Origin: Spirochaetia bacterium
GTDB taxonomy: Bacteria; Spirochaetota; Spirochaetia; Treponematales; Treponemataceae
Direction: 5' to 3'
Length of the DNA stretch: 64,000 nucleotides
NCBI GenBank assembly: GCA_022768865.1
Contig: JALELH010000066.1
Location: 1-64,000 of the forward strand
Every line of letters starts with the position of its first letter. The stretch's first letter is position 1. Shown here piece by piece: positions 1 to 64,000 of the stretch. The notes beneath the pieces were generated by a model, which made no database searches, had not been told where the DNA came from, and saw nothing but the letters and a program-made list of their open reading frames with translations. Both the position numbers and the translations under genes were made by a program.

Positions 1-959
1 GGAAGGATTCCGTTGTTTTCAAGCAGGACTGCACATTCACTTTCTACCTGAACTGCTTTTTTATGATCCCGTTCATTATCAAAAACTGCGTTATCATGAG
101 GATTGTCCACATAATCAAAAAGAACATTCAGCATGTTTTCCACAGCCTTGTCCAGAAGCTTTTCATCTAAAGTGCCGGCTTTTACTGCTTCAACAATTTT
201 TGCATCATTAACGCCGCCGCTTGCAGGCATTTCCAAATCAAGGCCCGCTGCAATTCCTTTTGCACGGTCTGCAACGGCACCCCAGTCAGTCATTACATAA
301 CCGTCAAAACCCCATTCCTTGCGCAAAATGTCAGTCAAAAGCCTTTTGTTTTCCGTTGAATAGACACCGTTAATCTGATTGTAGCTTGCCATAATTGTCT
401 TAGGTTTGCTTTCCTTAACTGCAATTTCAAAACCGGTTAAATAGATTTCGCGGAAAGTCCTTTCATCAATTTCTGAACTTACGCTCATGCGGAAATATTC
501 CTGATTATTGCAGGCAAAATGCTTTACGGAAGTTCCAACATTCCACTTCTGCACGCCGCGTATATGTGCTGCAGCAATTTTTCCAGAAAGATAAGGGTCT
601 TCTGAAATGTATTCAAAGTTGCGGCCGCAAAGGGGACTGCGCTTAATGTTCATGGCAGGACCAAGAAGGACAGAAACATTCTGGGCACGGCACTGCTGGC
701 CAAGGGTATCGCCAACTTCTTCTAGAAGTTCCGTATCAAAACTTGAAGCAGTGGCACATGCAGCAGGGAAACATACAGTTGTAATTGTAGTTCCATCCTT
801 GTTCATTTTTCTTAAACCATGTGGCCCGTCAGAAACCATAACGGATGGAATTCCAAGACGGTCAACTGCCTTAGTATCCCAGAAACTTGATCCGGAACAA
901 AGGGATGCCTTTTCTTCAAGTGTCATTTGAGAAATTAATTGTTTAATGTCGCGTGACAT
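1..959 (-). CDS. Glycoside hydrolase family 3 beta-glucosidase-type enzyme, N-terminal part
   Basis: Partial gene running off the left edge; about 319 N-terminal residues are visible. It probably hydrolyses beta-linked glucosides or oligosaccharides. Seen: an N-terminal QMTLEEKASL, SDGPHGLR near residue 44, LCGRNFEY near residue 110, a KHFACNNQE segment, and MTDWGAV near residue 225 holding the presumed nucleophile Asp of the GH3 barrel. The ATG at 957-959 was chosen because AGGAGG (965-970) precedes it by 5 nt. There is no signal peptide, so it is likely cytoplasmic. A long inverted repeat lies in its promoter region (987-1035), and an AraC-type regulator is divergently placed. Family assignment is firm; substrate is not determinable from this portion. 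Confidence 0.9.
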   Translation of the reverse strand, partial: MSRDIKQLISQMTLEEKASLCSGSSFWDTKAVDRLGIPSVMVSDGPHGLRKMNKDGTTITTVCFPAACATASSFDTELLEEVGDTLGQQCRAQNVSVLLGPAMNIKRSPLCGRNFEYISEDPYLSGKIAAAHIRGVQKWNVGTSVKHFACNNQEYFRMSVSSEIDERTFREIYLTGFEIAVKESKPKTIMASYNQINGVYSTENKRLLTDILRKEWGFDGYVMTDWGAVADRAKGIAAGLDLEMPASGGVNDAKIVEAVKAGTLDEKLLDKAVENMLNVLFDYVDNPHDNAVFDNERDHKKAVQVESECAVLLENNGIL

Positions 960-986
960 AGTGTCCTCCTGTAAGAATATTCAACT

Positions 987-1035
987 GGGTCAAATATCAG
1001 TTAAAAAAATTCTATCATAAACTGACATTTGACCC
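987..1035. promoter_or_regulatory. Inverted repeat in the GH3 promoter region
   Basis: Two 16-nt arms (987-1002 and 1020-1035) match as inverted copies at 15 of 16 positions, separated by 17 nt. The core reads GGGTCAAATRTCAGTT. The repeat sits 28-76 nt upstream of the GH3 start codon and brackets AT-rich sequence with -10-like TATGAT and TAGAAT on the minus strand, as expected for an operator. The same GGTYRAATGTY core recurs at other intergenic ends in this window, so it could instead be a small dispersed repeat. Confidence 0.5.
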
Positions 1036-1122
1036 ACTTAATTATAAATGTGGAAATTTGAAAAAGCAATTTTAAAAGTATTCCCAAAGAATTAAAAAAA
1101 TGCTTTAATAAGCACAGTGGCA

Positions 1123-1158
1123 AAGAGGCATGGAACAAATCCGTGCCTCTTTTTTTTT
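1123..1158 (+). terminator. Intrinsic-terminator-like hairpin in the leader of the AraC-type gene
   Basis: AAGAGGCA (1123-1130) pairs with TGCCTCTT (1144-1151) and is followed by a T run to 1158. No plus-strand gene lies upstream, and the coding start is only 24 nt further on. It therefore looks like an attenuator or a stop for stray transcription rather than an ordinary gene end. Confidence 0.6.
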
Positions 1159-1181
1159 CTGATTTTTTAAGGAACAACACC

Positions 1182-2240
1182 ATGCAAACAGTTTCTTTCT
1201 TTGACCGCAAGAAAATTACCGCCGGCAGAATCATTGGCTTTTCATTCTGGGACAATAATCCGGATTACATTCTGGATAAAGACATTGCCTGCACCACTGC
1301 AAAAATACATGAAAAAATTCAGGAAAGCAAAACTGACATCCTTATAGCAGTTACTGACGGTGCAGATGTCTTTTCTCCGGAACGAATACGCGAAATTAAA
1401 AAAACTACTTCCAGAATGAAAATAATCGTAATCGGCAGGAATTCAGCCTATGAAATTGTGCGCCAGTATTTTACAAGTGATATCTTTGACTATCTTTTGG
1501 AGCCTGTTGCCGAAAAAACACTGGAAGAAACAGTCTTAAGGATGAATGAAGACAACAGCATAGAATACGTAATGAACAATCTAAAGGTTAAGGCCGATGC
1601 ACTTATAGACAACATTCTTCTTGGCGGCGGCCGTGAAGAACCTATCATTACGGGAATCTTCAATAAGATTTACAGGGACTGGAAAAACGATTCCGTAAGC
1701 TGCCAGAAAATTGCAAACAGGGCAAAATCATATATTTACGAAATACTTATTGAACAGAAGCCATGGCTTGAAAAATTCCTTTTCAAGAATGACTTTACAT
1801 GCCACTTTGGATTTACATTAAAAAGCAGGGAAGAACTTATAAAAAACTGGACCATGAACTTTACGGAAGCAAGTGCCATGGTAAAAAAATATCAGATGAT
1901 TGACGACAAAATGGTTTATAAAATCGGCAGGTATGCTGTTGTGCATATTGACGAACGTCTTTCCCTTGATGATGTTTCAAAAGGCGTGTTCCTGAATTCA
2001 AGTTACGTAAGCCATATTTTCAAAAAGACCACCGGAGTCAATTTCATTGACTTTATGACCAGCGTAAAAAAAGACCGTGCAAAAGTCCTGCTAAGGGATC
2101 CTGAAATCCGCATAAACAAGGTTTCTTCTATTCTGGGATTTGCCAATCAGGAATACTTTACAAAGAACTTTAAGCGCAAAACAGGCTCTACTCCGTCTGA
2201 ATATAAAAAAATACTGATAAGTAAATATTCAGAAAGTTAA
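1182..2240 (+). CDS. AraC-family transcriptional regulator with a pseudo-receiver N-terminus
   Basis: 352 residues. The C-terminal ~100 residues form a two-helix-turn-helix AraC domain: VSKGVFLNSSYVSHIFKK and later GFANQEYFTKNFKRKTG...PSEYK. The N-terminal ~125 residues resemble a YesN-type receiver domain (FDYLLEPV near residue 102 corresponds to FDYLLKPV). However, the conserved receiver Lys is Glu and no acidic pair follows the first strand, so phosphorylation is doubtful. The ATG at 1182 was chosen over an upstream GTG at 1143 because AAGGAA (1169-1174) lies 7 nt before it and the GTG falls inside a hairpin. Such proteins often control sugar utilisation; the divergent GH3 gene is a plausible target (inference). 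No histidine kinase is adjacent. Confidence 0.85.
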   Translation: MQTVSFFDRKKITAGRIIGFSFWDNNPDYILDKDIACTTAKIHEKIQESKTDILIAVTDGADVFSPERIREIKKTTSRMKIIVIGRNSAYEIVRQYFTSDIFDYLLEPVAEKTLEETVLRMNEDNSIEYVMNNLKVKADALIDNILLGGGREEPIITGIFNKIYRDWKNDSVSCQKIANRAKSYIYEILIEQKPWLEKFLFKNDFTCHFGFTLKSREELIKNWTMNFTEASAMVKKYQMIDDKMVYKIGRYAVVHIDERLSLDDVSKGVFLNSSYVSHIFKKTTGVNFIDFMTSVKKDRAKVLLRDPEIRINKVSSILGFANQEYFTKNFKRKTGSTPSEYKKILISKYSES

Positions 2241-2242
2241 AG

Positions 2243-2276
2243 AAAAAGCCAGCCGCTTCTGCGCCTGGCTTTTTTT
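2243..2276. terminator. Bidirectional intrinsic terminator
   Basis: AAAAAGCCAG pairs with CTGGCTTTTT around a short loop, with A and T tracts on the two sides. It sits between the convergent AraC-type gene and gatB and can serve both. Confidence 0.85.
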
Positions 2277-2308
2277 ATTCTAGCATATTTTATGATTAAA
2301 CGAAAAAA

Positions 2309-3847
2309 CTAAAGTGCAGCAAGTTTTGCGGCTACAAGCTTGCTTGCAATGGCAGGGTTTGCCTTGCCCTTGGATTCCTTCATGACCTGACCGCATAGCC
2401 AGCCCACAACATTAGTTTTGCCGCCCTTAAAGTCTGCAACAGCCTTAGGATTCTTTTCAATTACTGCATCAACAATGGCTTCAATGGCACCTTCATCTGC
2501 AACAACTTCCATGCCTTCTTCCTTTACGATTACAGACGGCATCTTGTTTGTTTCAAGCATTTTGGCAAACACAGTCTTTCCCTGGGCGCCGTTAATTTTT
2601 TTATCTGCAATAAGATTAACAAGTTCCGTAATGTGTGCAGGTGTAATGGTTACATCGGCAATAGTCTTTTTCTGCTCGTTAAGGACTGCAAGAAGTTCTG
2701 CAAGAATCCAGTTGGCAACCTTCTTAACATCCTTTGCATTTTTTGCAGCTTCTTCAAACCACATGGCAAGGTCGCGGCTGGAAGTCAAAGTTTCAACGTC
2801 AAAGTCAGAAAGACCATATTCTTTCTTAAGGCGTGTCCTCTTTGCTTCAGGAAGTTCGCCTACACGGTCAAAGGCACGCTTAATAAGTTCTTCTTCTACT
2901 GTAAAAGGCTTAATGTCCGGTTCAACAACAAAGCGGTAGTCAACAAAAGAATTCTTTGTACGCTGAACGACGGTCTGCTTTTTATCGTCGTCCCAGCCCA
3001 TTGTAACCTTAAAGCCTGCATTGAATTCCTGACGGTCGTTGATGAATTCTTCAAGCTGGCGCTTTGTTTCGTATGCACAGGCATCCTTAATTGTGCGGAA
3101 AGAGTTAAGGTTCTTGATTTCAGAAATAGGAGTGTGATATTCCTTGCCGTCTTCCCATACATTAAGGTTGATGTTGGCGTCACAGCGCATATTGCCTTCT
3201 TCAAGGTTACCGTTTGTAACTTTAACATAGCGCAGGATTTCCTGAATTGTCTGGAAGAAAAGGGCTGCTTCTTCACCGGAAGTCATATCAGGCTTTGTAA
3301 CAATTTCTATAAGTGGAGTTCCGCAGCGGTTGTAGTCAATATAAGAGTGGGCTCCCTGCAAGTGCAAGGACTTGCCTACGTCTTCTTCAAGGTGAATGCG
3401 TTCAACACGGACACGGCGGTATTTTCCGTTATCCACGATGCAAGGTTCACCCTTAAAATTTACGGAACGGCATTTTGCACCACCTGCCCTTTCTTCTTCC
3501 GGATAATGAATCATGGGCAGATCAACATAACCGTCTGTGCAAAGGGGAATATCATACTGAGTAATCTGATAGCCTTTTGCAAGGTCCGGATAAAAATAAT
3601 GCTTGCGGTCAAATTTTGTAAAGCGTGCAATCTTGCAGTTAAGGGCATGGCCTGCAACTGCACCAAGTTCAACATAGCCTTTGGAAATGCGCGGCATGGC
3701 ACCAGGCAGTCCAAGGCATACAGGACAAACACGTGTGTTAGGCATTCCGCCATAACGGTTTTCACAGGCACAGAAAGCCTTTGTTTTTGTAAGTAACTGA
3801 GTATGGATTTCGCATCCGATTACAACTTCATATTTTTCAATTGCCAT
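2309..3847 (-). CDS. gatB: Aspartyl/glutamyl-tRNA(Asn/Gln) amidotransferase subunit B
   Basis: 512 residues, full length for GatB. It is the tRNA-binding, kinase-like subunit of GatCAB, which activates Glu-tRNA(Gln) or Asp-tRNA(Asn) for amidation. Seen: N-terminal VVIGCEIHTQL, the zinc-site region CACENRYGG...CPVCLGLPG, KNLNSFR, and a C-terminal YqeY-like tail ending in the conserved VVGWLCGQVMKESKGKANP segment. The ATG at 3847 has a weak AGGA 6 nt upstream. gatA and gatC are not in the window, so the subunits are encoded separately here. The neighbours are unrelated and the gene appears monocistronic. Confidence 0.97.
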   Translation of the reverse strand: MAIEKYEVVIGCEIHTQLLTKTKAFCACENRYGGMPNTRVCPVCLGLPGAMPRISKGYVELGAVAGHALNCKIARFTKFDRKHYFYPDLAKGYQITQYDIPLCTDGYVDLPMIHYPEEERAGGAKCRSVNFKGEPCIVDNGKYRRVRVERIHLEEDVGKSLHLQGAHSYIDYNRCGTPLIEIVTKPDMTSGEEAALFFQTIQEILRYVKVTNGNLEEGNMRCDANINLNVWEDGKEYHTPISEIKNLNSFRTIKDACAYETKRQLEEFINDRQEFNAGFKVTMGWDDDKKQTVVQRTKNSFVDYRFVVEPDIKPFTVEEELIKRAFDRVGELPEAKRTRLKKEYGLSDFDVETLTSSRDLAMWFEEAAKNAKDVKKVANWILAELLAVLNEQKKTIADVTITPAHITELVNLIADKKINGAQGKTVFAKMLETNKMPSVIVKEEGMEVVADEGAIEAIVDAVIEKNPKAVADFKGGKTNVVGWLCGQVMKESKGKANPAIASKLVAAKLAAL

Positions 3848-3940
3848 AATAATTCCTAGAAAATTTTACAATTATTATAGAAGAGATTATTAATCATTTC
3901 AATAATTGAAAATAACTGAACAACTACTGTTTTCATTGAA

Positions 3941-4040
3941 AATAAACGCTGTAGGCAGGTTCAGGAATGAAAAAAAATCTGCAGGAGCGAAGCGACGAAG
4001 CCTTTTTTTCAGGCCTGGTTCTGCCGAGAGGCGTTTATTT
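3941..4040. repeat. Dispersed ~100-nt imperfect palindrome, copy 1
   Basis: The ends are perfect inverted repeats, AATAAACGC (3941-3949) and GCGTTTATT (4031-4039). Inside them GGCAG pairs with CTGCC. A nearly identical copy lies at 61873-61971 and a partial one starts at 27089. Open reading frames entering this block upstream of the M15 peptidase are artefacts of the repeat. Confidence 0.8.
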
Positions 4041-4092
4041 TAAATACAAAATATTATATTGCATAAGTTGTTTTGTTTTTAGAAAAAGGAAT

Positions 4093-4098
4093 TATAAT
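4093..4098 (+). promoter_or_regulatory. -10 hexamer TATAAT 6 nt before the M15 peptidase start
   Basis: A perfect TATAAT ends 6 nt before the ATG at 4105. Transcription would begin at or next to the start codon, predicting a leaderless mRNA. A good -35 is not evident; GTTTTG lies at 4070-4075. Confidence 0.55.
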
Positions 4099-4104
4099 CT
4101 TACT

Positions 4105-5040
4105 ATGCTTAAGTTTCTGCTTTTTATCTTGCTTCAGGTTTCCCTGCTTGCTCCGGCTTTTGCATGGGGAATTAAAAACAAAAAAACTAACGCCGCAGAA
4201 CCAAAGACAGTTAAGGTTCAGGCAGAAGACAAAGCAAAACCACTGCCTTCAGACTTGCAGGTCTTGATTGGCGCATACCCGGAACTTAAAATCCATGCCC
4301 AGTTTGATCAGGCACAAAATGAATATAAAATCACCTTTAATAGCTACGGAAAAGACTTTATGTTTTACTGGGCAGACGGCCGTGTTTTGCCGCCGGAAGA
4401 ATTAAAAAACAGGCAGAACTTTCACCCAATAATCTATCTATATAATAACGTTCTGCGGGACCCTTCAACTTTTACAGAAGAAGAAATAGCACACTTAAAG
4501 GAATATGGCAAAGTCAGCAGCAGAAAGAACGCACCGGGCACGCCCATGTTTTTCTTTGATGCAATTTATTCGTCCCAGAGCAGAAGCACAATTGAACGCC
4601 ACATTGTAACCACGACATTTTTAGGAAAGCCCACAAGGGTTCACGAAAAGATTTTTCCAAAGCTTAAGAATGTAGAAAAGAAAATTCTTGAAGCAGAAAA
4701 AACATCGCCAAAGGTAAAGACCTTTGTAAGGGAATTAAAAAGTGCAGCGGCCTACCACTGGCGCGAAATTGACGGAACATCAAGAAAATCATTCCACAGC
4801 CTTGGCATTGCAATTGACGTGCTGCCCGTTGCTTACCACGGCGGAGAAGTTTACTGGAGCTGGGCAAGGGATAAAAACCCCAGCGGCTGGATGAAGACAC
4901 CACTTAAAAGAAGATGGATGCCGCCGGAAGAAGTTATCCGTGCCTTTGAAAGCGAAGGCTTTATCTGGGGCGGCTACTGGGCCATCTGGGACAACATGCA
5001 TTTTGAATATCACCCGGAGTTGCGCGCAAAAAGCAATTGA
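4105..5040 (+). CDS. Exported M15-family (VanY/D-Ala-D-Ala carboxypeptidase-like) peptidase
   Basis: 311 residues. A signal peptide spans about residues 1-21 (MLKFLLFILL... ending PAFAWG), so the enzyme acts in the periplasm. The C-terminal third carries the M15 zinc signature: SFHSLGIAIDV near residues 229-239 (His and Asp ligands) and DNMHFEYHPE near 296-305 (catalytic Glu/His region). The family trims D-Ala-containing peptidoglycan peptides. The start was set at 4105, because upstream in-frame codons lie in a dispersed repeat and encode no signal peptide. AAGGA at 4086-4090 is too far (14 nt) to be a convincing ribosome site. The middle ~180 residues have no recognised domain. Confidence 0.85.
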   Translation: MLKFLLFILLQVSLLAPAFAWGIKNKKTNAAEPKTVKVQAEDKAKPLPSDLQVLIGAYPELKIHAQFDQAQNEYKITFNSYGKDFMFYWADGRVLPPEELKNRQNFHPIIYLYNNVLRDPSTFTEEEIAHLKEYGKVSSRKNAPGTPMFFFDAIYSSQSRSTIERHIVTTTFLGKPTRVHEKIFPKLKNVEKKILEAEKTSPKVKTFVRELKSAAAYHWREIDGTSRKSFHSLGIAIDVLPVAYHGGEVYWSWARDKNPSGWMKTPLKRRWMPPEEVIRAFESEGFIWGGYWAIWDNMHFEYHPELRAKSN

Positions 5041-5180
5041 CACAATAGAAGCCCGCACCGGCAATAACTTTTTGCGCAAGAATTGCTACGCACTCAAACC
5101 GCTGAATAACTGCCATACTTCCTGCCATATTCACTTGCCATGGAATAACAGCTTGCTATAATGCTAAACAACGGCTACAT

Positions 5181-5210
5181 CACAACGGTATATTACAATA
5201 TACCGTTGTG
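5181..5210. repeat. 30-nt palindrome
   Basis: CACAACGGTATATT is followed by AC and its exact inverted copy, two 14-nt arms in all. The half-site AATATACCG recurs in the neighbouring palindrome at 5220-5235, suggesting a repeated protein-binding site. Confidence 0.85.
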
Positions 5211-5219
5211 GAATACTGT

Positions 5220-5235
5220 AATATACCGGTATATT
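5220..5235. repeat. 16-bp perfect palindrome AATATACCGGTATATT
   Basis: Perfect dyad with no spacer, 10 nt after the 30-nt palindrome and sharing its AATATACCG half-site. Candidate operator; it is about 200 nt from the next coding start, so the target is uncertain. Confidence 0.8.
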
Positions 5236-5251
5236 CACAATTGCTTGCCCT

Positions 5252-5365
5252 ATTGCATAACTTAAGCCATTTTATGCAATGCATAAGGGCTGCACAGGTA
5301 AACAGACGCTGAACTGTCTTTGGAACGGCAGCCGTTAAACCTTTTGCAGGCTTTTCCCCTTATGC
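5252..5365. repeat. Adjacent hairpin and 85-nt folded segment
   Basis: ATTGCATAA (5252-5260) pairs with TTATGCAAT (5272-5280). Directly next to it, GCATAAGGG (5281-5289) pairs with CCCTTATGC (5357-5365). The latter encloses GGCTGC paired with GCAGCC and small AGAC/GTCT pairing. The GCATAAGGG strand could partly pair with GCCCTATTGC upstream instead, giving alternative folds. Confidence 0.55.
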
Positions 5366-5436
5366 CGCCTTCCTTTGTTGCCGAAAATATCATTGTATAG
5401 TAGACTTTGTTTATAGGTTAATCTCAGGAGGATACA

Positions 5437-6465
5437 ATGATTAAAAGTAAAATTGTAGTGCTTTCGGCTTGTTTTGCCGCAGCATCGCTTTTTATGGTTT
5501 CCTGCGGTTCAACAAAAGAACCGGAACCGGCACCCGTAGAAGACACAGCAGAAGAACAGGCAGAAGAAGAAACTCCGGCAGAAGAAAACACAGATGCCAT
5601 AGACAGCATCTGGGCTTCCGTTGATTCATCAAGACAAAAGGCCATAGACGCCGGTGCAGAAAATGCATCAGCAGACCTCTTTGCCGCAGCAGAAGAAGAA
5701 TACAACAAGCTAAAAAACGGCCAGGCAACAGACGAAGAACTTCTTGCACTTAAGGCACGCTATGCTGCCCTTGAAGCATTTGCAGACGCCAAGGCAAAAA
5801 AAGAAAAGATAGACCAGCTTGGACTTGCTTCCTACAACCAGAAAGTTTACGACGAAGGCTGCGCCCTGATAGAAGAACTTGACCAAAACCAGGGCCTTTC
5901 CGCAGCAGACTGGAACACAAAGGCAGTAGCCGCAGATGCTTCCATGACCGCCGTTCTTGAAACAGGACTCCGTGCAAAGGCAAGGGAAGAACGCGATGCA
6001 GCCGTTGCCGCACAGAAAAAGGCAAACAGCGTAAAGTGCTTTGTTTCCCGCAAAGACGAATATGCCACATTTGTAAACGCATTCAAATCAGGAGACAAGA
6101 GCTTTGTAACAAAGAATCCTGAAGCAGCCCTTGAAAATTACACAAAGGCAAAAGAAGGTTTTGAAGGCCTTTATACAGAAGTTTCAGAGGCACGTTCAAA
6201 GGCACAGCAGGTAATTGACGAAGCAAAGCAGCGTGTTGCAGCTTCAGAAAAGACAGCAGAACAGGCAGACATAGACAAGCCTCTCGGAGACGAACCTGTA
6301 GAAGGCATTGAAGCAGAAGACACAACACTTCTTGAAGAAGACGACTATTCAGAATCTGCCAGTGCAGAAGTTGACCTTACGGCAGAAGAAGCTCCTGCAG
6401 AAGATTTAGTAGAAAAAGTTGAAGACGGCGTTAAATCCGTAATTGATGCACAGGAGGCAGAATAA
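5437..6465 (+). CDS. Acidic lipoprotein with alpha-helical repeats
   Basis: 342 residues. A lipoprotein signal peptide ends in the lipobox FMVSC near residue 22, followed by an acidic Pro/Glu linker (EPEPAPVEDTAEEQ). Then come long Ala/Glu/Lys-rich helices likely to form coiled coil or TPR-like bundles, and a very acidic tail. The start has a strong AGGAGG. The stop overlaps the ATG of the LysM gene by one base (TAATG), so the two are translationally coupled. A cell-envelope structural or scaffolding role together with the LysM partner is likely. I recognise no specific function; spirochaetes carry many such proteins. Confidence 0.85.
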   Translation: MIKSKIVVLSACFAAASLFMVSCGSTKEPEPAPVEDTAEEQAEEETPAEENTDAIDSIWASVDSSRQKAIDAGAENASADLFAAAEEEYNKLKNGQATDEELLALKARYAALEAFADAKAKKEKIDQLGLASYNQKVYDEGCALIEELDQNQGLSAADWNTKAVAADASMTAVLETGLRAKAREERDAAVAAQKKANSVKCFVSRKDEYATFVNAFKSGDKSFVTKNPEAALENYTKAKEGFEGLYTEVSEARSKAQQVIDEAKQRVAASEKTAEQADIDKPLGDEPVEGIEAEDTTLLEEDDYSESASAEVDLTAEEAPAEDLVEKVEDGVKSVIDAQEAE

Positions 6466-7157
6466 TGAAAAAACTTATTGCTTGTATTTTTGCAGCCGTT
6501 ACTACTGCTGCAGTTTTTGCCGCCAGCTACACAAACAATACTTACCAGAAACTTGCACGTGAATATACAATCAAGGCAGACAAGGCCCTTGATGCAGGCG
6601 AATACGTCCTTGCAGAAGAATATGCTGCAAAGGCAAAGGAAAATGCAGATCTTTCTGACCAGTATATAAGCCACATGCTTGCCAGGGAAAATGCAGAAAA
6701 GAACCTTAACCTTGCAAAGAACAGGCTTGCTTACGTAGAAGGCATTCACGGCAAGGAAAACTATCCTGTTGCCTACGATGCAGCTTCCAAAGCCATGACA
6801 CAGGCAGAAGATGCTTTTGCAAAAGAAGACTGGGACAATGCCAATGCAAGTGCACTGCAGGTTATTGATATTCTTGCAGAAGTAAAGGAAATTACACCGC
6901 TTCCTAAGTATTATGTTGTGCGCCCGTGGGCTACAGACAAGGACTGTTTCTGGAACATTTCAGGCCGCCCTTATGTTTACAACAACCCGTACCTTTGGGA
7001 AAACCTTTACGAAGCAAACAAGGATGCACTTCCTAAGAAGAATGACCCTAACCTTATTCTTCCAGGCATGAAGATGGAAATCCCTTCTTTGTCAGGCGAA
7101 TACCGCGAAGGAACATACAACCCAAAGACAGAATACCCTTCGTATGAGGGCAAATAA
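6465..7157 (+). CDS. Exported LysM-domain protein with helical repeats
   Basis: 230 residues. Signal peptide about residues 1-19 (MKKLIACIFA...VFAAS). The middle ~120 residues are Ala/Glu-rich helices with TPR-like spacing (AREYTIKADKALDAGEYVLAEEYA). The C-terminus from about residue 145 is a LysM-type peptidoglycan-binding module (YYVVRPW...CFWNIS...NPYLWENLYEAN...LILPGMKMEIP). It is translationally coupled to the upstream lipoprotein. One may sit in a membrane and the other on peptidoglycan, bridging the envelope (inference). The stop codon lies within the first hairpin of a three-hairpin series before the terminator at 7282. Confidence 0.85.
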   Translation: MKKLIACIFAAVTTAAVFAASYTNNTYQKLAREYTIKADKALDAGEYVLAEEYAAKAKENADLSDQYISHMLARENAEKNLNLAKNRLAYVEGIHGKENYPVAYDAASKAMTQAEDAFAKEDWDNANASALQVIDILAEVKEITPLPKYYVVRPWATDKDCFWNISGRPYVYNNPYLWENLYEANKDALPKKNDPNLILPGMKMEIPSLSGEYREGTYNPKTEYPSYEGK

Positions 7158-7261
7158 ATCAACATCCATGTTGATTTATTTGCTACGAGAATTAAGCCTT
7201 CGTCTTAATTCTCTCAGGGCAATTTTGCTTAACTTTACATGCGCCATCCATGGCTCCATGT
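7151..7261. repeat. Series of three hairpins after the LysM gene
   Basis: Hairpin 1 (7151-7182) has perfect 15-nt arms beginning CAAATAAATCAACAT and covers the LysM stop codon. Hairpin 2 (7187-7213) has 10-nt arms GAGAATTAAG/CTTAATTCTC. Hairpin 3 (7237-7261) has ACAT..GCCAT paired with ATGGC..ATGT. The arms have different sequences but the same architecture. Confidence 0.7.
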
Positions 7262-7281
7262 AATCATCAGCGTATAAAAAG

Positions 7282-7316
7282 AAACGCCTTCAGTTGCTTG
7301 ACTGAAGGCGTTTTTT
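7282..7316. terminator. Intrinsic terminator, likely bidirectional
   Basis: The 13-bp stem AAACGCCTTCAGT/ACTGAAGGCGTTT is followed by TTT on the plus strand and by TTTCTTTTT on the minus strand. It ends the lipoprotein-LysM operon and can also end the convergent nudix/glmS unit. Confidence 0.9.
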
Positions 7317-7333
7317 GTTTGCTTATGATTACG

Positions 7334-7885
7334 TCAGCATGACATTTGCTTTGCAAGGTAAAGGCCTAAGGCGGCACACATAAGGCCGTGGAAATATTCC
7401 CCTGTACCCATCTTCTTTATTACTTCCTTTTTAGGAATCTCCATGTAATCAAGGACTTCATCGTGGTCAAGGTTCTGCCTGCCCGTAAAGTTTAGCTTAT
7501 CTGCAAGGTATACATGGCAATGGTTGGCAAACAAGGCAGGGTTTGGATTCATGGAACCAAGGCACACCAGTTCTTTTGCAGTTGCGCCTGTTTCTTCCAA
7601 AAGCTCTCTTGCAGCTGCCTGCTCCGGCTGTTCCCCCTGGTCTATTACACCGCCTGGGAATTCTATGCTCAGCTTTTCTTCACCATGGCGGAACTGCCTT
7701 ACCATAAGAAAGGCATCGTCCTTTTCTGCAATGACGATTACCCAGTCGTTGCACTGGTTTACGATGTAGTCTCCTTCTATGCCCGCTGCACTTCTGTTAT
7801 GCCTGGAAGTTACTGTAAAGACAGGAGTCTTTAACAGTTCGGTCTTTGAAACACACGTCCACATTAATTCTTCATCTGTTTTCAT
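7334..7885 (-). CDS. Nudix hydrolase, ADP-ribose pyrophosphatase type
   Basis: 183 residues. The full Nudix box lies at about residues 78-100 (GGVIDQGEQ...AARELLEETG), giving the Mg-binding REXXEE core. The preceding FLMVRQFRHGEEKLSIEFPGG is typical of ADP-ribose/nucleoside-diphosphate-sugar pyrophosphatases of the NudF type. Cytoplasmic housecleaning enzyme. It lies 21 nt downstream of glmS on the same strand and is probably cotranscribed; no clear Shine-Dalgarno precedes the ATG. Substrate is inferred from the family only. Confidence 0.88.
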   Translation of the reverse strand: MKTDEELMWTCVSKTELLKTPVFTVTSRHNRSAAGIEGDYIVNQCNDWVIVIAEKDDAFLMVRQFRHGEEKLSIEFPGGVIDQGEQPEQAAARELLEETGATAKELVCLGSMNPNPALFANHCHVYLADKLNFTGRQNLDHDEVLDYMEIPKKEVIKKMGTGEYFHGLMCAALGLYLAKQMSC

Positions 7886-7906
7886 GGCAGCTTCTTTTAT
7901 TGTCTT

Positions 7907-9748
7907 TTATTCAACTGTAACTGACTTTGCAAGGTTTCTTGGCTTGTCAGGGTCAATTCCGCGCAGGACTGCACAGTAATAGGCAATGAGCTGTCCCGGA
8001 ATAATTGCAAGCATGGATTCAAACAGGGTGTCTGTTTCAGGAACCGTTACAATGTTGTCGGCAGAATCAGAGAATGAATTTCTTGTATCCTGTGTAATCA
8101 AAAGGGATGTTGCACCGCGTGTCTTTACTTCCTTTATGTTGCTTGAAAGCTTTTCGTAAAGTTCCGGCACTGTTGCAAGGGCAATTACTAAGGTAGACTT
8201 GTCTATAAGGGCAATTGGTCCGTGCTTAAGTTCGCCTGCGGCAAATGCTTCTGAATGCATGTAGCTTACTTCCTTTAATTTAAGTGCGCATTCAAGGGAA
8301 GATGCACTGTCAAAAAGGCGGCCAATAAAGAATACCTTGTCCTTGTTGTAGTTTTGTGCAACAAACTTCTGCACAACTGCCTTATTGTCCAATATTGTCT
8401 GAACCTTTGCAGGGATGGTTGTAAGTTCTGCAAGCAGGCGGCGGTATTCAGTTTCTTCCATTATATTGTGGATTTTGGCCATCTTAAGTGCAAGCAGGTA
8501 AAGGCACATAAGCTGTGTTGAATAGGCCTTTGTAGAAGCTACGGCGATTTCCGGTCCTGCCCAGGTATAGACAACATCATCTGCTTCGCGGCTTACTGTT
8601 GAACCTACGCAGTTTGTAATGGCAATTACGTGGGCACCGTTCTTTTTGGCAAGGCGCATGGCGGCAAGGGTATCTGCAGTTTCGCCTGACTGTGAAATTA
8701 CAATGAAGATGTCGTCCTTTTTAAGGATTGGGTTTCTGTAGCGGAACTCTGATGCAACGTCAACGGCTACAGGTATGCGTGCAAGCTGTTCAAAAACATA
8801 TTTGCCTACAACGCCTGCATGGTATGCTGTTCCGCATGCCGTAATTACTACGCGCTTTGCGTTTTTCCATTCATCGTTAAAGTCTATTTCTTCAAAGTTA
8901 ATGTCTACAGGAACATTGCCTTCCATAACAAGGCGTGGCCTTAATGTATCGTTTAATGCCTTTGGCTGTTCAAAGATTTCCTTAAGCATGAAGTGTTCGT
9001 AGCCGTTCTTTTCTGCTGCCGAAACATCCCAGTCCACATGGAAAGGCTGGCGTACAACACGGTTCATGTTTTCGTCAAAGAGATCTACATGGTCTTTGTA
9101 AAGGACTGCCATTTCATTCTGTTCAAGGAAGATAACTTCACGTGTATGTTCCAGAACTGCAGGAACATCACTGGCAATAAAGTTTTCGTCTTTGCCAAGT
9201 CCTACAATTAAAGGGCTTTCCTTGCGTACGGCAACAATTCTGTCAGGAAAATCCTTGCAGACAACGCCCAGTGCATAGCTGCCTTCTATCTTTCTGGAAG
9301 TCAGATATACTGCCTTTGCAATGTCTTTTGTTTCTGCATAGTAATGGTCAACCAGGTGTGCTACAACTTCACTGTCTGTTTCGCTTTTAAAGACAATGCC
9401 CTGTGCCTGAAGCCATGCCTTAAGCTTAACATAGTTTTCTATTATTCCATTATGAACTACGGCTATGGTTCCGTCTGCATTTAAATGAGGGTGAGCATTT
9501 ATGTCGCTTGGTTCGCCGTGAGTTGCCCATCTTGTATGTCCTATTCCCATAGAACCCTTTACAATTTCTTTAGCAACTTTTTCTTCAAGAACTTTAAGTG
9601 CACCCTTTACTTTGCGCACGATTATATTCTGTCCGTCAAACACGGCAAGACCGGCACTATCGTATCCGCGGTATTCAAGTTTTTTAAGAGCGTTTACGAT
9701 TACAGGAGTTGCGTCCTTATTTCCGATATATCCTACGATTCCACACAT
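7907..9748 (-). CDS. glmS: Glutamine--fructose-6-phosphate aminotransferase (isomerizing)
   Basis: 613 residues, standard length. It makes glucosamine-6-phosphate from fructose-6-phosphate and glutamine, the first step of UDP-GlcNAc synthesis. Seen: catalytic Cys after the initiator Met (MCGIVGYIG), GHTRWATHG, VHNGIIENY, SETDSEV, then two SIS domains with SQSGETADT and the conserved C-terminus AKSVTVE. The start at 9748 is fixed by the need for Cys at position 2; longer in-frame starts upstream are wrong. The leader holds a hairpin (9798-9826). I see no glmS ribozyme. Upstream of and likely cotranscribed with the nudix gene. Confidence 0.97.
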   Translation of the reverse strand: MCGIVGYIGNKDATPVIVNALKKLEYRGYDSAGLAVFDGQNIIVRKVKGALKVLEEKVAKEIVKGSMGIGHTRWATHGEPSDINAHPHLNADGTIAVVHNGIIENYVKLKAWLQAQGIVFKSETDSEVVAHLVDHYYAETKDIAKAVYLTSRKIEGSYALGVVCKDFPDRIVAVRKESPLIVGLGKDENFIASDVPAVLEHTREVIFLEQNEMAVLYKDHVDLFDENMNRVVRQPFHVDWDVSAAEKNGYEHFMLKEIFEQPKALNDTLRPRLVMEGNVPVDINFEEIDFNDEWKNAKRVVITACGTAYHAGVVGKYVFEQLARIPVAVDVASEFRYRNPILKKDDIFIVISQSGETADTLAAMRLAKKNGAHVIAITNCVGSTVSREADDVVYTWAGPEIAVASTKAYSTQLMCLYLLALKMAKIHNIMEETEYRRLLAELTTIPAKVQTILDNKAVVQKFVAQNYNKDKVFFIGRLFDSASSLECALKLKEVSYMHSEAFAAGELKHGPIALIDKSTLVIALATVPELYEKLSSNIKEVKTRGATSLLITQDTRNSFSDSADNIVTVPETDTLFESMLAIIPGQLIAYYCAVLRGIDPDKPRNLAKSVTVE

Positions 9749-9797
9749 GTCATAAAGTTTACAGTAAATGCAAAATAAATAAAAGTAAGGCTTGGCA

Positions 9798-9826
9798 TTC
9801 TGAAAATGCACAGCATTTGTTCAGAA
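9798..9826. repeat. Hairpin upstream of glmS
   Basis: TTCTGA-AAATGC pairs with GCATTT-TCAGAA, with a 2-nt bulge. It lies 50-80 nt upstream of the glmS start on the opposite strand. It could be a leader structure, or part of the repeat-rich spacer that also holds the 28-nt hairpin at 9851-9878. Confidence 0.5.
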
Positions 9827-9850
9827 TCTGCATTCCCTTATGCAATTACA

Positions 9851-9878
9851 GCAGATCCTGACCTGCGTCAGGATGACA
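9851..9878 (+). repeat. 28-nt hairpin repeat, copy A
   Basis: TCCTGAC-CTGC-GTCAGGA hairpin within a 28-nt unit beginning GCAGATCC. A second copy lies in reverse orientation at 60293-60320. The copies differ at only two positions, and these form a base pair (C-G here, T-A there). Confidence 0.75.
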
Positions 9879-9891
9879 TTTTTTGGCAACC

Positions 9892-9920
9892 CTGACGTGT
9901 TTATTTTCTCTTATTATGAT
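9892..9920 (+). promoter_or_regulatory. Promoter with -10 six nt before the start codon
   Basis: CTGACG (9892-9897), a 17-nt spacer, then TATGAT (9915-9920). The ATG at 9927 follows after 6 nt, so a leaderless or near-leaderless transcript is predicted. No Shine-Dalgarno is present. Confidence 0.55.
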
Positions 9921-9926
9921 AATATT

Positions 9927-11156
9927 ATGGAAATGAAGAAAAAGTTCCGTGCAATGATTTTTGCTTTCTCCTGCCTTGCATTTTGCCTGAGTGTAAATTT
10001 ACTGCACGCCGCTACAATTGAAGATGCCCGGTCCAGAATCCAGACTATAGAAACCTACAAGCTTATCCTTGCTTCCGGCAATAAGGATTATGTTTTTACG
10101 CAGGCAGAAAGTTCGGCAATAAAGTCCATGTATGCAGAACTTGAAAACGACTCCTATACTGTTTCTACAAGAGACGGCTCCTTAAAAATGCTGATTGACG
10201 AATATAATGTTGAAGACACTTTCTGGCCTGTAACCATTTCCGGTGTTTTTTTTGATGACCACGTAAAGATAAACAAAGACGTTGAACTTCTTTATTCAAC
10301 CTTAATGGAACGCCGCTATGTTCCGGAAAAGGATATGGCAGACTATCAGAGAAGGGACTATGAATATTACGTTATGGACTATGAGTCAAAAATCCGCAGC
10401 GGAGAAACAATTTTCTATGCAGAAATTCATTTTAAGATACAGCGGTGGCTTAAGGCATCTCAATACAGGTTTGTGCCGGAAGAGCTTGTATTTTACAAGA
10501 TTGCAAAACAGGACAGAAAAATAGATACCATAAGGGATCTGCCGCCTGTTGTCTGGTTCTATAAGCCTGAAATTGAATACAGGACAAAAAGAGAAATTGA
10601 CCAGGATGTTCAGAAAATAAAGCAAATACTTTATGCAGAATCTAAAGGCCCGCAGGAAGAAGAACAGGAACCTTATAGTGAAAAAGAAGAATACAAAGGC
10701 AGGCGTGCCATTTATTTTACCCTTGATACTTTCCGAAACTATGATGATGAAGACGATTTGCATTCTTCTGAAAATTCAGAAACAGACCTCAGCAGTTTTG
10801 ATGCTGTCCTTACATTTGGCTTAGGCAGCTATGCTTTTGCAGGCCTTGATTTATGTTTTGATTTAAACGAGCAGAACCAGAAAACAGTTTATTCTTTCGG
10901 CTGCCTTTTTGGAGCAAATATTGAAGTGTTAAATTTCTTCCGGCCTTATATTCAGACAGGAGCAGGCGTGCGCACAGACGACAGGTTTGTGCTAAAGGCA
11001 GGTGCAGGCTTAGATATAATGATCGGTCACATGCTTATTACGGGCAGTTACAATTACGTCTGGAACAATGCTTTTTCTTCTGATCAGACAAAATCTTCGG
11101 ACAGGGAAAACAAAAGGTATAATTCAGTTTCTGTCGGATGTGGCCTTACCTGGTAA
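9927..11156 (+). CDS. Exported protein with C-terminal outer-membrane-barrel-like region
   Basis: 409 residues from the ATG at 9927; a second in-frame ATG lies two codons later. Signal peptide: MKKKFRAMIF...LLHAA. The middle (about 40-260) is soluble-looking and charged. An acidic linker (EEEQEPYSEKEEY) follows. The last ~120 residues alternate hydrophobic and polar positions in beta strands (FGLGSYAFAGLDL, LFGANIEVLNF, YNSVSVGCGLTW) and end in Trp, like an outer-membrane barrel or barrel fragment. No homologous function recognised. It is flanked by glmS (divergent) and nth (convergent). Confidence 0.75.
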   Translation: MEMKKKFRAMIFAFSCLAFCLSVNLLHAATIEDARSRIQTIETYKLILASGNKDYVFTQAESSAIKSMYAELENDSYTVSTRDGSLKMLIDEYNVEDTFWPVTISGVFFDDHVKINKDVELLYSTLMERRYVPEKDMADYQRRDYEYYVMDYESKIRSGETIFYAEIHFKIQRWLKASQYRFVPEELVFYKIAKQDRKIDTIRDLPPVVWFYKPEIEYRTKREIDQDVQKIKQILYAESKGPQEEEQEPYSEKEEYKGRRAIYFTLDTFRNYDDEDDLHSSENSETDLSSFDAVLTFGLGSYAFAGLDLCFDLNEQNQKTVYSFGCLFGANIEVLNFFRPYIQTGAGVRTDDRFVLKAGAGLDIMIGHMLITGSYNYVWNNAFSSDQTKSSDRENKRYNSVSVGCGLTW

Positions 11157-11162
11157 AGATAT

Positions 11163-11789
11163 TTACTTTTTAATCGACGGGCATAAAGAAGCAAGAGGGC
11201 ATTCATTGCATGCAGGATTTCTTGCTGTGCATACGTAACGGCCATGGAGCAGAATCCAGTGATGTGCATTAAGTGCAAATTCTTCAGGCACGATTTTAAG
11301 CAAATCCTTTTCTACTTCTAGAGGTGTCTTGCCGGAACTTAAGCCAAGCCTGTTTGCAACCCTGAACACGTGGGTGTCTACAGGCATTGTCGGTTTTTTA
11401 AACCATACATTTAAAACTACATTGGCGGTCTTTCTGCCTACGCCAGGTAGCGTTACAAGCTGTTCAAGATTTTCAGGAACAGTTGAATTGAATTTTTCTA
11501 TCAGGGCTTTGCTTAATTCTATTACGTGCTTTGATTTATTTTTATAAAGGCCTATGGATTTTATATAAGGAATTAATTTTTCCTGCCCAAGCATGACCAT
11601 TTTTTCCGGAGTGTCTGCAGTCTGGAAAAGTTCCCTTGTGGCAAGGTTTACGCTTTTGTCCGTAGCCTGTGCAGAAAGGACTACAGCAACAAGGAGCGTG
11701 TAAGCGGAAGTAAAGTTAAGCTCAGGAAGAGGATTAGGGTTCTCTTCCTGAAGCTTTATAAATATTTTTCTTACTTTGTCTGCATGCAT
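11163..11789 (-). CDS. nth: Endonuclease III, base-excision repair
   Basis: 208 residues. Bifunctional DNA glycosylase/AP lyase removing oxidised pyrimidines. Seen: [10 protein letters not shown], the helix-hairpin-helix [14 protein letters not shown] with catalytic Lys, [14 protein letters not shown] with catalytic Asp, and a C-terminal 4Fe-4S Cys ladder C-X6-C-X2-C-X5-C ([17 protein letters not shown]). The start at 11789 ([10 protein letters not shown]) matches the family N-terminus; a longer frame from 11825 adds a basic stretch inside metK. It overlaps the end of metK by 19 nt and is probably cotranscribed with it. Confidence 0.95.
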
Positions 11790-12958
11790 TCTTTTAATGC
11801 TTCTACTTTGTCTGTCTGTTCCCATGGGAATTCTTTTCTGCCGAAATGTCCGTAAGCAGCAGTTGCAGAATAAATAGGACGTTTCAGGTTAAGCGTTTCT
11901 ACAATTCCTGACGGAGTACAGTCAAAGGTTTTCTTTACGGCTTCTACAATCTTTTCTATAGGGAACTTTTCCGTGCCAAAGGTATCTACCATAATTGAAA
12001 CAGGATATGGAACGCCAATTGCATAGGCAAGCTGAACTTCTGCACGGTCTGCAAGTCCTGCTGCTACAATATTCTTTGCAATGTAGCGTGCCATATATGC
12101 TGCAGAGCGATCTACCTTTGAAGGGTCTTTTCCGCTGAATGCACCACCGCCATGACGGCCCATTCCGCCGTAAGTATCTACAATAATCTTTCGTCCTGTA
12201 AGGCCTGCATCACCATGTGGTCCGCCTGTTACAAAACGACCTGTAGGGTTTATATAGAACTTTGTGTTTTTATCAAGAAGTCCTGTAGGTTCAAGAACAG
12301 GCTTAACTATCTGTTCAATGATTGTCTTTTCAATTTCTGCGTATTCAACTTCAGGTGCATGCTGATGGCTTACAACAACAGTATCAATCCGGACAGGCTT
12401 AAAACCTTCGTATTCAATTGTTACCTGAGATTTTGCATCCGGCCTGAGCCACTTGATTTTCCCGCTTTTACGGAGTTCTGCTGCCTTAAGCAATATTTTG
12501 TGGGAATACATTACAGGTGCCGGCATAAGTTCCGGTGTTTCATTGCAGGCAAAGCCAAACATCATGCCCTGGTCTCCTGCACCCTGCTGGCCCTTAAACT
12601 TTTCCAGCCCTGTTCCTGAAACACCCTGATTAATATCCGGTGACTGTGTATGGATTGCATTTAACACAGACATGGAATCGCAGTCAAGTCCAAATGATGC
12701 ATCTGTATAACCGATTTTTCTTGCTGTTTCGCGGGCAATTTTCTGAATGTCTAAGACTGCTTTAGTTGTAATTTCACCGCCAACTAAGACCATACCTGTT
12801 GTTGTAAAAGTTTCGCATGCTACATGGCTTTCCGGGTCCTGACGCAAACATTCATCAAGAACTGCATCTGAAATCTGATCTGCAACTTTGTCCGGGTGAC
12901 CTTCACCTACTGATTCTGAAGTAAATAAATAATGATTTTTTGAAACGATAGTACTCAA
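11771..12958 (-). CDS. metK: S-adenosylmethionine synthetase, TTG start
   Basis: 395 residues. Makes SAM from methionine and ATP. Seen: [16 protein letters not shown] at the N-terminus, [29 protein letters not shown] and [19 protein letters not shown]. The start is called as TTG at 12956-12958, because AGGAGG (12965-12970) lies exactly 6 nt upstream. A TTG at 12979 lies upstream of that site and would add seven unconserved residues, and no ATG is available. A promoter is visible at 13028-13056, and the leader holds a small AACGC/GCGTT stem. No SAM riboswitch was recognised. Confidence 0.96.
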
Positions 12959-13027
12959 AACGAGCCTCCTGTTTAGCAATTAACGCCTGCAATTTGGATG
13001 TAAATCAGCGTTGAGATATGTGAATAA

Positions 13028-13056
13028 AATATAATGAATTCCATTTACAATGGCAA
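13028..13056 (-). promoter_or_regulatory. metK promoter
   Basis: On the minus strand TTGCCA (13051-13056), a 17-nt spacer and TATATT (13028-13033). The predicted leader is about 60 nt and contains a short stem between 12982-12986 and 13008-13012, upstream of the AGGAGG. Confidence 0.65.
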
Positions 13057-13155
13057 TATACTGATAACTGCCATTATGAGGTAATAAATAGTCAAAACTA
13101 AAAATTCTATTATGGAAATTTAATTTTTTGTATAAATATAAATAAACGTGTTCCC

Positions 13156-13185
13156 TTATTGTATTTTTTATTTAAACGCTATAAT
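13156..13185 (+). promoter_or_regulatory. Promoter of the CBM48 gene
   Basis: TTATTG (13156-13161), an 18-nt spacer and a perfect TATAAT (13180-13185). The leader of about 50 nt ends in a clear Shine-Dalgarno (CAGGAG) before the ATG at 13243. Confidence 0.6.
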
Positions 13186-13242
13186 ATTGAGGATACATTC
13201 AGACTAAAGTGAACCTTTTATTTAATTAAACAGGAGAAGACA

Positions 13243-13560
13243 ATGTCACTTAAGAAAACTTATTCAAAGGACAAGAAGACTTGCACAGTAACTTTTACTG
13301 TTAAGGCAAATGAAACACACGGCGCAGAAAAAATTACTCTTGCAGGTGATTTTAACAGCTGGAGCAGCACAGACACACCACTTACAAAAGGTAAGGATGG
13401 TTCATTCTCTGCAAAGGTAAAACTTGAACAAGGTAAGGAGTATCAGTTCCGTTATCTTCTTGATGGAAAGAACTGGGAAAATGACTGGGAAGCAGATAAA
13501 TACATTCCTGCACCATTCAGCCACACAGACAATTCCGTTGTTATCTGCGAACAGAAATAA
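13243..13560 (+). CDS. Stand-alone CBM48/glycogen-binding-like domain protein
   Basis: 105 residues, consisting almost entirely of one immunoglobulin-like carbohydrate-binding module of the isoamylase-N/AMPK-beta type. Seen: ITLAGDFNSWSS, PLTKGKDGSFSAKVKL, EYQFRYLLDGKNWENDWEADKYIPAPF, NSVV. Normally this module is fused to glycogen-branching or debranching enzymes; here no catalytic domain is attached. Strong AGGAGA ribosome site and its own promoter. No signal peptide, so it should be cytoplasmic. Possibly a glycogen-binding adaptor or regulator (inference). Ends at a terminator (13581-13620). Confidence 0.88.
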   Translation: MSLKKTYSKDKKTCTVTFTVKANETHGAEKITLAGDFNSWSSTDTPLTKGKDGSFSAKVKLEQGKEYQFRYLLDGKNWENDWEADKYIPAPFSHTDNSVVICEQK

Positions 13561-13580
13561 TTGGGACAGCCCACTGCAAT

Positions 13581-13620
13581 AAAAAAGCCTGCTGTTTGAT
13601 ACATACAGGCTCTTTTATTT
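13581..13620. terminator. Intrinsic terminator between convergent genes
   Basis: AGCCTG (13586-13591) pairs with CAGGCT (13606-13611), with T-rich sequence after it and an A tract before it. It can act on the CBM48 gene and on the minus-strand ABC ATPase gene. Confidence 0.75.
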
Positions 13621-13628
13621 TAAAACAT

Positions 13629-15212
13629 TTATTGTTCAATAATCTTATACATAGGTTCTTCTCCCGGATGAAGTTCAAGAATGTGTTTTTCGCATAGCAG
13701 AACTTCTGACGGATCGTGTGTAACATGAAGCAGGGTCGTCGTTCCTGTTTCTGCTACGGTTTCAAGAAGGTCCAGTATTTTCTGGCGATAGTCTGCATCA
13801 AGTCCGTGGCATGGTTCATCTAAAATTAAAACCCTCGGAGACTTTACTGCAGCACGAAGAATTAAAATGGCACGCTGTTCGCCATAACTTAAATTTCCAA
13901 AGGATTCGTTTTCCCGGCCTGCAAAGCCTGCAAGCTTAAGCCAAAGTTTAGCAAGGGCAATTTCAAAATCTGTTGCCGTCTGGTAAAGCCCTATGCTGTC
14001 ATGAAAACCTGAAATAATTACATTCTGAAGTGAAGTTCCCCCAACCATTCTGTATTCAACATGAAGACGGTAACTTACAATTCCGAGATGACGCTTAATG
14101 TCCCAGATTGTTTCTCCGCTTCCACGCCGTTTGCCAAACAGGTAAACAGGCTCGCGGAATACCTGCATGTTGTCTCCCGTAATAAGTTCCATAATTGTTG
14201 TCTTTCCGCTGCCGTTTGGACCGCGCACTAAATAATGCTGTCCTTTTTTAACTTCCCATTTTAAATCGACTAAAACACGATGGTCATCCCAACCTACATT
14301 TACATTGTCAAATTTAATAAGGCTGTCCGGAACTTCAACTGAATTTATGTCCGCAGAAATTGCCTTGCTTTCGTTGCGGATTTTTTCAAGTTCAGCAAGG
14401 AAGGCTTCCTTTTCTGACTGACGCCTGAGGGCCTTTTCTTCTTCCTGTTTTTTTATAAGATCTTCGTAATCCTTTCTGTTTCCGCAGAAAGAAATTTTTT
14501 TATCTTTAAATTCTACAACTTTGTTTATGGAATCCGGTATTTCGTGAAAACGTTCCATGCAAAGAATGACATTAGGGAACGGACTTTCTTTTTCTGAAAG
14601 CTGTTTTGAAACAATGGTTGTAAAAAACTCCAGAAGAATTTTTCTGGATTCTGCATCAAGGCCAGCAAATGGATCACTTAAAATTAAAAGCCTGCACCCT
14701 GATAAAAGTGCACGGCATAAAAGCGTTCTGCGGATTTCGCCTGTAGACATGTAGCGCAAACCGCGGTCCAGGATTTTTTCTACGCCACAGAGTTTTACTT
14801 CTGCCATTGTTTCAAGGCGTCTGGCAATTTCAGGCAGCGGTGCATTTTTTTTACTGGAGCCACCAAGAACTTCTGCAATGTAAGCGCGGCCTGTCCTGCC
14901 TATGTCTTCTTTGTCCATGTAATCAGTTTCGTCACGGCTTCTTTCTTCTTCTATTAAAGCAGAGGCTTCTTCTAAAGAAACTATGGCGGCATTATTTTCA
15001 AAGCAATTGTAGTATTCAGAATTGCCTTCTGAGTTTTTTGCAAAGTCAAGCTGACCTGCAAGTGCCTTTATAAAATCTGCCTTTCCGCTGCCGTTTGGTC
15101 CTGTTACAAGCCAGGCTTCTCCTTTTTTAAATTCCCAGTTTATTTCCTGCAGGAATGTTTTGGTTTTATTCTGAATCCTGCAATTTTTTATTGTAATTAA
15201 ATTTTCTGACAT
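13629..15212 (-). CDS. ModF-like tandem ABC ATPase with a degenerate first domain
   Basis: 527 residues, two ATPase domains and no membrane segment, resembling ModF/PhrA (LEEASALIEEERSRDETDYMD is a ModF-like feature). Domain 1: GPNGSGKADF (Walker A Ser/Thr replaced by Ala), signature MSTGE, Walker B LLILSDPFAGLD where the usual DE is SD. Domain 2: GPNGSGKTTI, signature LSYGEQ, VLILDEPCHGLD and a switch His in HVTHD, all canonical. So domain 2 is probably the active ATPase and domain 1 weak or structural. Role unclear; ModF is loosely linked to molybdate transport and PhrA to photorepair, but neither partner is present. Shine-Dalgarno AAGGTG. Confidence 0.85.
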   Translation of the reverse strand: MSENLITIKNCRIQNKTKTFLQEINWEFKKGEAWLVTGPNGSGKADFIKALAGQLDFAKNSEGNSEYYNCFENNAAIVSLEEASALIEEERSRDETDYMDKEDIGRTGRAYIAEVLGGSSKKNAPLPEIARRLETMAEVKLCGVEKILDRGLRYMSTGEIRRTLLCRALLSGCRLLILSDPFAGLDAESRKILLEFFTTIVSKQLSEKESPFPNVILCMERFHEIPDSINKVVEFKDKKISFCGNRKDYEDLIKKQEEEKALRRQSEKEAFLAELEKIRNESKAISADINSVEVPDSLIKFDNVNVGWDDHRVLVDLKWEVKKGQHYLVRGPNGSGKTTIMELITGDNMQVFREPVYLFGKRRGSGETIWDIKRHLGIVSYRLHVEYRMVGGTSLQNVIISGFHDSIGLYQTATDFEIALAKLWLKLAGFAGRENESFGNLSYGEQRAILILRAAVKSPRVLILDEPCHGLDADYRQKILDLLETVAETGTTTLLHVTHDPSEVLLCEKHILELHPGEEPMYKIIEQ

Positions 15213-15401
15213 ATATTCACCTTGAAAAAGATTTTATTTAACTTCTGCAAGTCTACCACTTTGCCATAAAGGAAACAATTACAGCAAAAATTATTGTCCT
15301 CAAATTTTTCTTAAACCTGACATTTACTCTAATTATTTCTTTTAAATGCCGATAATATACTGAAGAATATTGAAATAGATTTTTTTTACGGAGGATACAA
15401 A

Positions 15402-16226
15402 ATGAAAAAAATTACTATATTAACCGCTGCACTTTTTATGACAGGAAGCCTTTTTGCTTTTGACAACGACCTGCTTACTTTTAAAGGAAATCCTGAATCT
15501 TACACAAAAACAGAATATTCAGTCACATCAAGATTCGGGGAATATTTCAGAACACCTTCAATTAAGCATGTCCATAAATTTGTCAACGGACTAAGGATGG
15601 AAACAGTTTCTTACAGCCCGAAAGATGAAGTGCTTGATTCTGTTTCCTATGAATATTCCGACGGCAAAAAGATTCTTGCAGAAGTCAGCAAAGATGCAGC
15701 AGGAAACATTACAAGAAAACTGGTTTATGAATATTCTGCAGACGGAAAACTTAAATCAGAGACAGCTTACAACAGTGCTGATGTTCTTACAGGAAAAAAC
15801 ATTTACAAGTATGAAGCAAACAAAAACATCGAAAGCCTTTACAATGCAGAAGGAAAACTTTTAAGCCGCGTAAATCATATTCTTGAAGACGGAAAAGAAG
15901 TTGAAGTTGACTACTATTTTGGAGATGGAACTCTTTCTCACGCTGAAAAATATTCATATACAGAAAATGGTGATGTTTCAGTAATCGAAAACATTGATTC
16001 TGACGGCAATAAATCAGGCAAAACAGTTTACCGCTACGATGAAAAAGGTGCACTTTCAGAAATTCTGCTTTACGCTTCTGATACAGACATAATTGAACGC
16101 GATATTTATAAAAACAATGCAAAAGGCAATCCTGTAAAAGTAAGCATCTATAGCATTGCTGAAAAATTCGGAACAACTGTAAATGAACTTATTTCAATTA
16201 CAGATTATTCTTACGACGAAAAATAA
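15402..16226 (+). CDS. Exported protein with YD-like beta repeats
   Basis: 274 residues with a clear signal peptide (MKKITILTAA...LFAFD). The body is a run of short repeats of about 20 residues of the type VYEYSADGKLKSET, YKYEANKNIESLYNAEGKLLS, YSYTENGDVSVIE and YRYDEKGALSEI, resembling YD/RHS or MORN-type beta strands. Likely periplasmic or surface exposed. Strong ACGGAGG ribosome site. It stands alone: a hairpin/terminator (16335-16385) follows, and the polyprenyl synthase gene starts beyond it. No specific function recognised. Confidence 0.8.
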   Translation: MKKITILTAALFMTGSLFAFDNDLLTFKGNPESYTKTEYSVTSRFGEYFRTPSIKHVHKFVNGLRMETVSYSPKDEVLDSVSYEYSDGKKILAEVSKDAAGNITRKLVYEYSADGKLKSETAYNSADVLTGKNIYKYEANKNIESLYNAEGKLLSRVNHILEDGKEVEVDYYFGDGTLSHAEKYSYTENGDVSVIENIDSDGNKSGKTVYRYDEKGALSEILLYASDTDIIERDIYKNNAKGNPVKVSIYSIAEKFGTTVNELISITDYSYDEK

Positions 16227-16239
16227 AATTACCTTATTA

Positions 16240-16309
16240 GGTCAAATGTTAATTTATAAAAAATACTATATTTATGGATATAGATTATCCTGAAATCCAA
16301 CATTTGCCC
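16240..16309. repeat. Short element with inverted GGTCAAATGTT ends
   Basis: GGTCAAATGTTAA (16240-16252) and CCAACATTTGCCC (16297-16309) are inverted relative to each other over an 11-nt core. The ~70-bp unit has the same end motif as 987-1035 and 61822-62012. Noncoding. Confidence 0.55.
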
Positions 16310-16334
16310 TGCTATTCTGAATTTTAACACATAA

Positions 16335-16385
16335 AAGGTCTTTGGAATTTATATACTTAGATTCTGAAGGCCTTATTTATTTTTC
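16335..16385 (+). terminator. Terminator-like hairpin after the YD-repeat gene
   Basis: AAGG.CTT.GGAAT pairs imperfectly with ATTC.GAAGGCCTT, followed by TATTTATTTTT. Plausible end of the upstream transcript. Confidence 0.55.
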
Positions 16386-16410
16386 CTTCTATCTATAGTA
16401 TTCTGTAGGA

Positions 16411-17505
16411 ATGAATGCAGAATTTACAAGACATCTTACAAATATTGAAGAATCTATAAAAACCTTTTTACCGCCAGAGTCTGAAACCGGCTGGCAGAAA
16501 GACAGTTTTGGAAATTTGCCGAATATAATAAACGCAGAACATATTCAGCCCTTAATTGCCCCCGCCCGCTCCCTTGTTGACCTTGGCGGAAAAAGATGGC
16601 GTCCGCTCCTGCTTGTTCTTTGTGCTCGTGCAAGTTCAGCAGAAAATAAAATAAATGAATCAGAAAAAATTGCTTACAGTTTATGCACACTTGTAGAATT
16701 TGTTCATACCGCAAGTTTGATTCATGATGATATAGAAGACAAATCTGAATCACGACGTGGAAAACCTGCAGCATATATTACATACGGAATGGATACAGCC
16801 ATTAATGCAGGCTCATGGCTTTATTTTCAGGCACCTGTCTGCATAAATAAAATTCAATGCAGCAATGATATTAAACTCAGGCTTTACACCGCTTATGCAG
16901 AAGAACTAAGGCGTCTGCACTTAGGTCAGGCAATGGATATCAAATGGCACAACGATAACACAAAAGAACCATCAGAAGACGAATATATTGCAATGGTAAA
17001 AAACAAAACTGGAACCCTTGCTTCACTTTCTGCAAAAATCGGATCTATTGCAGGCGGTGCCAGTGAAGAAACAGTTTTAAAAGCAGGAACTATTGCAGCA
17101 GAAATTGGAGCAGGTTTTCAGATTATTGACGACGTAATAAACCTGACAACAGGAAACCCAGGAAAAAAACGCGGAGACGACATTGTTGAAGGCAAAAAGT
17201 CTCTGCCTGTCCTTATGTTTATAGGAAAAAATAAAAACAGCATAGAAAAAATCAATGCCCTTCATCAGTGTTTTGAAACAGCAGCAAAAGAAGGCATTGA
17301 AAGTCCTGCCGTAGAAAAAGCTGTTTTAATGCTTTTGGAAAGCAATGCCGTAGAAGAAGCTCGTCAAAAGGGAATTAAATACATCAATGATGGATGCAAT
17401 AAATTCCTTGAACTTTTTGGAAAAGAAAATCCTGATGCAATTTTACTAAAGGAACTTTTCACTTCCATGATTCCCTCTTCTGTAAAAGGTGAAGCCCATG
17501 CGTGA
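16411..17505 (+). CDS. Polyprenyl diphosphate synthase
   Basis: 364 residues, trans-isoprenyl diphosphate synthase family. It elongates isoprenyl diphosphates. Seen: GGKRWRPLL near residue 57, first aspartate motif LIHDDIEDKSESRRG (DDIED about 105-109), GQAMDIKWH, KTGTLASLSAKIG, second motif FQIIDDVINLTG near 240 (last Asp of DDxxD is Asn), GKKRGDDIVEGKKSLPVL. A -10-like TATAGT lies 11 nt before the ATG, with TAGGA directly before it, so the leader is very short. It heads a run of overlapping genes (TPR, RseC-like, lptC, lptA, lptB). Chain length cannot be read from sequence. Confidence 0.9.
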   Translation: MNAEFTRHLTNIEESIKTFLPPESETGWQKDSFGNLPNIINAEHIQPLIAPARSLVDLGGKRWRPLLLVLCARASSAENKINESEKIAYSLCTLVEFVHTASLIHDDIEDKSESRRGKPAAYITYGMDTAINAGSWLYFQAPVCINKIQCSNDIKLRLYTAYAEELRRLHLGQAMDIKWHNDNTKEPSEDEYIAMVKNKTGTLASLSAKIGSIAGGASEETVLKAGTIAAEIGAGFQIIDDVINLTTGNPGKKRGDDIVEGKKSLPVLMFIGKNKNSIEKINALHQCFETAAKEGIESPAVEKAVLMLLESNAVEEARQKGIKYINDGCNKFLELFGKENPDAILLKELFTSMIPSSVKGEAHA

Positions 17506-18022
17506 AAGCAGCGAACAGCTTAACAACCAGGCAATCCGCCTTGCTTACAAAGGTGAATATCAGGATGCCATTGCATGTTTTAAACGTGCAATTACTGTTG
17601 AACAGGAAAATTATCTTTTGTGGTTCAATCTTGCATTGACTTACAGGGATGCAGGAAATTTTGAAGCTGCAAAAAAAACAATGGAATATGCTTTAAGTTT
17701 AAACAGGGATAATGAAGAAATTATTGAAGCACTTTCTAATCTCTGCATCAGCATGGGACTTTTTGATGAAGCCATGTTTTATTGCATTGCTGGTTTTGAA
17801 GTAAATGATTTTAATGCTCATTTCTGGAATATAGCAGGAGTCATACATTTTCAAATTGAAGAATACGCTGAAGCAGCAGAATTTTTTGAACACGCAGTTT
17901 CTATTTCTCCACACTATTATGATGTCCTGGCAAATTTAAAAGATACTTATGAAGAACTTGGAAATATTGCAGGAATGGAAGAATGCAATAAAAAACTTGA
18001 ATCACTTAAAGGAAATAACTGA
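17498..18022 (+). CDS. TPR-repeat protein
   Basis: 174 residues with about four tetratricopeptide repeats (NQAIRLAYKGEYQDAIACFKRAI, ...LWFNLALTYRDAGNFEAAKKTMEYAL, and two more). No signal peptide, so probably a cytoplasmic protein-interaction scaffold. The ATG at 17498 was chosen because AGGTG lies about 7 nt upstream; this overlaps the polyprenyl synthase end by 8 nt. Its stop overlaps the next ATG (TGATG). Translational coupling places it in the envelope-biogenesis operon, but no specific role is recognised. Confidence 0.85.
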   Translation: MRESSEQLNNQAIRLAYKGEYQDAIACFKRAITVEQENYLLWFNLALTYRDAGNFEAAKKTMEYALSLNRDNEEIIEALSNLCISMGLFDEAMFYCIAGFEVNDFNAHFWNIAGVIHFQIEEYAEAAEFFEHAVSISPHYYDVLANLKDTYEELGNIAGMEECNKKLESLKGNN

Positions 18023-18438
18023 TGGAAGGAAATACAGAAAAAGCACTTATTATTTCAACAGAAAATAAAATAGAAGCCGTTCATTTTGAAATGGAAGAAT
18101 GCGCCACATGCACTACAGGATGTGCAAAAATTAAAAATTCTTTTGAAGTATTAAATCCCTTTGAACTGGAAATTAAAAAAGGCTTTGTTGTTGTGGTCAG
18201 TACAAACAAAAAGTTTAAGGTGCTTCAGGGAATCTTTTCTTTGCTTATTCCATTTTTATGTGCCGTTGCAGGCTATATTTCAGGGCCTTCAATCTGTGCG
18301 TTTTTCGGGAAACCCATAAGCAATGATGCTAGGGCACTTTTCGTGCTTTTATTTTTGGCTTTATCTTCTGCTGTGATTTTTGCAATTACCAGAAAAAATC
18401 CGATGCCGGGAAAACCAGAAATTGTTGAAGTTATTTAA
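18022..18438 (+). CDS. RseC/MucC-like (SoxR-reducing family) membrane protein
   Basis: 138 residues. N-terminal ~75 residues form a small domain with a Cys cluster CATCTTGC near residues 28-35 (redox or Fe-S type motif). Two hydrophobic helices follow (VLQGIFSLLIPFLCAVAGYI and ALFVLLFLALSSAVIFAI). This layout matches the RseC/SoxR-reducing family, which sits beside Rnf electron-transport genes or sigma-E regulators in other bacteria; neither is here. AAAGGA ribosome site. It overlaps the TPR gene by one base and the lptC-like gene by 14 bases. Confidence 0.8.
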   Translation: MEGNTEKALIISTENKIEAVHFEMEECATCTTGCAKIKNSFEVLNPFELEIKKGFVVVVSTNKKFKVLQGIFSLLIPFLCAVAGYISGPSICAFFGKPISNDARALFVLLFLALSSAVIFAITRKNPMPGKPEIVEVI

Positions 18439-19027
18439 GTTTTTGTCAGCTATAATTTTCTCATTACTGATGCTTTCATGTTCTTTAAAATATGATGAAG
18501 CTGCAAATACAGAAAATATTTCTCCGGAACTGCAGTTTACAAAAGTTGATTACAAAAGATACAAAGAAAAAAAACTTGATACAGAAATAAAGGCAGATCA
18601 GCTTGAACGTTACAGAAACGATGGTTCTGCCTATGCAAGAAATACTGAATTCTACGCATGGAATAAGGAGCAGAATCTTACGACGGAAGGTTCCTGTGCA
18701 CTTTTAGGAATTGATTCTGAAAATGATATTTACACTTTGTTCAACAGTATTTTTCTGCACAACATTGAACAGAATTTTCAGCTGAAAGCATCCAACTTGA
18801 AATGGAATGGAAAAACAGAACAGCTTACATCCGGCATAAATGATACAGTTTATCTTATACGCGATGACATAGAAATAGAAGGAACGGGATTTTCTGCCAG
18901 CGGAATTTCCAGAAGCTTTAATTTTGAAAACTCCATATCGGGAACCATATTCACGGAAGAAGATAAAAAAAATAATGAGCAGGAAGAAGAGGAGTCAGTA
19001 AATGAAGAAACTGAAGAAGCTGAATAA
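18425..19027 (+). CDS. lptC: LptC-like lipoprotein
   Basis: 200 residues from a TTG start at 18425 (or TTG at 18422); no ATG or GTG gives the signal peptide. Signal MKLFKFLSAIIFSLLMLSC has a lipobox LMLSC, unlike classical LptC, which is a membrane-anchored bitopic protein. The body has the LptC-type beta-jellyroll pattern (IKADQLERYRNDGSAYARN, NFQLKASNLKWNGKTEQLTS, GTGFSASGIS). The highly acidic tail EEDKKNNEQEEEESVNEETEE is unusual. It overlaps RseC upstream and lptA downstream. The Lpt system carries lipopolysaccharide-type molecules across the periplasm. Function inferred from fold-like pattern and synteny with lptA/lptB. Confidence 0.75.
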   Translation: MKLFKFLSAIIFSLLMLSCSLKYDEAANTENISPELQFTKVDYKRYKEKKLDTEIKADQLERYRNDGSAYARNTEFYAWNKEQNLTTEGSCALLGIDSENDIYTLFNSIFLHNIEQNFQLKASNLKWNGKTEQLTSGINDTVYLIRDDIEIEGTGFSASGISRSFNFENSISGTIFTEEDKKNNEQEEEESVNEETEEAE

Positions 19028-19808
19028 ATTTTTTATTGCTATATTTTTTTTACTCTCCTCTGCTGCCTGGTGTGAAAAAATTACTTTCAGCGCAAACAAA
19101 ATGAGCGGTGTTGCCGGAGATAAAAACAGCAGCACAAGTTTAAAAGGAAATGCAAAAGTAAATACAAAAAACATGATTATAAATGCAGATTACATTGAAC
19201 TTTCGGGAAAAGATTTCCGAATGATTAAGGCCGAAGGAAATGTAAACGGTAAAAATACGGAAAGCAATCTTGACTTTAACTGCGGCCGCCTTATTTATGA
19301 TCGAGAAACAAAAATTGCAACTTTGGAAAATGACGTTAAACTTACGGATATTGAAAACGAAGTTGTGGCCCAGGCACAGATAATAGAATTCAATCAGGAT
19401 ACAGAAATTGCAGTCATGCAGATTAAAATAAACCTTACGCAAAAAGACAATGTCTGCACATCTGCCTATGCCGTTTACAAAAAGAAAGAACAGATTCTTG
19501 AAATGAGCGGAAATCCAAAAATCATTCAGGACGGAGACACTTTCCGTGCCCAGACAATTAAGCTTGATATGGATTCCCAGGAAATTACCCTTTCCGGCAG
19601 AGTCAAAGGTTCTGTAGAAACAACAAATAACGAAGAAGATTCAGAAGAAGAAAACGAAGATATAAATGAATTAAATGAAACCGGTGAAGAAAATTCTGAC
19701 GGAAAATCAGACAATGAAAATTCAGAAAGTGATAAATCCGGTGAAGACAAAACTTCTGTAAATCCGGAATCAGAAAAATCTGCAGAAACAGGAGAAAACA
19801 ATGAGTGA
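19002..19808 (+). CDS. lptA: LptA/OstA-like periplasmic protein
   Basis: 268 residues. Signal peptide about residues 1-24. OstA-like beta-jellyroll region: ITFSANKMSG, TSLKGNAKVNTKNMIINADYIEL, IKAEGNVNGKNTESNLDFNCGRLIYD, EMSGNPKIIQDGDTFRAQTIKLDM. LptA forms the periplasmic bridge for lipopolysaccharide or related amphipaths. The last ~65 residues are a low-complexity acidic Glu/Asn/Ser tail not found in typical LptA. The GAGGAG ribosome site lies inside the end of lptC, and the end overlaps lptB by 8 nt. Confidence 0.85.
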   Translation: MKKLKKLNKFFIAIFFLLSSAAWCEKITFSANKMSGVAGDKNSSTSLKGNAKVNTKNMIINADYIELSGKDFRMIKAEGNVNGKNTESNLDFNCGRLIYDRETKIATLENDVKLTDIENEVVAQAQIIEFNQDTEIAVMQIKINLTQKDNVCTSAYAVYKKKEQILEMSGNPKIIQDGDTFRAQTIKLDMDSQEITLSGRVKGSVETTNNEEDSEEENEDINELNETGEENSDGKSDNENSESDKSGEDKTSVNPESEKSAETGENNE

Positions 19809-20586
19809 CATTGATAACACAAGCCTTGAAAATTCATTTATTGAAAAGCCTGAAAATAAAAAAGACACGCTCAGAGTTTCTTCTTTGTATAAATCTTTTG
19901 GAAGAAAATGTGTTGTAAAGGGAATTGACTTTTCCATGACAACAGGAGAAGTTCTGGGTTTGCTTGGTCCAAACGGAGCAGGAAAGACAACAACCTTCTA
20001 TATGATTGTTGGTTTTTATAAACCTACTGCGGGCGATTTATTTTTAAACAATCAGTGCATAACAAAACTGCCTATGTATAAGCGCGCACAAAATGGAATT
20101 TCTTATCTTCCGCAGGAACCAAGTGTCTTCAGAAAACTTACCGTTGAAGAAAACATCTGGGCCATTCTTGAAACAAGAAAAGATTTAACTAAAGTTCAAA
20201 AGCATGAAAAACTGGAAGAACTGATAGAAGAATTTGCTATAGGCAGAATCAGAAAGCAGCCGGCATACACTCTTTCCGGCGGGGAAAGGCGAAGAACAGA
20301 AATTGCCCGTTCCCTTGCCATAGAACCGAAATTTCTTTTGCTCGATGAACCTTTCGCAGGAATTGACCCTATTGCCGTTGCTGATATTAAAGGAATGATA
20401 AAACTTCTTGCTAAACGCGATATCGGAATTCTTATTACAGACCATAACGTCCGTGATACACTTGAAATAACGGACCGTGCAATCATTGTTTCTGACGGCG
20501 CAATCATTACACAGGGAAACAAGGAACAGATTCTGCAGTCTCCTGAAGCACGTGAAATTTATCTTGGAAAAGATTTTTCAATGTGA
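19801..20586 (+). CDS. lptB: LPS-export ABC transporter ATPase LptB
   Basis: 261 residues. Cytoplasmic ATPase of the LptB2FGC complex. Walker A GPNGAGKTTT near residue 56, Q-loop YLPQEPSVFRKLTVEENI (LptB-like), signature LSGGERRR near 157, Walker B FLLLDEPFAGIDP near 179 and switch His ITDHNVRDTL. The N-terminal ~20 residues are extra relative to the usual LptB. It overlaps lptA. The permeases LptF/G are not in the window. T. pallidum lacks classical LPS yet keeps Lpt homologues, so the cargo here need not be LPS. Confidence 0.95.
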   Translation: MSDIDNTSLENSFIEKPENKKDTLRVSSLYKSFGRKCVVKGIDFSMTTGEVLGLLGPNGAGKTTTFYMIVGFYKPTAGDLFLNNQCITKLPMYKRAQNGISYLPQEPSVFRKLTVEENIWAILETRKDLTKVQKHEKLEELIEEFAIGRIRKQPAYTLSGGERRRTEIARSLAIEPKFLLLDEPFAGIDPIAVADIKGMIKLLAKRDIGILITDHNVRDTLEITDRAIIVSDGAIITQGNKEQILQSPEAREIYLGKDFSM

Positions 20587-20630
20587 AAAGTCAAAACTGG
20601 ATTTTATATATATACATTTATTTAAAACGA

Positions 20631-20732
20631 AAAAGGCCCAGGTAATCTACGGCACAGTGAACATCCTCATACCGTTGCTGTGTTCCCACTCTGGCGGGGT
20701 TTTGAGGCGGTCACTTGCATAGCACCTGAACC
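20631..20732 (-). ncRNA. ffs: Signal recognition particle RNA (4.5S type)
   Basis: About 100 nt on the minus strand. The apical domain IV is recognisable: CCGCCAGA, then GUG-GGAA-CAC (tetraloop GGAA), then AGCAACGGUA, the asymmetric internal loop of bacterial SRP RNA. The ends pair completely (GGUUCAGGU with ACCUGGGCC, allowing G-U). A T-rich stretch follows the 3' end, and a strong promoter (TTGACA, 17 nt, TATACT) precedes the 5' end. It lies between lptB and purC, opposite to both. The protein partner Ffh is elsewhere. Confidence 0.93.
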
Positions 20733-20741
20733 AATGATGAA

Positions 20742-20770
20742 AGTATATTTGTTAATTGTCCTTATGTCAA
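20742..20770 (-). promoter_or_regulatory. Sigma-70 promoter of the SRP RNA
   Basis: On the minus strand TTGACA (20765-20770), a 17-nt spacer and TATACT (20742-20747). The predicted transcription start near 20735 agrees with the paired 5' end of the RNA. Confidence 0.88.
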
Positions 20771-20866
20771 TTGAAGTTTTTTTTCTATTATATTCGTCTG
20801 ATTGAAAGAAAGGCCTTAAATCATTAAAATTATGCTAATAAATTTTTCAATGCAAGGAGCATTTAG

Positions 20867-21709
20867 ATGAAAAAAATTATCAGTGGTAAAGTCCGCGAAG
20901 TATATGATTTAGAAGACGGACGCATGGTTATTGTTACAACAGACCGCATTTCTGCTTTTGACGTAATTCTTCCGACAATGATTACAGACAAGGGCAAGGT
21001 TCTTAATGCTCTTTCTAATTTCTGGTTTAACTATACAAAAGATATTTGTGCAAACCATATGATTTCATCAAACCTAAAAGATATGCCTGAAGAATTTCAG
21101 AAGCCTGAATTTGAAGGTCGCACAATTCTTGTAAAAAAACTGAAGATGATTCCATATGAAGTAATTGTCCGCGGATACATGTTTGGTTCAATGTATGAAG
21201 CATACAAAAAAGGAGAACCATTTCTTGGACACAAATTTGACAAGGAATACAAACAGGCAGAAAAACTTGCTGAACCAATCGTAACTCCTTCAACTAAAGC
21301 TGCAGAAGGCCACGACATTAATGTTACCCTTGATTACATGAAAAAAGATTTAGGCGAAGAACTTGGCATAAAAATTGAAAAAGCTGCACTTGCTATTTAC
21401 AAGAAGTGCTATGACCATGCCTATAAAAATGGAATTATCATTGCAGATACAAAATTTGAATTCGGCCTTGATGAAAAAGGCAACCTTGTTCTGGCAGATG
21501 AAGTTTTGACACCGGATTCAAGCAGGTTCTGGGATCTTTCAAAGTATGCAGTAGGTTCAAGCCCGGCAAGCTACGACAAGCAGTTTGTCCGCGACTGGCT
21601 TAAGGCAAACAATCTGGCAGGCGATCCAAACATTAAGGAAATCCCTGCAGATGTTGTTGCAAAGACAGCTGCAATTTATAAAGAATGTGAAATTAAAATC
21701 TGCTGCTAG
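20867..21709 (+). CDS. purC: Phosphoribosylaminoimidazole-succinocarboxamide synthase
   Basis: 280 residues. Purine biosynthesis: joins CAIR and aspartate using ATP. Seen: SGKVREVYDLEDGRMVIVTTDRISAFDVILP at the N-terminus, KMIPYEVIVRGYMFGSM, FGLDEKGNLVLADEVLTPDSSRFW and YDKQFVRDWL. The length fits the longer (yeast-like) PurC branch rather than the ~240-residue form. AAGGAG ribosome site. Monocistronic, followed by a terminator. Confidence 0.96.
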   Translation: MKKIISGKVREVYDLEDGRMVIVTTDRISAFDVILPTMITDKGKVLNALSNFWFNYTKDICANHMISSNLKDMPEEFQKPEFEGRTILVKKLKMIPYEVIVRGYMFGSMYEAYKKGEPFLGHKFDKEYKQAEKLAEPIVTPSTKAAEGHDINVTLDYMKKDLGEELGIKIEKAALAIYKKCYDHAYKNGIIIADTKFEFGLDEKGNLVLADEVLTPDSSRFWDLSKYAVGSSPASYDKQFVRDWLKANNLAGDPNIKEIPADVVAKTAAIYKECEIKICC

Positions 21710-21728
21710 TTAAGGGCAGGCAAAAAAG

Positions 21729-21765
21729 AAGGCAGTTTTCCTAAAAAGAAAGCTGCCTTTTTCAT
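21729..21765 (+). terminator. Intrinsic terminator after purC
   Basis: AAGGCAGTTTTC pairs with GAAAGCTGCCTT with one mismatch, followed by TTTTC. It lies between purC and the convergent dtxR-type gene. Confidence 0.8.
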
Positions 21766-21788
21766 TTATATAGGAATGCATGATTTAC

Positions 21789-22172
21789 TTACTTTGCTTT
21801 CTTTTTGCCTTTATTTTTTTCTATATAGCTTTTCAGTGCTTCAAATGTCTTGTGACTGATGGCATGTTCCATTTTGCAGGCATCACGGTTTGCAAGCTCT
21901 TCTTCAACACCAATTGAAATTAAAAATCCGGATAAGACAACATGACGGTCGTAAATTTCACTGGCAATTGCAATTCCCTTTGGCAGCAAAGTAATCCTGC
22001 CCTTTTCATCAATTTTAATGTAATTTTCATCTTCCAAAGCATGAACAGTTACGCTGACTGATGCCCTGGAAAAATCCATTTCACGCGCAATATCAATTGA
22101 GCGGACTTCTCCGCGTTTTGAAAGGACAAGAATAGTTTCAAGATACATTTCTGCTGATTCACGAATTTCCAT
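21789..22172 (-). CDS. DtxR-family metal-dependent repressor
   Basis: 127 residues: N-terminal winged helix (MYLETILVLSKRGEVRSIDIAREMDFSRASVSVTVHALEDENYI) and dimerisation/metal domain with RHVVLSGFL and CKMEHAIS, the typical Cys-x-x-Glu-His metal ligands. It lacks the C-terminal SH3-like domain of DtxR and is at the short end of the family. It is divergent from the feo genes. A TTAGGATACCTAA palindrome (22189-22201) sits 17 nt upstream of its start, indicating autoregulation. The metal (Fe or Mn) is inferred as Fe from the neighbouring feo genes. Shine-Dalgarno GGTGGAG. Confidence 0.92.
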   Translation of the reverse strand: MEIRESAEMYLETILVLSKRGEVRSIDIAREMDFSRASVSVTVHALEDENYIKIDEKGRITLLPKGIAIASEIYDRHVVLSGFLISIGVEEELANRDACKMEHAISHKTFEALKSYIEKNKGKKKAK

Positions 22173-22188
22173 TTATTTCTCCACCTTG

Positions 22189-22201
22189 TTAGGATACCTA
22201 A
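22189..22201. promoter_or_regulatory. DtxR-type box upstream of the repressor gene
   Basis: TTAGGATACCTAA is a perfect 5+3+5 dyad placed between the repressor gene and the feo promoter. It resembles half of the classical DtxR/IdeR box (TTAGGTTAGSCTAACCTAA). Confidence 0.75.
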
Positions 22202-22278
22202 CATTTTAATACATGACATAAAAATAAACAACTAAAAAATATATTTCTGCACACATTCTGACATTTTATGTATTTATA

Positions 22279-22347
22279 TTGACAAAACAGTTAGTTAAGA
22301 ATAACATTACTCCGATTGTTAGGGTAAGCTAATTTAGGCAAAACTAA
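22279..22347 (+). promoter_or_regulatory. feoA promoter with tandem DtxR-type boxes
   Basis: TTGACA (22279-22284), a 17-nt spacer and TAACAT (22302-22307). Boxes: TTAGTTAAGAATAA (22291-22304) inside the promoter, TTAGGGTAAGCTAA (22319-22332) and TTAGGCAAAACTAA (22334-22347) downstream of the predicted start. Multiple sites overlapping the promoter imply metal-dependent repression. Confidence 0.75.
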
Positions 22348-22368
22348 CAAATTTAAACGGAGAATAAT

Positions 22369-22578
22369 ATGCCATTGAGTCTTGCCAAATCTGGAGAAAG
22401 TGCTTTAATTAAAAAGGTCGGCGGTAAAGAAGAAACAAAGCGTTTTTTAGCAAACCTGGGTTTTATTCCCGGTGCATCTGTAACAGTCGTTTCTGAAATA
22501 AGCGGAAATATTATTGTTTTAATAAAAGATTCAAGAATTGCCGTCAGCAAAGAAATGGCAGCTAAGATAATCATTTAA
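22369..22578 (+). CDS. feoA: FeoA-domain protein 1
   Basis: 69 residues, one SH3-like FeoA domain (LIKKVGGKEETKRFLANLGFIPGASVTVVSEISGNIIVLIKDSRIAVSKEMAAKI in outline). FeoA assists the ferrous-iron transporter FeoB, probably by binding its cytosolic domain. GGAG ribosome site; promoter with repressor boxes upstream. It is followed by a second FeoA gene with its own partial box, then feoB. Confidence 0.92.
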   Translation: MPLSLAKSGESALIKKVGGKEETKRFLANLGFIPGASVTVVSEISGNIIVLIKDSRIAVSKEMAAKIII

Positions 22579-22615
22579 TGCTGGTAAAGCTTGCTTTTTT
22601 TACAGTTTTTTCTGC

Positions 22616-22628
22616 TTAAGTAAGCTAA
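22616..22628. promoter_or_regulatory. Degenerate DtxR-type box upstream of the second feoA
   Basis: TTAAGTAAGCTAA, one base short and one substitution away from TTAGN6CTAA, lies 57 nt before the second feoA start. An internal promoter may exist here. Confidence 0.45.
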
Positions 22629-22684
22629 AACTAACACAAAAGAATTAGTAATAAACCGCTAAGGCGGAGGTTATAGGAGAACAT

Positions 22685-22903
22685 ATGACATTAAAAGAGG
22701 TTAAACCGGGACAGACTGTAAAGGTTTTGTCTTTAGGCGGAGAAGGCGCTGTTAAAAGGCGAATTATGGACATGGGAATTACAAAAGGCGTAGAAATCTT
22801 TGTCCGCAAAGTAGCACCACTTGGAGATCCAATTGAAGTAAATGTTCGCGGATACGAACTTTCACTTAGAAAAGCAGATGCTGAACAGATTAATGTTCAG
22901 TAA
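22685..22903 (+). CDS. feoA: FeoA-domain protein 2
   Basis: 72 residues, a second FeoA domain (LKEVKPGQTVKVLSLGG, AVKRRIMDMGITKGVEIFVRKVAPLGDPIEVNVRGYELSLRKADA). The ALRKxDA-type ending and PLGDPIEV are hallmarks of FeoA. It diverges considerably from FeoA 1, so they are not a recent duplication. Strong AGGAGA ribosome site. Function as for feoA 1, in the same unit as feoB. Confidence 0.93.
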   Translation: MTLKEVKPGQTVKVLSLGGEGAVKRRIMDMGITKGVEIFVRKVAPLGDPIEVNVRGYELSLRKADAEQINVQ

Positions 22904-22919
22904 TTTTTTGCAATTAATG

Positions 22920-22933
22920 TTAGGTTAAACTAA
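22920..22933. promoter_or_regulatory. DtxR-type box upstream of feoB
   Basis: TTAGGTTAAACTAA, a near-perfect dyad of the TTAGN6CTAA type, located 15 nt before the feoB start in the gap after feoA 2. Confidence 0.65.
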
Positions 22934-22947
22934 TAAAGGAAGCAATT

Positions 22948-25422
22948 ATGAAAATAGCACTTGCCGGAAACCCGAATGCCGGAAAAACAACATTATTCAA
23001 TGCCCTTACAGGTTCAAACCAGTTTGTAGGAAACTGGCCTGGAGTTACAGTAGAAAAAAAGGAAGGTAAATTAAAAGGTCATACTTCAAAAGAAAACGAA
23101 GTAATTATTATGGACCTTCCTGGAATTTATTCACTTTCTCCATATACACTGGAAGAAGTTGTTTCAAGAAATTATCTTGTAAATGAACGTCCTGACGGAA
23201 TCCTGAATATCATCGACGGAACAAACCTGGAACGCAACTTATACTTAACAACTCAGCTTGCAGAACTTGGCATTCCGATGGTTGTTGCAATAAACATGAT
23301 GGATGTTGTCAGAAAAAACGGAGACAAGATTCACATTGAAGAATTGCAGAAAGCTCTTGGATGCCCGGTTGTTGAAATTTCAGCTTTGAAAAACAAAGGC
23401 TGCATGGAAGCTGCTGAAAAAGCAATTGAAGTTGCAAAAGCAAGAAAGCTTATGGAACCACCGCACAGATTCTCCGGTTGCGTTGAACATGCCCTTGCTC
23501 ACATTGAAGAAGCAGTTCTTCATGACATGCCGGAAGAAAAGCAGCGCTGGTTTGCAGTTAAACTTTTCGAACGTGATGAAAAAGTCATTGAACAGTTAAA
23601 TGTTAAAAAAGAAACTCTTACTCACATTGAAGAAGACATTAAAAACTGTGAAAAAGAACTTAACGATGACAGCGAAAGCATCATTACAAGTGAACGATAT
23701 TCATTTATTGAATCAATCATCAATAAATGCCGCACAAAGAAATCTACAAACAGTCTTTCTGCTTCTGACAAAATTGACCGCGTAGTCACAAACCGCTGGC
23801 TTGCCCTTCCAATCTTTGCAGTCATCATGTGGTTTGTTTATTTTGTTTCTGTTACAACAGTTGGTACATGGGGAACAGACTGGGCAAACGATGGCGTATT
23901 CGGAGACGGATGGCACTTGTTTACTATAGGAAGTTCTAAATATGCAGACGCTGCTGATGAATACACTGCAGCAAGTCAGGCAATTGACGCATTTACTGGC
24001 CTTGACTTAGAAGCAGAAGTCTTTGATGCAGATGCAAAACTTGCAGAAATCAAGTCATTCACAACAGACGATGCTTCTGTTCAGTATACTGTAGAAGATG
24101 AAGAAACACTTGAAGATTCAGAAATTACTGTTTACTTTGACAGCGTTCCGGAAGATGCAGGTGATGATGTAAATCCAATGTCATTTAACGATGCCGTTGC
24201 ATATTTTGAAGGTAAGGGAAATTTTGACGAAATTGATCCTGCAGATTATGGAATCTGGATTCCTGGTATTCCTGTTCTTGTTGAATCACTTTTAACAAAA
24301 CTCAACTGTGCAGAATGGCTTTCAAGTCTGATTCTTGACGGTATTGTTGCCGGTGTTGGTGCAGTTCTTGGCTTTGTTCCTCAGATTATTGTTTTGTTCA
24401 TATTCCTTGCTTTCCTTGAAGCATGTGGTTACATGGCCCGTATTGCATTCATCATGGACCGTATTTTCCGCAAGTTCGGATTATCAGGCAAATCATTTAT
24501 TCCAATGCTTATCGGAACAGGTTGTGGTATTCCTGGAATTATGGCAAGCCGCACAATCGAAAGTGACCGTGACCGCAAGATGACAATCATGACAACAACA
24601 TTTATTCCTTGTGGCGCAAAGCTTCCATTTATTGCAATGATTGCTGGTTCAATTTTCGGCGGCGCAAGCTGGATTGCTCCAAGTGCATTCTTCTTAGGAA
24701 TTGCAGCAATCGTTATTTCCGGAATCATCCTAAAAAAGACAAAAATCTTTGCAGGAGATGTTGCACCATTCGTTATGGAACTTCCTGCTTACCACTGGCC
24801 GACAGTTGGAAGCGTTTTACGTTCTATGTGGGAACGCGGATATTCATTCATCAAAAAAGCTGGAACAATTATTTTGCTTTCTACAATCGTAATCTGGTTC
24901 TTACAGTCTTACGGTGTTGTAGACGGACATTTCCAGAGCGTAGGTGAAGATTTAGTTGACTGCAGCTTGCTTGGCTACTTCGGCCGTGGTTTGTCATGGA
25001 TTTTCGCTCCGTTAGGTTTTGGAAACTGGCAGGCAACTGTTGCAGCAATTACAGGTCTTGTAGCAAAGGAAAACATTGTAGGAACACTCGGCATTCTTTA
25101 CAACAGTGCTGATGCAAATGTTTATGCAACAATGGCAACTAAGTTTACATTAATAAGCGGATATGCTTTCCTTGCATTCAACTTGCTTTGCGCTCCATGT
25201 TTTGCAGCAATGGGTGCAATCAAACGTGAAATGAACAATACAAAATGGTTCTGGATTGCCATCGGCTATCAGTGTGGATTTGCATACTTAGTAGCAATGA
25301 TGATTAATCAGATTGGCAGTCTGTTTACAACAGGATTCAGTGCAGGAACTATTCTTGGATTTGCAGCCTTAGCATTTATAATTTTCATGCTTGTCCGCAA
25401 AAACAAATACGCCAGCAAATAA
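22948..25422 (+). CDS. feoB: Ferrous iron transport protein B with enlarged extracytoplasmic loop
   Basis: 824 residues, longer than the usual ~700-770. N-terminal G domain: GNPNAGKTTLFN (G1), WPGVTVEKK (G2), DLPGIYSL (G3), NMMD (G4). Membrane part with paired gate regions FLEACGYMARIAF and GCGIPGIMASRTI/FIPCGAKLPF (conserved Cys). After the first transmembrane helix (about 290-310) there is an acidic loop of about 125 residues (roughly 312-436) that typical FeoB lacks at this length. It imports Fe2+. Shine-Dalgarno AAGGAAG. Adjacent to repressor boxes and followed by a Cys-rich accessory protein. Confidence 0.95.
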   Translation: MKIALAGNPNAGKTTLFNALTGSNQFVGNWPGVTVEKKEGKLKGHTSKENEVIIMDLPGIYSLSPYTLEEVVSRNYLVNERPDGILNIIDGTNLERNLYLTTQLAELGIPMVVAINMMDVVRKNGDKIHIEELQKALGCPVVEISALKNKGCMEAAEKAIEVAKARKLMEPPHRFSGCVEHALAHIEEAVLHDMPEEKQRWFAVKLFERDEKVIEQLNVKKETLTHIEEDIKNCEKELNDDSESIITSERYSFIESIINKCRTKKSTNSLSASDKIDRVVTNRWLALPIFAVIMWFVYFVSVTTVGTWGTDWANDGVFGDGWHLFTIGSSKYADAADEYTAASQAIDAFTGLDLEAEVFDADAKLAEIKSFTTDDASVQYTVEDEETLEDSEITVYFDSVPEDAGDDVNPMSFNDAVAYFEGKGNFDEIDPADYGIWIPGIPVLVESLLTKLNCAEWLSSLILDGIVAGVGAVLGFVPQIIVLFIFLAFLEACGYMARIAFIMDRIFRKFGLSGKSFIPMLIGTGCGIPGIMASRTIESDRDRKMTIMTTTFIPCGAKLPFIAMIAGSIFGGASWIAPSAFFLGIAAIVISGIILKKTKIFAGDVAPFVMELPAYHWPTVGSVLRSMWERGYSFIKKAGTIILLSTIVIWFLQSYGVVDGHFQSVGEDLVDCSLLGYFGRGLSWIFAPLGFGNWQATVAAITGLVAKENIVGTLGILYNSADANVYATMATKFTLISGYAFLAFNLLCAPCFAAMGAIKREMNNTKWFWIAIGYQCGFAYLVAMMINQIGSLFTTGFSAGTILGFAALAFIIFMLVRKNKYASK

Positions 25423-25493
25423 TTAGCTTTTCCCGCACTAATATGCGGGAAGTTAACACTACTTATTGCAAAAGGAGAGAAAAGGAGATTTTT

Positions 25494-25646
25494 ATGGCAG
25501 GAACGATTTTTGTTTTAACTATTTTACTTTGTGTTGTTTTTATGATTATTAAATCAATGCTTAAGAAAAAACTGGAAGCAAAAAAAACAGGCAAAGGAAC
25601 AGGCTGCGGATGCGGTTGTTCCGGTTGCAGTGGCTGCTGTCATTAA
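25494..25646 (+). CDS. FeoB-associated Cys-rich membrane protein
   Basis: 50 residues: a single membrane helix (TIFVLTILLCVVFMIIKSML), a Lys-rich turn and a terminal CGCGCSGCSGCCH. This matches the small FeoB-associated Cys-rich proteins found after feoB in many anaerobes, thought to help FeoB assembly or metal handling. The ATG at 25494 was chosen because AAGGAG lies 7 nt before it; the upstream in-frame codons (from 25443) are not preceded by a ribosome site. Last gene of the feo unit. Confidence 0.88.
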   Translation: MAGTIFVLTILLCVVFMIIKSMLKKKLEAKKTGKGTGCGCGCSGCSGCCH

Positions 25647-25694
25647 GTTTTATATAGGGAAGAATTTTTATTCTTCCTTAATCTTGAACTCAAT

Positions 25695-25718
25695 GTTAGT
25701 CCATACTAACGTTAGTAT
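25695..25718. promoter_or_regulatory. Overlapping DtxR-type palindromes before the barrel-protein gene
   Basis: TTAGTCCATACTAA (25696-25709) and ATACTAACGTTAGTAT (25703-25718, a perfect 16-bp dyad) share one half-site. They lie 22 nt upstream of the start at 25741, linking this gene to the repressor at 21789. Confidence 0.75.
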
Positions 25719-25740
25719 AAAAAAATTTTGGAGTAAAAAA

Positions 25741-26796
25741 ATGAAAAAATTATTTTCAGTTTTAGCCGCATCAATTGTATTAGGTTCTTTTGCATTTGCA
25801 CAGGAAGAAGAAAAATCAGAAGCAACAGTTGCATTCAAAAATGAACTCAGCTCTGACACTGTAGAATTTGACAGAGATGAAGATGACCAGAAGTTTACAG
25901 GCATGTCAAACAGAACTGTTGTTGATTTAGCTGTTGGAAAAGTAACTGCCGGAATCGATGCAACAATGTTATTAAATGTAGATCAGTACGGAGTTCCTGA
26001 AAGCTTAAGCTGGAGCAAAGATGATTTTGACTGGTATGCAACATTCAGCCCTGTTCCTGTTTTTACACTTGGATTCAGTGCCAATAATTTTATTGAAGGT
26101 TCTTACTTTATCGTAGAAGATAGAAACGTTGAAAACGGAAATTTAGGCAGCGATGGTTTCTCTCTTTTCTTTGAAGGAATTGAAAACCTTAAACTTGGCG
26201 TAACAGTTCCATTCGGAATGGAAGAAGATGAACAGAATTATGTAAACGATGATGACGAAAATTTTAACATCGGTTTTGGTGCAGAATACGATTTTGGTGC
26301 TCTTAAACTTGGTGCCTCAGCAAAGGATGTCTGTAACAGCGACGACCACAACTTTAGTGTTTTTGCATCATTTGTTGGAGTTGAAAACTTTATATTTAAC
26401 GTAGGTTATTCATACAATGACATAACAACTGTAACTGACATTCTTGAATTCGAAGGAGAAAAAATCGAAGACGATGACAAGAAATTGATAAACGCAAGTG
26501 CAAGCTACGAAATAGGAAGTTTCTCTGTTGCCTTTGACTATTTAACAACACTCAACAAAAAATTCTATGCAAAGGTTGACACTGGCTACGGCATTACAGA
26601 AGCCTTTACAGCAGGCGTAGAAGCAGAAACAAACAACTGGTATGACGACCTTGATCAGGGTGTATTCTCAGTTAAACCAAAGTTTGTTTATACAAAAGAA
26701 AACCTGGGAGACTTTGAAATCGGTGTCAGATTTGACATTCAGGACAGCGACCTTAAAAAGATTGCAATCCCTGTAAAATGGATCTATGAATTTTAA
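25741..26796 (+). CDS. Outer-membrane beta-barrel protein, probably metal-regulated
   Basis: 351 residues. Signal peptide MKKLFSVLAASIVLGSFAFA. The mature part is made of alternating beta strands (VVDLAVGKVTAGIDATMLLNV, FNIGFGAEYDFGALKLGASA, FEIGVRFDIQD) separated by acidic turns, and ends IPVKWIYEF with the C-terminal Phe typical of outer-membrane barrels. It resembles spirochaetal porin-like proteins. The start at 25741 has GGAG upstream. Overlapping repressor palindromes suggest expression under iron limitation; it may let iron complexes through the outer membrane (inference). Confidence 0.82.
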   Translation: MKKLFSVLAASIVLGSFAFAQEEEKSEATVAFKNELSSDTVEFDRDEDDQKFTGMSNRTVVDLAVGKVTAGIDATMLLNVDQYGVPESLSWSKDDFDWYATFSPVPVFTLGFSANNFIEGSYFIVEDRNVENGNLGSDGFSLFFEGIENLKLGVTVPFGMEEDEQNYVNDDDENFNIGFGAEYDFGALKLGASAKDVCNSDDHNFSVFASFVGVENFIFNVGYSYNDITTVTDILEFEGEKIEDDDKKLINASASYEIGSFSVAFDYLTTLNKKFYAKVDTGYGITEAFTAGVEAETNNWYDDLDQGVFSVKPKFVYTKENLGDFEIGVRFDIQDSDLKKIAIPVKWIYEF

Positions 26797-26817
26797 TTCT
26801 TTCCGGAAATAAAGTTC

Positions 26818-26959
26818 TTCCTTAAAAATTAGCCTCGCAGGAAGCATCAGCTTCCGAGAAGCTAATTTGATTCGCGCAATCGAATAAATAAATAAGCAAG
26901 TTTGCACAGCAAACTTGAGTTAAAATAAGGCACACCATCTGTGTGGCTTATTTTTAACG
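26818..26959 (+). repeat. ~140-nt four-hairpin dispersed element, copy 1
   Basis: Hairpins in order: AATTAGC-CTCG...CGAG..GCTAATT with an inner GGAAGC/GCTTCC; ATTCG/CGAAT; CAAGTTTGC/GCAAACTTG; TAAAATAAG..CACAC/GTGTG..CTTATTTTTA, the last terminator-like. A second copy lies at 49298-49437 with the same order, conserved blocks and changed loops. Noncoding. Confidence 0.8.
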
Positions 26960-26995
26960 TTTATGTTCTTAACCTCCATTTAAAAAAGTTTTTAT

Positions 26996-27045
26996 ACATC
27001 CTGCACATTAACTCAAACAGCTTGTGCAGGATGTTTTTTATTTTT
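26996..27045 (+). terminator. Strong intrinsic terminator
   Basis: ACATCCTGCACA pairs with TGTGCAGGATGT (12 bp) and is followed by TTTTTATTTTTTT. It lies 200 nt after the barrel gene and after the four-hairpin element, so the element would be transcribed as the 3' part of that mRNA. Confidence 0.88.
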
Positions 27046-27088
27046 TTACTGACGGTATATAAAGGACTGCAAATATTTTTTTATTATA

Positions 27089-27310
27089 AATAAACGCCGT
27101 AGGCAGGTTCCGGCCTCTAAAGAGTAAATGCTTGCATCCTTAATTTCTATGCAACCTATACAAGAATTGCATTTTTTAAGAGTCTTTACACCAATTGCGG
27201 AAGCAATTGGTGCGGCAAAAGTTAGTAGAATCTATAATAACTAGACAGCAAATGCTTTTGCCGTTGGGGCGAAAGTTATAAACGGTACCGGCCTCTATAG
27301 AGCATTTACT
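27089..27310. repeat. Mosaic of partial palindrome copy, direct and inverted repeats
   Basis: Starts with AATAAACGCCGTAGGCAGG, the left end of the ~100-nt palindrome. Then GGTWCCGGCCTCTAWAGAG occurs at 27106-27124 and again at 27284-27302. Inverted AGTAAATGC (27123-27131) and GCATTTACT (27302-27310) close the block. A CACCAATTGC-GGAA-GCAATTGGTG hairpin lies at 27189-27212. Confidence 0.65.
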
Positions 27311-27377
27311 TTTTCCCATTGACAATTTTCTGAAATTTGTCATAATAAATATACTAGACTTTTATAATGAGGTAATT

Positions 27378-28334
27378 ATGTCAAAGAAGTATGCATTTTT
27401 GTTCCCTGGTCAGGGAGCACAGGCACCTGGTATGGCAAAGGATATTGCAGAAAGTTTTCCGGCAGCAAAGAAAGTGATTGATGATGTTTCTGCAATTACA
27501 GGTCTTGATATGTCAAAACTTTTGTGGGAATCAACACAAGAAGATCTTTCAAGAAGCGACAACAGCCAGATTGCAATTACGGCAGCTTCCCTGGCAACAA
27601 TGGCTGCACTTAAAGAAAAAGGTATTGAACCTTCTTCAGCCATGGGATTTTCTCTTGGTGAATTTCCGGCACTTTATGCAGCAGGTGTTCTTTCATTTGA
27701 AGATGTAGTTAAGGTTGTTCGCCAGCGCGGACTTATCATGCAGAAAGTTTGTGAAGAAATTGCTGCAAAAAATGAAGGTCGTGCACCTGGAATGACGGCT
27801 GTCCTTGGCCTTAGTCCGGATAAGGTAAAGGAAATAGTTGAACCAATTGAAGATGCCTATGCTGCAAACATGAACAGCGTAAAGCAGACTGTAGTAAGCG
27901 GAACTTTTGATGCTCTTGATAAAGTTGAAGCTGCAGCAAAGGAAGCTGGTGCCCGCCGTGCAGTCAGACTTAAGGTTGCAGGTCCTTTCCATTCTCCGCT
28001 TATGCAGGCAGCAGCAGTAGAATTTGAAAAGTTCCTTGCTGATGTTAAATTTAATGATCCTAAAATTCATCTTTTCTCTAATGTTACCGGCGGAAAGGTA
28101 ATTGACGGTGATCAGGCTAAGAAGGCTGCCGTTCTTCATCTTACACACCCGGTTCTCTGGACAGATGAAGAAGCATGTCTTGCAGGCGTAATCAAGGAAG
28201 ACGGAATTGAAAATTCTGCAGTTCTTGAAGTTGGTCCTGGTAAAGTTCTTGCCGGCCTCTGGAGCCAGACTGAATTTGGTGCAGGCATTGCTGCAACACC
28301 TGTAAACACAGCTGAAACAATAAATACTTTATAA
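27378..28334 (+). CDS. fabD: Malonyl-CoA:ACP transacylase
   Basis: 318 residues. Loads malonate onto acyl carrier protein for fatty-acid synthesis. Seen: FLFPGQGAQAPGM at the N-terminus, active-site GFSLGEF near residue 92 (usually GHSLGE), VVRQRGLIMQ, MTAVLGL, and VAGPFHSPLMQ containing the catalytic His. GAGG ribosome site; TTGACA at 27319 is the likely -35. First gene of fabD-fabG-fabF-fabZ. No acpP or fabH nearby. Confidence 0.96.
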   Translation: MSKKYAFLFPGQGAQAPGMAKDIAESFPAAKKVIDDVSAITGLDMSKLLWESTQEDLSRSDNSQIAITAASLATMAALKEKGIEPSSAMGFSLGEFPALYAAGVLSFEDVVKVVRQRGLIMQKVCEEIAAKNEGRAPGMTAVLGLSPDKVKEIVEPIEDAYAANMNSVKQTVVSGTFDALDKVEAAAKEAGARRAVRLKVAGPFHSPLMQAAAVEFEKFLADVKFNDPKIHLFSNVTGGKVIDGDQAKKAAVLHLTHPVLWTDEEACLAGVIKEDGIENSAVLEVGPGKVLAGLWSQTEFGAGIAATPVNTAETINTL

Positions 28335-28364
28335 TTTAGCGGTTCGTATTTTTTAGGAGATTTT

Positions 28365-29105
28365 ATGCTTAAAGGAAAAAAAGCACTTATTACAGGTTCT
28401 TCACGCGGAATCGGAAAAGCTATTGTAGAAGCTTATCTTAAAAACGGCTGTGAAGTCTGGGGACTTTGTTCAAAGCCATCTGCAAATAAAGATGCTCTTG
28501 AATCCCTTGCAAAAGAAAACGGTGTTGCATTCCACGAAATTTATGCAGACGTTGGAAATGCAGAACAGGTTACATCCGTTGTTAAGGCAGCACTTGCAGA
28601 AGCAGGCGGCTTTGATGTTCTTGTAAATAATGCAGGCATTACACGTGACGGACTTTCTTTCAGAATGAAGAAAGAAGACTGGGATGATGTTATCCGCATT
28701 AACCTTACTTCTGCTTTCCTTATCTGTCAGGTTATTTCTAATGACATGATCAGGAAGTGTGCCGGTTCAATCATCAATATGTCTTCTATTGTCGGTATTC
28801 ACGGCAATGGCGGACAGGTTAACTATGCTGCATCAAAAGGCGGACTTATTGCTTACAGCAAGTCTCTTGCAGCTGAAGTTGGTTCACGCGGCGTGCGCGT
28901 AAATGCAATTGCACCTGGATTTATTGAAACAGATATGACTTCTGTTCTTAAAGATGAAGTTAAGGCTGCAATGGCAGAAAAGATTCCTCTTAAGAGACCT
29001 GGTAAACCGGAAGATATTGCCAATGCTGCATTGTTCCTTGGCAGTGACCTTTCAACATATATTACTGGTCAGGTAATTGGTGTAGACGGCGGCATGGGCT
29101 GCTAG
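28365..29105 (+). CDS. fabG: 3-oxoacyl-ACP reductase
   Basis: 246 residues, short-chain dehydrogenase. NADPH-dependent reduction of beta-ketoacyl-ACP. Seen: TGSSRGIGKAI (cofactor), NNAGITRDGL, catalytic NMSSIVG...YAASKGG (Ser, Tyr, Lys), RVNAIAPGFIETDM, and C-terminal ITGQVIGVDGGMGC. AGGAG ribosome site; 30 nt after fabD. Its place between fabD and fabF supports a fatty-acid role rather than another SDR function. Confidence 0.96.
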   Translation: MLKGKKALITGSSRGIGKAIVEAYLKNGCEVWGLCSKPSANKDALESLAKENGVAFHEIYADVGNAEQVTSVVKAALAEAGGFDVLVNNAGITRDGLSFRMKKEDWDDVIRINLTSAFLICQVISNDMIRKCAGSIINMSSIVGIHGNGGQVNYAASKGGLIAYSKSLAAEVGSRGVRVNAIAPGFIETDMTSVLKDEVKAAMAEKIPLKRPGKPEDIANAALFLGSDLSTYITGQVIGVDGGMGC

Positions 29106-29156
29106 TCAGTAAAAACTTAAATAGTTTAAATACAGAATTTTATAGGAGTAAATATT

Positions 29157-30401
29157 ATGAGAAGAGTAGTTGTAACAGGACTTGGTTGTGTTTCCCCGCT
29201 TGGAAATTCGGTAGACGAAACATGGGCTGGTGTTAAGGCCGGAAAATGCGGTATTGCAACAACAACAAAATATGATGTTGGTCCTTTTAAAGTAAAGTAT
29301 TGTGCAGAAGTTAAAAACTTTAATGCAGAAAATTATATGGACGGTGCAGCAGCACGCAAAATGGCTCCATTTTCTCAGTTTGCAGTTGCAGCAGCAAAGC
29401 AGGCTCTTGATGATTCAGGACTTATGGGCAAGCAGGATATTCTTGATAATACGGCAGTTTATCTTGGTGTAGGTATTGGTGGGCTTGATGTTACAGAAGC
29501 AAGCTTAAAGTCTTACGTTTCTTCAAATATGACTCGCGTTCCTCCAATGACAATTCCTGAACTTATTCCAAATGAAGCAGCAGCAAACGTTTCCCTTCAG
29601 TTTGGTCTTCACGGTGCAACACACACAGTTGCTACAGCCTGTGCTTCAGGAACAGATGCTCTTGGTAATGCACTAGATGTTATCCGCTCTGGACGTTACG
29701 ACGTGATTCTTGCAGGTGGTGCAGAAAGCACACTTTGCGGCTTCGGAACACTTTCATTTACAGTTCTTCATGCCCTTTCTTCTAAGTGGGCAGATGATCC
29801 TTCAAAGGCTTGCCGTCCTTTTGACAAAGACCGCGACGGATTCATTATGGGTGAAGGCGCAACAATTCTTGTTCTTGAAGAATATGAACATGCTAAGGCA
29901 CGTGGTGCAAAGATTTACTGTGAACTTGCAGGTTACGGTTCTTCTTCTGACGGTTATCATCTTACAGCTCCAAACCCGGACGGAATCTGCGGTGCAAAGG
30001 CTATGACAATGGCTATGAAGGATGCCGGTGTTGAACCAAAGGATGTTACATACTACAACGCACACGGAACTTCAACAAAGCTTAATGATTCCGGCGAAAC
30101 AAAAATGCTTCACATTGCTTTTGGCGATGCTGCAAAGGATCTTCATATTTCTTCTACAAAGTCTATGACAGGTCACTGTCTTGGAAATGCAGGTTCTCTT
30201 GAAGCCCTTATGTGTGTTAAGGCAATTACTGACAGCTATATTCCTGCAACTATCAATCTTGACAATCCTGATGTAGAAGGCGGATGTGACCTTAACTACA
30301 CACCAAACAAGGGCATCAATATGGATGTTAATGTTGCAATGAGCGGAAACTTTGGTTTTGGCGGACACAACGGTATTGTAATTTTCAAGAAGGTTAACTA
30401 A
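29157..30401 (+). CDS. fabF: 3-oxoacyl-ACP synthase II
   Basis: 414 residues. Condensing enzyme that elongates acyl-ACP with malonyl-ACP. Seen: VVVTGLGCVSPLGN, active-site Cys in VATACASGTDALG near residue 163, His in YNAHGTSTKLND and MTGHCLGNAGSLEA, and the C-terminal GNFGFGGHNGIVIFK. AGGAG ribosome site. The stop overlaps the fabZ start (TAATG), so the two are coupled. Confidence 0.97.
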   Translation: MRRVVVTGLGCVSPLGNSVDETWAGVKAGKCGIATTTKYDVGPFKVKYCAEVKNFNAENYMDGAAARKMAPFSQFAVAAAKQALDDSGLMGKQDILDNTAVYLGVGIGGLDVTEASLKSYVSSNMTRVPPMTIPELIPNEAAANVSLQFGLHGATHTVATACASGTDALGNALDVIRSGRYDVILAGGAESTLCGFGTLSFTVLHALSSKWADDPSKACRPFDKDRDGFIMGEGATILVLEEYEHAKARGAKIYCELAGYGSSSDGYHLTAPNPDGICGAKAMTMAMKDAGVEPKDVTYYNAHGTSTKLNDSGETKMLHIAFGDAAKDLHISSTKSMTGHCLGNAGSLEALMCVKAITDSYIPATINLDNPDVEGGCDLNYTPNKGINMDVNVAMSGNFGFGGHNGIVIFKKVN

Positions 30402-30832
30402 TGAGCGTTACAAAAGACATTAAATCACTTTTGCCGCACCGCGATCCTTTCCTTTTTGTAGATGAAATCATCAGCTGCGATGAAGAAGGTAGCGTTAGCG
30501 AACATACTTTTACAGAAAAGGAATTTTTCTTTAAAGGTCACTTTCCTGAATATCCTGTTGTTCCTGGTGTTATCCTTTGCGAATCAATGGCACAGGCAGG
30601 AGGGGCAGCATTAAGCTATCAGAAAAAATTTGAAGATGGTGCTTTGTTCTTCTTTGCAACTCTGGATAAAGTTAAGTTCAGAAATCAGGTTCGTCCTGGA
30701 GATAAAGTGCGCATGGAAATTAAAAACCTGCGTGTAAGCCCAAAGATGATTAAACAGTCCGGAAAGGCTTTTGTAGGTGATACGCTTTGTGCAGAAGCAG
30801 AATGGATGTGTCTTGTAGGCAAGGCAAACTAA
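30401..30832 (+). CDS. fabZ: 3-hydroxyacyl-ACP dehydratase
   Basis: 143 residues, single hot-dog domain. Dehydrates beta-hydroxyacyl-ACP. Seen: SLLPHRDPFLFVDEI and the active-site helix FKGHFPEYPVVPGVILCESMAQAGG (His and Glu). Coupled to fabF by a one-base overlap, with AAGG inside the fabF end. Followed by a strong terminator that closes the operon. Confidence 0.96.
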   Translation: MSVTKDIKSLLPHRDPFLFVDEIISCDEEGSVSEHTFTEKEFFFKGHFPEYPVVPGVILCESMAQAGGAALSYQKKFEDGALFFFATLDKVKFRNQVRPGDKVRMEIKNLRVSPKMIKQSGKAFVGDTLCAEAEWMCLVGKAN

Positions 30833-30851
30833 TTCAGCTTATCTTGTAAAT

Positions 30852-30908
30852 AAAAAGGGCTTGTTCAGCAGAAGCTTAACTTCAAAGCTGAATAAGCCTT
30901 TTTTATTT
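30852..30908. terminator. Bidirectional terminator between fabZ and the AT-hook-like gene
   Basis: GGCTTGTTCAGC (30858-30869) pairs with GCTGAATAAGCC (30887-30898) with one mismatch, flanked by AAAAA and TTTTTTATTT. It ends the fab operon and the convergent minus-strand gene. Confidence 0.88.
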
Positions 30909-30932
30909 AGAACTGATTCTGATGAATGCCGT

Positions 30933-31649
30933 TTATTTTTTAGAAGTCTTCTTTGCTGAACCAGCACTTCTTGTCGAAGTTTTTACGGCTGTTTTTTTAT
31001 CAGTCTTTTTATCAGAAGTTTTTACTGCAGTTGTAATTGCTTTTGATGATGCCTTTGCTTTTGTACCTTTTTCAACAGAAGCATTTTTTCTGGGCCTGCC
31101 GCCTTTTTTGCCATTTTCTCTTGCGGCAGCGGCTTTTTTTTCTGATTTTACTTTTCCAAGGATTTTTCCTGCGTTTGTTAAGGGCAGTGGAATTTCTTTT
31201 GTCTGCCATTCCTTTATGATTTTCTTCTGATTTTTTTTGAGTTCTGTAAGCTGGCGTATTGATTCATAGGCTGAATCAATTCTTTGTTTCACGTTGTCTG
31301 TAAAAATCTTTTCAGGAATAGAAGAAACACGGTCTTCAAGCATATTGATTAGATCAAGGATTTCTGCTGCAGCAAGGGCAATATCGTTTGCAATATCAGT
31401 AATGTCCATTTCCTTAACGGATTCATTTCTGAAATTGCGGAGTGCATCAATTATAAGTTTGTCTTTTACGGTAAGCTCCAATGGTCCGTCATGAAATTCT
31501 GATCCCAGCAGGAAAAGAGAAATATTTGAATCCAGCATGTTAAGGTCAAAGATTTTTGCAGAATCAGGTTTTGGTGAAAGATTCATTTCATTGATTTTTT
31601 GTTCAATATATTTCTGAAGTTCAATTATTTCTTTTTTTTCAACTATCAT
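30933..31649 (-). CDS. Protein with Lys/Ala-rich AT-hook/histone-H1-like tail
   Basis: 238 residues. The N-terminal ~165 residues are helical and acidic-to-neutral (IIELQKYIEQKINEMNLSPK, DALRNFRNESVKEMDITDIANDI, heptad-like leucines). The tail holds ENGKKGGRPRKN, an AT-hook-type GRPRK core, then ~50 residues rich in Lys, Ala, Ser and Thr (KAKASSKAITTAVKTSDKK...). This suggests nucleoid or DNA binding by the tail. No known family recognised for the N-terminus. Promoter TTGACC-17-TTTAAT ends 7 nt before the ATG, with no Shine-Dalgarno. Confidence 0.8.
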   Translation of the reverse strand: MIVEKKEIIELQKYIEQKINEMNLSPKPDSAKIFDLNMLDSNISLFLLGSEFHDGPLELTVKDKLIIDALRNFRNESVKEMDITDIANDIALAAAEILDLINMLEDRVSSIPEKIFTDNVKQRIDSAYESIRQLTELKKNQKKIIKEWQTKEIPLPLTNAGKILGKVKSEKKAAAARENGKKGGRPRKNASVEKGTKAKASSKAITTAVKTSDKKTDKKTAVKTSTRSAGSAKKTSKK

Positions 31650-31656
31650 GAGTTAA

Positions 31657-31685
31657 ATTAAAGTATAATTGATTAAGTTGGTCAA
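31657..31685 (-). promoter_or_regulatory. Promoter with -10 seven nt before the start
   Basis: On the minus strand TTGACC (31680-31685), 17-nt spacer, TTTAAT (31657-31662), then 7 nt to the ATG at 31649. Predicts a leaderless transcript. Confidence 0.6.
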
Positions 31686-31704
31686 CGGGGGAAAACCGCC
31701 GAAA

Positions 31705-31823
31705 GATTAGCTCTTTAAAACTTTAAAGTCATGTAACTTTCGGCGCACGAATTGCATTCGCAATTCGAGTAAAGGTCAAGATGGGATTAGCTCTTTAAAG
31801 CTTAAAAGCCATGTAACTTTCGG
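31705..31823. repeat. 39-bp direct repeat with an intervening hairpin
   Basis: Units at 31705-31743 and 31785-31823 start GATTAGCTCTTTAAA and end CATGTAACTTTCGG; 36 of 39 positions are identical. Between them CGAATTGC-ATTC-GCAATTCG forms a hairpin. Noncoding spacer between two minus-strand genes. Confidence 0.8.
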
Positions 31824-31866
31824 AACATGAAATACCGCAAAAAACAATTGCGCTTTAATTATTTTC

Positions 31867-33117
31867 TTAATTCTTTTCAATCCAGTTTCTTATTTCTGCT
31901 GCAAATTCTTCTTTTTTGCTGTCGTTGTCAAAGGCAGCATGTCCTAAAGAAACTGATGGGGTTGAAGTGGCCGCAATCCAGAATCTTAAATCGTCGCTTT
32001 GCATATCCGGAATTTTGCAGTTGGCAAGAAATGGTGCAAGTCCTGTTTTAAAGGCAAGGGTTTCCTGAGCTTCTTCCTTTAAAAGAAAATTCACAGAATC
32101 TTTTGCATTCTTTTTAGAAGACATGGAAATCATTGAAACAGAATCTATTATGGCAGACCTGGTGTTTAAAGGCCTCATGGAAGGATAGTAAAAATTTGTT
32201 TCATTGGTAAAAATTGGCAAAGATGTAAGTGTCTTTGCTATGTCATTGGAAAGTTTTCTATGTTCAGAAAGTGGCATAAAAATTATTCCGGTTTTATATT
32301 GCCGTACAACGTCAAGGAAATCTTTGCTGTTCATTTTTAGAAAATCTTTTTTTAAAAGTTCCTTGTTCTTCCAGCCTGCAATTCTCTTCAGAGCATCATG
32401 GAAAGATTCATCTTCGGAAATCAGTTTTTCAAAAAGTTCTTGCTGTGAACCACTGTGACTTTTTATTTTTTCTATAATTGAATTATATTTTTCTTTACCG
32501 TCAAAAGATTCTACAATAATGCCAGTTACGGCAAGAAGTGTATCAGAATTCCCGCCGGCAAAAGAAATTGGAGAAACTGCACTTTTACACTTTGACGCAA
32601 AATTTTCTATGTTGTTCCATGAATTTATCAAAGATGTTTTAGTTTCAACTAAAGATGGAATTGAAATAAGCATCTCGTATCCATCGAAAAATAATGGAAT
32701 CTGTGAAATCTTTTCTTTACTTGAGCTTTTTGTTTCCATTGTAAAATTTGCAACAGATATGGAAGTTCCTTCAAGCATGGAAAGATTAAAAAGAACCTCA
32801 GGCTTATTTTTTTCTGGAATACTTTCAACTGCTTTGTCTGCGGCTAGTCCCATTGACGTAAAAAGAATGTCCGCTTTTCTTGCCTGAGAAATTAAATTAA
32901 TTTCATCATTAAATTCAATAAATTTATATGGCTTATCTTCTTTTTTGAAGTTTTCTTCGACTAACGTTCTAATAATTTTCCCCTGATCTTCCGGCACTCT
33001 GTAGAAAGCAAACTTAATTGTTTTAGATTTATGAATTAAAATTGCAGTGAAAATAATACCTGCAGCAAGCAGGCAAAAAATGCTGATAATGATGATTGTT
33101 TTTTTATTAAGCTTCAT
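31867..33117 (-). CDS. Membrane-anchored extracellular solute-binding-like protein
   Basis: 416 residues. An N-terminal hydrophobic segment (IIIISIFCLLAAGIIFTAILI, about 8-28) with no lipobox acts as signal or anchor. The mature part resembles type-1 extracellular solute-binding proteins of ABC sugar importers (ADILFTSMGLAADKAVES, PLFFDGYEMLISIPSLVETKTSLINSW, FAGGNSDTLLAVTGIIVESF, and the C-terminal SVNFLLKEEAQETLAFKTGLAPF). No permease or ATPase is adjacent. Start ATG with AGGAAA upstream. Ligand unknown; it is next to an alpha-toroid glycosidase gene, so a carbohydrate is plausible (inference). Confidence 0.75.
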   Translation of the reverse strand: MKLNKKTIIIISIFCLLAAGIIFTAILIHKSKTIKFAFYRVPEDQGKIIRTLVEENFKKEDKPYKFIEFNDEINLISQARKADILFTSMGLAADKAVESIPEKNKPEVLFNLSMLEGTSISVANFTMETKSSSKEKISQIPLFFDGYEMLISIPSLVETKTSLINSWNNIENFASKCKSAVSPISFAGGNSDTLLAVTGIIVESFDGKEKYNSIIEKIKSHSGSQQELFEKLISEDESFHDALKRIAGWKNKELLKKDFLKMNSKDFLDVVRQYKTGIIFMPLSEHRKLSNDIAKTLTSLPIFTNETNFYYPSMRPLNTRSAIIDSVSMISMSSKKNAKDSVNFLLKEEAQETLAFKTGLAPFLANCKIPDMQSDDLRFWIAATSTPSVSLGHAAFDNDSKKEEFAAEIRNWIEKN

Positions 33118-33196
33118 AAGGTTTCCTAATGTCTTTATTACTATAAGATCGGCATCTTATTTGGTTTTCTTGAACTTGCTTTTATTTTGAAAGACA

Positions 33197-33227
33197 TAAA
33201 AAAATCCCCGCAGCTAAACTACGGGGA
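33197..33227 (-). terminator. Intrinsic terminator after the glycosidase gene
   Basis: On the minus strand ATCCCCG pairs with CGGGGAT and is followed by TTTTTTTATG. It separates the glycosidase gene from the solute-binding gene. Confidence 0.85.
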
Positions 33228-33240
33228 TAAGCAGCAATAA

Positions 33241-34671
33241 TTAAAGCTTGTCTATAAGCATTGAACATTTCCCGCTTGGGATTGGAAGTGTTTTTTTCTT
33301 CTGATCCAGGATGTTGATTGTAAAATAATAAAGCTTTTCGCTTTCCATTTGAATTTCCCATCCGCGTTTGCTCTTGTTACTTAAAATTGTAATAAGATTA
33401 CGCTTTAGAGAAAGCTTTTCAATTCCCATAATTTCAAGGTTAGGAATAATCCAGTCAACGGTTTTGCGCGGAAGGCTGATATTTAAACCTATAACATTTT
33501 CTATCATAAGGGCAACTGTAGAAAGTCCTGTAAAATGAAGGAATTTTTTTCTTGGAAATTCTTTTTCGCTGCGGCATGAAGCAGGACCATATTCATTTGG
33601 CTTGTATGCTTCATATAAATCGCCTTTCTGCTTTGTGCTGGCAGGACTTAAGCCTTCAAGAATGTAATACAAATGGCGGATTGCACATTCCCTGGCAAAA
33701 GCATAGCGCTGATATTTTTCAAGACCCTTAATTACCATGAAGTTAAAAGGTGCAAGAACTGAACCTTTAAATCCTTCTCCGTTTTCTTTAAAGTCAGGAC
33801 TATCTGCACTTAACGTCGGGAACGGATTGTCTGTTCCGAATGTTTTAGGATTTGTAAGGTGAGCAATAAGCGTGTCTGCCCTGTCTGCATTTGGAAGCTC
33901 AGCTAGCAACGGCCAGAATCCGGCAATAGTTTTCTGCGGAAGTCTCTGTTCATTTTTATCAAGGTCGTGGTAGAATCCAGTTTCACTATCCCACATTAAA
34001 CCGTTAATTCTTGTCTTAAGGCTGAAATACTGTTTTTTATACTGAAAACTCAGGTCCTTGTCGTTAAGAATATCGCCAAGGGCAGACATGTGTGCTACGT
34101 TAATTGCAACACAGCAGTTAAAGTCTACAGGATAATAGCAACCTTTGCGCGGAGAATTGAACATTGTAGATGCTTCGTGTGGTGCTGCGTAAAGTCCGTT
34201 TGGCTGCTTGAAATTTTCATCCAGCCAGTTCATATACTTCTGAAGGACTGGCATTATTTCTTTGATGCGGCGCTTATTTGCACTTTTGTGGTAAAGATTA
34301 AATTCTGCCCATGCAAACAAAGGAAGGCCAACACCCTCAGGATTTTTTTTGTCTATTATCGGCTTATTTGTCTTAATGTCATACTTCCATCTGATTGCGC
34401 CATTTTCTTCCTGACGTTCATAAAAGTAATCGATGTTTTTGCTTGCCGGGTAATTGCGGTTGGAGTAAACAAGAAAAAATGAAGAGAATATGGATTCTGT
34501 CTGGTCCAGAACATATTTATCATCTACAGGATAAACAAAATATCCTTCAGAATCTTTTTCGTCTGTTTCCGGGTTTATCCAATATTCAGAAAGCCAGTTC
34601 CATGTTTTATCATATATATCTACGAAATCCTGATCGTAAAAATGAATTTTTGGAAAGTCACGCTTATTCAC
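33241..34671 (-). CDS. (alpha/alpha)6-barrel glycosidase, GH63/MGH-like
   Basis: 476 residues. Pattern of the GH37/GH63/mannosylglycerate-hydrolase-like clan: YVLDQTESIFSSFFLVYSN, FYERQEENGAIRWKYD, PLFAWAEFNLY, GLYAAPHEASTM, VDFNCCVAINVAHMSALG, LMWDSETGFYHDLDKN, TIAGFWPLLAELPN and a late GDLYEAYKPNEYGPAS. These enzymes invert alpha-glycosidic bonds. The start is GTG at 34669-34671, with AGGAG 7 nt upstream; the track-free alternatives lack a ribosome site. No signal peptide, so cytoplasmic. A TATAAT at 34708-34713 on the minus strand is the likely -10. Substrate undetermined. Confidence 0.8.
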   Translation of the reverse strand: MNKRDFPKIHFYDQDFVDIYDKTWNWLSEYWINPETDEKDSEGYFVYPVDDKYVLDQTESIFSSFFLVYSNRNYPASKNIDYFYERQEENGAIRWKYDIKTNKPIIDKKNPEGVGLPLFAWAEFNLYHKSANKRRIKEIMPVLQKYMNWLDENFKQPNGLYAAPHEASTMFNSPRKGCYYPVDFNCCVAINVAHMSALGDILNDKDLSFQYKKQYFSLKTRINGLMWDSETGFYHDLDKNEQRLPQKTIAGFWPLLAELPNADRADTLIAHLTNPKTFGTDNPFPTLSADSPDFKENGEGFKGSVLAPFNFMVIKGLEKYQRYAFARECAIRHLYYILEGLSPASTKQKGDLYEAYKPNEYGPASCRSEKEFPRKKFLHFTGLSTVALMIENVIGLNISLPRKTVDWIIPNLEIMGIEKLSLKRNLITILSNKSKRGWEIQMESEKLYYFTINILDQKKKTLPIPSGKCSMLIDKL

Positions 34672-34826
34672 AATTACTCCTATCCATCAACAATTAACGG
34701 TTCTAATATTATAGCATAAAAAAAAGCAAAATGTTTATTTTTTATAAAAAAAATTGCGAAATTTTGATTTTTTTTCTCTGAATTTGCACTTTTTTGCTTG
34801 ACATTACTTAGAAAAATAGTGTTTTA

Positions 34827-34852
34827 ACCGGCAAAATAAAAAATATGCCGGT
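34827..34852 (-). terminator. Weak terminator-like hairpin
   Basis: ACCGGC/GCCGGT stem with a T-rich loop follows the membrane-anchored unknown gene on the minus strand; only a short T tract follows. Confidence 0.4.
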
Positions 34853-34858
34853 ATACAG

Positions 34859-36769
34859 CTATTCAGCAAAAGTATTTGCAGTGGAATTTGTCAAAGTATC
34901 TGGTGTCTCTGCACTTGTCGTGTTTATTGATGAAGCGGATTCTCCTGTTGCAGTATCTTCAACAGGAACAGTTTCCGGTTTTTGTTCAACTTTTGGTGGT
35001 TTTGGAAGTTCCGGAATTTTAGTAGCCGTAGTTTCAAAATTACGTTCACCGTCAAAGAAAAGGCGTATAAGTTCAATTTTAGATTTATGACGGCTTTTGA
35101 TAAGAAGGGATCTGCTGTTCTGCTGGTAAACATAGCCTGATGAATTATATGTTTCAAAACGCGGATCGGTTCTGAACATTTGTCCCTGGATTTCAATTTT
35201 CCCATTAAAGCTTGGAATGCCACTGAATATCATATAATGAGTAAGATTCAGCGGGAAGTCAATAAAGATATTTGCTGTTGATGCAGGTTTATGAGCGTAT
35301 ACAACGGATTTTGCACAGGTCCAGACCCATGCACACGTGTCACCATAATAGCCAAGTATTTCTGTGTGTGGTATAAAATGATTTTCAGATGCCATTATAG
35401 GATATAGTTCAGCTAAAGTCCTTAGTTCAACTTCCTGTTTATTCAATGCTGAATAAATTGCAAGGCAGCCGGCTTTTATGCAAGGTTCGTCATTTTTAAG
35501 TTTACCATACATAACAAGGGCATTTCCAACAGCAACTGACTGCTCAATAGCAAGTGCTGATTCATCTTCTTCACGGAATGTAAGAAGTCCGTTTTCAAGT
35601 TTGCAGCTTTTTCTGATTTTTTCAATGCAGTTTTTCAGAACCGGTTCAAGAATTGATGCCAGATTTTCATCCCTGACATAGAGTTTTAAATAGACATTTA
35701 AAACTCCGCTTGCCTGATAAACAGAGAGATTTGAATCAGAACGTGGAACAGCAAGCAGTTCTTTTATTTTCTGAGTATTCTTTTCGCGCAAAATATAATC
35801 AGAAATTCCTTCAACATTAAATACATCAAGGGATTTAGACTCAACAAGTGACTTGTATTTTTCATTCTGAATGGCAAGGCTTCTGTACATTACCGAAAGA
35901 TTATCGAAGAAAGGTGCCGTAATATAAGAACGCTTGTTTCCTTTTTTAAATGAATCAGGAACGGAATCAATTGCCTGGTTGTATTTTCCCAGAGATGAAA
36001 GTTCAGCTACATAATATGCAATTTCATTTTCTGAAAGGGAATCAGCTTTTGCGGATGTAAGCATGGCCTGAACTTTAGAAACAAGGCTGGCCCTGAGTTT
36101 TTCGTAAAGTGTTGCAACTGCAGTTTCAGTGGCACCTTCAAATCCGTCGGCTTGGTCAAATTCAAACTGCTTGCTTGCTTCGTAAGTGGCAAACCTTGCA
36201 ATGGATTCTTTGTTTTTCAGCACAAGTCTTTCATTCTCAAAATCCGGTGCAGTAAAAATAAATTCGCCGGTTTTTGAAGTCAAAAGGAAAGAAGATTTTC
36301 CCTGAACTTTTTCTGAAGTATACTGATGGGAAATTTTAAATGGAACATAAATTTCTTTGTAACCTGCAGAAATATGTGTGGTAACTGTAAAGTCTGTAAA
36401 TCCGTCTTCTTTAGTTTCTCCGCGGAATTCAATTGTTGAGCCCTCCTTGAAAACAAAGCTGACTGAATTTGCAGAGTTATCGGAATATGAGTCAAGAATA
36501 AGTCCTATCTGATTTCCATTTCTGTCGACTGCCTTTACGGGATTTTTTTCGTCAACGTTAAATGTAATTCCTTTAAAAGAAACAGAAAAACGGTTTTTAA
36601 GCTTTATTTCATCAGTTTCTGTTTTTGTCTGGGAAACTGAGTAGCTCAGTTCTCCAAAAGATTTTGAAATAACAGATTCACTCTTAAATTGAACTACGAA
36701 AATGCCGACAATAATTATGATATAGAGGACTGTCAGTCCTAAAAACTTTCTTAACGGATGTTTGTACAT
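34859..36769 (-). CDS. Large membrane-anchored protein of unknown function
   Basis: 636 residues. One N-terminal transmembrane helix (LGLTVLYIIIIVGIFVVQF, about 10-28) and a large exported domain. Residues ~50-160 look like a beta sandwich (FSVSFKGITFNVDEKNPVKAVD, SVSFVFKEGSTIEFRG, YKEIYVPFKISHQYT). The middle is helical, possibly alpha-toroid (GVLNVYLKLYVRDENLASILEPV, VGNALVMYGKLKNDEPCIKAGCLAIYSAL, GYYGDTCAWVWTCAKSV). The C-terminus is a Pro/Thr/Ser-rich tail (KIPELPKPPKVEQKPE). Divergent from the TPR lipoprotein gene with only ~50 bp between starts. I recognise no family. Confidence 0.8.
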   Translation of the reverse strand: MYKHPLRKFLGLTVLYIIIIVGIFVVQFKSESVISKSFGELSYSVSQTKTETDEIKLKNRFSVSFKGITFNVDEKNPVKAVDRNGNQIGLILDSYSDNSANSVSFVFKEGSTIEFRGETKEDGFTDFTVTTHISAGYKEIYVPFKISHQYTSEKVQGKSSFLLTSKTGEFIFTAPDFENERLVLKNKESIARFATYEASKQFEFDQADGFEGATETAVATLYEKLRASLVSKVQAMLTSAKADSLSENEIAYYVAELSSLGKYNQAIDSVPDSFKKGNKRSYITAPFFDNLSVMYRSLAIQNEKYKSLVESKSLDVFNVEGISDYILREKNTQKIKELLAVPRSDSNLSVYQASGVLNVYLKLYVRDENLASILEPVLKNCIEKIRKSCKLENGLLTFREEDESALAIEQSVAVGNALVMYGKLKNDEPCIKAGCLAIYSALNKQEVELRTLAELYPIMASENHFIPHTEILGYYGDTCAWVWTCAKSVVYAHKPASTANIFIDFPLNLTHYMIFSGIPSFNGKIEIQGQMFRTDPRFETYNSSGYVYQQNSRSLLIKSRHKSKIELIRLFFDGERNFETTATKIPELPKPPKVEQKPETVPVEDTATGESASSINTTSAETPDTLTNSTANTFAE

Positions 36770-36821
36770 ATTCGAAAAGTTTATATTTTATAGACTTAAA
36801 ATTCAATATAAGTGGTGTATT

Positions 36822-38309
36822 ATGAAAAAATCGTCAAACGGAACTTATGTGGAGCTTACATTTGCTTTCATTCTTGTTTGTGTTGTTTCTGTAATTTTAA
36901 GCATTGGATTTTCTTCCTGCGGTTCAACGCCTTCTTCTGATGTTGCAAAAAATGACGTGACAGAAAATCAGGTTTCAGTAGAAAAAGAACAGCCGGAAAA
37001 ACCTGAGAAAAAAGCAAAAAAAGAATATGGCAAAGTTGATTTTGTGTCTGATCTTCAGCGAACCCTTGAGTCAGATGGACCTGATGCTGCCCTTGTTTTT
37101 TTTGATGAAAAAATTCCTGCAAAACTTAAAGATGATTTTGACCTGAAGTTTTTAAAAGCTGCAATTTTTGTAAGCGGAAACAAACTTGATGAAGCTGAAT
37201 ATCTTTGCAATGAACTTTCAGCAATAGAACCTGAAAATCAGGATGTAATTGGTCTTGCGGCAGCTATTGCAAAAATGCGTGGTAATAGTTTAGAAAAAAC
37301 ACAGAAAATGAAGGAGCTTCTTGCAAAAGATCCTTACAGTCCTGTTGCCAATGTGGAACTTGGAACAGACCAGCTTCTTAAAAAAAACTATAAGCAGGCA
37401 AAAAATTATTATATCAAGGCCCTTGCCCGGGATTCAAAAAATGAAGATGCACTTCTTGGAAAAGGTCAGTGTGAATATTATCTTGAACGTGACGATGAAG
37501 CAAAAGAAGTATTCAATAAATTAATTGAAGTCAATCCCTATAATATTGAAGGATATCTTTATCTTGGAAAACTGGCTTTTGCCAATGACGAATACAAAGT
37601 TGCATCAGACAATGCGAAAAAGGCACTGGAACTTGCTCCGGATAATTATGAATGCAACATGGATTACGGAATGTATGAAAGATACCTTGGCCATTTTGAA
37701 AATTCCATTGAAGCCTGGACTAAAGCAATCAGCATAGAGCCTGAATATTTCCTTGCCTACGCATATCGTGCAGGGCTTTATGATGAGCTTGAAAGATTTG
37801 ATGAAGCAATTAATGATTACTTAATGGTAATAAAGCTTAATCCTCAATATTACTATGCCTATGAAAGTATTGGAATTCTTGGCCTGCACCAAAAAAACTG
37901 GCAAACAGCAAGAGAAGCTTTTATGAAATGCTTTGAAAAAAATAAGACAAATGTTTCTTATCCTTTAATGATTACTTATTGTTATTATATGGAAAAAAAT
38001 AATGTTGAAGCCAAGAATTTCAGTAATCAGGTTTTGCGTAAAATGGATAGAAATTCAATTGAATATTCAATGCTTCGTGTTTTTCATGACAGGGCAGGAG
38101 AAAAACCTTTGAGGCAAAGGATTGGAAATATGACCAATAGAAATCAGCAGGGAAAAATGTATTACTATCTTGGTTTGTTCTATGATATGTTTGGTGCAGA
38201 AGAAGGCGCAAAAGAATATTATGCAAAAGTAGTTTCCATGAATACACCTATGTTCTTTGAATACCGACTTGCAGAATGGCGTGTAAATGACAAAAAAACA
38301 GGAAACTAA
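36822..38309 (+). CDS. TPR-repeat lipoprotein
   Basis: 495 residues. Signal segment with lipobox GFSSC near residue 33, then an acidic/Lys linker (VEKEQPEKPEKKAKKEYG), then eight or so TPRs (SPVANVELGTDQLLKKNYKQAKNYYIKAL, ALLGKGQCEYYLERDDEAKEVFNKLI, GYLYLGKLAFANDEYKVASDNAKKAL, FLAYAYRAGLYDELERFDEAINDYLMVI). Likely an envelope protein-protein interaction scaffold. The start at 36822 was chosen because upstream codons do not make a signal peptide. No clear Shine-Dalgarno. It heads a co-oriented run of four genes. Confidence 0.85.
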   Translation: MKKSSNGTYVELTFAFILVCVVSVILSIGFSSCGSTPSSDVAKNDVTENQVSVEKEQPEKPEKKAKKEYGKVDFVSDLQRTLESDGPDAALVFFDEKIPAKLKDDFDLKFLKAAIFVSGNKLDEAEYLCNELSAIEPENQDVIGLAAAIAKMRGNSLEKTQKMKELLAKDPYSPVANVELGTDQLLKKNYKQAKNYYIKALARDSKNEDALLGKGQCEYYLERDDEAKEVFNKLIEVNPYNIEGYLYLGKLAFANDEYKVASDNAKKALELAPDNYECNMDYGMYERYLGHFENSIEAWTKAISIEPEYFLAYAYRAGLYDELERFDEAINDYLMVIKLNPQYYYAYESIGILGLHQKNWQTAREAFMKCFEKNKTNVSYPLMITYCYYMEKNNVEAKNFSNQVLRKMDRNSIEYSMLRVFHDRAGEKPLRQRIGNMTNRNQQGKMYYYLGLFYDMFGAEEGAKEYYAKVVSMNTPMFFEYRLAEWRVNDKKTGN

Positions 38310-38318
38310 GGATTTAAG

Positions 38319-39515
38319 ATGAATTGTCAGACGCAGGAAAAAATTGAAGTGAATGGAAAAGAATTCATTCTCCTTGGAACTGCTCATGTTTCAGAAGCAA
38401 GCATTAAAGAAGTTGAACAGGTAATAGAAGAACAGGCTCCAGATGTAATTGCAGTTGAACTTGATGAAACTCGTTATGAAAGCATAGTAGATCCTGAAAG
38501 CTGGAAAGATATGGACATTGTTAAAGTCCTGCATGAAAAACAGGGTTTTCTTCTTCTTTCAAATGTGGTGCTTTCTAATTATCAGAAAAAAATGGGAAGT
38601 AAATCTTCTGTAAAGCCTGGGGAAGAAATGGCGGATGCCCTTAGAATTGCAAAAGAAAAAGGCATTGAACATGTTCTTGCAGACAGGTCTCTTTCCGTGA
38701 CCATGAGGCGTGCCTGGGCAAAGACACCTGCGGCTGAACGTTTAAGGCTTCTTTCTTTTTTATGCACTTCGGCATTTTCTGATGAAGTCATGTCTAATGA
38801 AGAAATAGAAAACTTAAAGCAGGAAAATGAAATGGATAAAATGTTTTCTGAAATTTCATCCGTTCTTCCTGTTACTAAAAAAATTTTCATCGATGAGCGT
38901 GACAGATATATCGCTTCAAAAATATGGGAATGTAAAGGAAAGAAAATTCTTGCAGTCATTGGTGTAGGTCACATGCATGGGGTAAAAAGCTATCTTGAAA
39001 AAATTGCCGAAGATGAAATCAGTTCTGATGTTTCGGATATAGAGGAAGTTCCTGCAAAAAGTAAAAAAGCAAAAATTCTTTCTTGGACTATTCCGGCTTT
39101 AATTGTTGCACTTATTGCAGCGGGTTTTGTAATTGGCGGAAAAGAAAAGGGTGCTGAACTTTTAAGCAAGTGGGTTTTATGGAATGGAATTCTTGCTGGA
39201 ATTGGCGCAATTATTGGCGGTGCCCATATTATAACTGTGCTGGTTTCAATTCTTGGTGCACCTTTAACGTCCTTGTGTCCTTTTATTGGTATTGGATTTG
39301 TTGCTGGTGCTGTTCAGTCCTTCGTTAAAAAACCAACAGTAAAAGATATAGAAAATTTACAGAATGATTCTTCTTCCATAAGGGGTTTTTACAGAAACAG
39401 AGTTCTCAGGATTCTTTTGATTTTCTTTTTGTCTTCAATTGGAAGCAGCATAGGAACTTTTGCAGGTGGTGCAAGTTTTGTTTCTATATTTTCAAGGATT
39501 TTTAAAGGACAGTAG
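38319..39515 (+). CDS. TraB/TIKI-superfamily membrane protein
   Basis: 398 residues. N-terminal ~235 residues are a TraB-type domain: FILLGTAHVSEASIKEVEQVI (GxxH motif) and ILAVIGVGHMHGVKSYL (second GxxH), with VIAVELDETRYES between. These are the presumed metal-binding motifs of the TIKI/TraB superfamily. The C-terminal ~145 residues contain four to five membrane helices (ILSWTIPALIVALIAAGFVIG, ILAGIGAIIGGAHIITVLVSIL). Archaea and some bacteria have the same two-part layout. Activity is unknown; some relatives are peptidases. AAGGAT ribosome site. Confidence 0.88.
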   Translation: MNCQTQEKIEVNGKEFILLGTAHVSEASIKEVEQVIEEQAPDVIAVELDETRYESIVDPESWKDMDIVKVLHEKQGFLLLSNVVLSNYQKKMGSKSSVKPGEEMADALRIAKEKGIEHVLADRSLSVTMRRAWAKTPAAERLRLLSFLCTSAFSDEVMSNEEIENLKQENEMDKMFSEISSVLPVTKKIFIDERDRYIASKIWECKGKKILAVIGVGHMHGVKSYLEKIAEDEISSDVSDIEEVPAKSKKAKILSWTIPALIVALIAAGFVIGGKEKGAELLSKWVLWNGILAGIGAIIGGAHIITVLVSILGAPLTSLCPFIGIGFVAGAVQSFVKKPTVKDIENLQNDSSSIRGFYRNRVLRILLIFFLSSIGSSIGTFAGGASFVSIFSRIFKGQ

Positions 39516-39524
39516 AAATTATTT

Positions 39525-40247
39525 ATGAGCGAACTAAAACCTGCACTATATCTGATTCCAAATACTCTTGGTGAAACAACTTATGAAAAGGTTCTGCCAG
39601 ATTACAATAGAGAAGTTCTGCGTGGTATAAAACATTTTATTGTTGAAAGCCGGCGTGAAGCAATCCGTTTTATTAAACTTGCAGATTCAGAAATTGATGT
39701 TGATTCTCTTTTTTTTACTGAACTTAATGAACATACTGATTTAAAAACAATCGGTAAAATCCTGGAACCTCTGGAAAAACAAAAGCTTCCTATGGGAATT
39801 ATTTCTGATGCCGGTTGTCCTGCTGTTGCTGATCCTGGTGCTGCTGCCGTGGAAATGGCTCAGAAAAAAAATCTCTGCGTAGTTCCCCTTGCAGGACCTT
39901 CATCCATGATTATGGCTGTAATGGTAAGCGGATTTAATGGTCAGAGTTTTTCTTTTAATGGTTACCTGCCTGTTAAACCCAATGAACGTGTTGCAAAACT
40001 TCATCAATTGGAAAACCGGGCATATAAGGAAGATCAGACCCAGCTTTTTATAGAAGCACCTTACCGTAATCTAAAAATGCTTGAAACAATTACAAAAAGT
40101 TTAAGAAAAGAAACACGTGTATGTATTGCAGCAGGCATGACTACTAAAGATGAATTTATAAAAACTTTATCTGTTGAACAGTGGAAAAAAACAGGAGAGC
40201 CGCCTATTCAAAAAATGCCGGCAATATTTTTAATTTATAAAGGTTAA
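39525..40247 (+). CDS. RsmI-like tetrapyrrole-methylase-fold SAM methyltransferase
   Basis: 240 residues of the uroporphyrin-III C-/precorrin-methyltransferase fold. Seen: LYLIPNTLGE at the N-terminus, MGIISDAGCPAVADPG (the SAM-loop motif shared with RsmI), PLAGPSSMIMAVMVSGFNGQSFSFNGYLPVK and QLFIEAPYRNLKMLE. It differs from RsmI by a shorter C-terminus and a different start. Substrate may be rRNA or something else. Follows the TraB-like gene by 9 nt and precedes the kinase-like gene by 3 nt. Confidence 0.85.
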   Translation: MSELKPALYLIPNTLGETTYEKVLPDYNREVLRGIKHFIVESRREAIRFIKLADSEIDVDSLFFTELNEHTDLKTIGKILEPLEKQKLPMGIISDAGCPAVADPGAAAVEMAQKKNLCVVPLAGPSSMIMAVMVSGFNGQSFSFNGYLPVKPNERVAKLHQLENRAYKEDQTQLFIEAPYRNLKMLETITKSLRKETRVCIAAGMTTKDEFIKTLSVEQWKKTGEPPIQKMPAIFLIYKG

Positions 40248-40250
40248 AAA

Positions 40251-40820
40251 ATGAAATCTATTGTTCTTATGGGAATAAAACATTGCGGAAAATCTACTCA
40301 GGGAAAAATCATAAGTCAGAAACTTGGACTCCCTTTTTTTGATACTGATGATGTAATTACGAAGATTACAGGAAAAACACCAAGAGAAATTTACACAGAA
40401 CAGGGACAGGCAGAATTTATTGAAGCTGAAAAAGAAGCATGTGAGTTTGTAAAAAATGAAGTGCTGGAAAAAAAGCAAAATGCTGTAATAGCAACTGGCG
40501 GAGGAATCTGCAATAACATCCAGGCTGTAGAAATCCTAAAATCTTTTGGAACTCTGTTTTTTCTTGAAGTAGAAGAGCAGATAGCAACTAACCGTGTATT
40601 GCGTGAAATTAAGATTGCTCCAGACGGAACTTTATCAAATATGCCTGCATACATTGCTAAAAAAAATCCCCGCACCATAAAGGATGCAGGGAATATTTTT
40701 CATGATTTTTTTGCTGAACGACATAAACTATATAAGCAGATTACGGATTTTTCCATTGATGTGTCTGATTATTCGAAAAGTGCCAATGCAGACAAAATCA
40801 TTGCCTGCATAAAGTCGTAA
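40251..40820 (+). CDS. aroK: Shikimate-kinase-like protein
   Basis: 189 residues, P-loop kinase of the shikimate/gluconate kinase group. Walker A GIKHCGKST, DTDDVI (substrate Asp pair), ATGGGI (the GGG motif) and ERHKLYKQ near the C-terminus all fit AroK. But the shikimate-binding Arg of FRxxE is Ile (EFIEAE), and the lid Arg-Pro motif is absent (NMPAYI). It may therefore have relaxed or different specificity. AAGG ribosome site. Ends 2 nt from the convergent slyD end; I see no terminator between them. Confidence 0.75.
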   Translation: MKSIVLMGIKHCGKSTQGKIISQKLGLPFFDTDDVITKITGKTPREIYTEQGQAEFIEAEKEACEFVKNEVLEKKQNAVIATGGGICNNIQAVEILKSFGTLFFLEVEEQIATNRVLREIKIAPDGTLSNMPAYIAKKNPRTIKDAGNIFHDFFAERHKLYKQITDFSIDVSDYSKSANADKIIACIKS

Positions 40821-40822
40821 TC

Positions 40823-41377
40823 TTAGTTTCCGCAGCTACCACAGCCGCCGCTTCCGCAACCGCCACAATCATCGCCGCAGCTGCCACCACAGCCACCGCC
40901 ACATCCTCCGCAACCGCCACCGCAGCCTTGTGGTGCAAGTTCTTCTTCTGTTGCATCGCGTACTTCTACGATTTCAACGTCGAAGTGAAGGCGGACTCCG
41001 GCAAGTTCATGGTTTCCGTTTACTGTAATCTTGTCATCTGTAACTTTTGTTACGCGAACAATCTGCGGACCTGCAGCTGTCATTGCCTGGAACATCATGC
41101 CTGGTTCAATTGCCATATCCGTTTCAAAGTTTGAGCGGTCAACGTCAGTTACGAGTTCTTCGTGGTATTCACCGTAACCATCTTTTGCTTCAAGAACAGT
41201 TGAAAATTTATCACCAGGATTTTTGCCGGCAATCTGTTCTTCAAGTTTTGGAAGAAGCATTCCGCGTCCCTGAATGTAGCCTAAGGCTTCCTTCCCTTCT
41301 GATGAATCAATTACTTTGCCTTCATCATCCTTTAGTGTATAGTTGATTGAAACGTATTTGTCATTTTCTACTGTCAT
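40823..41377 (-). CDS. slyD: SlyD-type FKBP peptidyl-prolyl isomerase with Cys/Gly-rich tail
   Basis: 184 residues. FKBP domain with the inserted-flap arrangement of SlyD: YVSINYTLKDDEGKVIDSS, LGYIQGRGMLLPKLEEQIAG, DGYGEYHEEL and NHELAGVRLHFDVEIVEV. Accelerates proline isomerisation and acts as chaperone. The last ~35 residues are almost only Gly and Cys (12 Cys), replacing the His-rich metal tail of E. coli SlyD; nickel or other metal binding is likely. AGGAG ribosome site; 30 nt after the nfu gene on the same strand. Confidence 0.93.
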   Translation of the reverse strand: MTVENDKYVSINYTLKDDEGKVIDSSEGKEALGYIQGRGMLLPKLEEQIAGKNPGDKFSTVLEAKDGYGEYHEELVTDVDRSNFETDMAIEPGMMFQAMTAAGPQIVRVTKVTDDKITVNGNHELAGVRLHFDVEIVEVRDATEEELAPQGCGGGCGGCGGGCGGSCGDDCGGCGSGGCGSCGN

Positions 41378-41407
41378 TAATTACTCCTGTAAAGCACCGG
41401 TATATAA

Positions 41408-41659
41408 TTATTCGCTTGTGCCGTCATCCTGAATTACTTCATTGATTTCAGGACATACTTCTTTAAGATAGCGTTCAATACCCATTTTCAATGTCATAGT
41501 TGCCATTGGACATGAACCGCATGCACCTGTAAGTTTTAAATGAACTTTATTTTCATCATCAATATTGATAAATTCCATATCACCGCCGTCAGCATTTAGC
41601 TGAGGCCTGAAAGCTTCAAGGGTTTCCTTTACCTTTTCAATAAGTTTTTCGTTTGCCAT
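41408..41659 (-). CDS. NifU C-terminal-domain (Nfu-type) Fe-S carrier
   Basis: 83 residues, a complete stand-alone Nfu domain: LEAFRPQLNADGGDMEFINID, HLKLTGACGSCPMATMTLKMGIERYL. The CxxC (CGSC) pair binds a bridging 4Fe-4S cluster passed on to target proteins. GGAG ribosome site. Between a CPA2 antiporter gene and slyD; the combination with a metal-tailed SlyD hints at metal-centre maturation (inference). Confidence 0.93.
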   Translation of the reverse strand: MANEKLIEKVKETLEAFRPQLNADGGDMEFINIDDENKVHLKLTGACGSCPMATMTLKMGIERYLKEVCPEINEVIQDDGTSE

Positions 41660-41736
41660 ATTTTTCTCCAGATAATTTGACCTTATAAAGTTACTCTAAA
41701 AGAATTAAAAATTCAATTAAAGTCACTTAATAATTT

Positions 41737-43467
41737 TCAGCCCATGTTTTCGAGTTTATGACTTAATTCAAGGATTTTATTATGAAGGAAATGATCAACT
41801 GCAAATTTTTCCATCACGCCGTAAGAATGATTTTCTTTATCTACAATCGGCATGGTGTTGATGTCGTTTTCCATGAATTTTTTATAAACTTCAGGAAGTG
41901 AATCGTCCGGCGAACATGTACATAAAGGTCGTTCCATAATATCAACTGCAAGAAGAGAATTTGCCATTTCCCCAATTTTGAGTGTTTCCTTTAAATGCTC
42001 AAGTGTAATAATTCCTATAAGTTTTTTTGTGTCGCTTGTAATTACGCTGAATGATTCATTATGATGAGTCTCAAAATTCTTTAAGACTTCATCAAGGGTT
42101 TCAACTTCCTTGACTATTGCAGGACTTTCAAGTGAGCAAAGAGATTCTATTCCCCAGGTTACATCCTTAACTTTCGTAGTCTTTAAAATATCTTCTTCTG
42201 TAACTGCAAGGCCAACTTCGCCTGCTTTTGTAACTCCGTGCTTTACGCATACAGGTCCCAAGAGCTGAACTATAAAAGTTGTTGCCGTTATGATTAAAAT
42301 AATCTGCGGTCCGATTGAATCTGCAAAATCATTGCTTGCGGCAATGCTTAAACCAATGGCAACACCTGCCTGGCTTAAGAGACACCATGGAAGATATTTG
42401 CGGACAGAATCCGGAGCTTTTGTAATTCTTGCACCAATGCGGGCACCAATGGATTTTCCCAGTGTTCTGCCTGAAACATAAACTAAGGCAAGCACCCCAA
42501 GAACAGGAGTTACAACCCAGATGTTTAATTTTGCACCAACTAAAACAAAGAAAAGTACATAAATAGGAGGTGTAAATTTTTCCACCAGCAGGAAAATTGG
42601 TCTTGTTTTTCCCGGTGCAAAGTTTACCATAAAAAATCCAAGGGCCATGGCGGCAAGAATATTATCTAAGCCAAACTGATTACAGACTCCTGTGCAAAGA
42701 AAAAGTCCTCCAAGCCCAAATGATAGAACCCTTCCAGCATCCTGCATTAAGTTTTTTACAACAAAAGCAACAAGCGCACCAAAAATTCCGCCTACAATAA
42801 TAGAACCAAAAATATCCTTTGCAATATTTAAAAGCTGTATTCCTAAAGAAACGGAATGTCCGCCAAGTAGTGGAGCGACTAATGTTGATGCAATGGCATA
42901 GAGAATCAATGCAACGGCATCATCCATGGCAACTATTCCAAGAATTGTTGTAGTCAATGGTCCCCGTGTTCTGTATTCTTTTAAAACATCAGTTGTGGCG
43001 GCAGGAGCAGTTGCAGAACAAATGGCACCAAGAAGCAGACCGAAGGAAAGTGCAATTTTTATGTCTTTCATAAATGCAAAGACAATTAATGTAATAAGTG
43101 CACTTACAACAAAAAAAGGGACAATGGATTCTCCGATTAAGATTCCTATAAATTGTTTACCATATTTTTTTATTACATCTATTTTAAGTTCTGCACCAAT
43201 TAAAAAACCGATTAAAGAAAGTGCAATGGTGTTTACTGGATTTAAAGCAATGATTGTTTCCGGCCGTAAAACCTGAAGCCCTGAAGCACCGATAATTATT
43301 CCAATTACGATATAACCTACAACTTGAGGGATATGTAATTTTTGAAAAAGTCTTCCGCCAATGGCACCAAAAAACATAATAATACCAAGAAGAAGAACAA
43401 ATTGAGTTCCAGAAAGATGGGCAAAGTGCATCATCTGGGGAAGCACTTGTGCAAATGGATCGTCCAT
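41737..43467 (-). CDS. CPA2-family Na+(K+)/H+ antiporter with CBS domains
   Basis: 576 residues. About 12 membrane helices of the KefB/MjNhaP-like CPA2 type: VVGYIVIGIIIGASGLQVL, LSLIGFLIGAELKIDVIKK, GAICSATAPAATTDVLKEY, MDDAVALILYAIAS (conserved Asp). The C-terminal ~150 residues form a CBS pair (SVITSDTKKLIGIITLEHLK and MERPLCTCSPDDSLPEVYKKFMENDINTMPIVD), likely nucleotide regulated. No TrkA-N domain. AGGAG ribosome site. Exchanges monovalent cations for protons at the inner membrane. Confidence 0.9.
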   Translation of the reverse strand: MDDPFAQVLPQMMHFAHLSGTQFVLLLGIIMFFGAIGGRLFQKLHIPQVVGYIVIGIIIGASGLQVLRPETIIALNPVNTIALSLIGFLIGAELKIDVIKKYGKQFIGILIGESIVPFFVVSALITLIVFAFMKDIKIALSFGLLLGAICSATAPAATTDVLKEYRTRGPLTTTILGIVAMDDAVALILYAIASTLVAPLLGGHSVSLGIQLLNIAKDIFGSIIVGGIFGALVAFVVKNLMQDAGRVLSFGLGGLFLCTGVCNQFGLDNILAAMALGFFMVNFAPGKTRPIFLLVEKFTPPIYVLFFVLVGAKLNIWVVTPVLGVLALVYVSGRTLGKSIGARIGARITKAPDSVRKYLPWCLLSQAGVAIGLSIAASNDFADSIGPQIILIITATTFIVQLLGPVCVKHGVTKAGEVGLAVTEEDILKTTKVKDVTWGIESLCSLESPAIVKEVETLDEVLKNFETHHNESFSVITSDTKKLIGIITLEHLKETLKIGEMANSLLAVDIMERPLCTCSPDDSLPEVYKKFMENDINTMPIVDKENHSYGVMEKFAVDHFLHNKILELSHKLENMG

Positions 43468-43574
43468 AAAAAACTCCTAGGGGGATTTTAAATATTACAG
43501 ATAGTATATTGATATGAAGTGATTGTTTCAATTTTTTTAGGTAATTGACTTAAGAATGAAAATCTGCTTGATGT

Positions 43575-45617
43575 TTATTTTAGAATTTCTTCTGCAACCT
43601 TTACAGGATTTAAATCATAGTAAAGCCAACCATACATGGCAGCGGCAGAAAGAATTTTTCTTCCGTATTCACGGGTTTCAGAATATGGAAGTGCTTCAAG
43701 AAATAAATCGTTAGGAACTTTTTTTGCTCCAAATTGAATCGATGCACTTTTTATCCATGAGCGGACTCTCGAAATTCCACCATTATAAGAAAATGCAGCA
43801 AGGATAATTGAATCATCAAGGCGGCGAGTAAGTTCTTCAAAATAAAATGAACCGAATAAAATATTGGTTTCTGCATCTGTTAAATCATACTCAGTAAATT
43901 TCAATTTCCGTGCAACATCTTTTGCTGTAGAGTCCATAAGCTGTGTAAGTCCAAGAGCACCTGCATGGCTTGAAACTTTAGAATTGAAAAAACTTTCGCT
44001 TCTGATTAATGCGTATAAAATCCATTCATCCTGAGAAAACTTTTCTGCAGCTTCAGAAACTTCCATGCTGAAATTTTGTGGAAAGGCCAGCGTTAATAGT
44101 TCTTTATCAGGATTATGTTCTGAAATAAAGACTCTTTGAGAAGCAATGCGAATGCTCTGAACTAAAAAACTTTCGTCTGTATTTCCGCATTGCCATAGAA
44201 AACGTGCAATCTTTTTTGCACATTCTGTGCTTATATTTTTCTTTGAATTCTGGTATTCATCATAAATAAATTCTGCAAGACCGAAATCCGCATAACCGTA
44301 AAGAAGGTTTTCTTTTGCTTTATCCACTTCTATTCTTTTTCTGTTGCCGATAGAACAAAGTTCCTTTGCAATTTCATTTTCATTAAAGGAAAGTCTTTCC
44401 ATAGAAAGAATTTTATAGTAAAGGTCTGTGCCGGAATTAAGTGCAAGATTAAAATACTTGCCGGCTTCTATAGCCTTAACGTTTTTTATATATCCTGATT
44501 CAATTAGACGTCCTGTAATATACGAAAACTTTGAACAGGTTTCTTCGCTTGCCTTATTTAAAATCAAATCTGCGACTTTTTTATAAAGTTCCCACTTCTG
44601 CGTTGAAATCAATCTGACAGACAGAGTGTCAAAAAAGTCATTAAAATAATCTTTGTCTATAATCTGGTCTATATATTGAACTAAAGTATTGTAAGTTTCT
44701 TCAGCAGATGAACTTAAGCTGCAGTCAAAAATATACCACAAGGAATTGTCGTGCAGTGTATCTGTTTTTGCATTTTGCATTGCAGAAATGAATTTCTGAT
44801 TAGCAGCATTTTTGTTTCCTGCTTTTTCATAAAGTCGTCCTGCATAAAAGCTGCAGTAGAATTTGCTGTCATCAGGAACTGAATTGCTAAGTGAATCCAT
44901 AAATGCAGCTGCTGAATAGAAATCTTTTGTTCCGTATAAAAGTGATTTCCCAGTTTCACTTAAAATAAAGGGTTTCCTGTTTGTTTTTACTTCAAGAACA
45001 GAATTTATTTTTGACGCTGCGGATGGATAATCCTTGTTGTAGGCAAAGTAACGGAATTCAGCAAGTGAATCTGTATATCCTGGATTTGTTTTTTTTAACT
45101 CCAGATATAGTTTTTTATGCCATGAAGAATATACTTGTTCTCTCAGCCAGATGTCAGTTTCTTTTTTTAATCGTGAATCATTTTTTTTTAGCATGGAAAG
45201 AAGACGATAGTAAATTAATTCATTGCTGCTTTCCGTTAAATCTAAATTATCAGTTTTATCAATTATGGAATAAAATTTTTTTTGCTTAAAAAGTTCTTTT
45301 ATATATAAGAGAAGGCTTTCTTCTGTAGAATAGGCTTTATAAAGATTGTGACATGCGGAAAGCCTTTCAGAAACTGTCCCTGTCTCTGCAAGCTTTTCCA
45401 TGGCTTTTTTTGATATAAGGGGGCTTCCTTTTTTTGCAACTGTCTTTAAATGTCTTATGGCATGATTTGTTTCATTGTTGCGGAGTAAAGTCAGTGCAAT
45501 AAAGTAGGAAGAATCTGCCCCATATTTTTTTTGCAGACTGCCATCCTGCGCACAGCCAGAACCAGAGAAAGCAAGAAGAAAACAAAGAATCGTTATGGCT
45601 GTGTGCTTCAGCTTCAT
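43575..45617 (-). CDS. Soluble-lytic-transglycosylase-like lipoprotein
   Basis: 680 residues. Lipoprotein signal with lipobox GSGC near residue 22. The long N-terminal part is superhelical (TPR/U-shaped like Slt70). A C-terminal SLT domain holds the catalytic Glu in LIRSESFFNSKVSSHAGALGLTQLM near residue 540, then AFSYNGGISRVRSW and ETREYGRKIL. It cleaves peptidoglycan glycan strands with anhydro-muramyl formation. Starts 3 nt after the LysM gene stop, without a Shine-Dalgarno, so translational coupling is likely. Hydrolase and LysM protein may act together. Confidence 0.93.
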   Translation of the reverse strand: MKLKHTAITILCFLLAFSGSGCAQDGSLQKKYGADSSYFIALTLLRNNETNHAIRHLKTVAKKGSPLISKKAMEKLAETGTVSERLSACHNLYKAYSTEESLLLYIKELFKQKKFYSIIDKTDNLDLTESSNELIYYRLLSMLKKNDSRLKKETDIWLREQVYSSWHKKLYLELKKTNPGYTDSLAEFRYFAYNKDYPSAASKINSVLEVKTNRKPFILSETGKSLLYGTKDFYSAAAFMDSLSNSVPDDSKFYCSFYAGRLYEKAGNKNAANQKFISAMQNAKTDTLHDNSLWYIFDCSLSSSAEETYNTLVQYIDQIIDKDYFNDFFDTLSVRLISTQKWELYKKVADLILNKASEETCSKFSYITGRLIESGYIKNVKAIEAGKYFNLALNSGTDLYYKILSMERLSFNENEIAKELCSIGNRKRIEVDKAKENLLYGYADFGLAEFIYDEYQNSKKNISTECAKKIARFLWQCGNTDESFLVQSIRIASQRVFISEHNPDKELLTLAFPQNFSMEVSEAAEKFSQDEWILYALIRSESFFNSKVSSHAGALGLTQLMDSTAKDVARKLKFTEYDLTDAETNILFGSFYFEELTRRLDDSIILAAFSYNGGISRVRSWIKSASIQFGAKKVPNDLFLEALPYSETREYGRKILSAAAMYGWLYYDLNPVKVAEEILK

Positions 45618-45620
45618 TGT

Positions 45621-47543
45621 TTATTCAGCAGGAATAAGAATGTAGGTTCCTGAAATAATATGGTCAGGATTTCTTATTTTATTATATTTTGCAATTTTCT
45701 TATATTTCCATGGAGTCTTATAATAGGCTGTAGAAATATCCCAGAGTGTATCGCCCCAGACAATCTTGTAACGGATATCAAGAATTGGTTCAGGTAATGG
45801 TTCTGGTTCTGCCGGAACAACTGCAGCAGGAGTTTCTGCAATAACGATTGCATCTTCTTTTGCAGGTGCAACTTCTTCTGCTGGTTCTTCCGTTTCTGCA
45901 GGCTGAATGTCTTCCGGTTCTTTTTCAACGGCTTCTGCTGTAACTTCATCTGCTTTTGAAGATTTAGAGAAAATATTTAATTTTGAAGGAATTACAAAAA
46001 GAGTAAGCAATGCTGCAAGAATACAGATGACTGCACAGATAATGCATATAATCATAGGAACTTTAGAGTTTCCTGTCTTTTCTTTTTCATCTTTATAGTC
46101 ATAAGCACCGGAAGTTCCTTCTAGGGTTTCCTTGTCGTAAAGGTTGCTGAACATACTATTGCTTGGTGCAAATGTTGGATTCTTTGGCTGATCTTCTGAA
46201 TTCAAATTATTGTCTCCTTTATCTATGTTATCAAAATCAGGGGGAAGTGTAAAATCTTCATTATTATCTGTCAATGATTCGTTACTGTCAAAGTCAGGCA
46301 GGTTCAGAAAAGCGTTATTTTCAGATGAAAGATTTTCATCATCATCTAAGTCCGGTAAATCTAAAGAATTGTCCGTTTCTGATGATGAAGTTTCATCTTT
46401 ATCAAAATCTGGAAGTTCAAATATAGAAGAATCTTCTGTATTTACGTCATTTGAATTTTCTTTTTTATCAGAATTTCCTGAATCAAAAGATGTTGCTTCA
46501 AGATTATCAAAATCAGGTAAATCAAGATCATCTGCTGATTCATCTGTTGCATCAGTTTCTTCTGTAACAGGGACATCAAATATTTCATCATCAAAATCAG
46601 GAAGTTCATTTACAAAAGTTTCTTCAGCAGGTTTCTCTTCTACAGTGGCTGAATCTTCTGCGTTTGACGTATCTTCTTCAACAGGTGTAATTTCTGTTGC
46701 AAAAGTTTCTTCCGGTATTTCAAAATCTTCTTCAATTGCTTCTGTGACATCAGGTTCTTCTACTGTTACTGTATCTTCTGAATCTGTATTTTCCTGTTCT
46801 TCTGCTAAAGTTTCAGTTTGTGAAGGATTTTTTCCTATTGCTTCTGTTTCGTCCTCTGGATTCAGGGTGTTTTCATCCTTTTTTTCTGTTACTGTTCCAA
46901 AATCAGGTAAAGCAATGTCATCTTCTCCAAAAATATCTTCTGCGGAAGTATCTTCTGCGGGTGTCTGTGTTTCATCAGTTGAGTTTTCTTCTGCATTGTT
47001 TTTTTCTGGTTCTGAAAATTCAAAAGGTTCATCGTTTCCTTTGGCAGGAACGTTTACGTCTTCAAAAGAAAAATCTTCTGTCGGTAATGGAATTTCTTTT
47101 GAATTATAATCTTTGTTTTCTACAAAATCATCAAGACCTGCTTTTTCAAGATCGTTGTCAGAAATTGTTACATCATCATCTTCTTCTGCTTTTTTATCCT
47201 TAAGTCCGGCAAGTGTCCTGGATTGCAAGGTAACCTGAATCTCGCTTTTTTTGCCGGTTTCAGGGTCTTTTATTTCTGCAGAAAGTTCATTGTTTTCATC
47301 AACATCAATGGCAAGGCACAGTGTAGGTTCACCGTTTTCATGAGGTTTAAGATTGGTGATTTCAAGAGTATCAATGTATTCTGCTCCTTCTAAAGAACCG
47401 GACTCTGTCCTGTAAACTTCAACCTGAACTTTGGTCTGGTTGTCCATTACAGTTGTAAGGTCAAGTGTCCTCTTTTCAGGATTTCCTTCTTCAAGTAAAG
47501 GATAGAAGCTTCCGTCTGCAAGTTTAATTCCAATTGATTTCAT
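45621..47543 (-). CDS. Acidic LPDFD-repeat protein with membrane helix and LysM domain
   Basis: 640 residues. N-terminal ~110 residues are a small beta-rich domain (KLADGSFYPLLEEGNPEKRTLDL). Residues ~130-470 are extremely acidic low-complexity sequence with recurrent LPDFD-type motifs (LPDFDDEIFDV, LDLPDFDN, FELPDFDKDE, LNLPDFDSN, LPPDFDN). A transmembrane helix (VPMIICIICAVICILAALLTLFVI) lies near 490-512, then a Glu/Pro linker and a C-terminal LysM (YKIVWGDTLWDISTAYYKTPWKYKKIAKYN...ILIPAE). The acidic half would be cytoplasmic and LysM periplasmic. AGAGG ribosome site; coupled to the transglycosylase gene. Confidence 0.85.
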   Translation of the reverse strand: MKSIGIKLADGSFYPLLEEGNPEKRTLDLTTVMDNQTKVQVEVYRTESGSLEGAEYIDTLEITNLKPHENGEPTLCLAIDVDENNELSAEIKDPETGKKSEIQVTLQSRTLAGLKDKKAEEDDDVTISDNDLEKAGLDDFVENKDYNSKEIPLPTEDFSFEDVNVPAKGNDEPFEFSEPEKNNAEENSTDETQTPAEDTSAEDIFGEDDIALPDFGTVTEKKDENTLNPEDETEAIGKNPSQTETLAEEQENTDSEDTVTVEEPDVTEAIEEDFEIPEETFATEITPVEEDTSNAEDSATVEEKPAEETFVNELPDFDDEIFDVPVTEETDATDESADDLDLPDFDNLEATSFDSGNSDKKENSNDVNTEDSSIFELPDFDKDETSSSETDNSLDLPDLDDDENLSSENNAFLNLPDFDSNESLTDNNEDFTLPPDFDNIDKGDNNLNSEDQPKNPTFAPSNSMFSNLYDKETLEGTSGAYDYKDEKEKTGNSKVPMIICIICAVICILAALLTLFVIPSKLNIFSKSSKADEVTAEAVEKEPEDIQPAETEEPAEEVAPAKEDAIVIAETPAAVVPAEPEPLPEPILDIRYKIVWGDTLWDISTAYYKTPWKYKKIAKYNKIRNPDHIISGTYILIPAE

Positions 47544-47628
47544 ATAAACCTCTTTGTGCCAGTTAAATAAACTACTGCCCTTAGATTATCGGTAAAAGGT
47601 TTTAGAATTTTAGGATGAAAAAGGAAAA

Positions 47629-48510
47629 TTAATTTTCTATTAAAGTGACTGCATTCAGATTTTTATTTACCGTAACAAGATACCAGTAACTTTTCTTAAA
47701 TGCCCCCAAAGCATTCTCTGAAAATTTTCCGTAACCGTAATGATGAGGATCATGAACATGGCCTGCGAAAATCTGCCGGACATTGTTTTTTGCAAATAAA
47801 GTTAAAATCCAGTTGCGTTCTGCCGTGTCCTGCATTTTAAAAATCATGTTGCTTGCATTTGTTGTAGGAAAATAAAAGGGGCAGTGGGTAAGGATTATTT
47901 TTGGTTTTAAATCCATGCTGAATTTATCTTCAATTTCATTTCTCTGTTTTTGTCCGAGAGTTCCGTTTGCGCTGTCTAAAAAATAGTAGGAAAATGTTCC
48001 GTCTGAAAAATGATATGCAGAACAATAAGGAAAAATATGATCTTTAAAATTTTCCCAGCCATTGTAGTATAAGTCATGATTTCCAAGAACTGAATATTCT
48101 TTAAAATCTTCACGCCCTGTTTTTGATTTTACTATATATTTCATCTTTTCCAGAAATTCATTGTATTCTTTATATTCCCTGCCTGTGTCCATATTGTCAC
48201 CAAGAGAAATAAAAAATTTAGGATGCTTAGTCTGATCTGAATTTTCAAAAAGAGAAGAAAACCATTTTAAAAAATCATCATCATTTTTGTAAAAATCATC
48301 TGAGCCTGTATGAACGTCTGTAATCATTACAAAAGTGTATTGTTCTTCATCTGCTTCAAAAGATGGAATTTCCTGCGCTGTAAGTTCGCGGATTTCATCT
48401 GCCCTGGAGTCAACGGATTCTTCATTGAAAAGAAATTCATACATGCCGAATTTACAGGATGAAAATATAATGGAAAGAATAGACACTATAAAAAGAAAAT
48501 TTTTTTTCAT
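47629..48510 (-). CDS. Metallophosphoesterase lipoprotein
   Basis: 293 residues. Signal with lipobox IFSSC near residue 19. Calcineurin-like phosphoesterase motifs in order: DVHTGSDD (DxH), GDNMD (GDxxD-like), GNHDLY (GNHD), LTHCPFY and GHVHDPH (GHxH). A periplasmic phosphomonoesterase or phosphodiesterase; substrate unknown. AGG upstream of the ATG, weak spacing. Between the LysM gene and a poly-G-interrupted outer membrane protein, all on the minus strand. Confidence 0.9.
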   Translation of the reverse strand: MKKNFLFIVSILSIIFSSCKFGMYEFLFNEESVDSRADEIRELTAQEIPSFEADEEQYTFVMITDVHTGSDDFYKNDDDFLKWFSSLFENSDQTKHPKFFISLGDNMDTGREYKEYNEFLEKMKYIVKSKTGREDFKEYSVLGNHDLYYNGWENFKDHIFPYCSAYHFSDGTFSYYFLDSANGTLGQKQRNEIEDKFSMDLKPKIILTHCPFYFPTTNASNMIFKMQDTAERNWILTLFAKNNVRQIFAGHVHDPHHYGYGKFSENALGAFKKSYWYLVTVNKNLNAVTLIEN

Positions 48511-48531
48511 GATTTTTACCTGATTGGATTT

Positions 48532-49253
48532 TTAAAAATAATACGCTGCGGAAAATTTCAGCCACAAACCATTTAAATATGGTGCTGTTCCAAATTGATC
48601 CGGATATTTAAGTTCAAGGTCTCCACCGATTTTAATTTTATCTGTAACAAAACCTGAACAACCAAAATCATGAACGGTGGAGTCAAAAAGATAAAATCTG
48701 TACATATCAAAGTTTCTTAAGTAATAATGAATTTCAAAATCATTGCTGAATTTTTTATCCAGCAGAATTCCCATCATTACCGTATTGTCTATTAAGGCAT
48801 CGGAAGACAATTCATGAACAATTGCATATTTTCTGCCGTAGCCTAAAATTGCAGTAAATGAAAATTTTTTTTGGGTAAGGATTTTAAAATAAGAATTAAA
48901 AACCAGGTCGTTTTCGTATGCAATTTTTCTCTGATTCTGAAAATGATAAATTCCGCCGAATCCAACTGAAAGAGTTTTTTCAGTAAAGTCATGCCTAAAA
49001 ATGGAAGGAAAATAATCAGCCCCAATAGTAAAATCAAAAATACTATGATAATTCTGCAAACCTGTGTAAGCTTCTATTTCCTTCCAGTTTGCAAAATATT
49101 CTGAAGAAAAAATATATTCATCCCGTTCACCCCCCCCCTTTCGGCTGCATAATTTATATCTGACTGAATAATCTGCTGTTCCGGTTTTATGCTGAAAGCA
49201 AAAATGGATGGCATAAAGATTAAATATAAAAATGAAAGAGTAATTTTTTTCAT
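48532..49253 (-). pseudogene. Outer-membrane barrel protein interrupted by a poly-G tract; candidate phase-variable gene
   Basis: A signal peptide begins at 49253 (MKKITLSFLYLIFMPSIFAF) and continues to NYAAER. There nine G (49130-49138 on the minus strand) shift the frame, and a stop follows after ~16 codons. The rest of the protein is open in another frame: GERDEYIFSSEYFANW, IFDFTIGADYF, LSVGFGGIYHF, ending LKFSAAYYF, with beta-strand alternation and a C-terminal Phe. Ten or seven G would give a continuous ~240-residue exported barrel. Promoter TTGAAT-17-TAGAAT ends 8 nt before the ATG. Either a phase-variable gene in the OFF state, a true frameshift, or a sequencing error. Confidence 0.75.
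49130..49138 (-). repeat. Poly-G tract (nine G) in coding sequence
   Basis: The longest G/C homopolymer noticed in the window. It lies ~40 codons into the barrel gene. Slipped-strand changes of +1 or -2 restore the reading frame. Confidence 0.9.
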
Positions 49254-49261
49254 GTGAAAGT

Positions 49262-49290
49262 ATTCTATTGAGAAAGTCAAGGTGATTCAA
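49262..49290 (-). promoter_or_regulatory. Promoter of the poly-G barrel gene
   Basis: On the minus strand TTGAAT (49285-49290), 17-nt spacer and TAGAAT (49262-49267), 8 nt before the ATG at 49253. No Shine-Dalgarno. Confidence 0.6.
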
Positions 49291-49297
49291 TAAAGCA

Positions 49298-49437
49298 TTC
49301 CTTAAAAATTTGCCTCGCAGGAAATATCAGCTTCCGAGAAGCTAATTTAATTCGAGAAAGCGAATACGTAAAAACGGCAAGGTTGGTCAGCAAACTTGAG
49401 TTAAAAAAAACACACTATTTGTGTGGCTTTTTTTAAC
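49298..49437 (+). repeat. ~140-nt four-hairpin dispersed element, copy 2
   Basis: Same order of blocks as 26818-26959: TGCCTCGCAGGAA...TTCCGAGAAGCTAATTT, ATTCG/CGAAT (loop changed), GCAAACTTGAGTTAAAA, CACAC/GTGTGGCTTTTTTTAA. Lies between the poly-G barrel gene promoter and the tRNA promoter. Confidence 0.8.
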
Positions 49438-49484
49438 ATTAGTATAAAAAAATTGCTAAAACATGAATTTATTAATTATTTTAC

Positions 49485-49513
49485 TTGACATAACTGTCAA
49501 TATTGTATAATAT
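49485..49513 (+). promoter_or_regulatory. Promoter of the tRNA cluster
   Basis: TTGACA (49485-49490), then TATAAT (49506-49511, 15-nt spacer) or TAATAT (49508-49513, 17-nt spacer), 15-20 nt before the first tRNA. A TGACA/TGTCA dyad overlaps the -35. Confidence 0.75.
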
Positions 49514-49527
49514 GCTCTTACTTTCTT

Positions 49528-49612
49528 GGAGCGATGTCTGAGTGGTCGAAAGTACCTGTCTTGAAAACAGGCGTGGGGAGACCCACCGGGGGTTCGAATC
49601 CCTCTCGCTCCG
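49528..49612 (+). tRNA. tRNA-Ser(UGA)
   Basis: 85 nt. Acceptor GGAGCGA/TCGCTCC, class II with a long variable arm (GTGGGGAGACCCAC), anticodon loop CTTGAAA with anticodon TGA, and T-loop TTCGAAT. Discriminator G; the CCA end is not encoded. First of three closely spaced tRNA genes. Confidence 0.95.
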
Positions 49613-49642
49613 TAACCTAAAAAATGCAAGTTTTTTAGGATT

Positions 49643-49727
49643 GGAGACGTGGTAGAGCGGTAATACAACGGATTGCTAATCCGTCACTTGCGCAAGCGGT
49701 GGGCAGGTTCGACCCCTGTCGTCTCCG
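49643..49727 (+). tRNA. tRNA-Ser(GCU)
   Basis: 85 nt. Acceptor GGAGACG/CGTCTCC, anticodon stem ACGGA/TCCGT with loop TTGCTAA (anticodon GCT), long variable arm CACTTGCGCAAGCGGTG, T-arm with TTCGACC. Discriminator G; CCA not encoded. Confidence 0.94.
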
Positions 49728-49774
49728 CTACTAGAACAAGGATACTTGCTTTAGCAGCGTTTCTTGTTCGTTAT

Positions 49775-49849
49775 GAGATTGTAGCTCAGCTGGATTAGAG
49801 CATCACCCTGCGGAGGTGAGGGTCGCACGTTCGAATCGTGTCAGTCTCA
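49775..49849 (+). tRNA. tRNA-Arg(GCG)
   Basis: 75 nt. Acceptor GAGATTG/CAGTCTC (one G-U), D-arm GCTC/GAGC with A20, anticodon stem TCACC/GGTGA with loop CTGCGGA giving anticodon GCG, T-loop TTCGAAT, discriminator A. The usual bacterial CGN reader has anticodon ACG (inosine after TadA), so a GCG anticodon is noteworthy. CCA not encoded. Confidence 0.88.
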
Positions 49850-49856
49850 CTTAGTA

Positions 49857-49890
49857 AAGCTTGTCTTTAATGACAGGCTTTTATTTTTTA
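49857..49890 (+). terminator. Terminator of the tRNA cluster
   Basis: AAGCTTGTC pairs with GACAGGCTT (one G-U) around TTTAAT and is followed by TTATTTTTT. Confidence 0.85.
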
Positions 49891-50040
49891 AACGATTAAA
49901 ATCAAAACTCATTCCTTAATTCAGTTTAAAATACTCCCTTTTAATTTGTAAAATTTGCCTTTTATGGTGTCAATTTTGCAATGCATAAATCATAATTTCC
50001 TTAATGAAGTATATTTATCATAAGTTCATATAAGGCAAGT

Positions 50041-50069
50041 TTTAAAAATAAATTATGCTATGTTATAAT
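50041..50069 (+). promoter_or_regulatory. Promoter with TATAAT six nt before the sensor-kinase start
   Basis: TTTAAA (50041-50046, weak -35), 17-nt spacer, perfect TATAAT (50064-50069), then TTGGC-type 6 nt and ATG at 50076. Predicts a leaderless mRNA. The preceding ~170 bp after the tRNA terminator are AT-rich and hold nothing else recognised. Confidence 0.55.
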
Positions 50070-50075
50070 TTTGGC

Positions 50076-51404
50076 ATGTTGAATTTCTTTTATTGTGCAA
50101 GACTTCAGATAGGCTGTCTTGTATTTTTGCTGTATATAGGATTTCTTCTGTTAAATGGAGCCGACAAAAATGCTAAGTGCAATGTTTTTTACAACTTATT
50201 TTTTGCACTTGCAGAATTATGTGTTGTCTTTGACGGAATTACCGCATGGTCTGTAAACAATTTGGAAAAAGTTTCCATGACGGCAAATATTATCCTTCAT
50301 GGAATTTTTTATATTTTACTTGAAGCAGAACTGTGGCTTATGTATTTTTATTTTCGTTCTTCTGTAAACAGAATGCCGAAGACACGTTATGAAAAGATTT
50401 TCTTTATTTGTCTTGTAGTGGTTTTTGCTGTTTTAACAATGGCAACTTTGCCGCAAATTAAAATAATAAAAGGGCAGACAACAAATTACTCTTATGGTCT
50501 TCCTGTTTTTATTGTTTTTTCTATGGTTCCGCTTCCTTTTTTTTTAATTGCAGTAATGGGAAGGGAGTATATCCGTAGGGCTGAACCTATAAAAAGGCTG
50601 ACGCTTAAATCCTGTTTTTTTACTGTGCTCTTTTTCAGCTTACTTCAGTTCGTATTTCATGAAATTTTAATTACGAGCGTGAATGTCTCATTAATTGCAA
50701 TTGCCGTTGCATTAAACAGTGAAAATCCTATCTTTCATAGGCTGGAAAGAATTCTGAAAAAATACGAAATGGAAAAAAACTATTATGATCGTCTGGAAGA
50801 AATAGAACAAAAGCAGTCCATAATCCGTCATGATGAAAAACATTATCTTGCGGCAATCGGCGGTCTTTGTGCAGAAGGTAAGACAGAGGAAATTGCAAGG
50901 CTTTTAAAAGTAATGAATATTGAACTTCAAAAAAACACTCCTAAAAAATATGTCCGCAACAGGATTACGAATGCCCTTTTTAACGAAAAAGAAAATATTG
51001 CCTCTAAAGAAAATGTAAAGATAGATTTTCAGGTTGAACCGGAAGTTGAACTTGACTCAATGGAAGATATTGATTTAATTGCCATGTTTGGAAATTTAAT
51101 TGACAACGCTGTTTGTGCAGAAAAGGAATGGAAAGATTCCCCTGATAAAGACTCTGTGGATTCTGCAGTTGTAATAAAGCTTTTTGAAACGGAAGGTAAC
51201 TTTATAATGTTTACGGTAGAAAATCACTTTCTGACACTTGATGTAAAAAACGGAAAACTTGTTTCTACAAAAAAAGTTCCGGGTGAACACGGTTTAGGGC
51301 TTTTTAATGTTGAGAGGCTTTGTGAAAAATACGGCGGTCTTTTTGACATGGAAACAGAAGGCAATACTTTTATTTCAAGTATATGTCTTCCCAAAAAAAT
51401 ATAA
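50076..51404 (+). CDS. GHKL-type (AgrC-like) sensor histidine kinase
   Basis: 442 residues. About six to seven N-terminal membrane helices (LQIGCLVFLLYIGFLLL through VNVSLIAIAVAL), a coiled linker, then a kinase core: IRHDEKHYLAAIGGL with the phospho-acceptor His (AgrC-like RHDxxN/H box), NLIDNAVCAE (N box) and GEHGLGLFNVERLCEKYGG (G box). The C-terminal ATPase is of the HATPase_c_5 type. Followed after 18 nt by a LytTR response regulator, forming a complete two-component system. No AgrB/AgrD-like peptide genes are near. Start at 50076 rather than 50055, since 50055 precedes the -10. Confidence 0.88.
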   Translation: MLNFFYCARLQIGCLVFLLYIGFLLLNGADKNAKCNVFYNLFFALAELCVVFDGITAWSVNNLEKVSMTANIILHGIFYILLEAELWLMYFYFRSSVNRMPKTRYEKIFFICLVVVFAVLTMATLPQIKIIKGQTTNYSYGLPVFIVFSMVPLPFFLIAVMGREYIRRAEPIKRLTLKSCFFTVLFFSLLQFVFHEILITSVNVSLIAIAVALNSENPIFHRLERILKKYEMEKNYYDRLEEIEQKQSIIRHDEKHYLAAIGGLCAEGKTEEIARLLKVMNIELQKNTPKKYVRNRITNALFNEKENIASKENVKIDFQVEPEVELDSMEDIDLIAMFGNLIDNAVCAEKEWKDSPDKDSVDSAVVIKLFETEGNFIMFTVENHFLTLDVKNGKLVSTKKVPGEHGLGLFNVERLCEKYGGLFDMETEGNTFISSICLPKKI

Positions 51405-51422
51405 AAAAGTTGAGGATAGTTT

Positions 51423-52172
51423 ATGTATGAAATTGTAATCTGTGATGACACTGAAAATGATTTAATTCAGCTTAAAATGGAAATTGAAAAAAGTGAACTG
51501 TATGACATGAGTTCAATGAACATCCACACCTTTAATTCCGGAATCAGTTTTCTTGAAGACATGAAGGAAAATACAGATTTGCTTTTAATTGATATGCAGA
51601 TGAATCTTATGAACGGCTTTGAGACTGTAAGGGAACTACGTAAGAAAAATCAGACTGCAGTTGTATGTTTTTGTTCTGCAGTTGTCAGCCCGCAGGTTGA
51701 ACATTTTGAAGTGTCACCATACAGATATATTTTGAAAAATGAAAGCAAGGAAAAAATAGTTTCTACCATTGATGATCTTTTAATGGAAATGAAACGCCGT
51801 AAGGAACAGAAAACCCTGGAAGTTGTTTCAGATGGCAGGGCTTTTGTAATTCCGCTGGATGATATTCTTTATATAGAAAAGGCAAAGCACGGCTGCCGAA
51901 TAGTCCTTTCTGAAAATTCTTCCATAAAGGCAGAAAACGAAAAAATAATTTCCAGGGAAAAACTTTCTGTTTTGGAAGAAGAACTTAAGGACGAAGGTTT
52001 TGCAGTTCCTCATTCAAGCTATCTGGTGAATATCAAAAAGATTATAAGCATATCAGGCACTGAAGTAATTATGGAAGGCAATGAACGCATTTCTGTTTCC
52101 CGTTCATGCAAGGAAAACTTTCATCATAAATTTTCAAAGTTCTTTGGAAAAAAATACCGCAGAAGTGTTTGA
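51423..52172 (+). CDS. LytTR-type response regulator
   Basis: 249 residues. Receiver domain with acidic pair IVICDDTEND and phospho-acceptor Asp in LLLIDMQMNLMNGFE near residue 57; the late Lys is in RYILKNESKEK. The C-terminal ~110 residues are a LytTR DNA-binding domain (IPLDDILYIEKAKHGCRIVL, FAVPHSSYLVNIKKIISISGTEVIMEGNERISVSRS). Partner of the upstream AgrC-like kinase. TTGAGG ribosome site. Target genes unknown; LytTR sites are usually paired direct repeats and I did not identify one here. Confidence 0.92.
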   Translation: MYEIVICDDTENDLIQLKMEIEKSELYDMSSMNIHTFNSGISFLEDMKENTDLLLIDMQMNLMNGFETVRELRKKNQTAVVCFCSAVVSPQVEHFEVSPYRYILKNESKEKIVSTIDDLLMEMKRRKEQKTLEVVSDGRAFVIPLDDILYIEKAKHGCRIVLSENSSIKAENEKIISREKLSVLEEELKDEGFAVPHSSYLVNIKKIISISGTEVIMEGNERISVSRSCKENFHHKFSKFFGKKYRRSV

Positions 52173-52192
52173 TCTGCGGCATTGATTTTATT
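52157..52192 (+). terminator. Terminator overlapping the end of the response-regulator gene
   Basis: CCGCAGA (52157-52163) pairs with TCTGCGG (52173-52179), followed by ATTGATTTTATTTT. The stem covers the stop codon. Confidence 0.65.
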
Positions 52193-52867
52193 TTATAAAC
52201 TTTTCAGTTCAGCAGCATCAACGTTCCACTTGCCGTCTTTTTTGCTTACTGTAAGCCAGGCATATTTGCCTTCAAGCACTGCACCCGGGTTTATGACTGT
52301 TGTATTGCCGATTTTACAGATGGCAGCACTTTCGTGGATGTGGCCTGTGACAACAGCAAGGGGTTTATATTCTTCTATAAACTTTGTGGATGTTTCACTT
52401 CCAACATGAATGTCACCGGGAATTTTATCACATTCAGTATTTTTTGGCGGATTGTGCATTACAACAATAAGATTGTCCCATTCCTGCACACCTTCATCCG
52501 TAATGATTTTAAAATCAGACTGAAGTTCTTCTTCCGTTCTTTCGTCAGGAGATTTTCCTGTAAATTTACTTCCGCCGTGGCTTCCTGCAAAAGCAAGTCC
52601 TTCGTGCATTACAAGCTGTCTTTCACAACTGATGTCGCTTGCTTCAAATTCTTCTTCAAGTGAAGGATAGTCGCAGTTGCCGCGGACTGCAAAAATGTTT
52701 TCGTTCATTTTACAAAGATTTTTAAGAGCCTGCAGTCCTTCATCTTCCTTGCCAATGTCTGTAAAGTCACCGGCAAAAATAATTCCGTCTGCTTCTTTTG
52801 CAGCGCCTTCAAGTTTTTTTAGGTTTTCAATATTTCCGTGAATGTCGCTTAATACTAAAAATTTCAT
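52193..52867 (-). CDS. YfcE/MJ0936-type metallophosphodiesterase
   Basis: 224 residues. Calcineurin-like fold: LVLSDIHGNIENL (DxH), IIFAGDFTDIG (GDxxD), VRGNCDYPS (GNC/HD), VVMHNPP, and VTGHIHESAAICKIGNTTVINPGAV, typical of small YfcE-like phosphodiesterases. Cytoplasmic, no signal peptide. GGAGG ribosome site lies inside the end of hisC; the genes overlap by 4 nt and are coupled. Physiological substrate unknown. Confidence 0.9.
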   Translation of the reverse strand: MKFLVLSDIHGNIENLKKLEGAAKEADGIIFAGDFTDIGKEDEGLQALKNLCKMNENIFAVRGNCDYPSLEEEFEASDISCERQLVMHEGLAFAGSHGGSKFTGKSPDERTEEELQSDFKIITDEGVQEWDNLIVVMHNPPKNTECDKIPGDIHVGSETSTKFIEEYKPLAVVTGHIHESAAICKIGNTTVINPGAVLEGKYAWLTVSKKDGKWNVDAAELKSL

Positions 52868-53991
52868 AGTTCCTCCAGAACTGATTTTAAAAGATTCATC
52901 TGTTTTTTATTACCGATGGAAATGCGTACAAAATCTTCAATGCCAGGAGTTGCAAAGTGGCGGATTAGTATGCCTGCTTTTTTTACTGCCTGATAAATGT
53001 CGATTCCCTTCAAGCCTTCTTTTTTTGCAAAGATGAAATTGGTTTTGGAATCAATTACGAACCATCCGTGCTGGCGCAAAAAATCCGTAATGCTGTTTCT
53101 TTCTTCTACAACTTTTCTGGCATTTTCCTGGCTGTATAAATAATTTTCGCAGCTGGCAATTCCTGCTGTCTGGGCAAGAAAATCAACCGGGAAATGATTA
53201 AATGAATTTTTTACAGTGAATACTGAACGGACTAAATCCGGAGAAGCAACAATATATCCCAGTCTCATTCCTGCAAAAGAAAGGCTCTTGCTGAAGGTAC
53301 GCACAATTACAAGGTTTGTGTATTTTTCAAGAAGTGGCAGGCAGCTTTCGTCTCCAAAATCTGCATAGGCTTCATCAACAATAAAAATCTTATCCTTTGG
53401 GGCTTTTTCAATCATTGCAGAAACTTCATTGCGTTTAAGTGCAATTCCGGTTGGTGCATTTGGGTTTGCAAAAATAATTGCACTGTCATTTTTATTTGCT
53501 TCTTCAAGCATTGCATCTGCATTAAGTGCCCAGTCTGATTTTAAAGGAACCTGCTTCATTGGGATATTATAGTATCCGCAGTAAACAGGATAAAAGCTGT
53601 AAGTAAATTCCGGCATTACAAGGGGCCTGTCACTGTCAAAGAAAGTGTAGAAGACGAAACTTAAAACTTCATCGCTTCCGTTGCCGCAAAAAATCATGTC
53701 CGGTGTAATTGTAAAAGGAAGTGCTTTTTTTGCCTCTGCAGCATTGTTAAAGCATCCGCCTGTTTCGTTAAGCATTTCTGCAATTGCAGAGCGCAATTCG
53801 TTGCTGTCAGGATCCGGATAAAGTCCAAGGCTGCTGATTTTTTTTGCAACAGCTTTTTTTACTGCTTTACCCACTGCTTTACACGGAGGGTACGGATTTT
53901 CATTTGCATTGAGTTTTATATAAACACGGTCCTTTGGCTGTTCCCCAGGAACATAAGGATGTAAATTTTCAAGTCTTTTTGCAAGCAACAT
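52864..53991 (-). CDS. hisC: Histidinol-phosphate/aromatic aminotransferase
   Basis: 375 residues, class-II PLP aminotransferase of the HisC group. Seen: YIKLNANENPYPP at the N-terminus, GNGSDEVLSF, FANPNAPTGIAL, IVDEAYADF, RTFSKSLSFAGMRLGYIV (PLP Lys in SKS) and a C-terminal LIRHFATPGIEDFVRISIG with substrate-binding Arg. The GGCGGT ribosome site precedes the ATG. No other his genes are nearby; a CobD-like or aromatic role cannot be excluded. Confidence 0.88.
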   Translation of the reverse strand: MLLAKRLENLHPYVPGEQPKDRVYIKLNANENPYPPCKAVGKAVKKAVAKKISSLGLYPDPDSNELRSAIAEMLNETGGCFNNAAEAKKALPFTITPDMIFCGNGSDEVLSFVFYTFFDSDRPLVMPEFTYSFYPVYCGYYNIPMKQVPLKSDWALNADAMLEEANKNDSAIIFANPNAPTGIALKRNEVSAMIEKAPKDKIFIVDEAYADFGDESCLPLLEKYTNLVIVRTFSKSLSFAGMRLGYIVASPDLVRSVFTVKNSFNHFPVDFLAQTAGIASCENYLYSQENARKVVEERNSITDFLRQHGWFVIDSKTNFIFAKKEGLKGIDIYQAVKKAGILIRHFATPGIEDFVRISIGNKKQMNLLKSVLEEL

Positions 53992-54071
53992 TTTTTACCG
54001 CCTTTAATTTTTTTTATATTCTGAATTATACTTAAATAAATACCTTACTACAATAATTAGCATATTTAATA

Positions 54072-54077
54072 TATATT
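54072..54077 (+). promoter_or_regulatory. -10 TATATT six nt before the MATE start
   Basis: TATATT (54072-54077) is followed by 6 nt and the ATG at 54084; no Shine-Dalgarno is present. The -35 is weak (CTACAA at 54048-54053). Confidence 0.45.
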
Positions 54078-54083
54078 CAGATT

Positions 54084-55460
54084 ATGAATTTAAAAGCTGA
54101 TAAAGAATTTTATAAAAAGATTTCTGACATTACTTTGCCTATTGTAATACAAAGCACCATTTCTAATTTTGCAGGGCTTCTTGATAATTTAATGGTAGGA
54201 CGCTGCGGAACAGATGCCATGAACGGTGTAAGTATTTTTTCTCAGCTCTTTTTTATCTTTACCCTTTGCGTCTGGGGTTCTTCGTGCGGTGCAGGAATTT
54301 TTACTGCACAGTTTTTTGGCAAAGGTGATCATGAAGGCGTCCGGAATACATTCAGAATAAAGCTTTATCTTGTTGGAATTGCAACATTTGTGGGTGCTCT
54401 GATTTTTATTTTCTTCGGCGAATTCTTTATGGAAAAGTTTATTCATCAGTCAGATAGTGTAGGTAATGGTGCAGCAACTATGAACTACGCTAAAGACTAC
54501 ATGATGATAATGATAGTTGGCATGATACCAACGGCTGTGGGCATGGCCTATGCCGGAACCTTACGCGATATCGGCGAAACTTCCGTTTCCATGAAGGCAG
54601 GATTTGCCGCCGTTTTTGTAAACCTTATATTGAATTACATTTTGATTTTCGGCCATTTTGGCTTTCCTGTTCTTGGAGTAAAAGGCGCAGCCGTTGCAAC
54701 TGTTATTTCCCGCTTTGTAGAAACGGGAATAGAAATTATTTGGACCCACAGTCATAAAGAACGGTGCAGGTTTATTGAAGGGGCCTTTGCTTCATTTAAA
54801 GTTCCTGTGTCTCTTGTAAAGAAAATAATATTAAAAGGCATTCCACTTGCTGCAAACGAAACTTTGTGGTCCCTGGGCATTACGATGCTGAACCAGAGTT
54901 TTTCTTTGCGTGGACTTGCTGTCGTTGCTGCAATTAATATTACAAATACAATTGCAAACCTGTTTAACGTTTTTCTTTTTGCAATAGGGGAATCAATTTC
55001 AATTATTGCAGGCCAGCTTTTAGGTGCAGGAAAAAATCAGGAAGCAAAATCAACGGCAGAAAAAATGATTGCCTTGTCCGCAGTTGTAAGCGCAGTTATA
55101 GGTGCCGTGCTGATTCTATTCAGAAATCTTTTCCCCGCCTTTTACAACACGGAAGCAGAAGTTATGGAACTGGCAGCGGACTTTATTTTGCAGACAGGAA
55201 TCTTCCTGCCGGTTCTTGCCATTGTGCACGGATGTTATTTTACCCTGCGTTCCGGCGGAAAAACTTTCATTACCTTTTTGTTTGACAGCGGATTCAACAT
55301 AGTCTTTATAGTTCCGGCAGCCTTTGCCTTAACAAGATGGACCGCAATTGGAATCGTAATGATCTACTTTATCATAAAATCCATAGATTTAATAAAATGT
55401 GCCCTAGGCATTGCGTTAATAAAAAAAGGAGTCTGGATTCACAATATAGTAAACTTATAG
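54084..55460 (+). CDS. MATE-family efflux transporter
   Basis: 458 residues, 12 membrane helices in two halves. Typical MATE features: ITLPIVIQSTISNFAGLLDNLMVGR at the N-terminus, AQFFGKGDHEGVR, AGTLRDIGETSVSMKAGFAAVFVNLILNYILIFGHFGFP, and the second-half GESISIIAGQLLGAGK. Exports cationic compounds by Na+ or H+ antiport. No ribosome site, leaderless promoter predicted. Stands alone between hisC and mnmG. Confidence 0.93.
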   Translation: MNLKADKEFYKKISDITLPIVIQSTISNFAGLLDNLMVGRCGTDAMNGVSIFSQLFFIFTLCVWGSSCGAGIFTAQFFGKGDHEGVRNTFRIKLYLVGIATFVGALIFIFFGEFFMEKFIHQSDSVGNGAATMNYAKDYMMIMIVGMIPTAVGMAYAGTLRDIGETSVSMKAGFAAVFVNLILNYILIFGHFGFPVLGVKGAAVATVISRFVETGIEIIWTHSHKERCRFIEGAFASFKVPVSLVKKIILKGIPLAANETLWSLGITMLNQSFSLRGLAVVAAINITNTIANLFNVFLFAIGESISIIAGQLLGAGKNQEAKSTAEKMIALSAVVSAVIGAVLILFRNLFPAFYNTEAEVMELAADFILQTGIFLPVLAIVHGCYFTLRSGGKTFITFLFDSGFNIVFIVPAAFALTRWTAIGIVMIYFIIKSIDLIKCALGIALIKKGVWIHNIVNL

Positions 55461-55464
55461 ATGT

Positions 55465-55480
55465 AACTCGGCATTCGACC
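55465..55480. repeat. Solo copy of the GGTYRAATGYY end motif
   Basis: AACTCGGCATTCGACC, the inverse of GGTCGAATGCCGAGTT, closely matches the ends of the 61822-62012 element. It directly precedes the mnmG promoter. Confidence 0.5.
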
Positions 55481-55485
55481 TAAAA

Positions 55486-55514
55486 TTGTATTTTTTATTC
55501 AATATCTGTATAAT
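55486..55514 (+). promoter_or_regulatory. mnmG promoter, leaderless arrangement
   Basis: TTGTAT (55486-55491), 17-nt spacer, TATAAT (55509-55514), 7 nt, then ATG at 55522. No Shine-Dalgarno. The clearest leaderless candidate on the plus strand. Confidence 0.7.
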
Positions 55515-55521
55515 TTTTGCC

Positions 55522-57594
55522 ATGGCTTTTTATGATTCATTTGACGTTGCTGTCTGCGGCGGCGGTCATGCAGGTATAGAAGCATCCCTTGCCTGTGCCC
55601 GTATGGGATTAAAAACTGTATTGATTACACAGACAATAGATTCAGTTGGAAGAATGTCATGCAATCCTTCTATCGGGGGAATTGCAAAAGGAAATATCGT
55701 TCGTGAAATAGATGCCTTAGGCGGAGAAATGGGCAAACTCATTGACAAGTCAATGATTCAGTTCCGCATGCTTAACAAAAGCCGTGGGCCTGCCGTTCAG
55801 GCACCAAGAAGTCAGGCAGACAAAATCTTATACTCTCAGCTTGCAAGAAAAACTTTAGAGACAACGGAAAACCTATGCACCTTAATGGACACGGTTGTTG
55901 ATGTCCTTACAGTTGCATCAGATACGCCCCTGCCGGAAAATTCAGACAGCTCTGCAGAATTAAATACCATACCCGGAGAAAAACGCAGCAACCTTAATTA
56001 TGAATATGCAACGGCTGCTGCTAAAAGCGGAAAAAGGCAGAAGGTAATCGGTGTTGTAACGGAACGCGGCAGGATAATTACATGCCGTTCCGTCGTCCTT
56101 ACTACAGGAACCTTTCTTGGCGGAAGGATTTTTATTGGTGAATACGATGCTTACTGCGGCCGTCTTGGAGAAACAGGAGCCTTTGGCCTTACAGAAAGTT
56201 TAAATCGTCTTGGTTTTACAACGGGCCGCTTAAAGACAGGAACACCGCCAAGAATTTTACGACACACCATAGACTTTACAAAGCTTGAACTTAATCAGGG
56301 CGACGATGAAATAATTCCATTCAGCTTTGATGATGAAAAAATTGAACGCCCTATGGTTCCATGCTACATAGTCTATACAAACACGGAAACTCATAAAATC
56401 ATCAGGGAAAACATAGGACGCTCTCCCTTGTATTCAGGCAAAATCAGCGGCATAGGTCCGCGCTATTGTCCTTCTATAGAGGATAAGGTAATGCGTTTTG
56501 CAGAACGAGACAGGCACCAGCTTTTTGTTGAACCGGAAGGACTGGAAACAGATGAAATTTACCTTAACGGATTAAGTTCCTCTTTGCCGGAAGAAGTGCA
56601 GGATGCTTTTTTAAGAACAATGCCGGGCTTTGAAAACTGCGTTGTAAGCCGCCCGGGTTATGCCGTTGAATACGATTATATTGAACCTACGCAGCTTTTC
56701 CCGAGCCTTGAAACAAAACGTGTTGCAGGCCTTTTTGCTGCAGGCCAGATAAACGGAACTTCCGGTTATGAAGAAGCAGCAGGACAGGGATTAATCGCCG
56801 GAATCAATGCAGGCCTTTATGCCCGTGAGCATAAGAATATCTGCGGCCCTCTTTGTGCTGCTGATTCAAAAATTTATTCAAGCCCGGCAAGTGCAGAAAA
56901 GGGAAAATTCCTTGCAAAGCCTGTATTTAATTCTGACGAACTTAAAAACTTTGCAGAAATTTCAGCAAGGGAAACAAAGGAACTTTCAGAAAAGCTAAGG
57001 AACTTTCAGAAAGAAAAGGGCTTTGATTCCTTTGAAAAGATTCCGTCTTATGAAGCACTTATAATCGGACGTGATGAAGGCTACATCGGTGTTCTTATTG
57101 ATGACCTTGTTACCCTTGGAACAAAAGAACCATACCGCATGTTTACGGCCCGTGCTGAGTACCGCCTTAAACTGCGCCACGATACTGCGGACAGACGCCT
57201 GCGCCAGAAAGGATTTAATGTTGGTTTGATTTCTAAAGAGCAGATGGATGCCATGGAACTAAAATACCGCAACGTAGAAGAAGCCATAGCCTTTATAGAC
57301 AAACATCCTGATGCAGGAAATCCGGGAAGCTACACTTTGCTTGAATGGACTCTGGCAAAAGAAGATTACAAATACCGCTATTATATTGAAAAGCAGGACT
57401 GCCGTGTTGCAAAAATGCACCGCATGGAAAACGTGCGCATACCCAATAATTTTGACTATTCAAAGATTGTTGCCCTGTCTTCTGAAAGCCGTGGCAAGCT
57501 TGAAAAAGTGCGTCCGCTGACTTTAGGCCAGGCATCGCGCATAAGCGGAATCCGCAACAGCGACATTATGCTTTTAATGGTTTACCTTCAGTAA
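55522..57594 (+). CDS. mnmG: tRNA uridine-5-carboxymethylaminomethyl modification enzyme
   Basis: 690 residues. FAD-dependent partner of MnmE, modifying U34 of several tRNAs. Seen: FDVAVCGGGHAGIEASLACARMG (FAD), GRMSCNPSIGGIAKG, MIQFRMLNKSRGPAVQAPR, LTTGTFLGGRIFIGE, GRLKTGTPPRI, GRDEGYIGVLIDDLVT and the C-terminal QASRISGIRNSDIM. It is ~60 residues longer than usual, largely due to an insertion around residues 125-170 (DTPLPENSDSSAELNT...). The start at 55522 matches the family; codons upstream overlap the promoter. mnmE is not in the window. Confidence 0.96.
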   Translation: MAFYDSFDVAVCGGGHAGIEASLACARMGLKTVLITQTIDSVGRMSCNPSIGGIAKGNIVREIDALGGEMGKLIDKSMIQFRMLNKSRGPAVQAPRSQADKILYSQLARKTLETTENLCTLMDTVVDVLTVASDTPLPENSDSSAELNTIPGEKRSNLNYEYATAAAKSGKRQKVIGVVTERGRIITCRSVVLTTGTFLGGRIFIGEYDAYCGRLGETGAFGLTESLNRLGFTTGRLKTGTPPRILRHTIDFTKLELNQGDDEIIPFSFDDEKIERPMVPCYIVYTNTETHKIIRENIGRSPLYSGKISGIGPRYCPSIEDKVMRFAERDRHQLFVEPEGLETDEIYLNGLSSSLPEEVQDAFLRTMPGFENCVVSRPGYAVEYDYIEPTQLFPSLETKRVAGLFAAGQINGTSGYEEAAGQGLIAGINAGLYAREHKNICGPLCAADSKIYSSPASAEKGKFLAKPVFNSDELKNFAEISARETKELSEKLRNFQKEKGFDSFEKIPSYEALIIGRDEGYIGVLIDDLVTLGTKEPYRMFTARAEYRLKLRHDTADRRLRQKGFNVGLISKEQMDAMELKYRNVEEAIAFIDKHPDAGNPGSYTLLEWTLAKEDYKYRYYIEKQDCRVAKMHRMENVRIPNNFDYSKIVALSSESRGKLEKVRPLTLGQASRISGIRNSDIMLLMVYLQ

Positions 57595-57604
57595 TAGAAT
57601 ATTT

Positions 57605-58642
57605 ATGAGGAAGCTGGCTTTCTTTTCTGCATTGTGTTTTTTTCTTTCTGCAGTTGAATATGCAGTTCCAAAGCCTGTTCCTTTCTTCAGAATTGGCCTT
57701 GCAAACCTGCCCGTAATGCTTTCTTTTTTATGCATGACTAAAAAAGAAAGTGCACTTTTAATTTTGCTTAAGGTAATTTTGCAGGCATTCATAAGCGGAA
57801 CCTTGTTTTCCTATATATTCCTTTTTTCTTTAGCAGGTTCCCTTGCATCCGGCTTTGCCATGATGGGGACGTTCAGCCTGCTTTACAGCAGAAAACTTGT
57901 ATCATGGACGGGCATAAGCATGGCAGGCGGACTTGCCAATAACCTTGCCCAGCTTGGCGTTGCTTACCTTCTGCTTTTTGGCGAAAACACTAAACTTGTT
58001 GCACCTGTTCTTTTAGTCATAAGTTTCTTTTCTTCCATTGTGATGGGAATTTTTGCAGAACATTTTATTGCAGACTCAGTCTGGCTTAAAAAACTTAAAG
58101 CCGGGGAATTTATTTTTGCAGCCAATAAAGCAGATGTAATGGAAGATGAATATAAAAAAGCTGAACCCTTGACGCTGAAAAAAACATTATGCCTTGTTTT
58201 TATAGCGGCATTATTTGCCATACTGTTCTTTTCAAAATCTGTTTATGTAACGGCCGGTGTTTTTCTGATTTCAGTAACTGCATGTTTTATAAAAAACAGG
58301 AAAGTCTCTCTGCTGCCTTCCATAGTCATTATTTTATCAGTAACCTTTTTTTCTATTCTTGTTCCCTACGGAAAAGTTATTTTAGAAATAGGAAAGCTGA
58401 AGATTACGGAAGGTGCACTGCTGTCTGGCCTGGATCGTTCCTTAAAGCTATGCGGCTGTGTGTTTCTTTCCAAGATGATTACAGGCAGAGGAATAAAGCT
58501 TCCGTCTAAAGCAGGCATCTTTATAGGTCTGGTCTTTGAATACTTTGAAAAGCTTTCAGAAAAAAACAGCCCCTGTAAGCTGTCATTAAAAAAACTTATT
58601 CCTGCCCTGGATAAAAAACTGGAATCAGTTTATTTCTGCTGA
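57605..58642 (+). CDS. Gx-transporter/HepS1-like membrane protein with an EcfT-like C-terminus
   Basis: 345 residues. The N-terminal ~165 residues match the Gx transporter (heptaprenyl diphosphate synthase component I) family: KPVPFFRIGLANLPVML, LLKVILQAFISGTLFSYIFLFSLAGSLASG, SMAGGLANNLAQLGVAY. The C-terminal ~150 residues contain more helices and a segment LKITEGALLSGLDRSLKLCGCVFLSKMI that resembles the core of ECF-transporter T components. That would make a substrate-binding plus T-like fusion (inference). Follows mnmG by 10 nt; no ribosome site. Its end overlaps the convergent queH end by 13 nt. Confidence 0.75.
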   Translation: MRKLAFFSALCFFLSAVEYAVPKPVPFFRIGLANLPVMLSFLCMTKKESALLILLKVILQAFISGTLFSYIFLFSLAGSLASGFAMMGTFSLLYSRKLVSWTGISMAGGLANNLAQLGVAYLLLFGENTKLVAPVLLVISFFSSIVMGIFAEHFIADSVWLKKLKAGEFIFAANKADVMEDEYKKAEPLTLKKTLCLVFIAALFAILFFSKSVYVTAGVFLISVTACFIKNRKVSLLPSIVIILSVTFFSILVPYGKVILEIGKLKITEGALLSGLDRSLKLCGCVFLSKMITGRGIKLPSKAGIFIGLVFEYFEKLSEKNSPCKLSLKKLIPALDKKLESVYFC

Positions 58643-59277
58643 CGTGTGTTATAGGAATAAACGCAGCCGCAGTATTGCTGACGGTAAAGGCCGTATTCTT
58701 CACTGATTTTAAGGCTTCTTAAAAAGCCCCCTTTCTTTTTGAAATCCGAATAAAGCCACTTTGGGCCGCCAGCTCCGGCGTTTTCCTGTGCAAGCTTTTC
58801 TCCTTCTGAATTTATCTTTGCAGAATCCTTGAAAGGACTTATGGAAAGGCTTGTGCAGAAATAGTCAAAATTATTTTTTAAAGCATATTCATAGGATTTT
58901 TTAAGGCGGAACCGGTAGCACCTTCTGCAGCGTTCGCCTTTTTCTGCTTCTTTAGCAAGTTCAGGCTCTTCCTGTATTTTTATTGCATCATAAAATTCCT
59001 GCGGGTCATAATTCATTTCTACAAGGCGGACTTTGTTTTCTACGGCAGGCGGGAATCTGGGCAAAAAGTCTTTAAGTTCTTTTAGGCGGCGCTGGTATTC
59101 ATCCTGGGGATAGATGTTGGGATTGTAATATAAAACCGTAATGTCAAAAACAGACGCCAGGTATTCCATTACGTAACTTGAGCATGGCCCGCAGCAGGCA
59201 TGCAAAAGAAGTTTTGGTTTTCCGTTGAGGCCCTTAATTATTTTTTCAAGTTCAGCCTGGTAATTTATCTTCTGCAT
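58630..59277 (-). CDS. queH: Epoxyqueuosine reductase QueH
   Basis: 215 residues. Last step of queuosine synthesis in tRNA. Seen: LLLHACCGPCSSYVMEYL (CC..C pair), TVLYYNPNIYPQDEYQRRLKEL, GERCRRCYRFRL (CxxC), FCTSLSISPFKDS and QQYCGCVYS. All QueH/DUF208 signature Cys are present. The start at 59277 (MQKINYQAELEK) fits the family better than 59304; it is 1 nt after the kinase stop, so coupled. Confidence 0.92.
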   Translation of the reverse strand: MQKINYQAELEKIIKGLNGKPKLLLHACCGPCSSYVMEYLASVFDITVLYYNPNIYPQDEYQRRLKELKDFLPRFPPAVENKVRLVEMNYDPQEFYDAIKIQEEPELAKEAEKGERCRRCYRFRLKKSYEYALKNNFDYFCTSLSISPFKDSAKINSEGEKLAQENAGAGGPKWLYSDFKKKGGFLRSLKISEEYGLYRQQYCGCVYSYNTRQQK

Positions 59278-59278
59278 T

Positions 59279-60205
59279 TTATAAAATGAAGTTAAGCTTT
59301 TCATTCAGCTGGGTAAACTTTATGTTCTGTGCCTTATAGCTTACTTCTCCGTCTGTATGAAGCCACAGTGGAGCAGAAGTTTTTATTTCTGCTGCCTTAA
59401 AACGGTAAAGGTCAATTCCCTTAAAAATATGATGCAGGCCGAAAAAAGCAAGGGGAAGGGCAGTCAGAATGCCGGGCAATGTCTTGTCTGCCGCACAGAT
59501 AAAGTCAAGCTGGCCGTCAAAGGCATCTGCCTTAGGGCAGAACTTAAAGCCGCCGCCTTCGTATTTATGAACCATTGCTGCAAAGAAAATAAGGTTTTTG
59601 GCATGGATCTTTGTTCCGTCTGCAAAAGTAATTTCTGCATCAACCTTTGGAGCATTGATAAGCTGATTAAGTGCAATAAAAAGATATGTAAGCTTGCCAA
59701 GGCCTATTTTGTTCAGCCTCTTTTTCAGGATGGAATGAACGGACTTCTGGCACACTGAACCGTCAAAGCCGATTCCGCAGCTGACGGCAAAACGCCTTGT
59801 TCCTCTTTCTGTTTCTGCCAGGCCTATGTCTATCTGCATCGTCTGCCCTGCGTTTAAAATGCGCCTCAGGTTTTTATTAACGCTGCGGGGAAGCTTTAAA
59901 TCCCGTGCAAAGTCGTTGCTTGAGCCTGTAGGAATGTATGCAAGGGTTGTGCTTTCAAAATCCTTAATGCCCTGAACGGCATCGTTTAAAGTTCCGTCGC
60001 CGCCAAGTATTACAAGGATGCATTTATCTTCGTTTTTTGCCGCTGAAGAAAGGCGTTCTACAATCTGCGTTACGTCTCCGCGGTTTCTGGAAAATTCAAC
60101 TGAATATTCTGCGCCTTGTTTTTTAAGTTCCGGTTCTATTTTGTTCTGCCAGAGCTTAAGTCCCTTACCGGACCTGGACACAGGATTAACAATGAAGTGA
60201 TACAT
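59279..60205 (-). CDS. Diacylglycerol/lipid kinase (DagK/YegS-like)
   Basis: 308 residues. ATP-dependent lipid kinase fold: FIVNPVSRSGKGLKLW, LVILGGDGTLNDAVQGI (ATP-binding GGDGT), IPTGSSNDFARDL, VSCGIGFDGSVCQ and a C-terminal LWLHTDGEVSYKAQNIKF. Phosphorylates diacylglycerol or a related lipid. Promoter TTGAAA-17-TATTAT ends 6 nt before the ATG at 60205; no Shine-Dalgarno. Cotranscribed with queH. Confidence 0.92.
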   Translation of the reverse strand: MYHFIVNPVSRSGKGLKLWQNKIEPELKKQGAEYSVEFSRNRGDVTQIVERLSSAAKNEDKCILVILGGDGTLNDAVQGIKDFESTTLAYIPTGSSNDFARDLKLPRSVNKNLRRILNAGQTMQIDIGLAETERGTRRFAVSCGIGFDGSVCQKSVHSILKKRLNKIGLGKLTYLFIALNQLINAPKVDAEITFADGTKIHAKNLIFFAAMVHKYEGGGFKFCPKADAFDGQLDFICAADKTLPGILTALPLAFFGLHHIFKGIDLYRFKAAEIKTSAPLWLHTDGEVSYKAQNIKFTQLNEKLNFIL

Positions 60206-60211
60206 GCTTCA

Positions 60212-60240
60212 ATAATAATGATAAAAGTAAAGTTTTTCAA
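60212..60240 (-). promoter_or_regulatory. Leaderless-type promoter of the lipid-kinase gene
   Basis: On the minus strand TTGAAA (60235-60240), exactly 17 nt, TATTAT (60212-60217), then 6 nt to the ATG. Confidence 0.7.
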
Positions 60241-60292
60241 TTTTAGGATGAATTGAAATAGTATCTGTTGTATAACGGCATGCAGTTAATCT

Positions 60293-60320
60293 TGTCATTC
60301 TGACGCAGGTCAGAATCTGC
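60293..60320 (-). repeat. 28-nt hairpin repeat, copy B
   Basis: Inverse copy of 9851-9878: TTCTGAC-CTGC-GTCAGAA on the minus strand. The two differences from copy A are compensatory, so the hairpin is maintained. Confidence 0.75.
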
Positions 60321-60367
60321 TGCGGTCAGGCAAAACAGCTTTTATTGTCTTTAGATTAATGTTTTAA

Positions 60368-60543
60368 GTTTATTCCGGTGTTGTATTATTCCCACAATAC
60401 AGTGGGAACTGCTCCCACAATACAGTGGGAATAACTCCCACAATACAGTGGGAATAACTCCCACAACACAGTGGGAATAGTTCCCATAACCGAGTGGGAA
60501 TACCTCCCATCCAAGGATGGGAATGCATCACACCGGAATAAAC
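60368..60543. repeat. Six tandem 23-bp hairpin units inside a perfect 14-bp inverted repeat
   Basis: Outer arms GTTTATTCCGGTGT (60368-60381) and ACACCGGAATAAAC (60530-60543) are perfect inverses. Between them, six contiguous 23-bp units begin at 60390, 60413, 60436, 60459, 60482 and 60505. Each reads TCCCAY-6 nt-RTGGGA plus a 5-nt linker, i.e. one 6-bp hairpin. Units 2 and 3 are identical; unit 6 has TCCCAT/ATGGGA, a compensated change, and unit 5 a G-U type pair. Loops and linkers diverge while stems are kept. Confidence 0.9.
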
Positions 60544-60737
60544 AGTAAATAGTTAATAGGAACAAATGCTTTCGCCATTGATTAAAAGCCTGTCTTCTGT
60601 TATTTTCTTAGCAGAAGTTACGTTTGAGATGACTGCCGGCAGACCTGCTGCCTAAAAAGCCTACGAGTGCTTTTATAACTACATCACCAGGTAATTCAAA
60701 ATCATTTTACATTCTATTTTTCTCACGGGGTATTGTT

Positions 60738-61802
60738 ATGAACAAATACGTTAAGCGTTATTTAATTGACGCACTTGGCGGTATGGCACAGGGACTTTTT
60801 GCTTCCCTTCTTATCGGAACAATCGTAAAGACTTTAGGGCAGCAGCTTCTGCGCCTGGATGTTAATCCTGCCTTTGACTTTCTTGTAAAGGCAGGAACCT
60901 TTGCTGGCGACCCTCATGTTGTGGGTGCTGCCATGGCAGTGGGCATAGGCTATGCAATGCAGGTTTCTCCACTTGTTTTGTTTACCCTTGCTGCAGTAGG
61001 CAGTGCCGCAAACATTTCAGGCGGTGCAGGGGGACCTCTGGCAGTCCTTCTTATTTCCGTTGCTGCTGCAGAGACAGGCATGCTCGTAAGCAAAAAGACC
61101 AAAGTAGACATTATCGTAACTCCCCTTGTTACCATTGTTGCAGGTGCACTTCTTTCCGTTCTTTTTGCAGGCTACATCGGTAAAGGTGCTGCTGCTTTCG
61201 GCAACCTGATTATATGGGCTACAACATTAAAGCCTTTCCTTATGGGAATCATCATTTCCGTAATCGTAGGCCTTTTGCTTACTTTGCCTGTAAGTTCTGC
61301 GGCAATCTGTGCTGCCCTTGGTCTTACAGGTCTTGCAGGTGGTGCTGCCGTTGCAGGCTGCTGTGCACAGATGGTGGGCTTTGCCGTCTTAAGCTTCAGG
61401 GAAAACAGGTGGAGCGGAATACTTTCCCAGGGCCTTGGCACTTCCATGCTTCAGATGCCAAACATCATTAAAAATCCCCTGATATGGATTCCTGCTACAG
61501 TTGCTTCTGCCATTACGGGCCCTGTTGCTACATGTGTATTCAAAATGGAAATGAACGGTGCAGCCGTTTCTTCCGGCATGGGCACCTGCGGATTTGTAGG
61601 TCAGATTGGCGTTATTACAGGCTGGTTTGAACCTTCTGAAGCAGCCCTTAAGCACGGTGCCGCCGTCATTAGTCCTGCCTTTGCAGACTGGCTTGGCCTT
61701 GTTTTAGTATGCTTCATCCTGCCCGGAATCATTTCATACGCCCTTGGTCTTCTGTTAAGAAAATTAAACTGGATAAAAGACGGCGATTTGCTTCTATCTT
61801 GA
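60738..61802 (+). CDS. PTS EIIC-type (EIIC_2 family) membrane permease
   Basis: 354 residues, about ten membrane helices rich in Gly/Ala. Pattern of the PTS_EIIC_2 family: YLIDALGGMAQGLFASLLIGTI, GAAMAVGIGYAMQVSPLVLF, PLVTIVAGALLSVLFAGYIG, LPVSSAAICAALGLTGLAGGAAVAGCCAQMVGFAV and GTSMLQMPNIIKNPLIWIPATVASAI. No IIA or IIB domain is fused or adjacent, so phosphorylation-coupled transport is uncertain. ACGGGG 9 nt before the ATG is an imperfect ribosome site. Downstream of the hairpin array. Confidence 0.82.
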   Translation: MNKYVKRYLIDALGGMAQGLFASLLIGTIVKTLGQQLLRLDVNPAFDFLVKAGTFAGDPHVVGAAMAVGIGYAMQVSPLVLFTLAAVGSAANISGGAGGPLAVLLISVAAAETGMLVSKKTKVDIIVTPLVTIVAGALLSVLFAGYIGKGAAAFGNLIIWATTLKPFLMGIIISVIVGLLLTLPVSSAAICAALGLTGLAGGAAVAGCCAQMVGFAVLSFRENRWSGILSQGLGTSMLQMPNIIKNPLIWIPATVASAITGPVATCVFKMEMNGAAVSSGMGTCGFVGQIGVITGWFEPSEAALKHGAAVISPAFADWLGLVLVCFILPGIISYALGLLLRKLNWIKDGDLLLS

Positions 61803-61821
61803 TTTTATCATTAGTATAAAA

Positions 61822-62012
61822 GGTTGAATGTCGGGTTTAAGAATAATTTGCAATAGAACTTTTTTTACTGTTAATAGACGCCGTAGGCAGGTTCCGGAAT
61901 GAAAAAAAATCTGCAGGAGCAAAGCGACGAAGCCTTTTTTTCAGGCCGAGGTTCTGCCGAAAGGCGTTTAGTTTTCTATAAAATTATAATTTTAATAATC
62001 CGACATTCAACC
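61822..62012. repeat. 191-bp element with inverted GGTTGAATGTCGG ends
   Basis: GGTTGAATGTCGGGTT (61822-61837) and AATCCGACATTCAACC (61997-62012) are inverse copies except one base. Inside lies a full copy of the ~100-nt palindrome (61873-61971). Looks like a MITE-type or composite noncoding repeat between the PTS-like gene and the binding-protein gene. Confidence 0.65.
61873..61971. repeat. Dispersed ~100-nt imperfect palindrome, copy 3
   Basis: Nearly identical to 3941-4040, including the GAATGAAAAAAAATCTGCAG core and the GAAGCCTTTTTTTCAGGC segment. The outer stem is slightly decayed (AATAGACGCC versus GGCGTTTAG). Confidence 0.85.
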
Positions 62013-62072
62013 TGATTTCTATAAATTGCAATTTAGGCATTTTAGCAATAAAATAGCAGTAGTGAGGTTCAT

Positions 62073-63086
62073 GTGAAAAAATCAATTTTCTTCATTGCTG
62101 CTGTTTTATCTTTTCTGTTCAGTTCCTGTTTTTTAAGCCAGGGAAACGATGACGGCAAAAAAACTATTTCAATTGGTTTTACATATTCCGGCAAAACTTC
62201 ACAGCCTTATGCCGCCAATGCTGAATCAGTAAAAAAAGCATTTGACGGAAATCCCCGCTATCAGTTTACTGAAATGAATGCTGCAGGCAGCATCAGCGAA
62301 CAGGTAAACCAGATTTATTATTTCGTTCAGAACAAAGTAGACTTTATTATCGTAGACCCGGTTTACGAGCATGGCTTAAAATACGCCTTTGAAAACTGTT
62401 TCCATAATAATATTCCCGTAATTCTATGCGGAGGTTCTGCAGCCATTGAGCCGGGGCTTGAAAACCGCATTATTTTTGAAATACGTCCGGACTTTTACAG
62501 GGAAACCCAGCTTGCAGCAAGAAGCCTTGAAATTTATGAGCAGGGCAAGGTTGATGTTGAAATCCTTGTTTTAAATGATTTTGCCGATACAACTTCTGCA
62601 AGGGAAAGAAACAGGGCAATTGTAGAAGAAGCAGACAAAAATGAAGGCTGGAAGATTATTGCCAGAAGGGAAACAACCGGCGACTATGCAAAGGCAAAGC
62701 AGCTGATGGAAGATGTTTACCTGGCAAATCTAGGGCTAGATGCAGTCTTTGTTGAATCAGAAAATGACTATCAGGCAGTAATTGATGTGCTGTTTAAATA
62801 CGGAAAAATGCCGGGGGAAGACGTTCTGATTTTTGCCTTTGAAGATAATGATAACCTGCGCAAAATGATTTTGTCCGGCGTCCTGAATTATACCGTAATT
62901 GAAAAGCAGGATGCAGGAACGGAAATTTCCGGTGTTATAGAAAAGATTCATCTTGGAAAGTCCTATAAAAAGATTTCACTTGCAGAAGCCAGCGGCTTTT
63001 ATTCAAACAAGTCTATAGAAGAAAAAATTGTCACCAAGGAAAAGAACCTGATTAGCCGTTTTTTTGAATCAATTAAAAAAGACTAG
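62073..63086 (+). CDS. Periplasmic sugar-binding lipoprotein (type 1 fold)
   Basis: 337 residues. Signal with lipobox FSSC near residue 19. RbsB/LacI-like periplasmic binding fold: ISIGFTYSGKTSQPYAANAES, VQNKVDFIIVDPVYEHGLKYAF, NIPVILCGGSAA, DAVFVESENDYQAVIDVLFKYGK and FAFEDNDNLRKMILSGVLNYTV. It binds a sugar or similar ligand and may feed a transporter or a sensor. The start is GTG at 62073; the ATG at 62071 is out of frame. TGAGG lies upstream. No ABC permease is adjacent. Confidence 0.88.
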   Translation: MKKSIFFIAAVLSFLFSSCFLSQGNDDGKKTISIGFTYSGKTSQPYAANAESVKKAFDGNPRYQFTEMNAAGSISEQVNQIYYFVQNKVDFIIVDPVYEHGLKYAFENCFHNNIPVILCGGSAAIEPGLENRIIFEIRPDFYRETQLAARSLEIYEQGKVDVEILVLNDFADTTSARERNRAIVEEADKNEGWKIIARRETTGDYAKAKQLMEDVYLANLGLDAVFVESENDYQAVIDVLFKYGKMPGEDVLIFAFEDNDNLRKMILSGVLNYTVIEKQDAGTEISGVIEKIHLGKSYKKISLAEASGFYSNKSIEEKIVTKEKNLISRFFESIKKD

Positions 63087-63144
63087 GAAGATTCCGGTTG
63101 TAAAAATCACTTAAATTCCTGTTTCTTTTGCCGACAATTAGAGC

Positions 63145-64000
63145 ATGAAAACTATCTATGTAAAATTTTGTCTGGTATTATCTATATTTTTAATTTCAGA
63201 AAGTATTTTTGCACAGACCAAACCTCTGTATCAGCTGCCTGAAACCATTCCTGAAAAGAAAGTTACTTTTAAGGAAAAGGATAAGGACGGCTCTCCTTTT
63301 TTACTTGGAACAGACAGGGGATTATATAAGGTTCTTTCTAACGGAACTGCAGAGCCTGTGTGGACCGAAGGCAAAGTTAATAAAATCTTAAAGACTTCAT
63401 CAAGATGGTTTTTCCTTACGAGCAAAGGCGTTGTAGCATCACAGAATCTGAATGCCTTTGAAGAAAGAAATACAGGGCTTCCTTTTTTAACTATAAAATC
63501 TTACGATGGCATAGAAAAAAAACTTGAACAGAAACCTGCACTATTAAAAGACATCTGTGCAGACCCCTTTAACCCTGATATTCTTGTTACAGCAACAAAA
63601 GACTGTGTTTATTTAACAAGAGACGGCGGACACAACTGGGACAACATCGGTTCCGCAAGCAAGTATACTGCAGGCGTTAAGGCAGTGGCAGTTTCCCACA
63701 TGCCGGTTTATGACAAAGATGGCAATATTTCCGGAAGCGAACTTGTAGTCTTTATGTCTCATCCGATTTATGGTTTCAGCTATTACAGGGCAGATGCAAA
63801 AAGTCCTGCATGGTTTGACGTAAGTGCAGGCTTTGCAGCCTTGCCAAGCATGACCCAGGTTGATGAAATTGCAGACATCCTTCCTGTAATGTGCAGGGAT
63901 GCAGAAGGACATTATTTTGCAGAAGTTTATCTTTCCCAGACTTTCATTCCCAATATCTATAAGTTCAACTGGAAAGAAAAGAAAGGAGAAAAAGTTTACC
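63145..64000 (+). CDS. Exported protein with Asp-box (BNR-like) repeat, N-terminal part
   Basis: First 285 residues; the gene continues past the right edge. Signal peptide MKTIYVKFCLVLSIFLISES...FA. Beta-propeller-like segments (PFLLGTDRGLYKVLSNGTAEPVW, WFFLTSKGVVASQN, ILVTATKDCVYLTRDGGHNWDNIG); the last contains an Asp-box TRDGGHNW. Later: LVVFMSHPIYGFSYYRADAKSPAWF. Extracytoplasmic. I cannot name the function; the missing C-terminus may carry an enzymatic domain. No clear ribosome site. Confidence 0.8.
   Translation, partial: MKTIYVKFCLVLSIFLISESIFAQTKPLYQLPETIPEKKVTFKEKDKDGSPFLLGTDRGLYKVLSNGTAEPVWTEGKVNKILKTSSRWFFLTSKGVVASQNLNAFEERNTGLPFLTIKSYDGIEKKLEQKPALLKDICADPFNPDILVTATKDCVYLTRDGGHNWDNIGSASKYTAGVKAVAVSHMPVYDKDGNISGSELVVFMSHPIYGFSYYRADAKSPAWFDVSAGFAALPSMTQVDEIADILPVMCRDAEGHYFAEVYLSQTFIPNIYKFNWKEKKGEKVY

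Follow-up and report, generated by a model that had tools for sequence, protein, structure and literature searches.

The array and its intergenic setting

The window, by which we mean the whole 64,000-nucleotide stretch of spirochaete DNA that was analysed, carries a tandem array of six 23-bp units at 60390-60522 on the forward strand (the final linker being excluded from this span). Two divergent genes flank it, namely a YegS/diacylglycerol-kinase family gene on the left (59279-60205, reverse strand; DAGK_cat and YegS_C) and a gene for a PTS_EIIC_2 membrane protein on the right (60738-61802, forward strand), and the array lies in the spacer between them, where a preliminary description had placed it. 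Each unit comprises an 18-bp palindrome, TCCCAY-N6-RTGGGA, followed by a 5-bp linker. This pattern fits without mismatch at all six unit starts (60390, 60413, 60436, 60459, 60482 and 60505), and TRF reports 60390-60509 with a period of 23, 88% matches and a score of 163, which together confirm the six TCCCAY/RTGGGA units proposed earlier; elsewhere in the window, the pattern occurs only twice when up to two mismatches are allowed. Also as claimed, unit 6 carries a compensated pair (T-A) and unit 5 a wobble (T-G), and the stems are preserved while loops and linkers drift. The units are separated by 5-bp linkers only and lack the unique spacers of a CRISPR array. The perfect 14-bp inverted repeat said to enclose the block is indeed present, its left arm at 60368-60381 (GTTTATTCCGGTGT) and its right arm at 60530-60543 (ACACCGGAATAAAC), both read on the forward strand; the right arm partly resembles one end of a related array on contig C18.

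Folded as RNA, the array reaches a z-score of -11.7 and none of 200 shuffles is as stable, in keeping with the earlier judgement that it is too regular for chance. The predicted minimum-energy fold is a single long rod in which the units pair with one another (-93.1 kcal/mol), rather than the 14-bp stem bearing six small hairpins that had been envisaged, which at -77.5 kcal/mol lies 15.6 above the minimum; DNA parameters rank the two in the same order. Within-unit pairing nevertheless covaries better than the alternative pairing over the linkers: in an eight-row alignment, five within-unit pairs are doubly changed, a number matched by 1 of 500 shuffles, as against two of the cross-linker pairs, matched by 110 of 500. 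Searches of Rfam gave no family at the gathering threshold, only sub-threshold microRNA look-alikes, and phage collections, plasmid collections and viral contigs contained no match to the array.

Past the array and ahead of the PTS_EIIC_2 gene lies a conserved leader (60613-60737, forward strand) that is present in orthologs of the genus. RNAalifold predicts that it folds into a three-way junction, in which four pairs are doubly compensated among five sequences; Rfam holds no match to it, and it may be regarded as a candidate riboswitch-like element. In two related genomes, G042 and G021, both flanking genes and this leader are kept and the corresponding intergenic region has no array.

Related arrays and their turnover

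Searched at the nucleotide level, the same genome yielded four more arrays of the TCCCAY unit, on contigs C91, C18, C92 and C99; with five related arrays in one genome, the suggestion of a dispersed hairpin repeat is borne out. Outside this genome, 97 further genomes of the genus gave no nucleotide match to the unit. For a wider census, 12 whole contigs of this genome (623 kb, six of the contigs being selected for holding arrays) and stretches of seven congeners were scanned by TRF, and the dyad symmetry of each array (period 16-60) was tested against column permutations, an array being called symmetric at P up to 0.05. The 623 kb contain about 20 intergenic arrays with at least ten unrelated palindromic cores (for example, GGTATATTACAATATACC, GCATATGTGCATATGC, TTCCTCATACCGTGAGGAA and TTCATACGTATGA), nearly all of period 22-23. 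The six contigs taken for chance pattern matches rather than for arrays (278 kb) hold about nine, again of period 22-23, and scaling from this sample puts the genome total of short tandem palindrome arrays very roughly at 90.

The periods of the symmetric arrays fall into two clusters, 21-23 bp (five at 21, four at 22 and seventeen at 23) and 40-41 bp (one at 40 and three at 41), with a single AT-rich array at 20. The general geometry is that of 21-23-bp units arranged head to tail, with a core of mostly 17-19 bp and a linker of 3-6 bp. Across 14 hand-laid arrays, diversity is mostly 0.0-0.2 in stems and mostly 0.2-0.5 in loops and linkers. When the 17 arrays with two usable flanking genes are classified by placement, using gene calls from a simple long-ORF rule, seven lie between divergent, ten between co-directional and none between convergent genes (P 0.04-0.075).

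A three-unit covariance model found arrays of unrelated sequence in the congeners G093, G076 and G103. Among the seven congeners scanned, arrays abound in G093 and G076, are few in G103 and are absent or nearly so in the others; 18 further congeners (369 kb in total) and 100 kb of E. coli yielded no array with significant symmetry. G093 and G076, sister species with about 95% nucleotide identity across long stretches, carry 21-23-bp and 40-bp versions, the 40-bp one being in G093. In G103, three arrays built on one 41-bp unit with a TTCGGC-GA-GCCGAA palindrome occur within 15 kb (L133:563-830, 8680-9045 and 15004-15314). The sole exact match to the window pattern among genome contigs, a set from which the genome studied here is perhaps absent, lies in a Thermoplasmata archaeon MAG, where a 23-bp palindromic unit, ATTCCCATGAAATCGTGGGATTC, stands in three identical copies after a gene (L104:1733-1800); because it was chosen by the pattern and its loop differs, we set it aside as evidence of kinship.

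The sequence of these arrays turns over at constant period. Within single arrays, the core shifts in register from a TCCCA type to an ACACCC type on contig C99, and from a GCTC type to a CCCC type in G093. Loops occur in inverted versions as well (CCAAGG/CCTTGG and AATGCA/TGCATT). At one orthologous locus of G093 and G076, where 13.4 kb of left flank, reaching into the array, are 94.7% identical, copy number and the share of two core types differ between the species, and the 21-bp period and the pairing are retained. The loss of pairing and random decay that the preliminary description would have taken as signs of a functionless duplication are thus not seen at this locus, whose array belongs to another sequence family. 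Another G093/G076 locus, with a 22-bp unit, is near-identical in both species, and one G093 array is missing from the corresponding site in G076, whose adjacent sequence is different. At L150/L154, next to an orthologous gene, the arrays of the two sister species differ in their stems but agree in the 23-bp period; we left this pair uncounted, since what matches on the other side, a 48-bp sequence, is present in G093 in two copies, which makes the orthology of the arrays insecure.

Origin and possible roles of the arrays

Given an estimate of very roughly 90 intergenic arrays of unrelated sequence and near-equal repeat length (22-23 bp), the window array is probably one of many palindromic minisatellites, a fast-evolving DNA-level repeat that grows and shrinks by slippage and whose pairing is kept by template switching. 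As the DNA is replicated, one or more units, when single-stranded, would fold back; slippage across the fold would alter the copy number, and template switching across it would copy one arm onto the other, restoring the pairing and sometimes inverting the loop. The mixed arrays and the one sister-species locus show that units come and go and that new cores arise in register inside an array, the period being passed on through the change of sequence; copies would in addition spread to other intergenic sites. Should the arrays have a function, for instance through an influence on the pair of divergent promoters at this locus, it would be secondary. The dispersal of five arrays of one unit, the coexistence of about 20 arrays with at least ten cores, the clustering of periods at 21-23 and 40-41 bp, the in-register core switches, the empty sites in G042 and G021 and the lower variability of stems all agree with such an origin, as do the inverted loops, an arrangement known as a template-switch footprint (PMC8794818), although the inversions are few. 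Slippage alone leaves the narrow period range shared by unrelated cores unexplained; this could be accounted for if all cores descend from one ancestor through in-register replacement.

Whether the stems are kept as DNA or as RNA was judged from their mismatches. If an RNA were what maintains them, the mismatches in any one array would be expected to lean towards G-T on one strand. A first, hand-picked count of 41 against 12 seemed to bear this out, but the excess vanished in a wider automatic count over 30 arrays, in which non-Watson-Crick stem cells comprise 49 G-T and 46 A-C, with per-array one-sidedness at chance level (P 0.97). As the two classes are about equal and no strand is preferred, there is no RNA signature, and this, together with the absence of the array from the G042 and G021 intergenic region, favours a DNA-level repeat. 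Transcription of the spacer into a structured or regulatory RNA would accommodate the very stable predicted fold and the within-unit covariation of the eight-row alignment, but covariation can also come from template switching (PMC8794818), and the array is absent from orthologous regions in which the two genes and the leader are retained. We therefore consider an RNA highly improbable, including the form suggested at the outset, in which a long-range stem closes the structure: the 14-bp repeat is peculiar to the window copy, wobble shows no strand specificity and Rfam has no match at its gathering threshold.

The main rival to the minisatellite is an array of protein-binding sites, in which each palindrome would receive a dimer, for regulation or chromosome organisation, and dimers spaced by 21-23 bp (about two helical turns) or 40-42 bp (about four) would lie roughly on one face and co-operate. 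Dyad symmetry without strand preference, conserved arms beside free centres and linkers, and the narrow period range of unrelated cores would all follow readily, and in 17 of 17 classified cases the array is upstream of at least one gene. The absence of convergent placements is suggestive only, hinting at a promoter-related role, and counts to that extent against the minisatellite. However, at least ten unrelated cores per genome would demand as many proteins, or one without sequence preference, two cores may share a single array, 23 bp amounts to 2.2 turns rather than an exact multiple, and the functions of flanking genes are mixed; we regard protein binding as rather unlikely. A similarly tentative thought is that what defines the class is not sequence but geometry, an approximately 18-bp dyad core recurring about every two or four helical turns, with cores replaced and geometry kept through some sequence-independent factor or process acting on repeated dyads.

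Less probable still is a true MITE, of which the array would be the interior, bounded by inverted-repeat ends and mobilised by a transposase in trans. The perfect 14-bp terminal repeat of the window copy, the dispersal of related copies, a strong parallel with BrickBuilt (PMC4596501) and some resemblance between the outer flank and one end of the C18 copy (P 0.005, uncorrected) speak for it. Clear terminal repeats are nevertheless missing from the other family copies, and we rejected them as a class-wide feature: only 3 of 45 family flank pairs are alike at P<0.01, and the similar ends of the array at C92:64967 were traced to an adjoining dispersed repeat. Inspection of the window copy by eye revealed no target-site duplication, the unoccupied sites of relatives being too diverged to align, and a search limited to the Y1/RAYT transposase family (PF01797) found no match in this genome's assembly, which is about 90% complete.

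Known repeats and neighbouring elements

By their published descriptions, the closest known kinds appear to be two repeats of Porphyromonas gingivalis: BrickBuilt, a 23-nt intergenic minisatellite inside a MITE, and MITE464/PgRS, tandem direct repeats of 41 nt bounded by IS5-family-like terminal repeats (PMC4596501). The arrays studied here share with BrickBuilt units of about 23 bp that follow one another head to tail with no spacers, the intergenic location and the dispersal of copies within one genome. In contrast, BrickBuilt forms a single sequence family, whose leader and tail segments reach about 300 nt and whose intact copies have IS5-like terminal repeats (PMC4596501), whereas our arrays have many unrelated cores and neither leader nor tail. 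As shared terminal repeats are not general, we liken the array to the internal minisatellite of BrickBuilt and do not file it as a member. MITE464/PgRS is matched in period by the 40-41-bp class (41 bp in G103, 40 bp in G093). REP/BIME palindromes are likewise short, intergenic and dispersed in many copies, but are scattered or alternating and tied to Y1 tyrosine transposases (PMC3733652, PMC2817692), unlike head-to-tail arrays of many families in a roughly 90% complete assembly where a Y1 search was empty.

Functional RNA is usually inferred from compensated base pairs; here, such stems span many unrelated repeats without an RNA signature, in agreement with a mutational origin, and they provide a natural test of hairpin formation and maintenance. 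That the 21-23 and 40-41-bp spacings recur in unrelated Porphyromonas repeats calls for a common physical or protein cause.

Two further repeats lie near the array. A short dispersed inverted repeat, TTGTCATTCTGACGCAGGTCAGAATCTG, occurs at 60292-60331, with more copies at 9849-9878 and on contigs C109 and C37. The other, of about 91 bp, has a full copy at C92:65057-65147 (L109) and holds a hairpin of its own (AAGAATTGC-N4-GCAATTCTT); fragments of it occur in the window at 60562-60576 (reverse strand), 5030-5087 and 27110-27320. It often lies less than 50 bp from arrays, several of which adjoin a copy.
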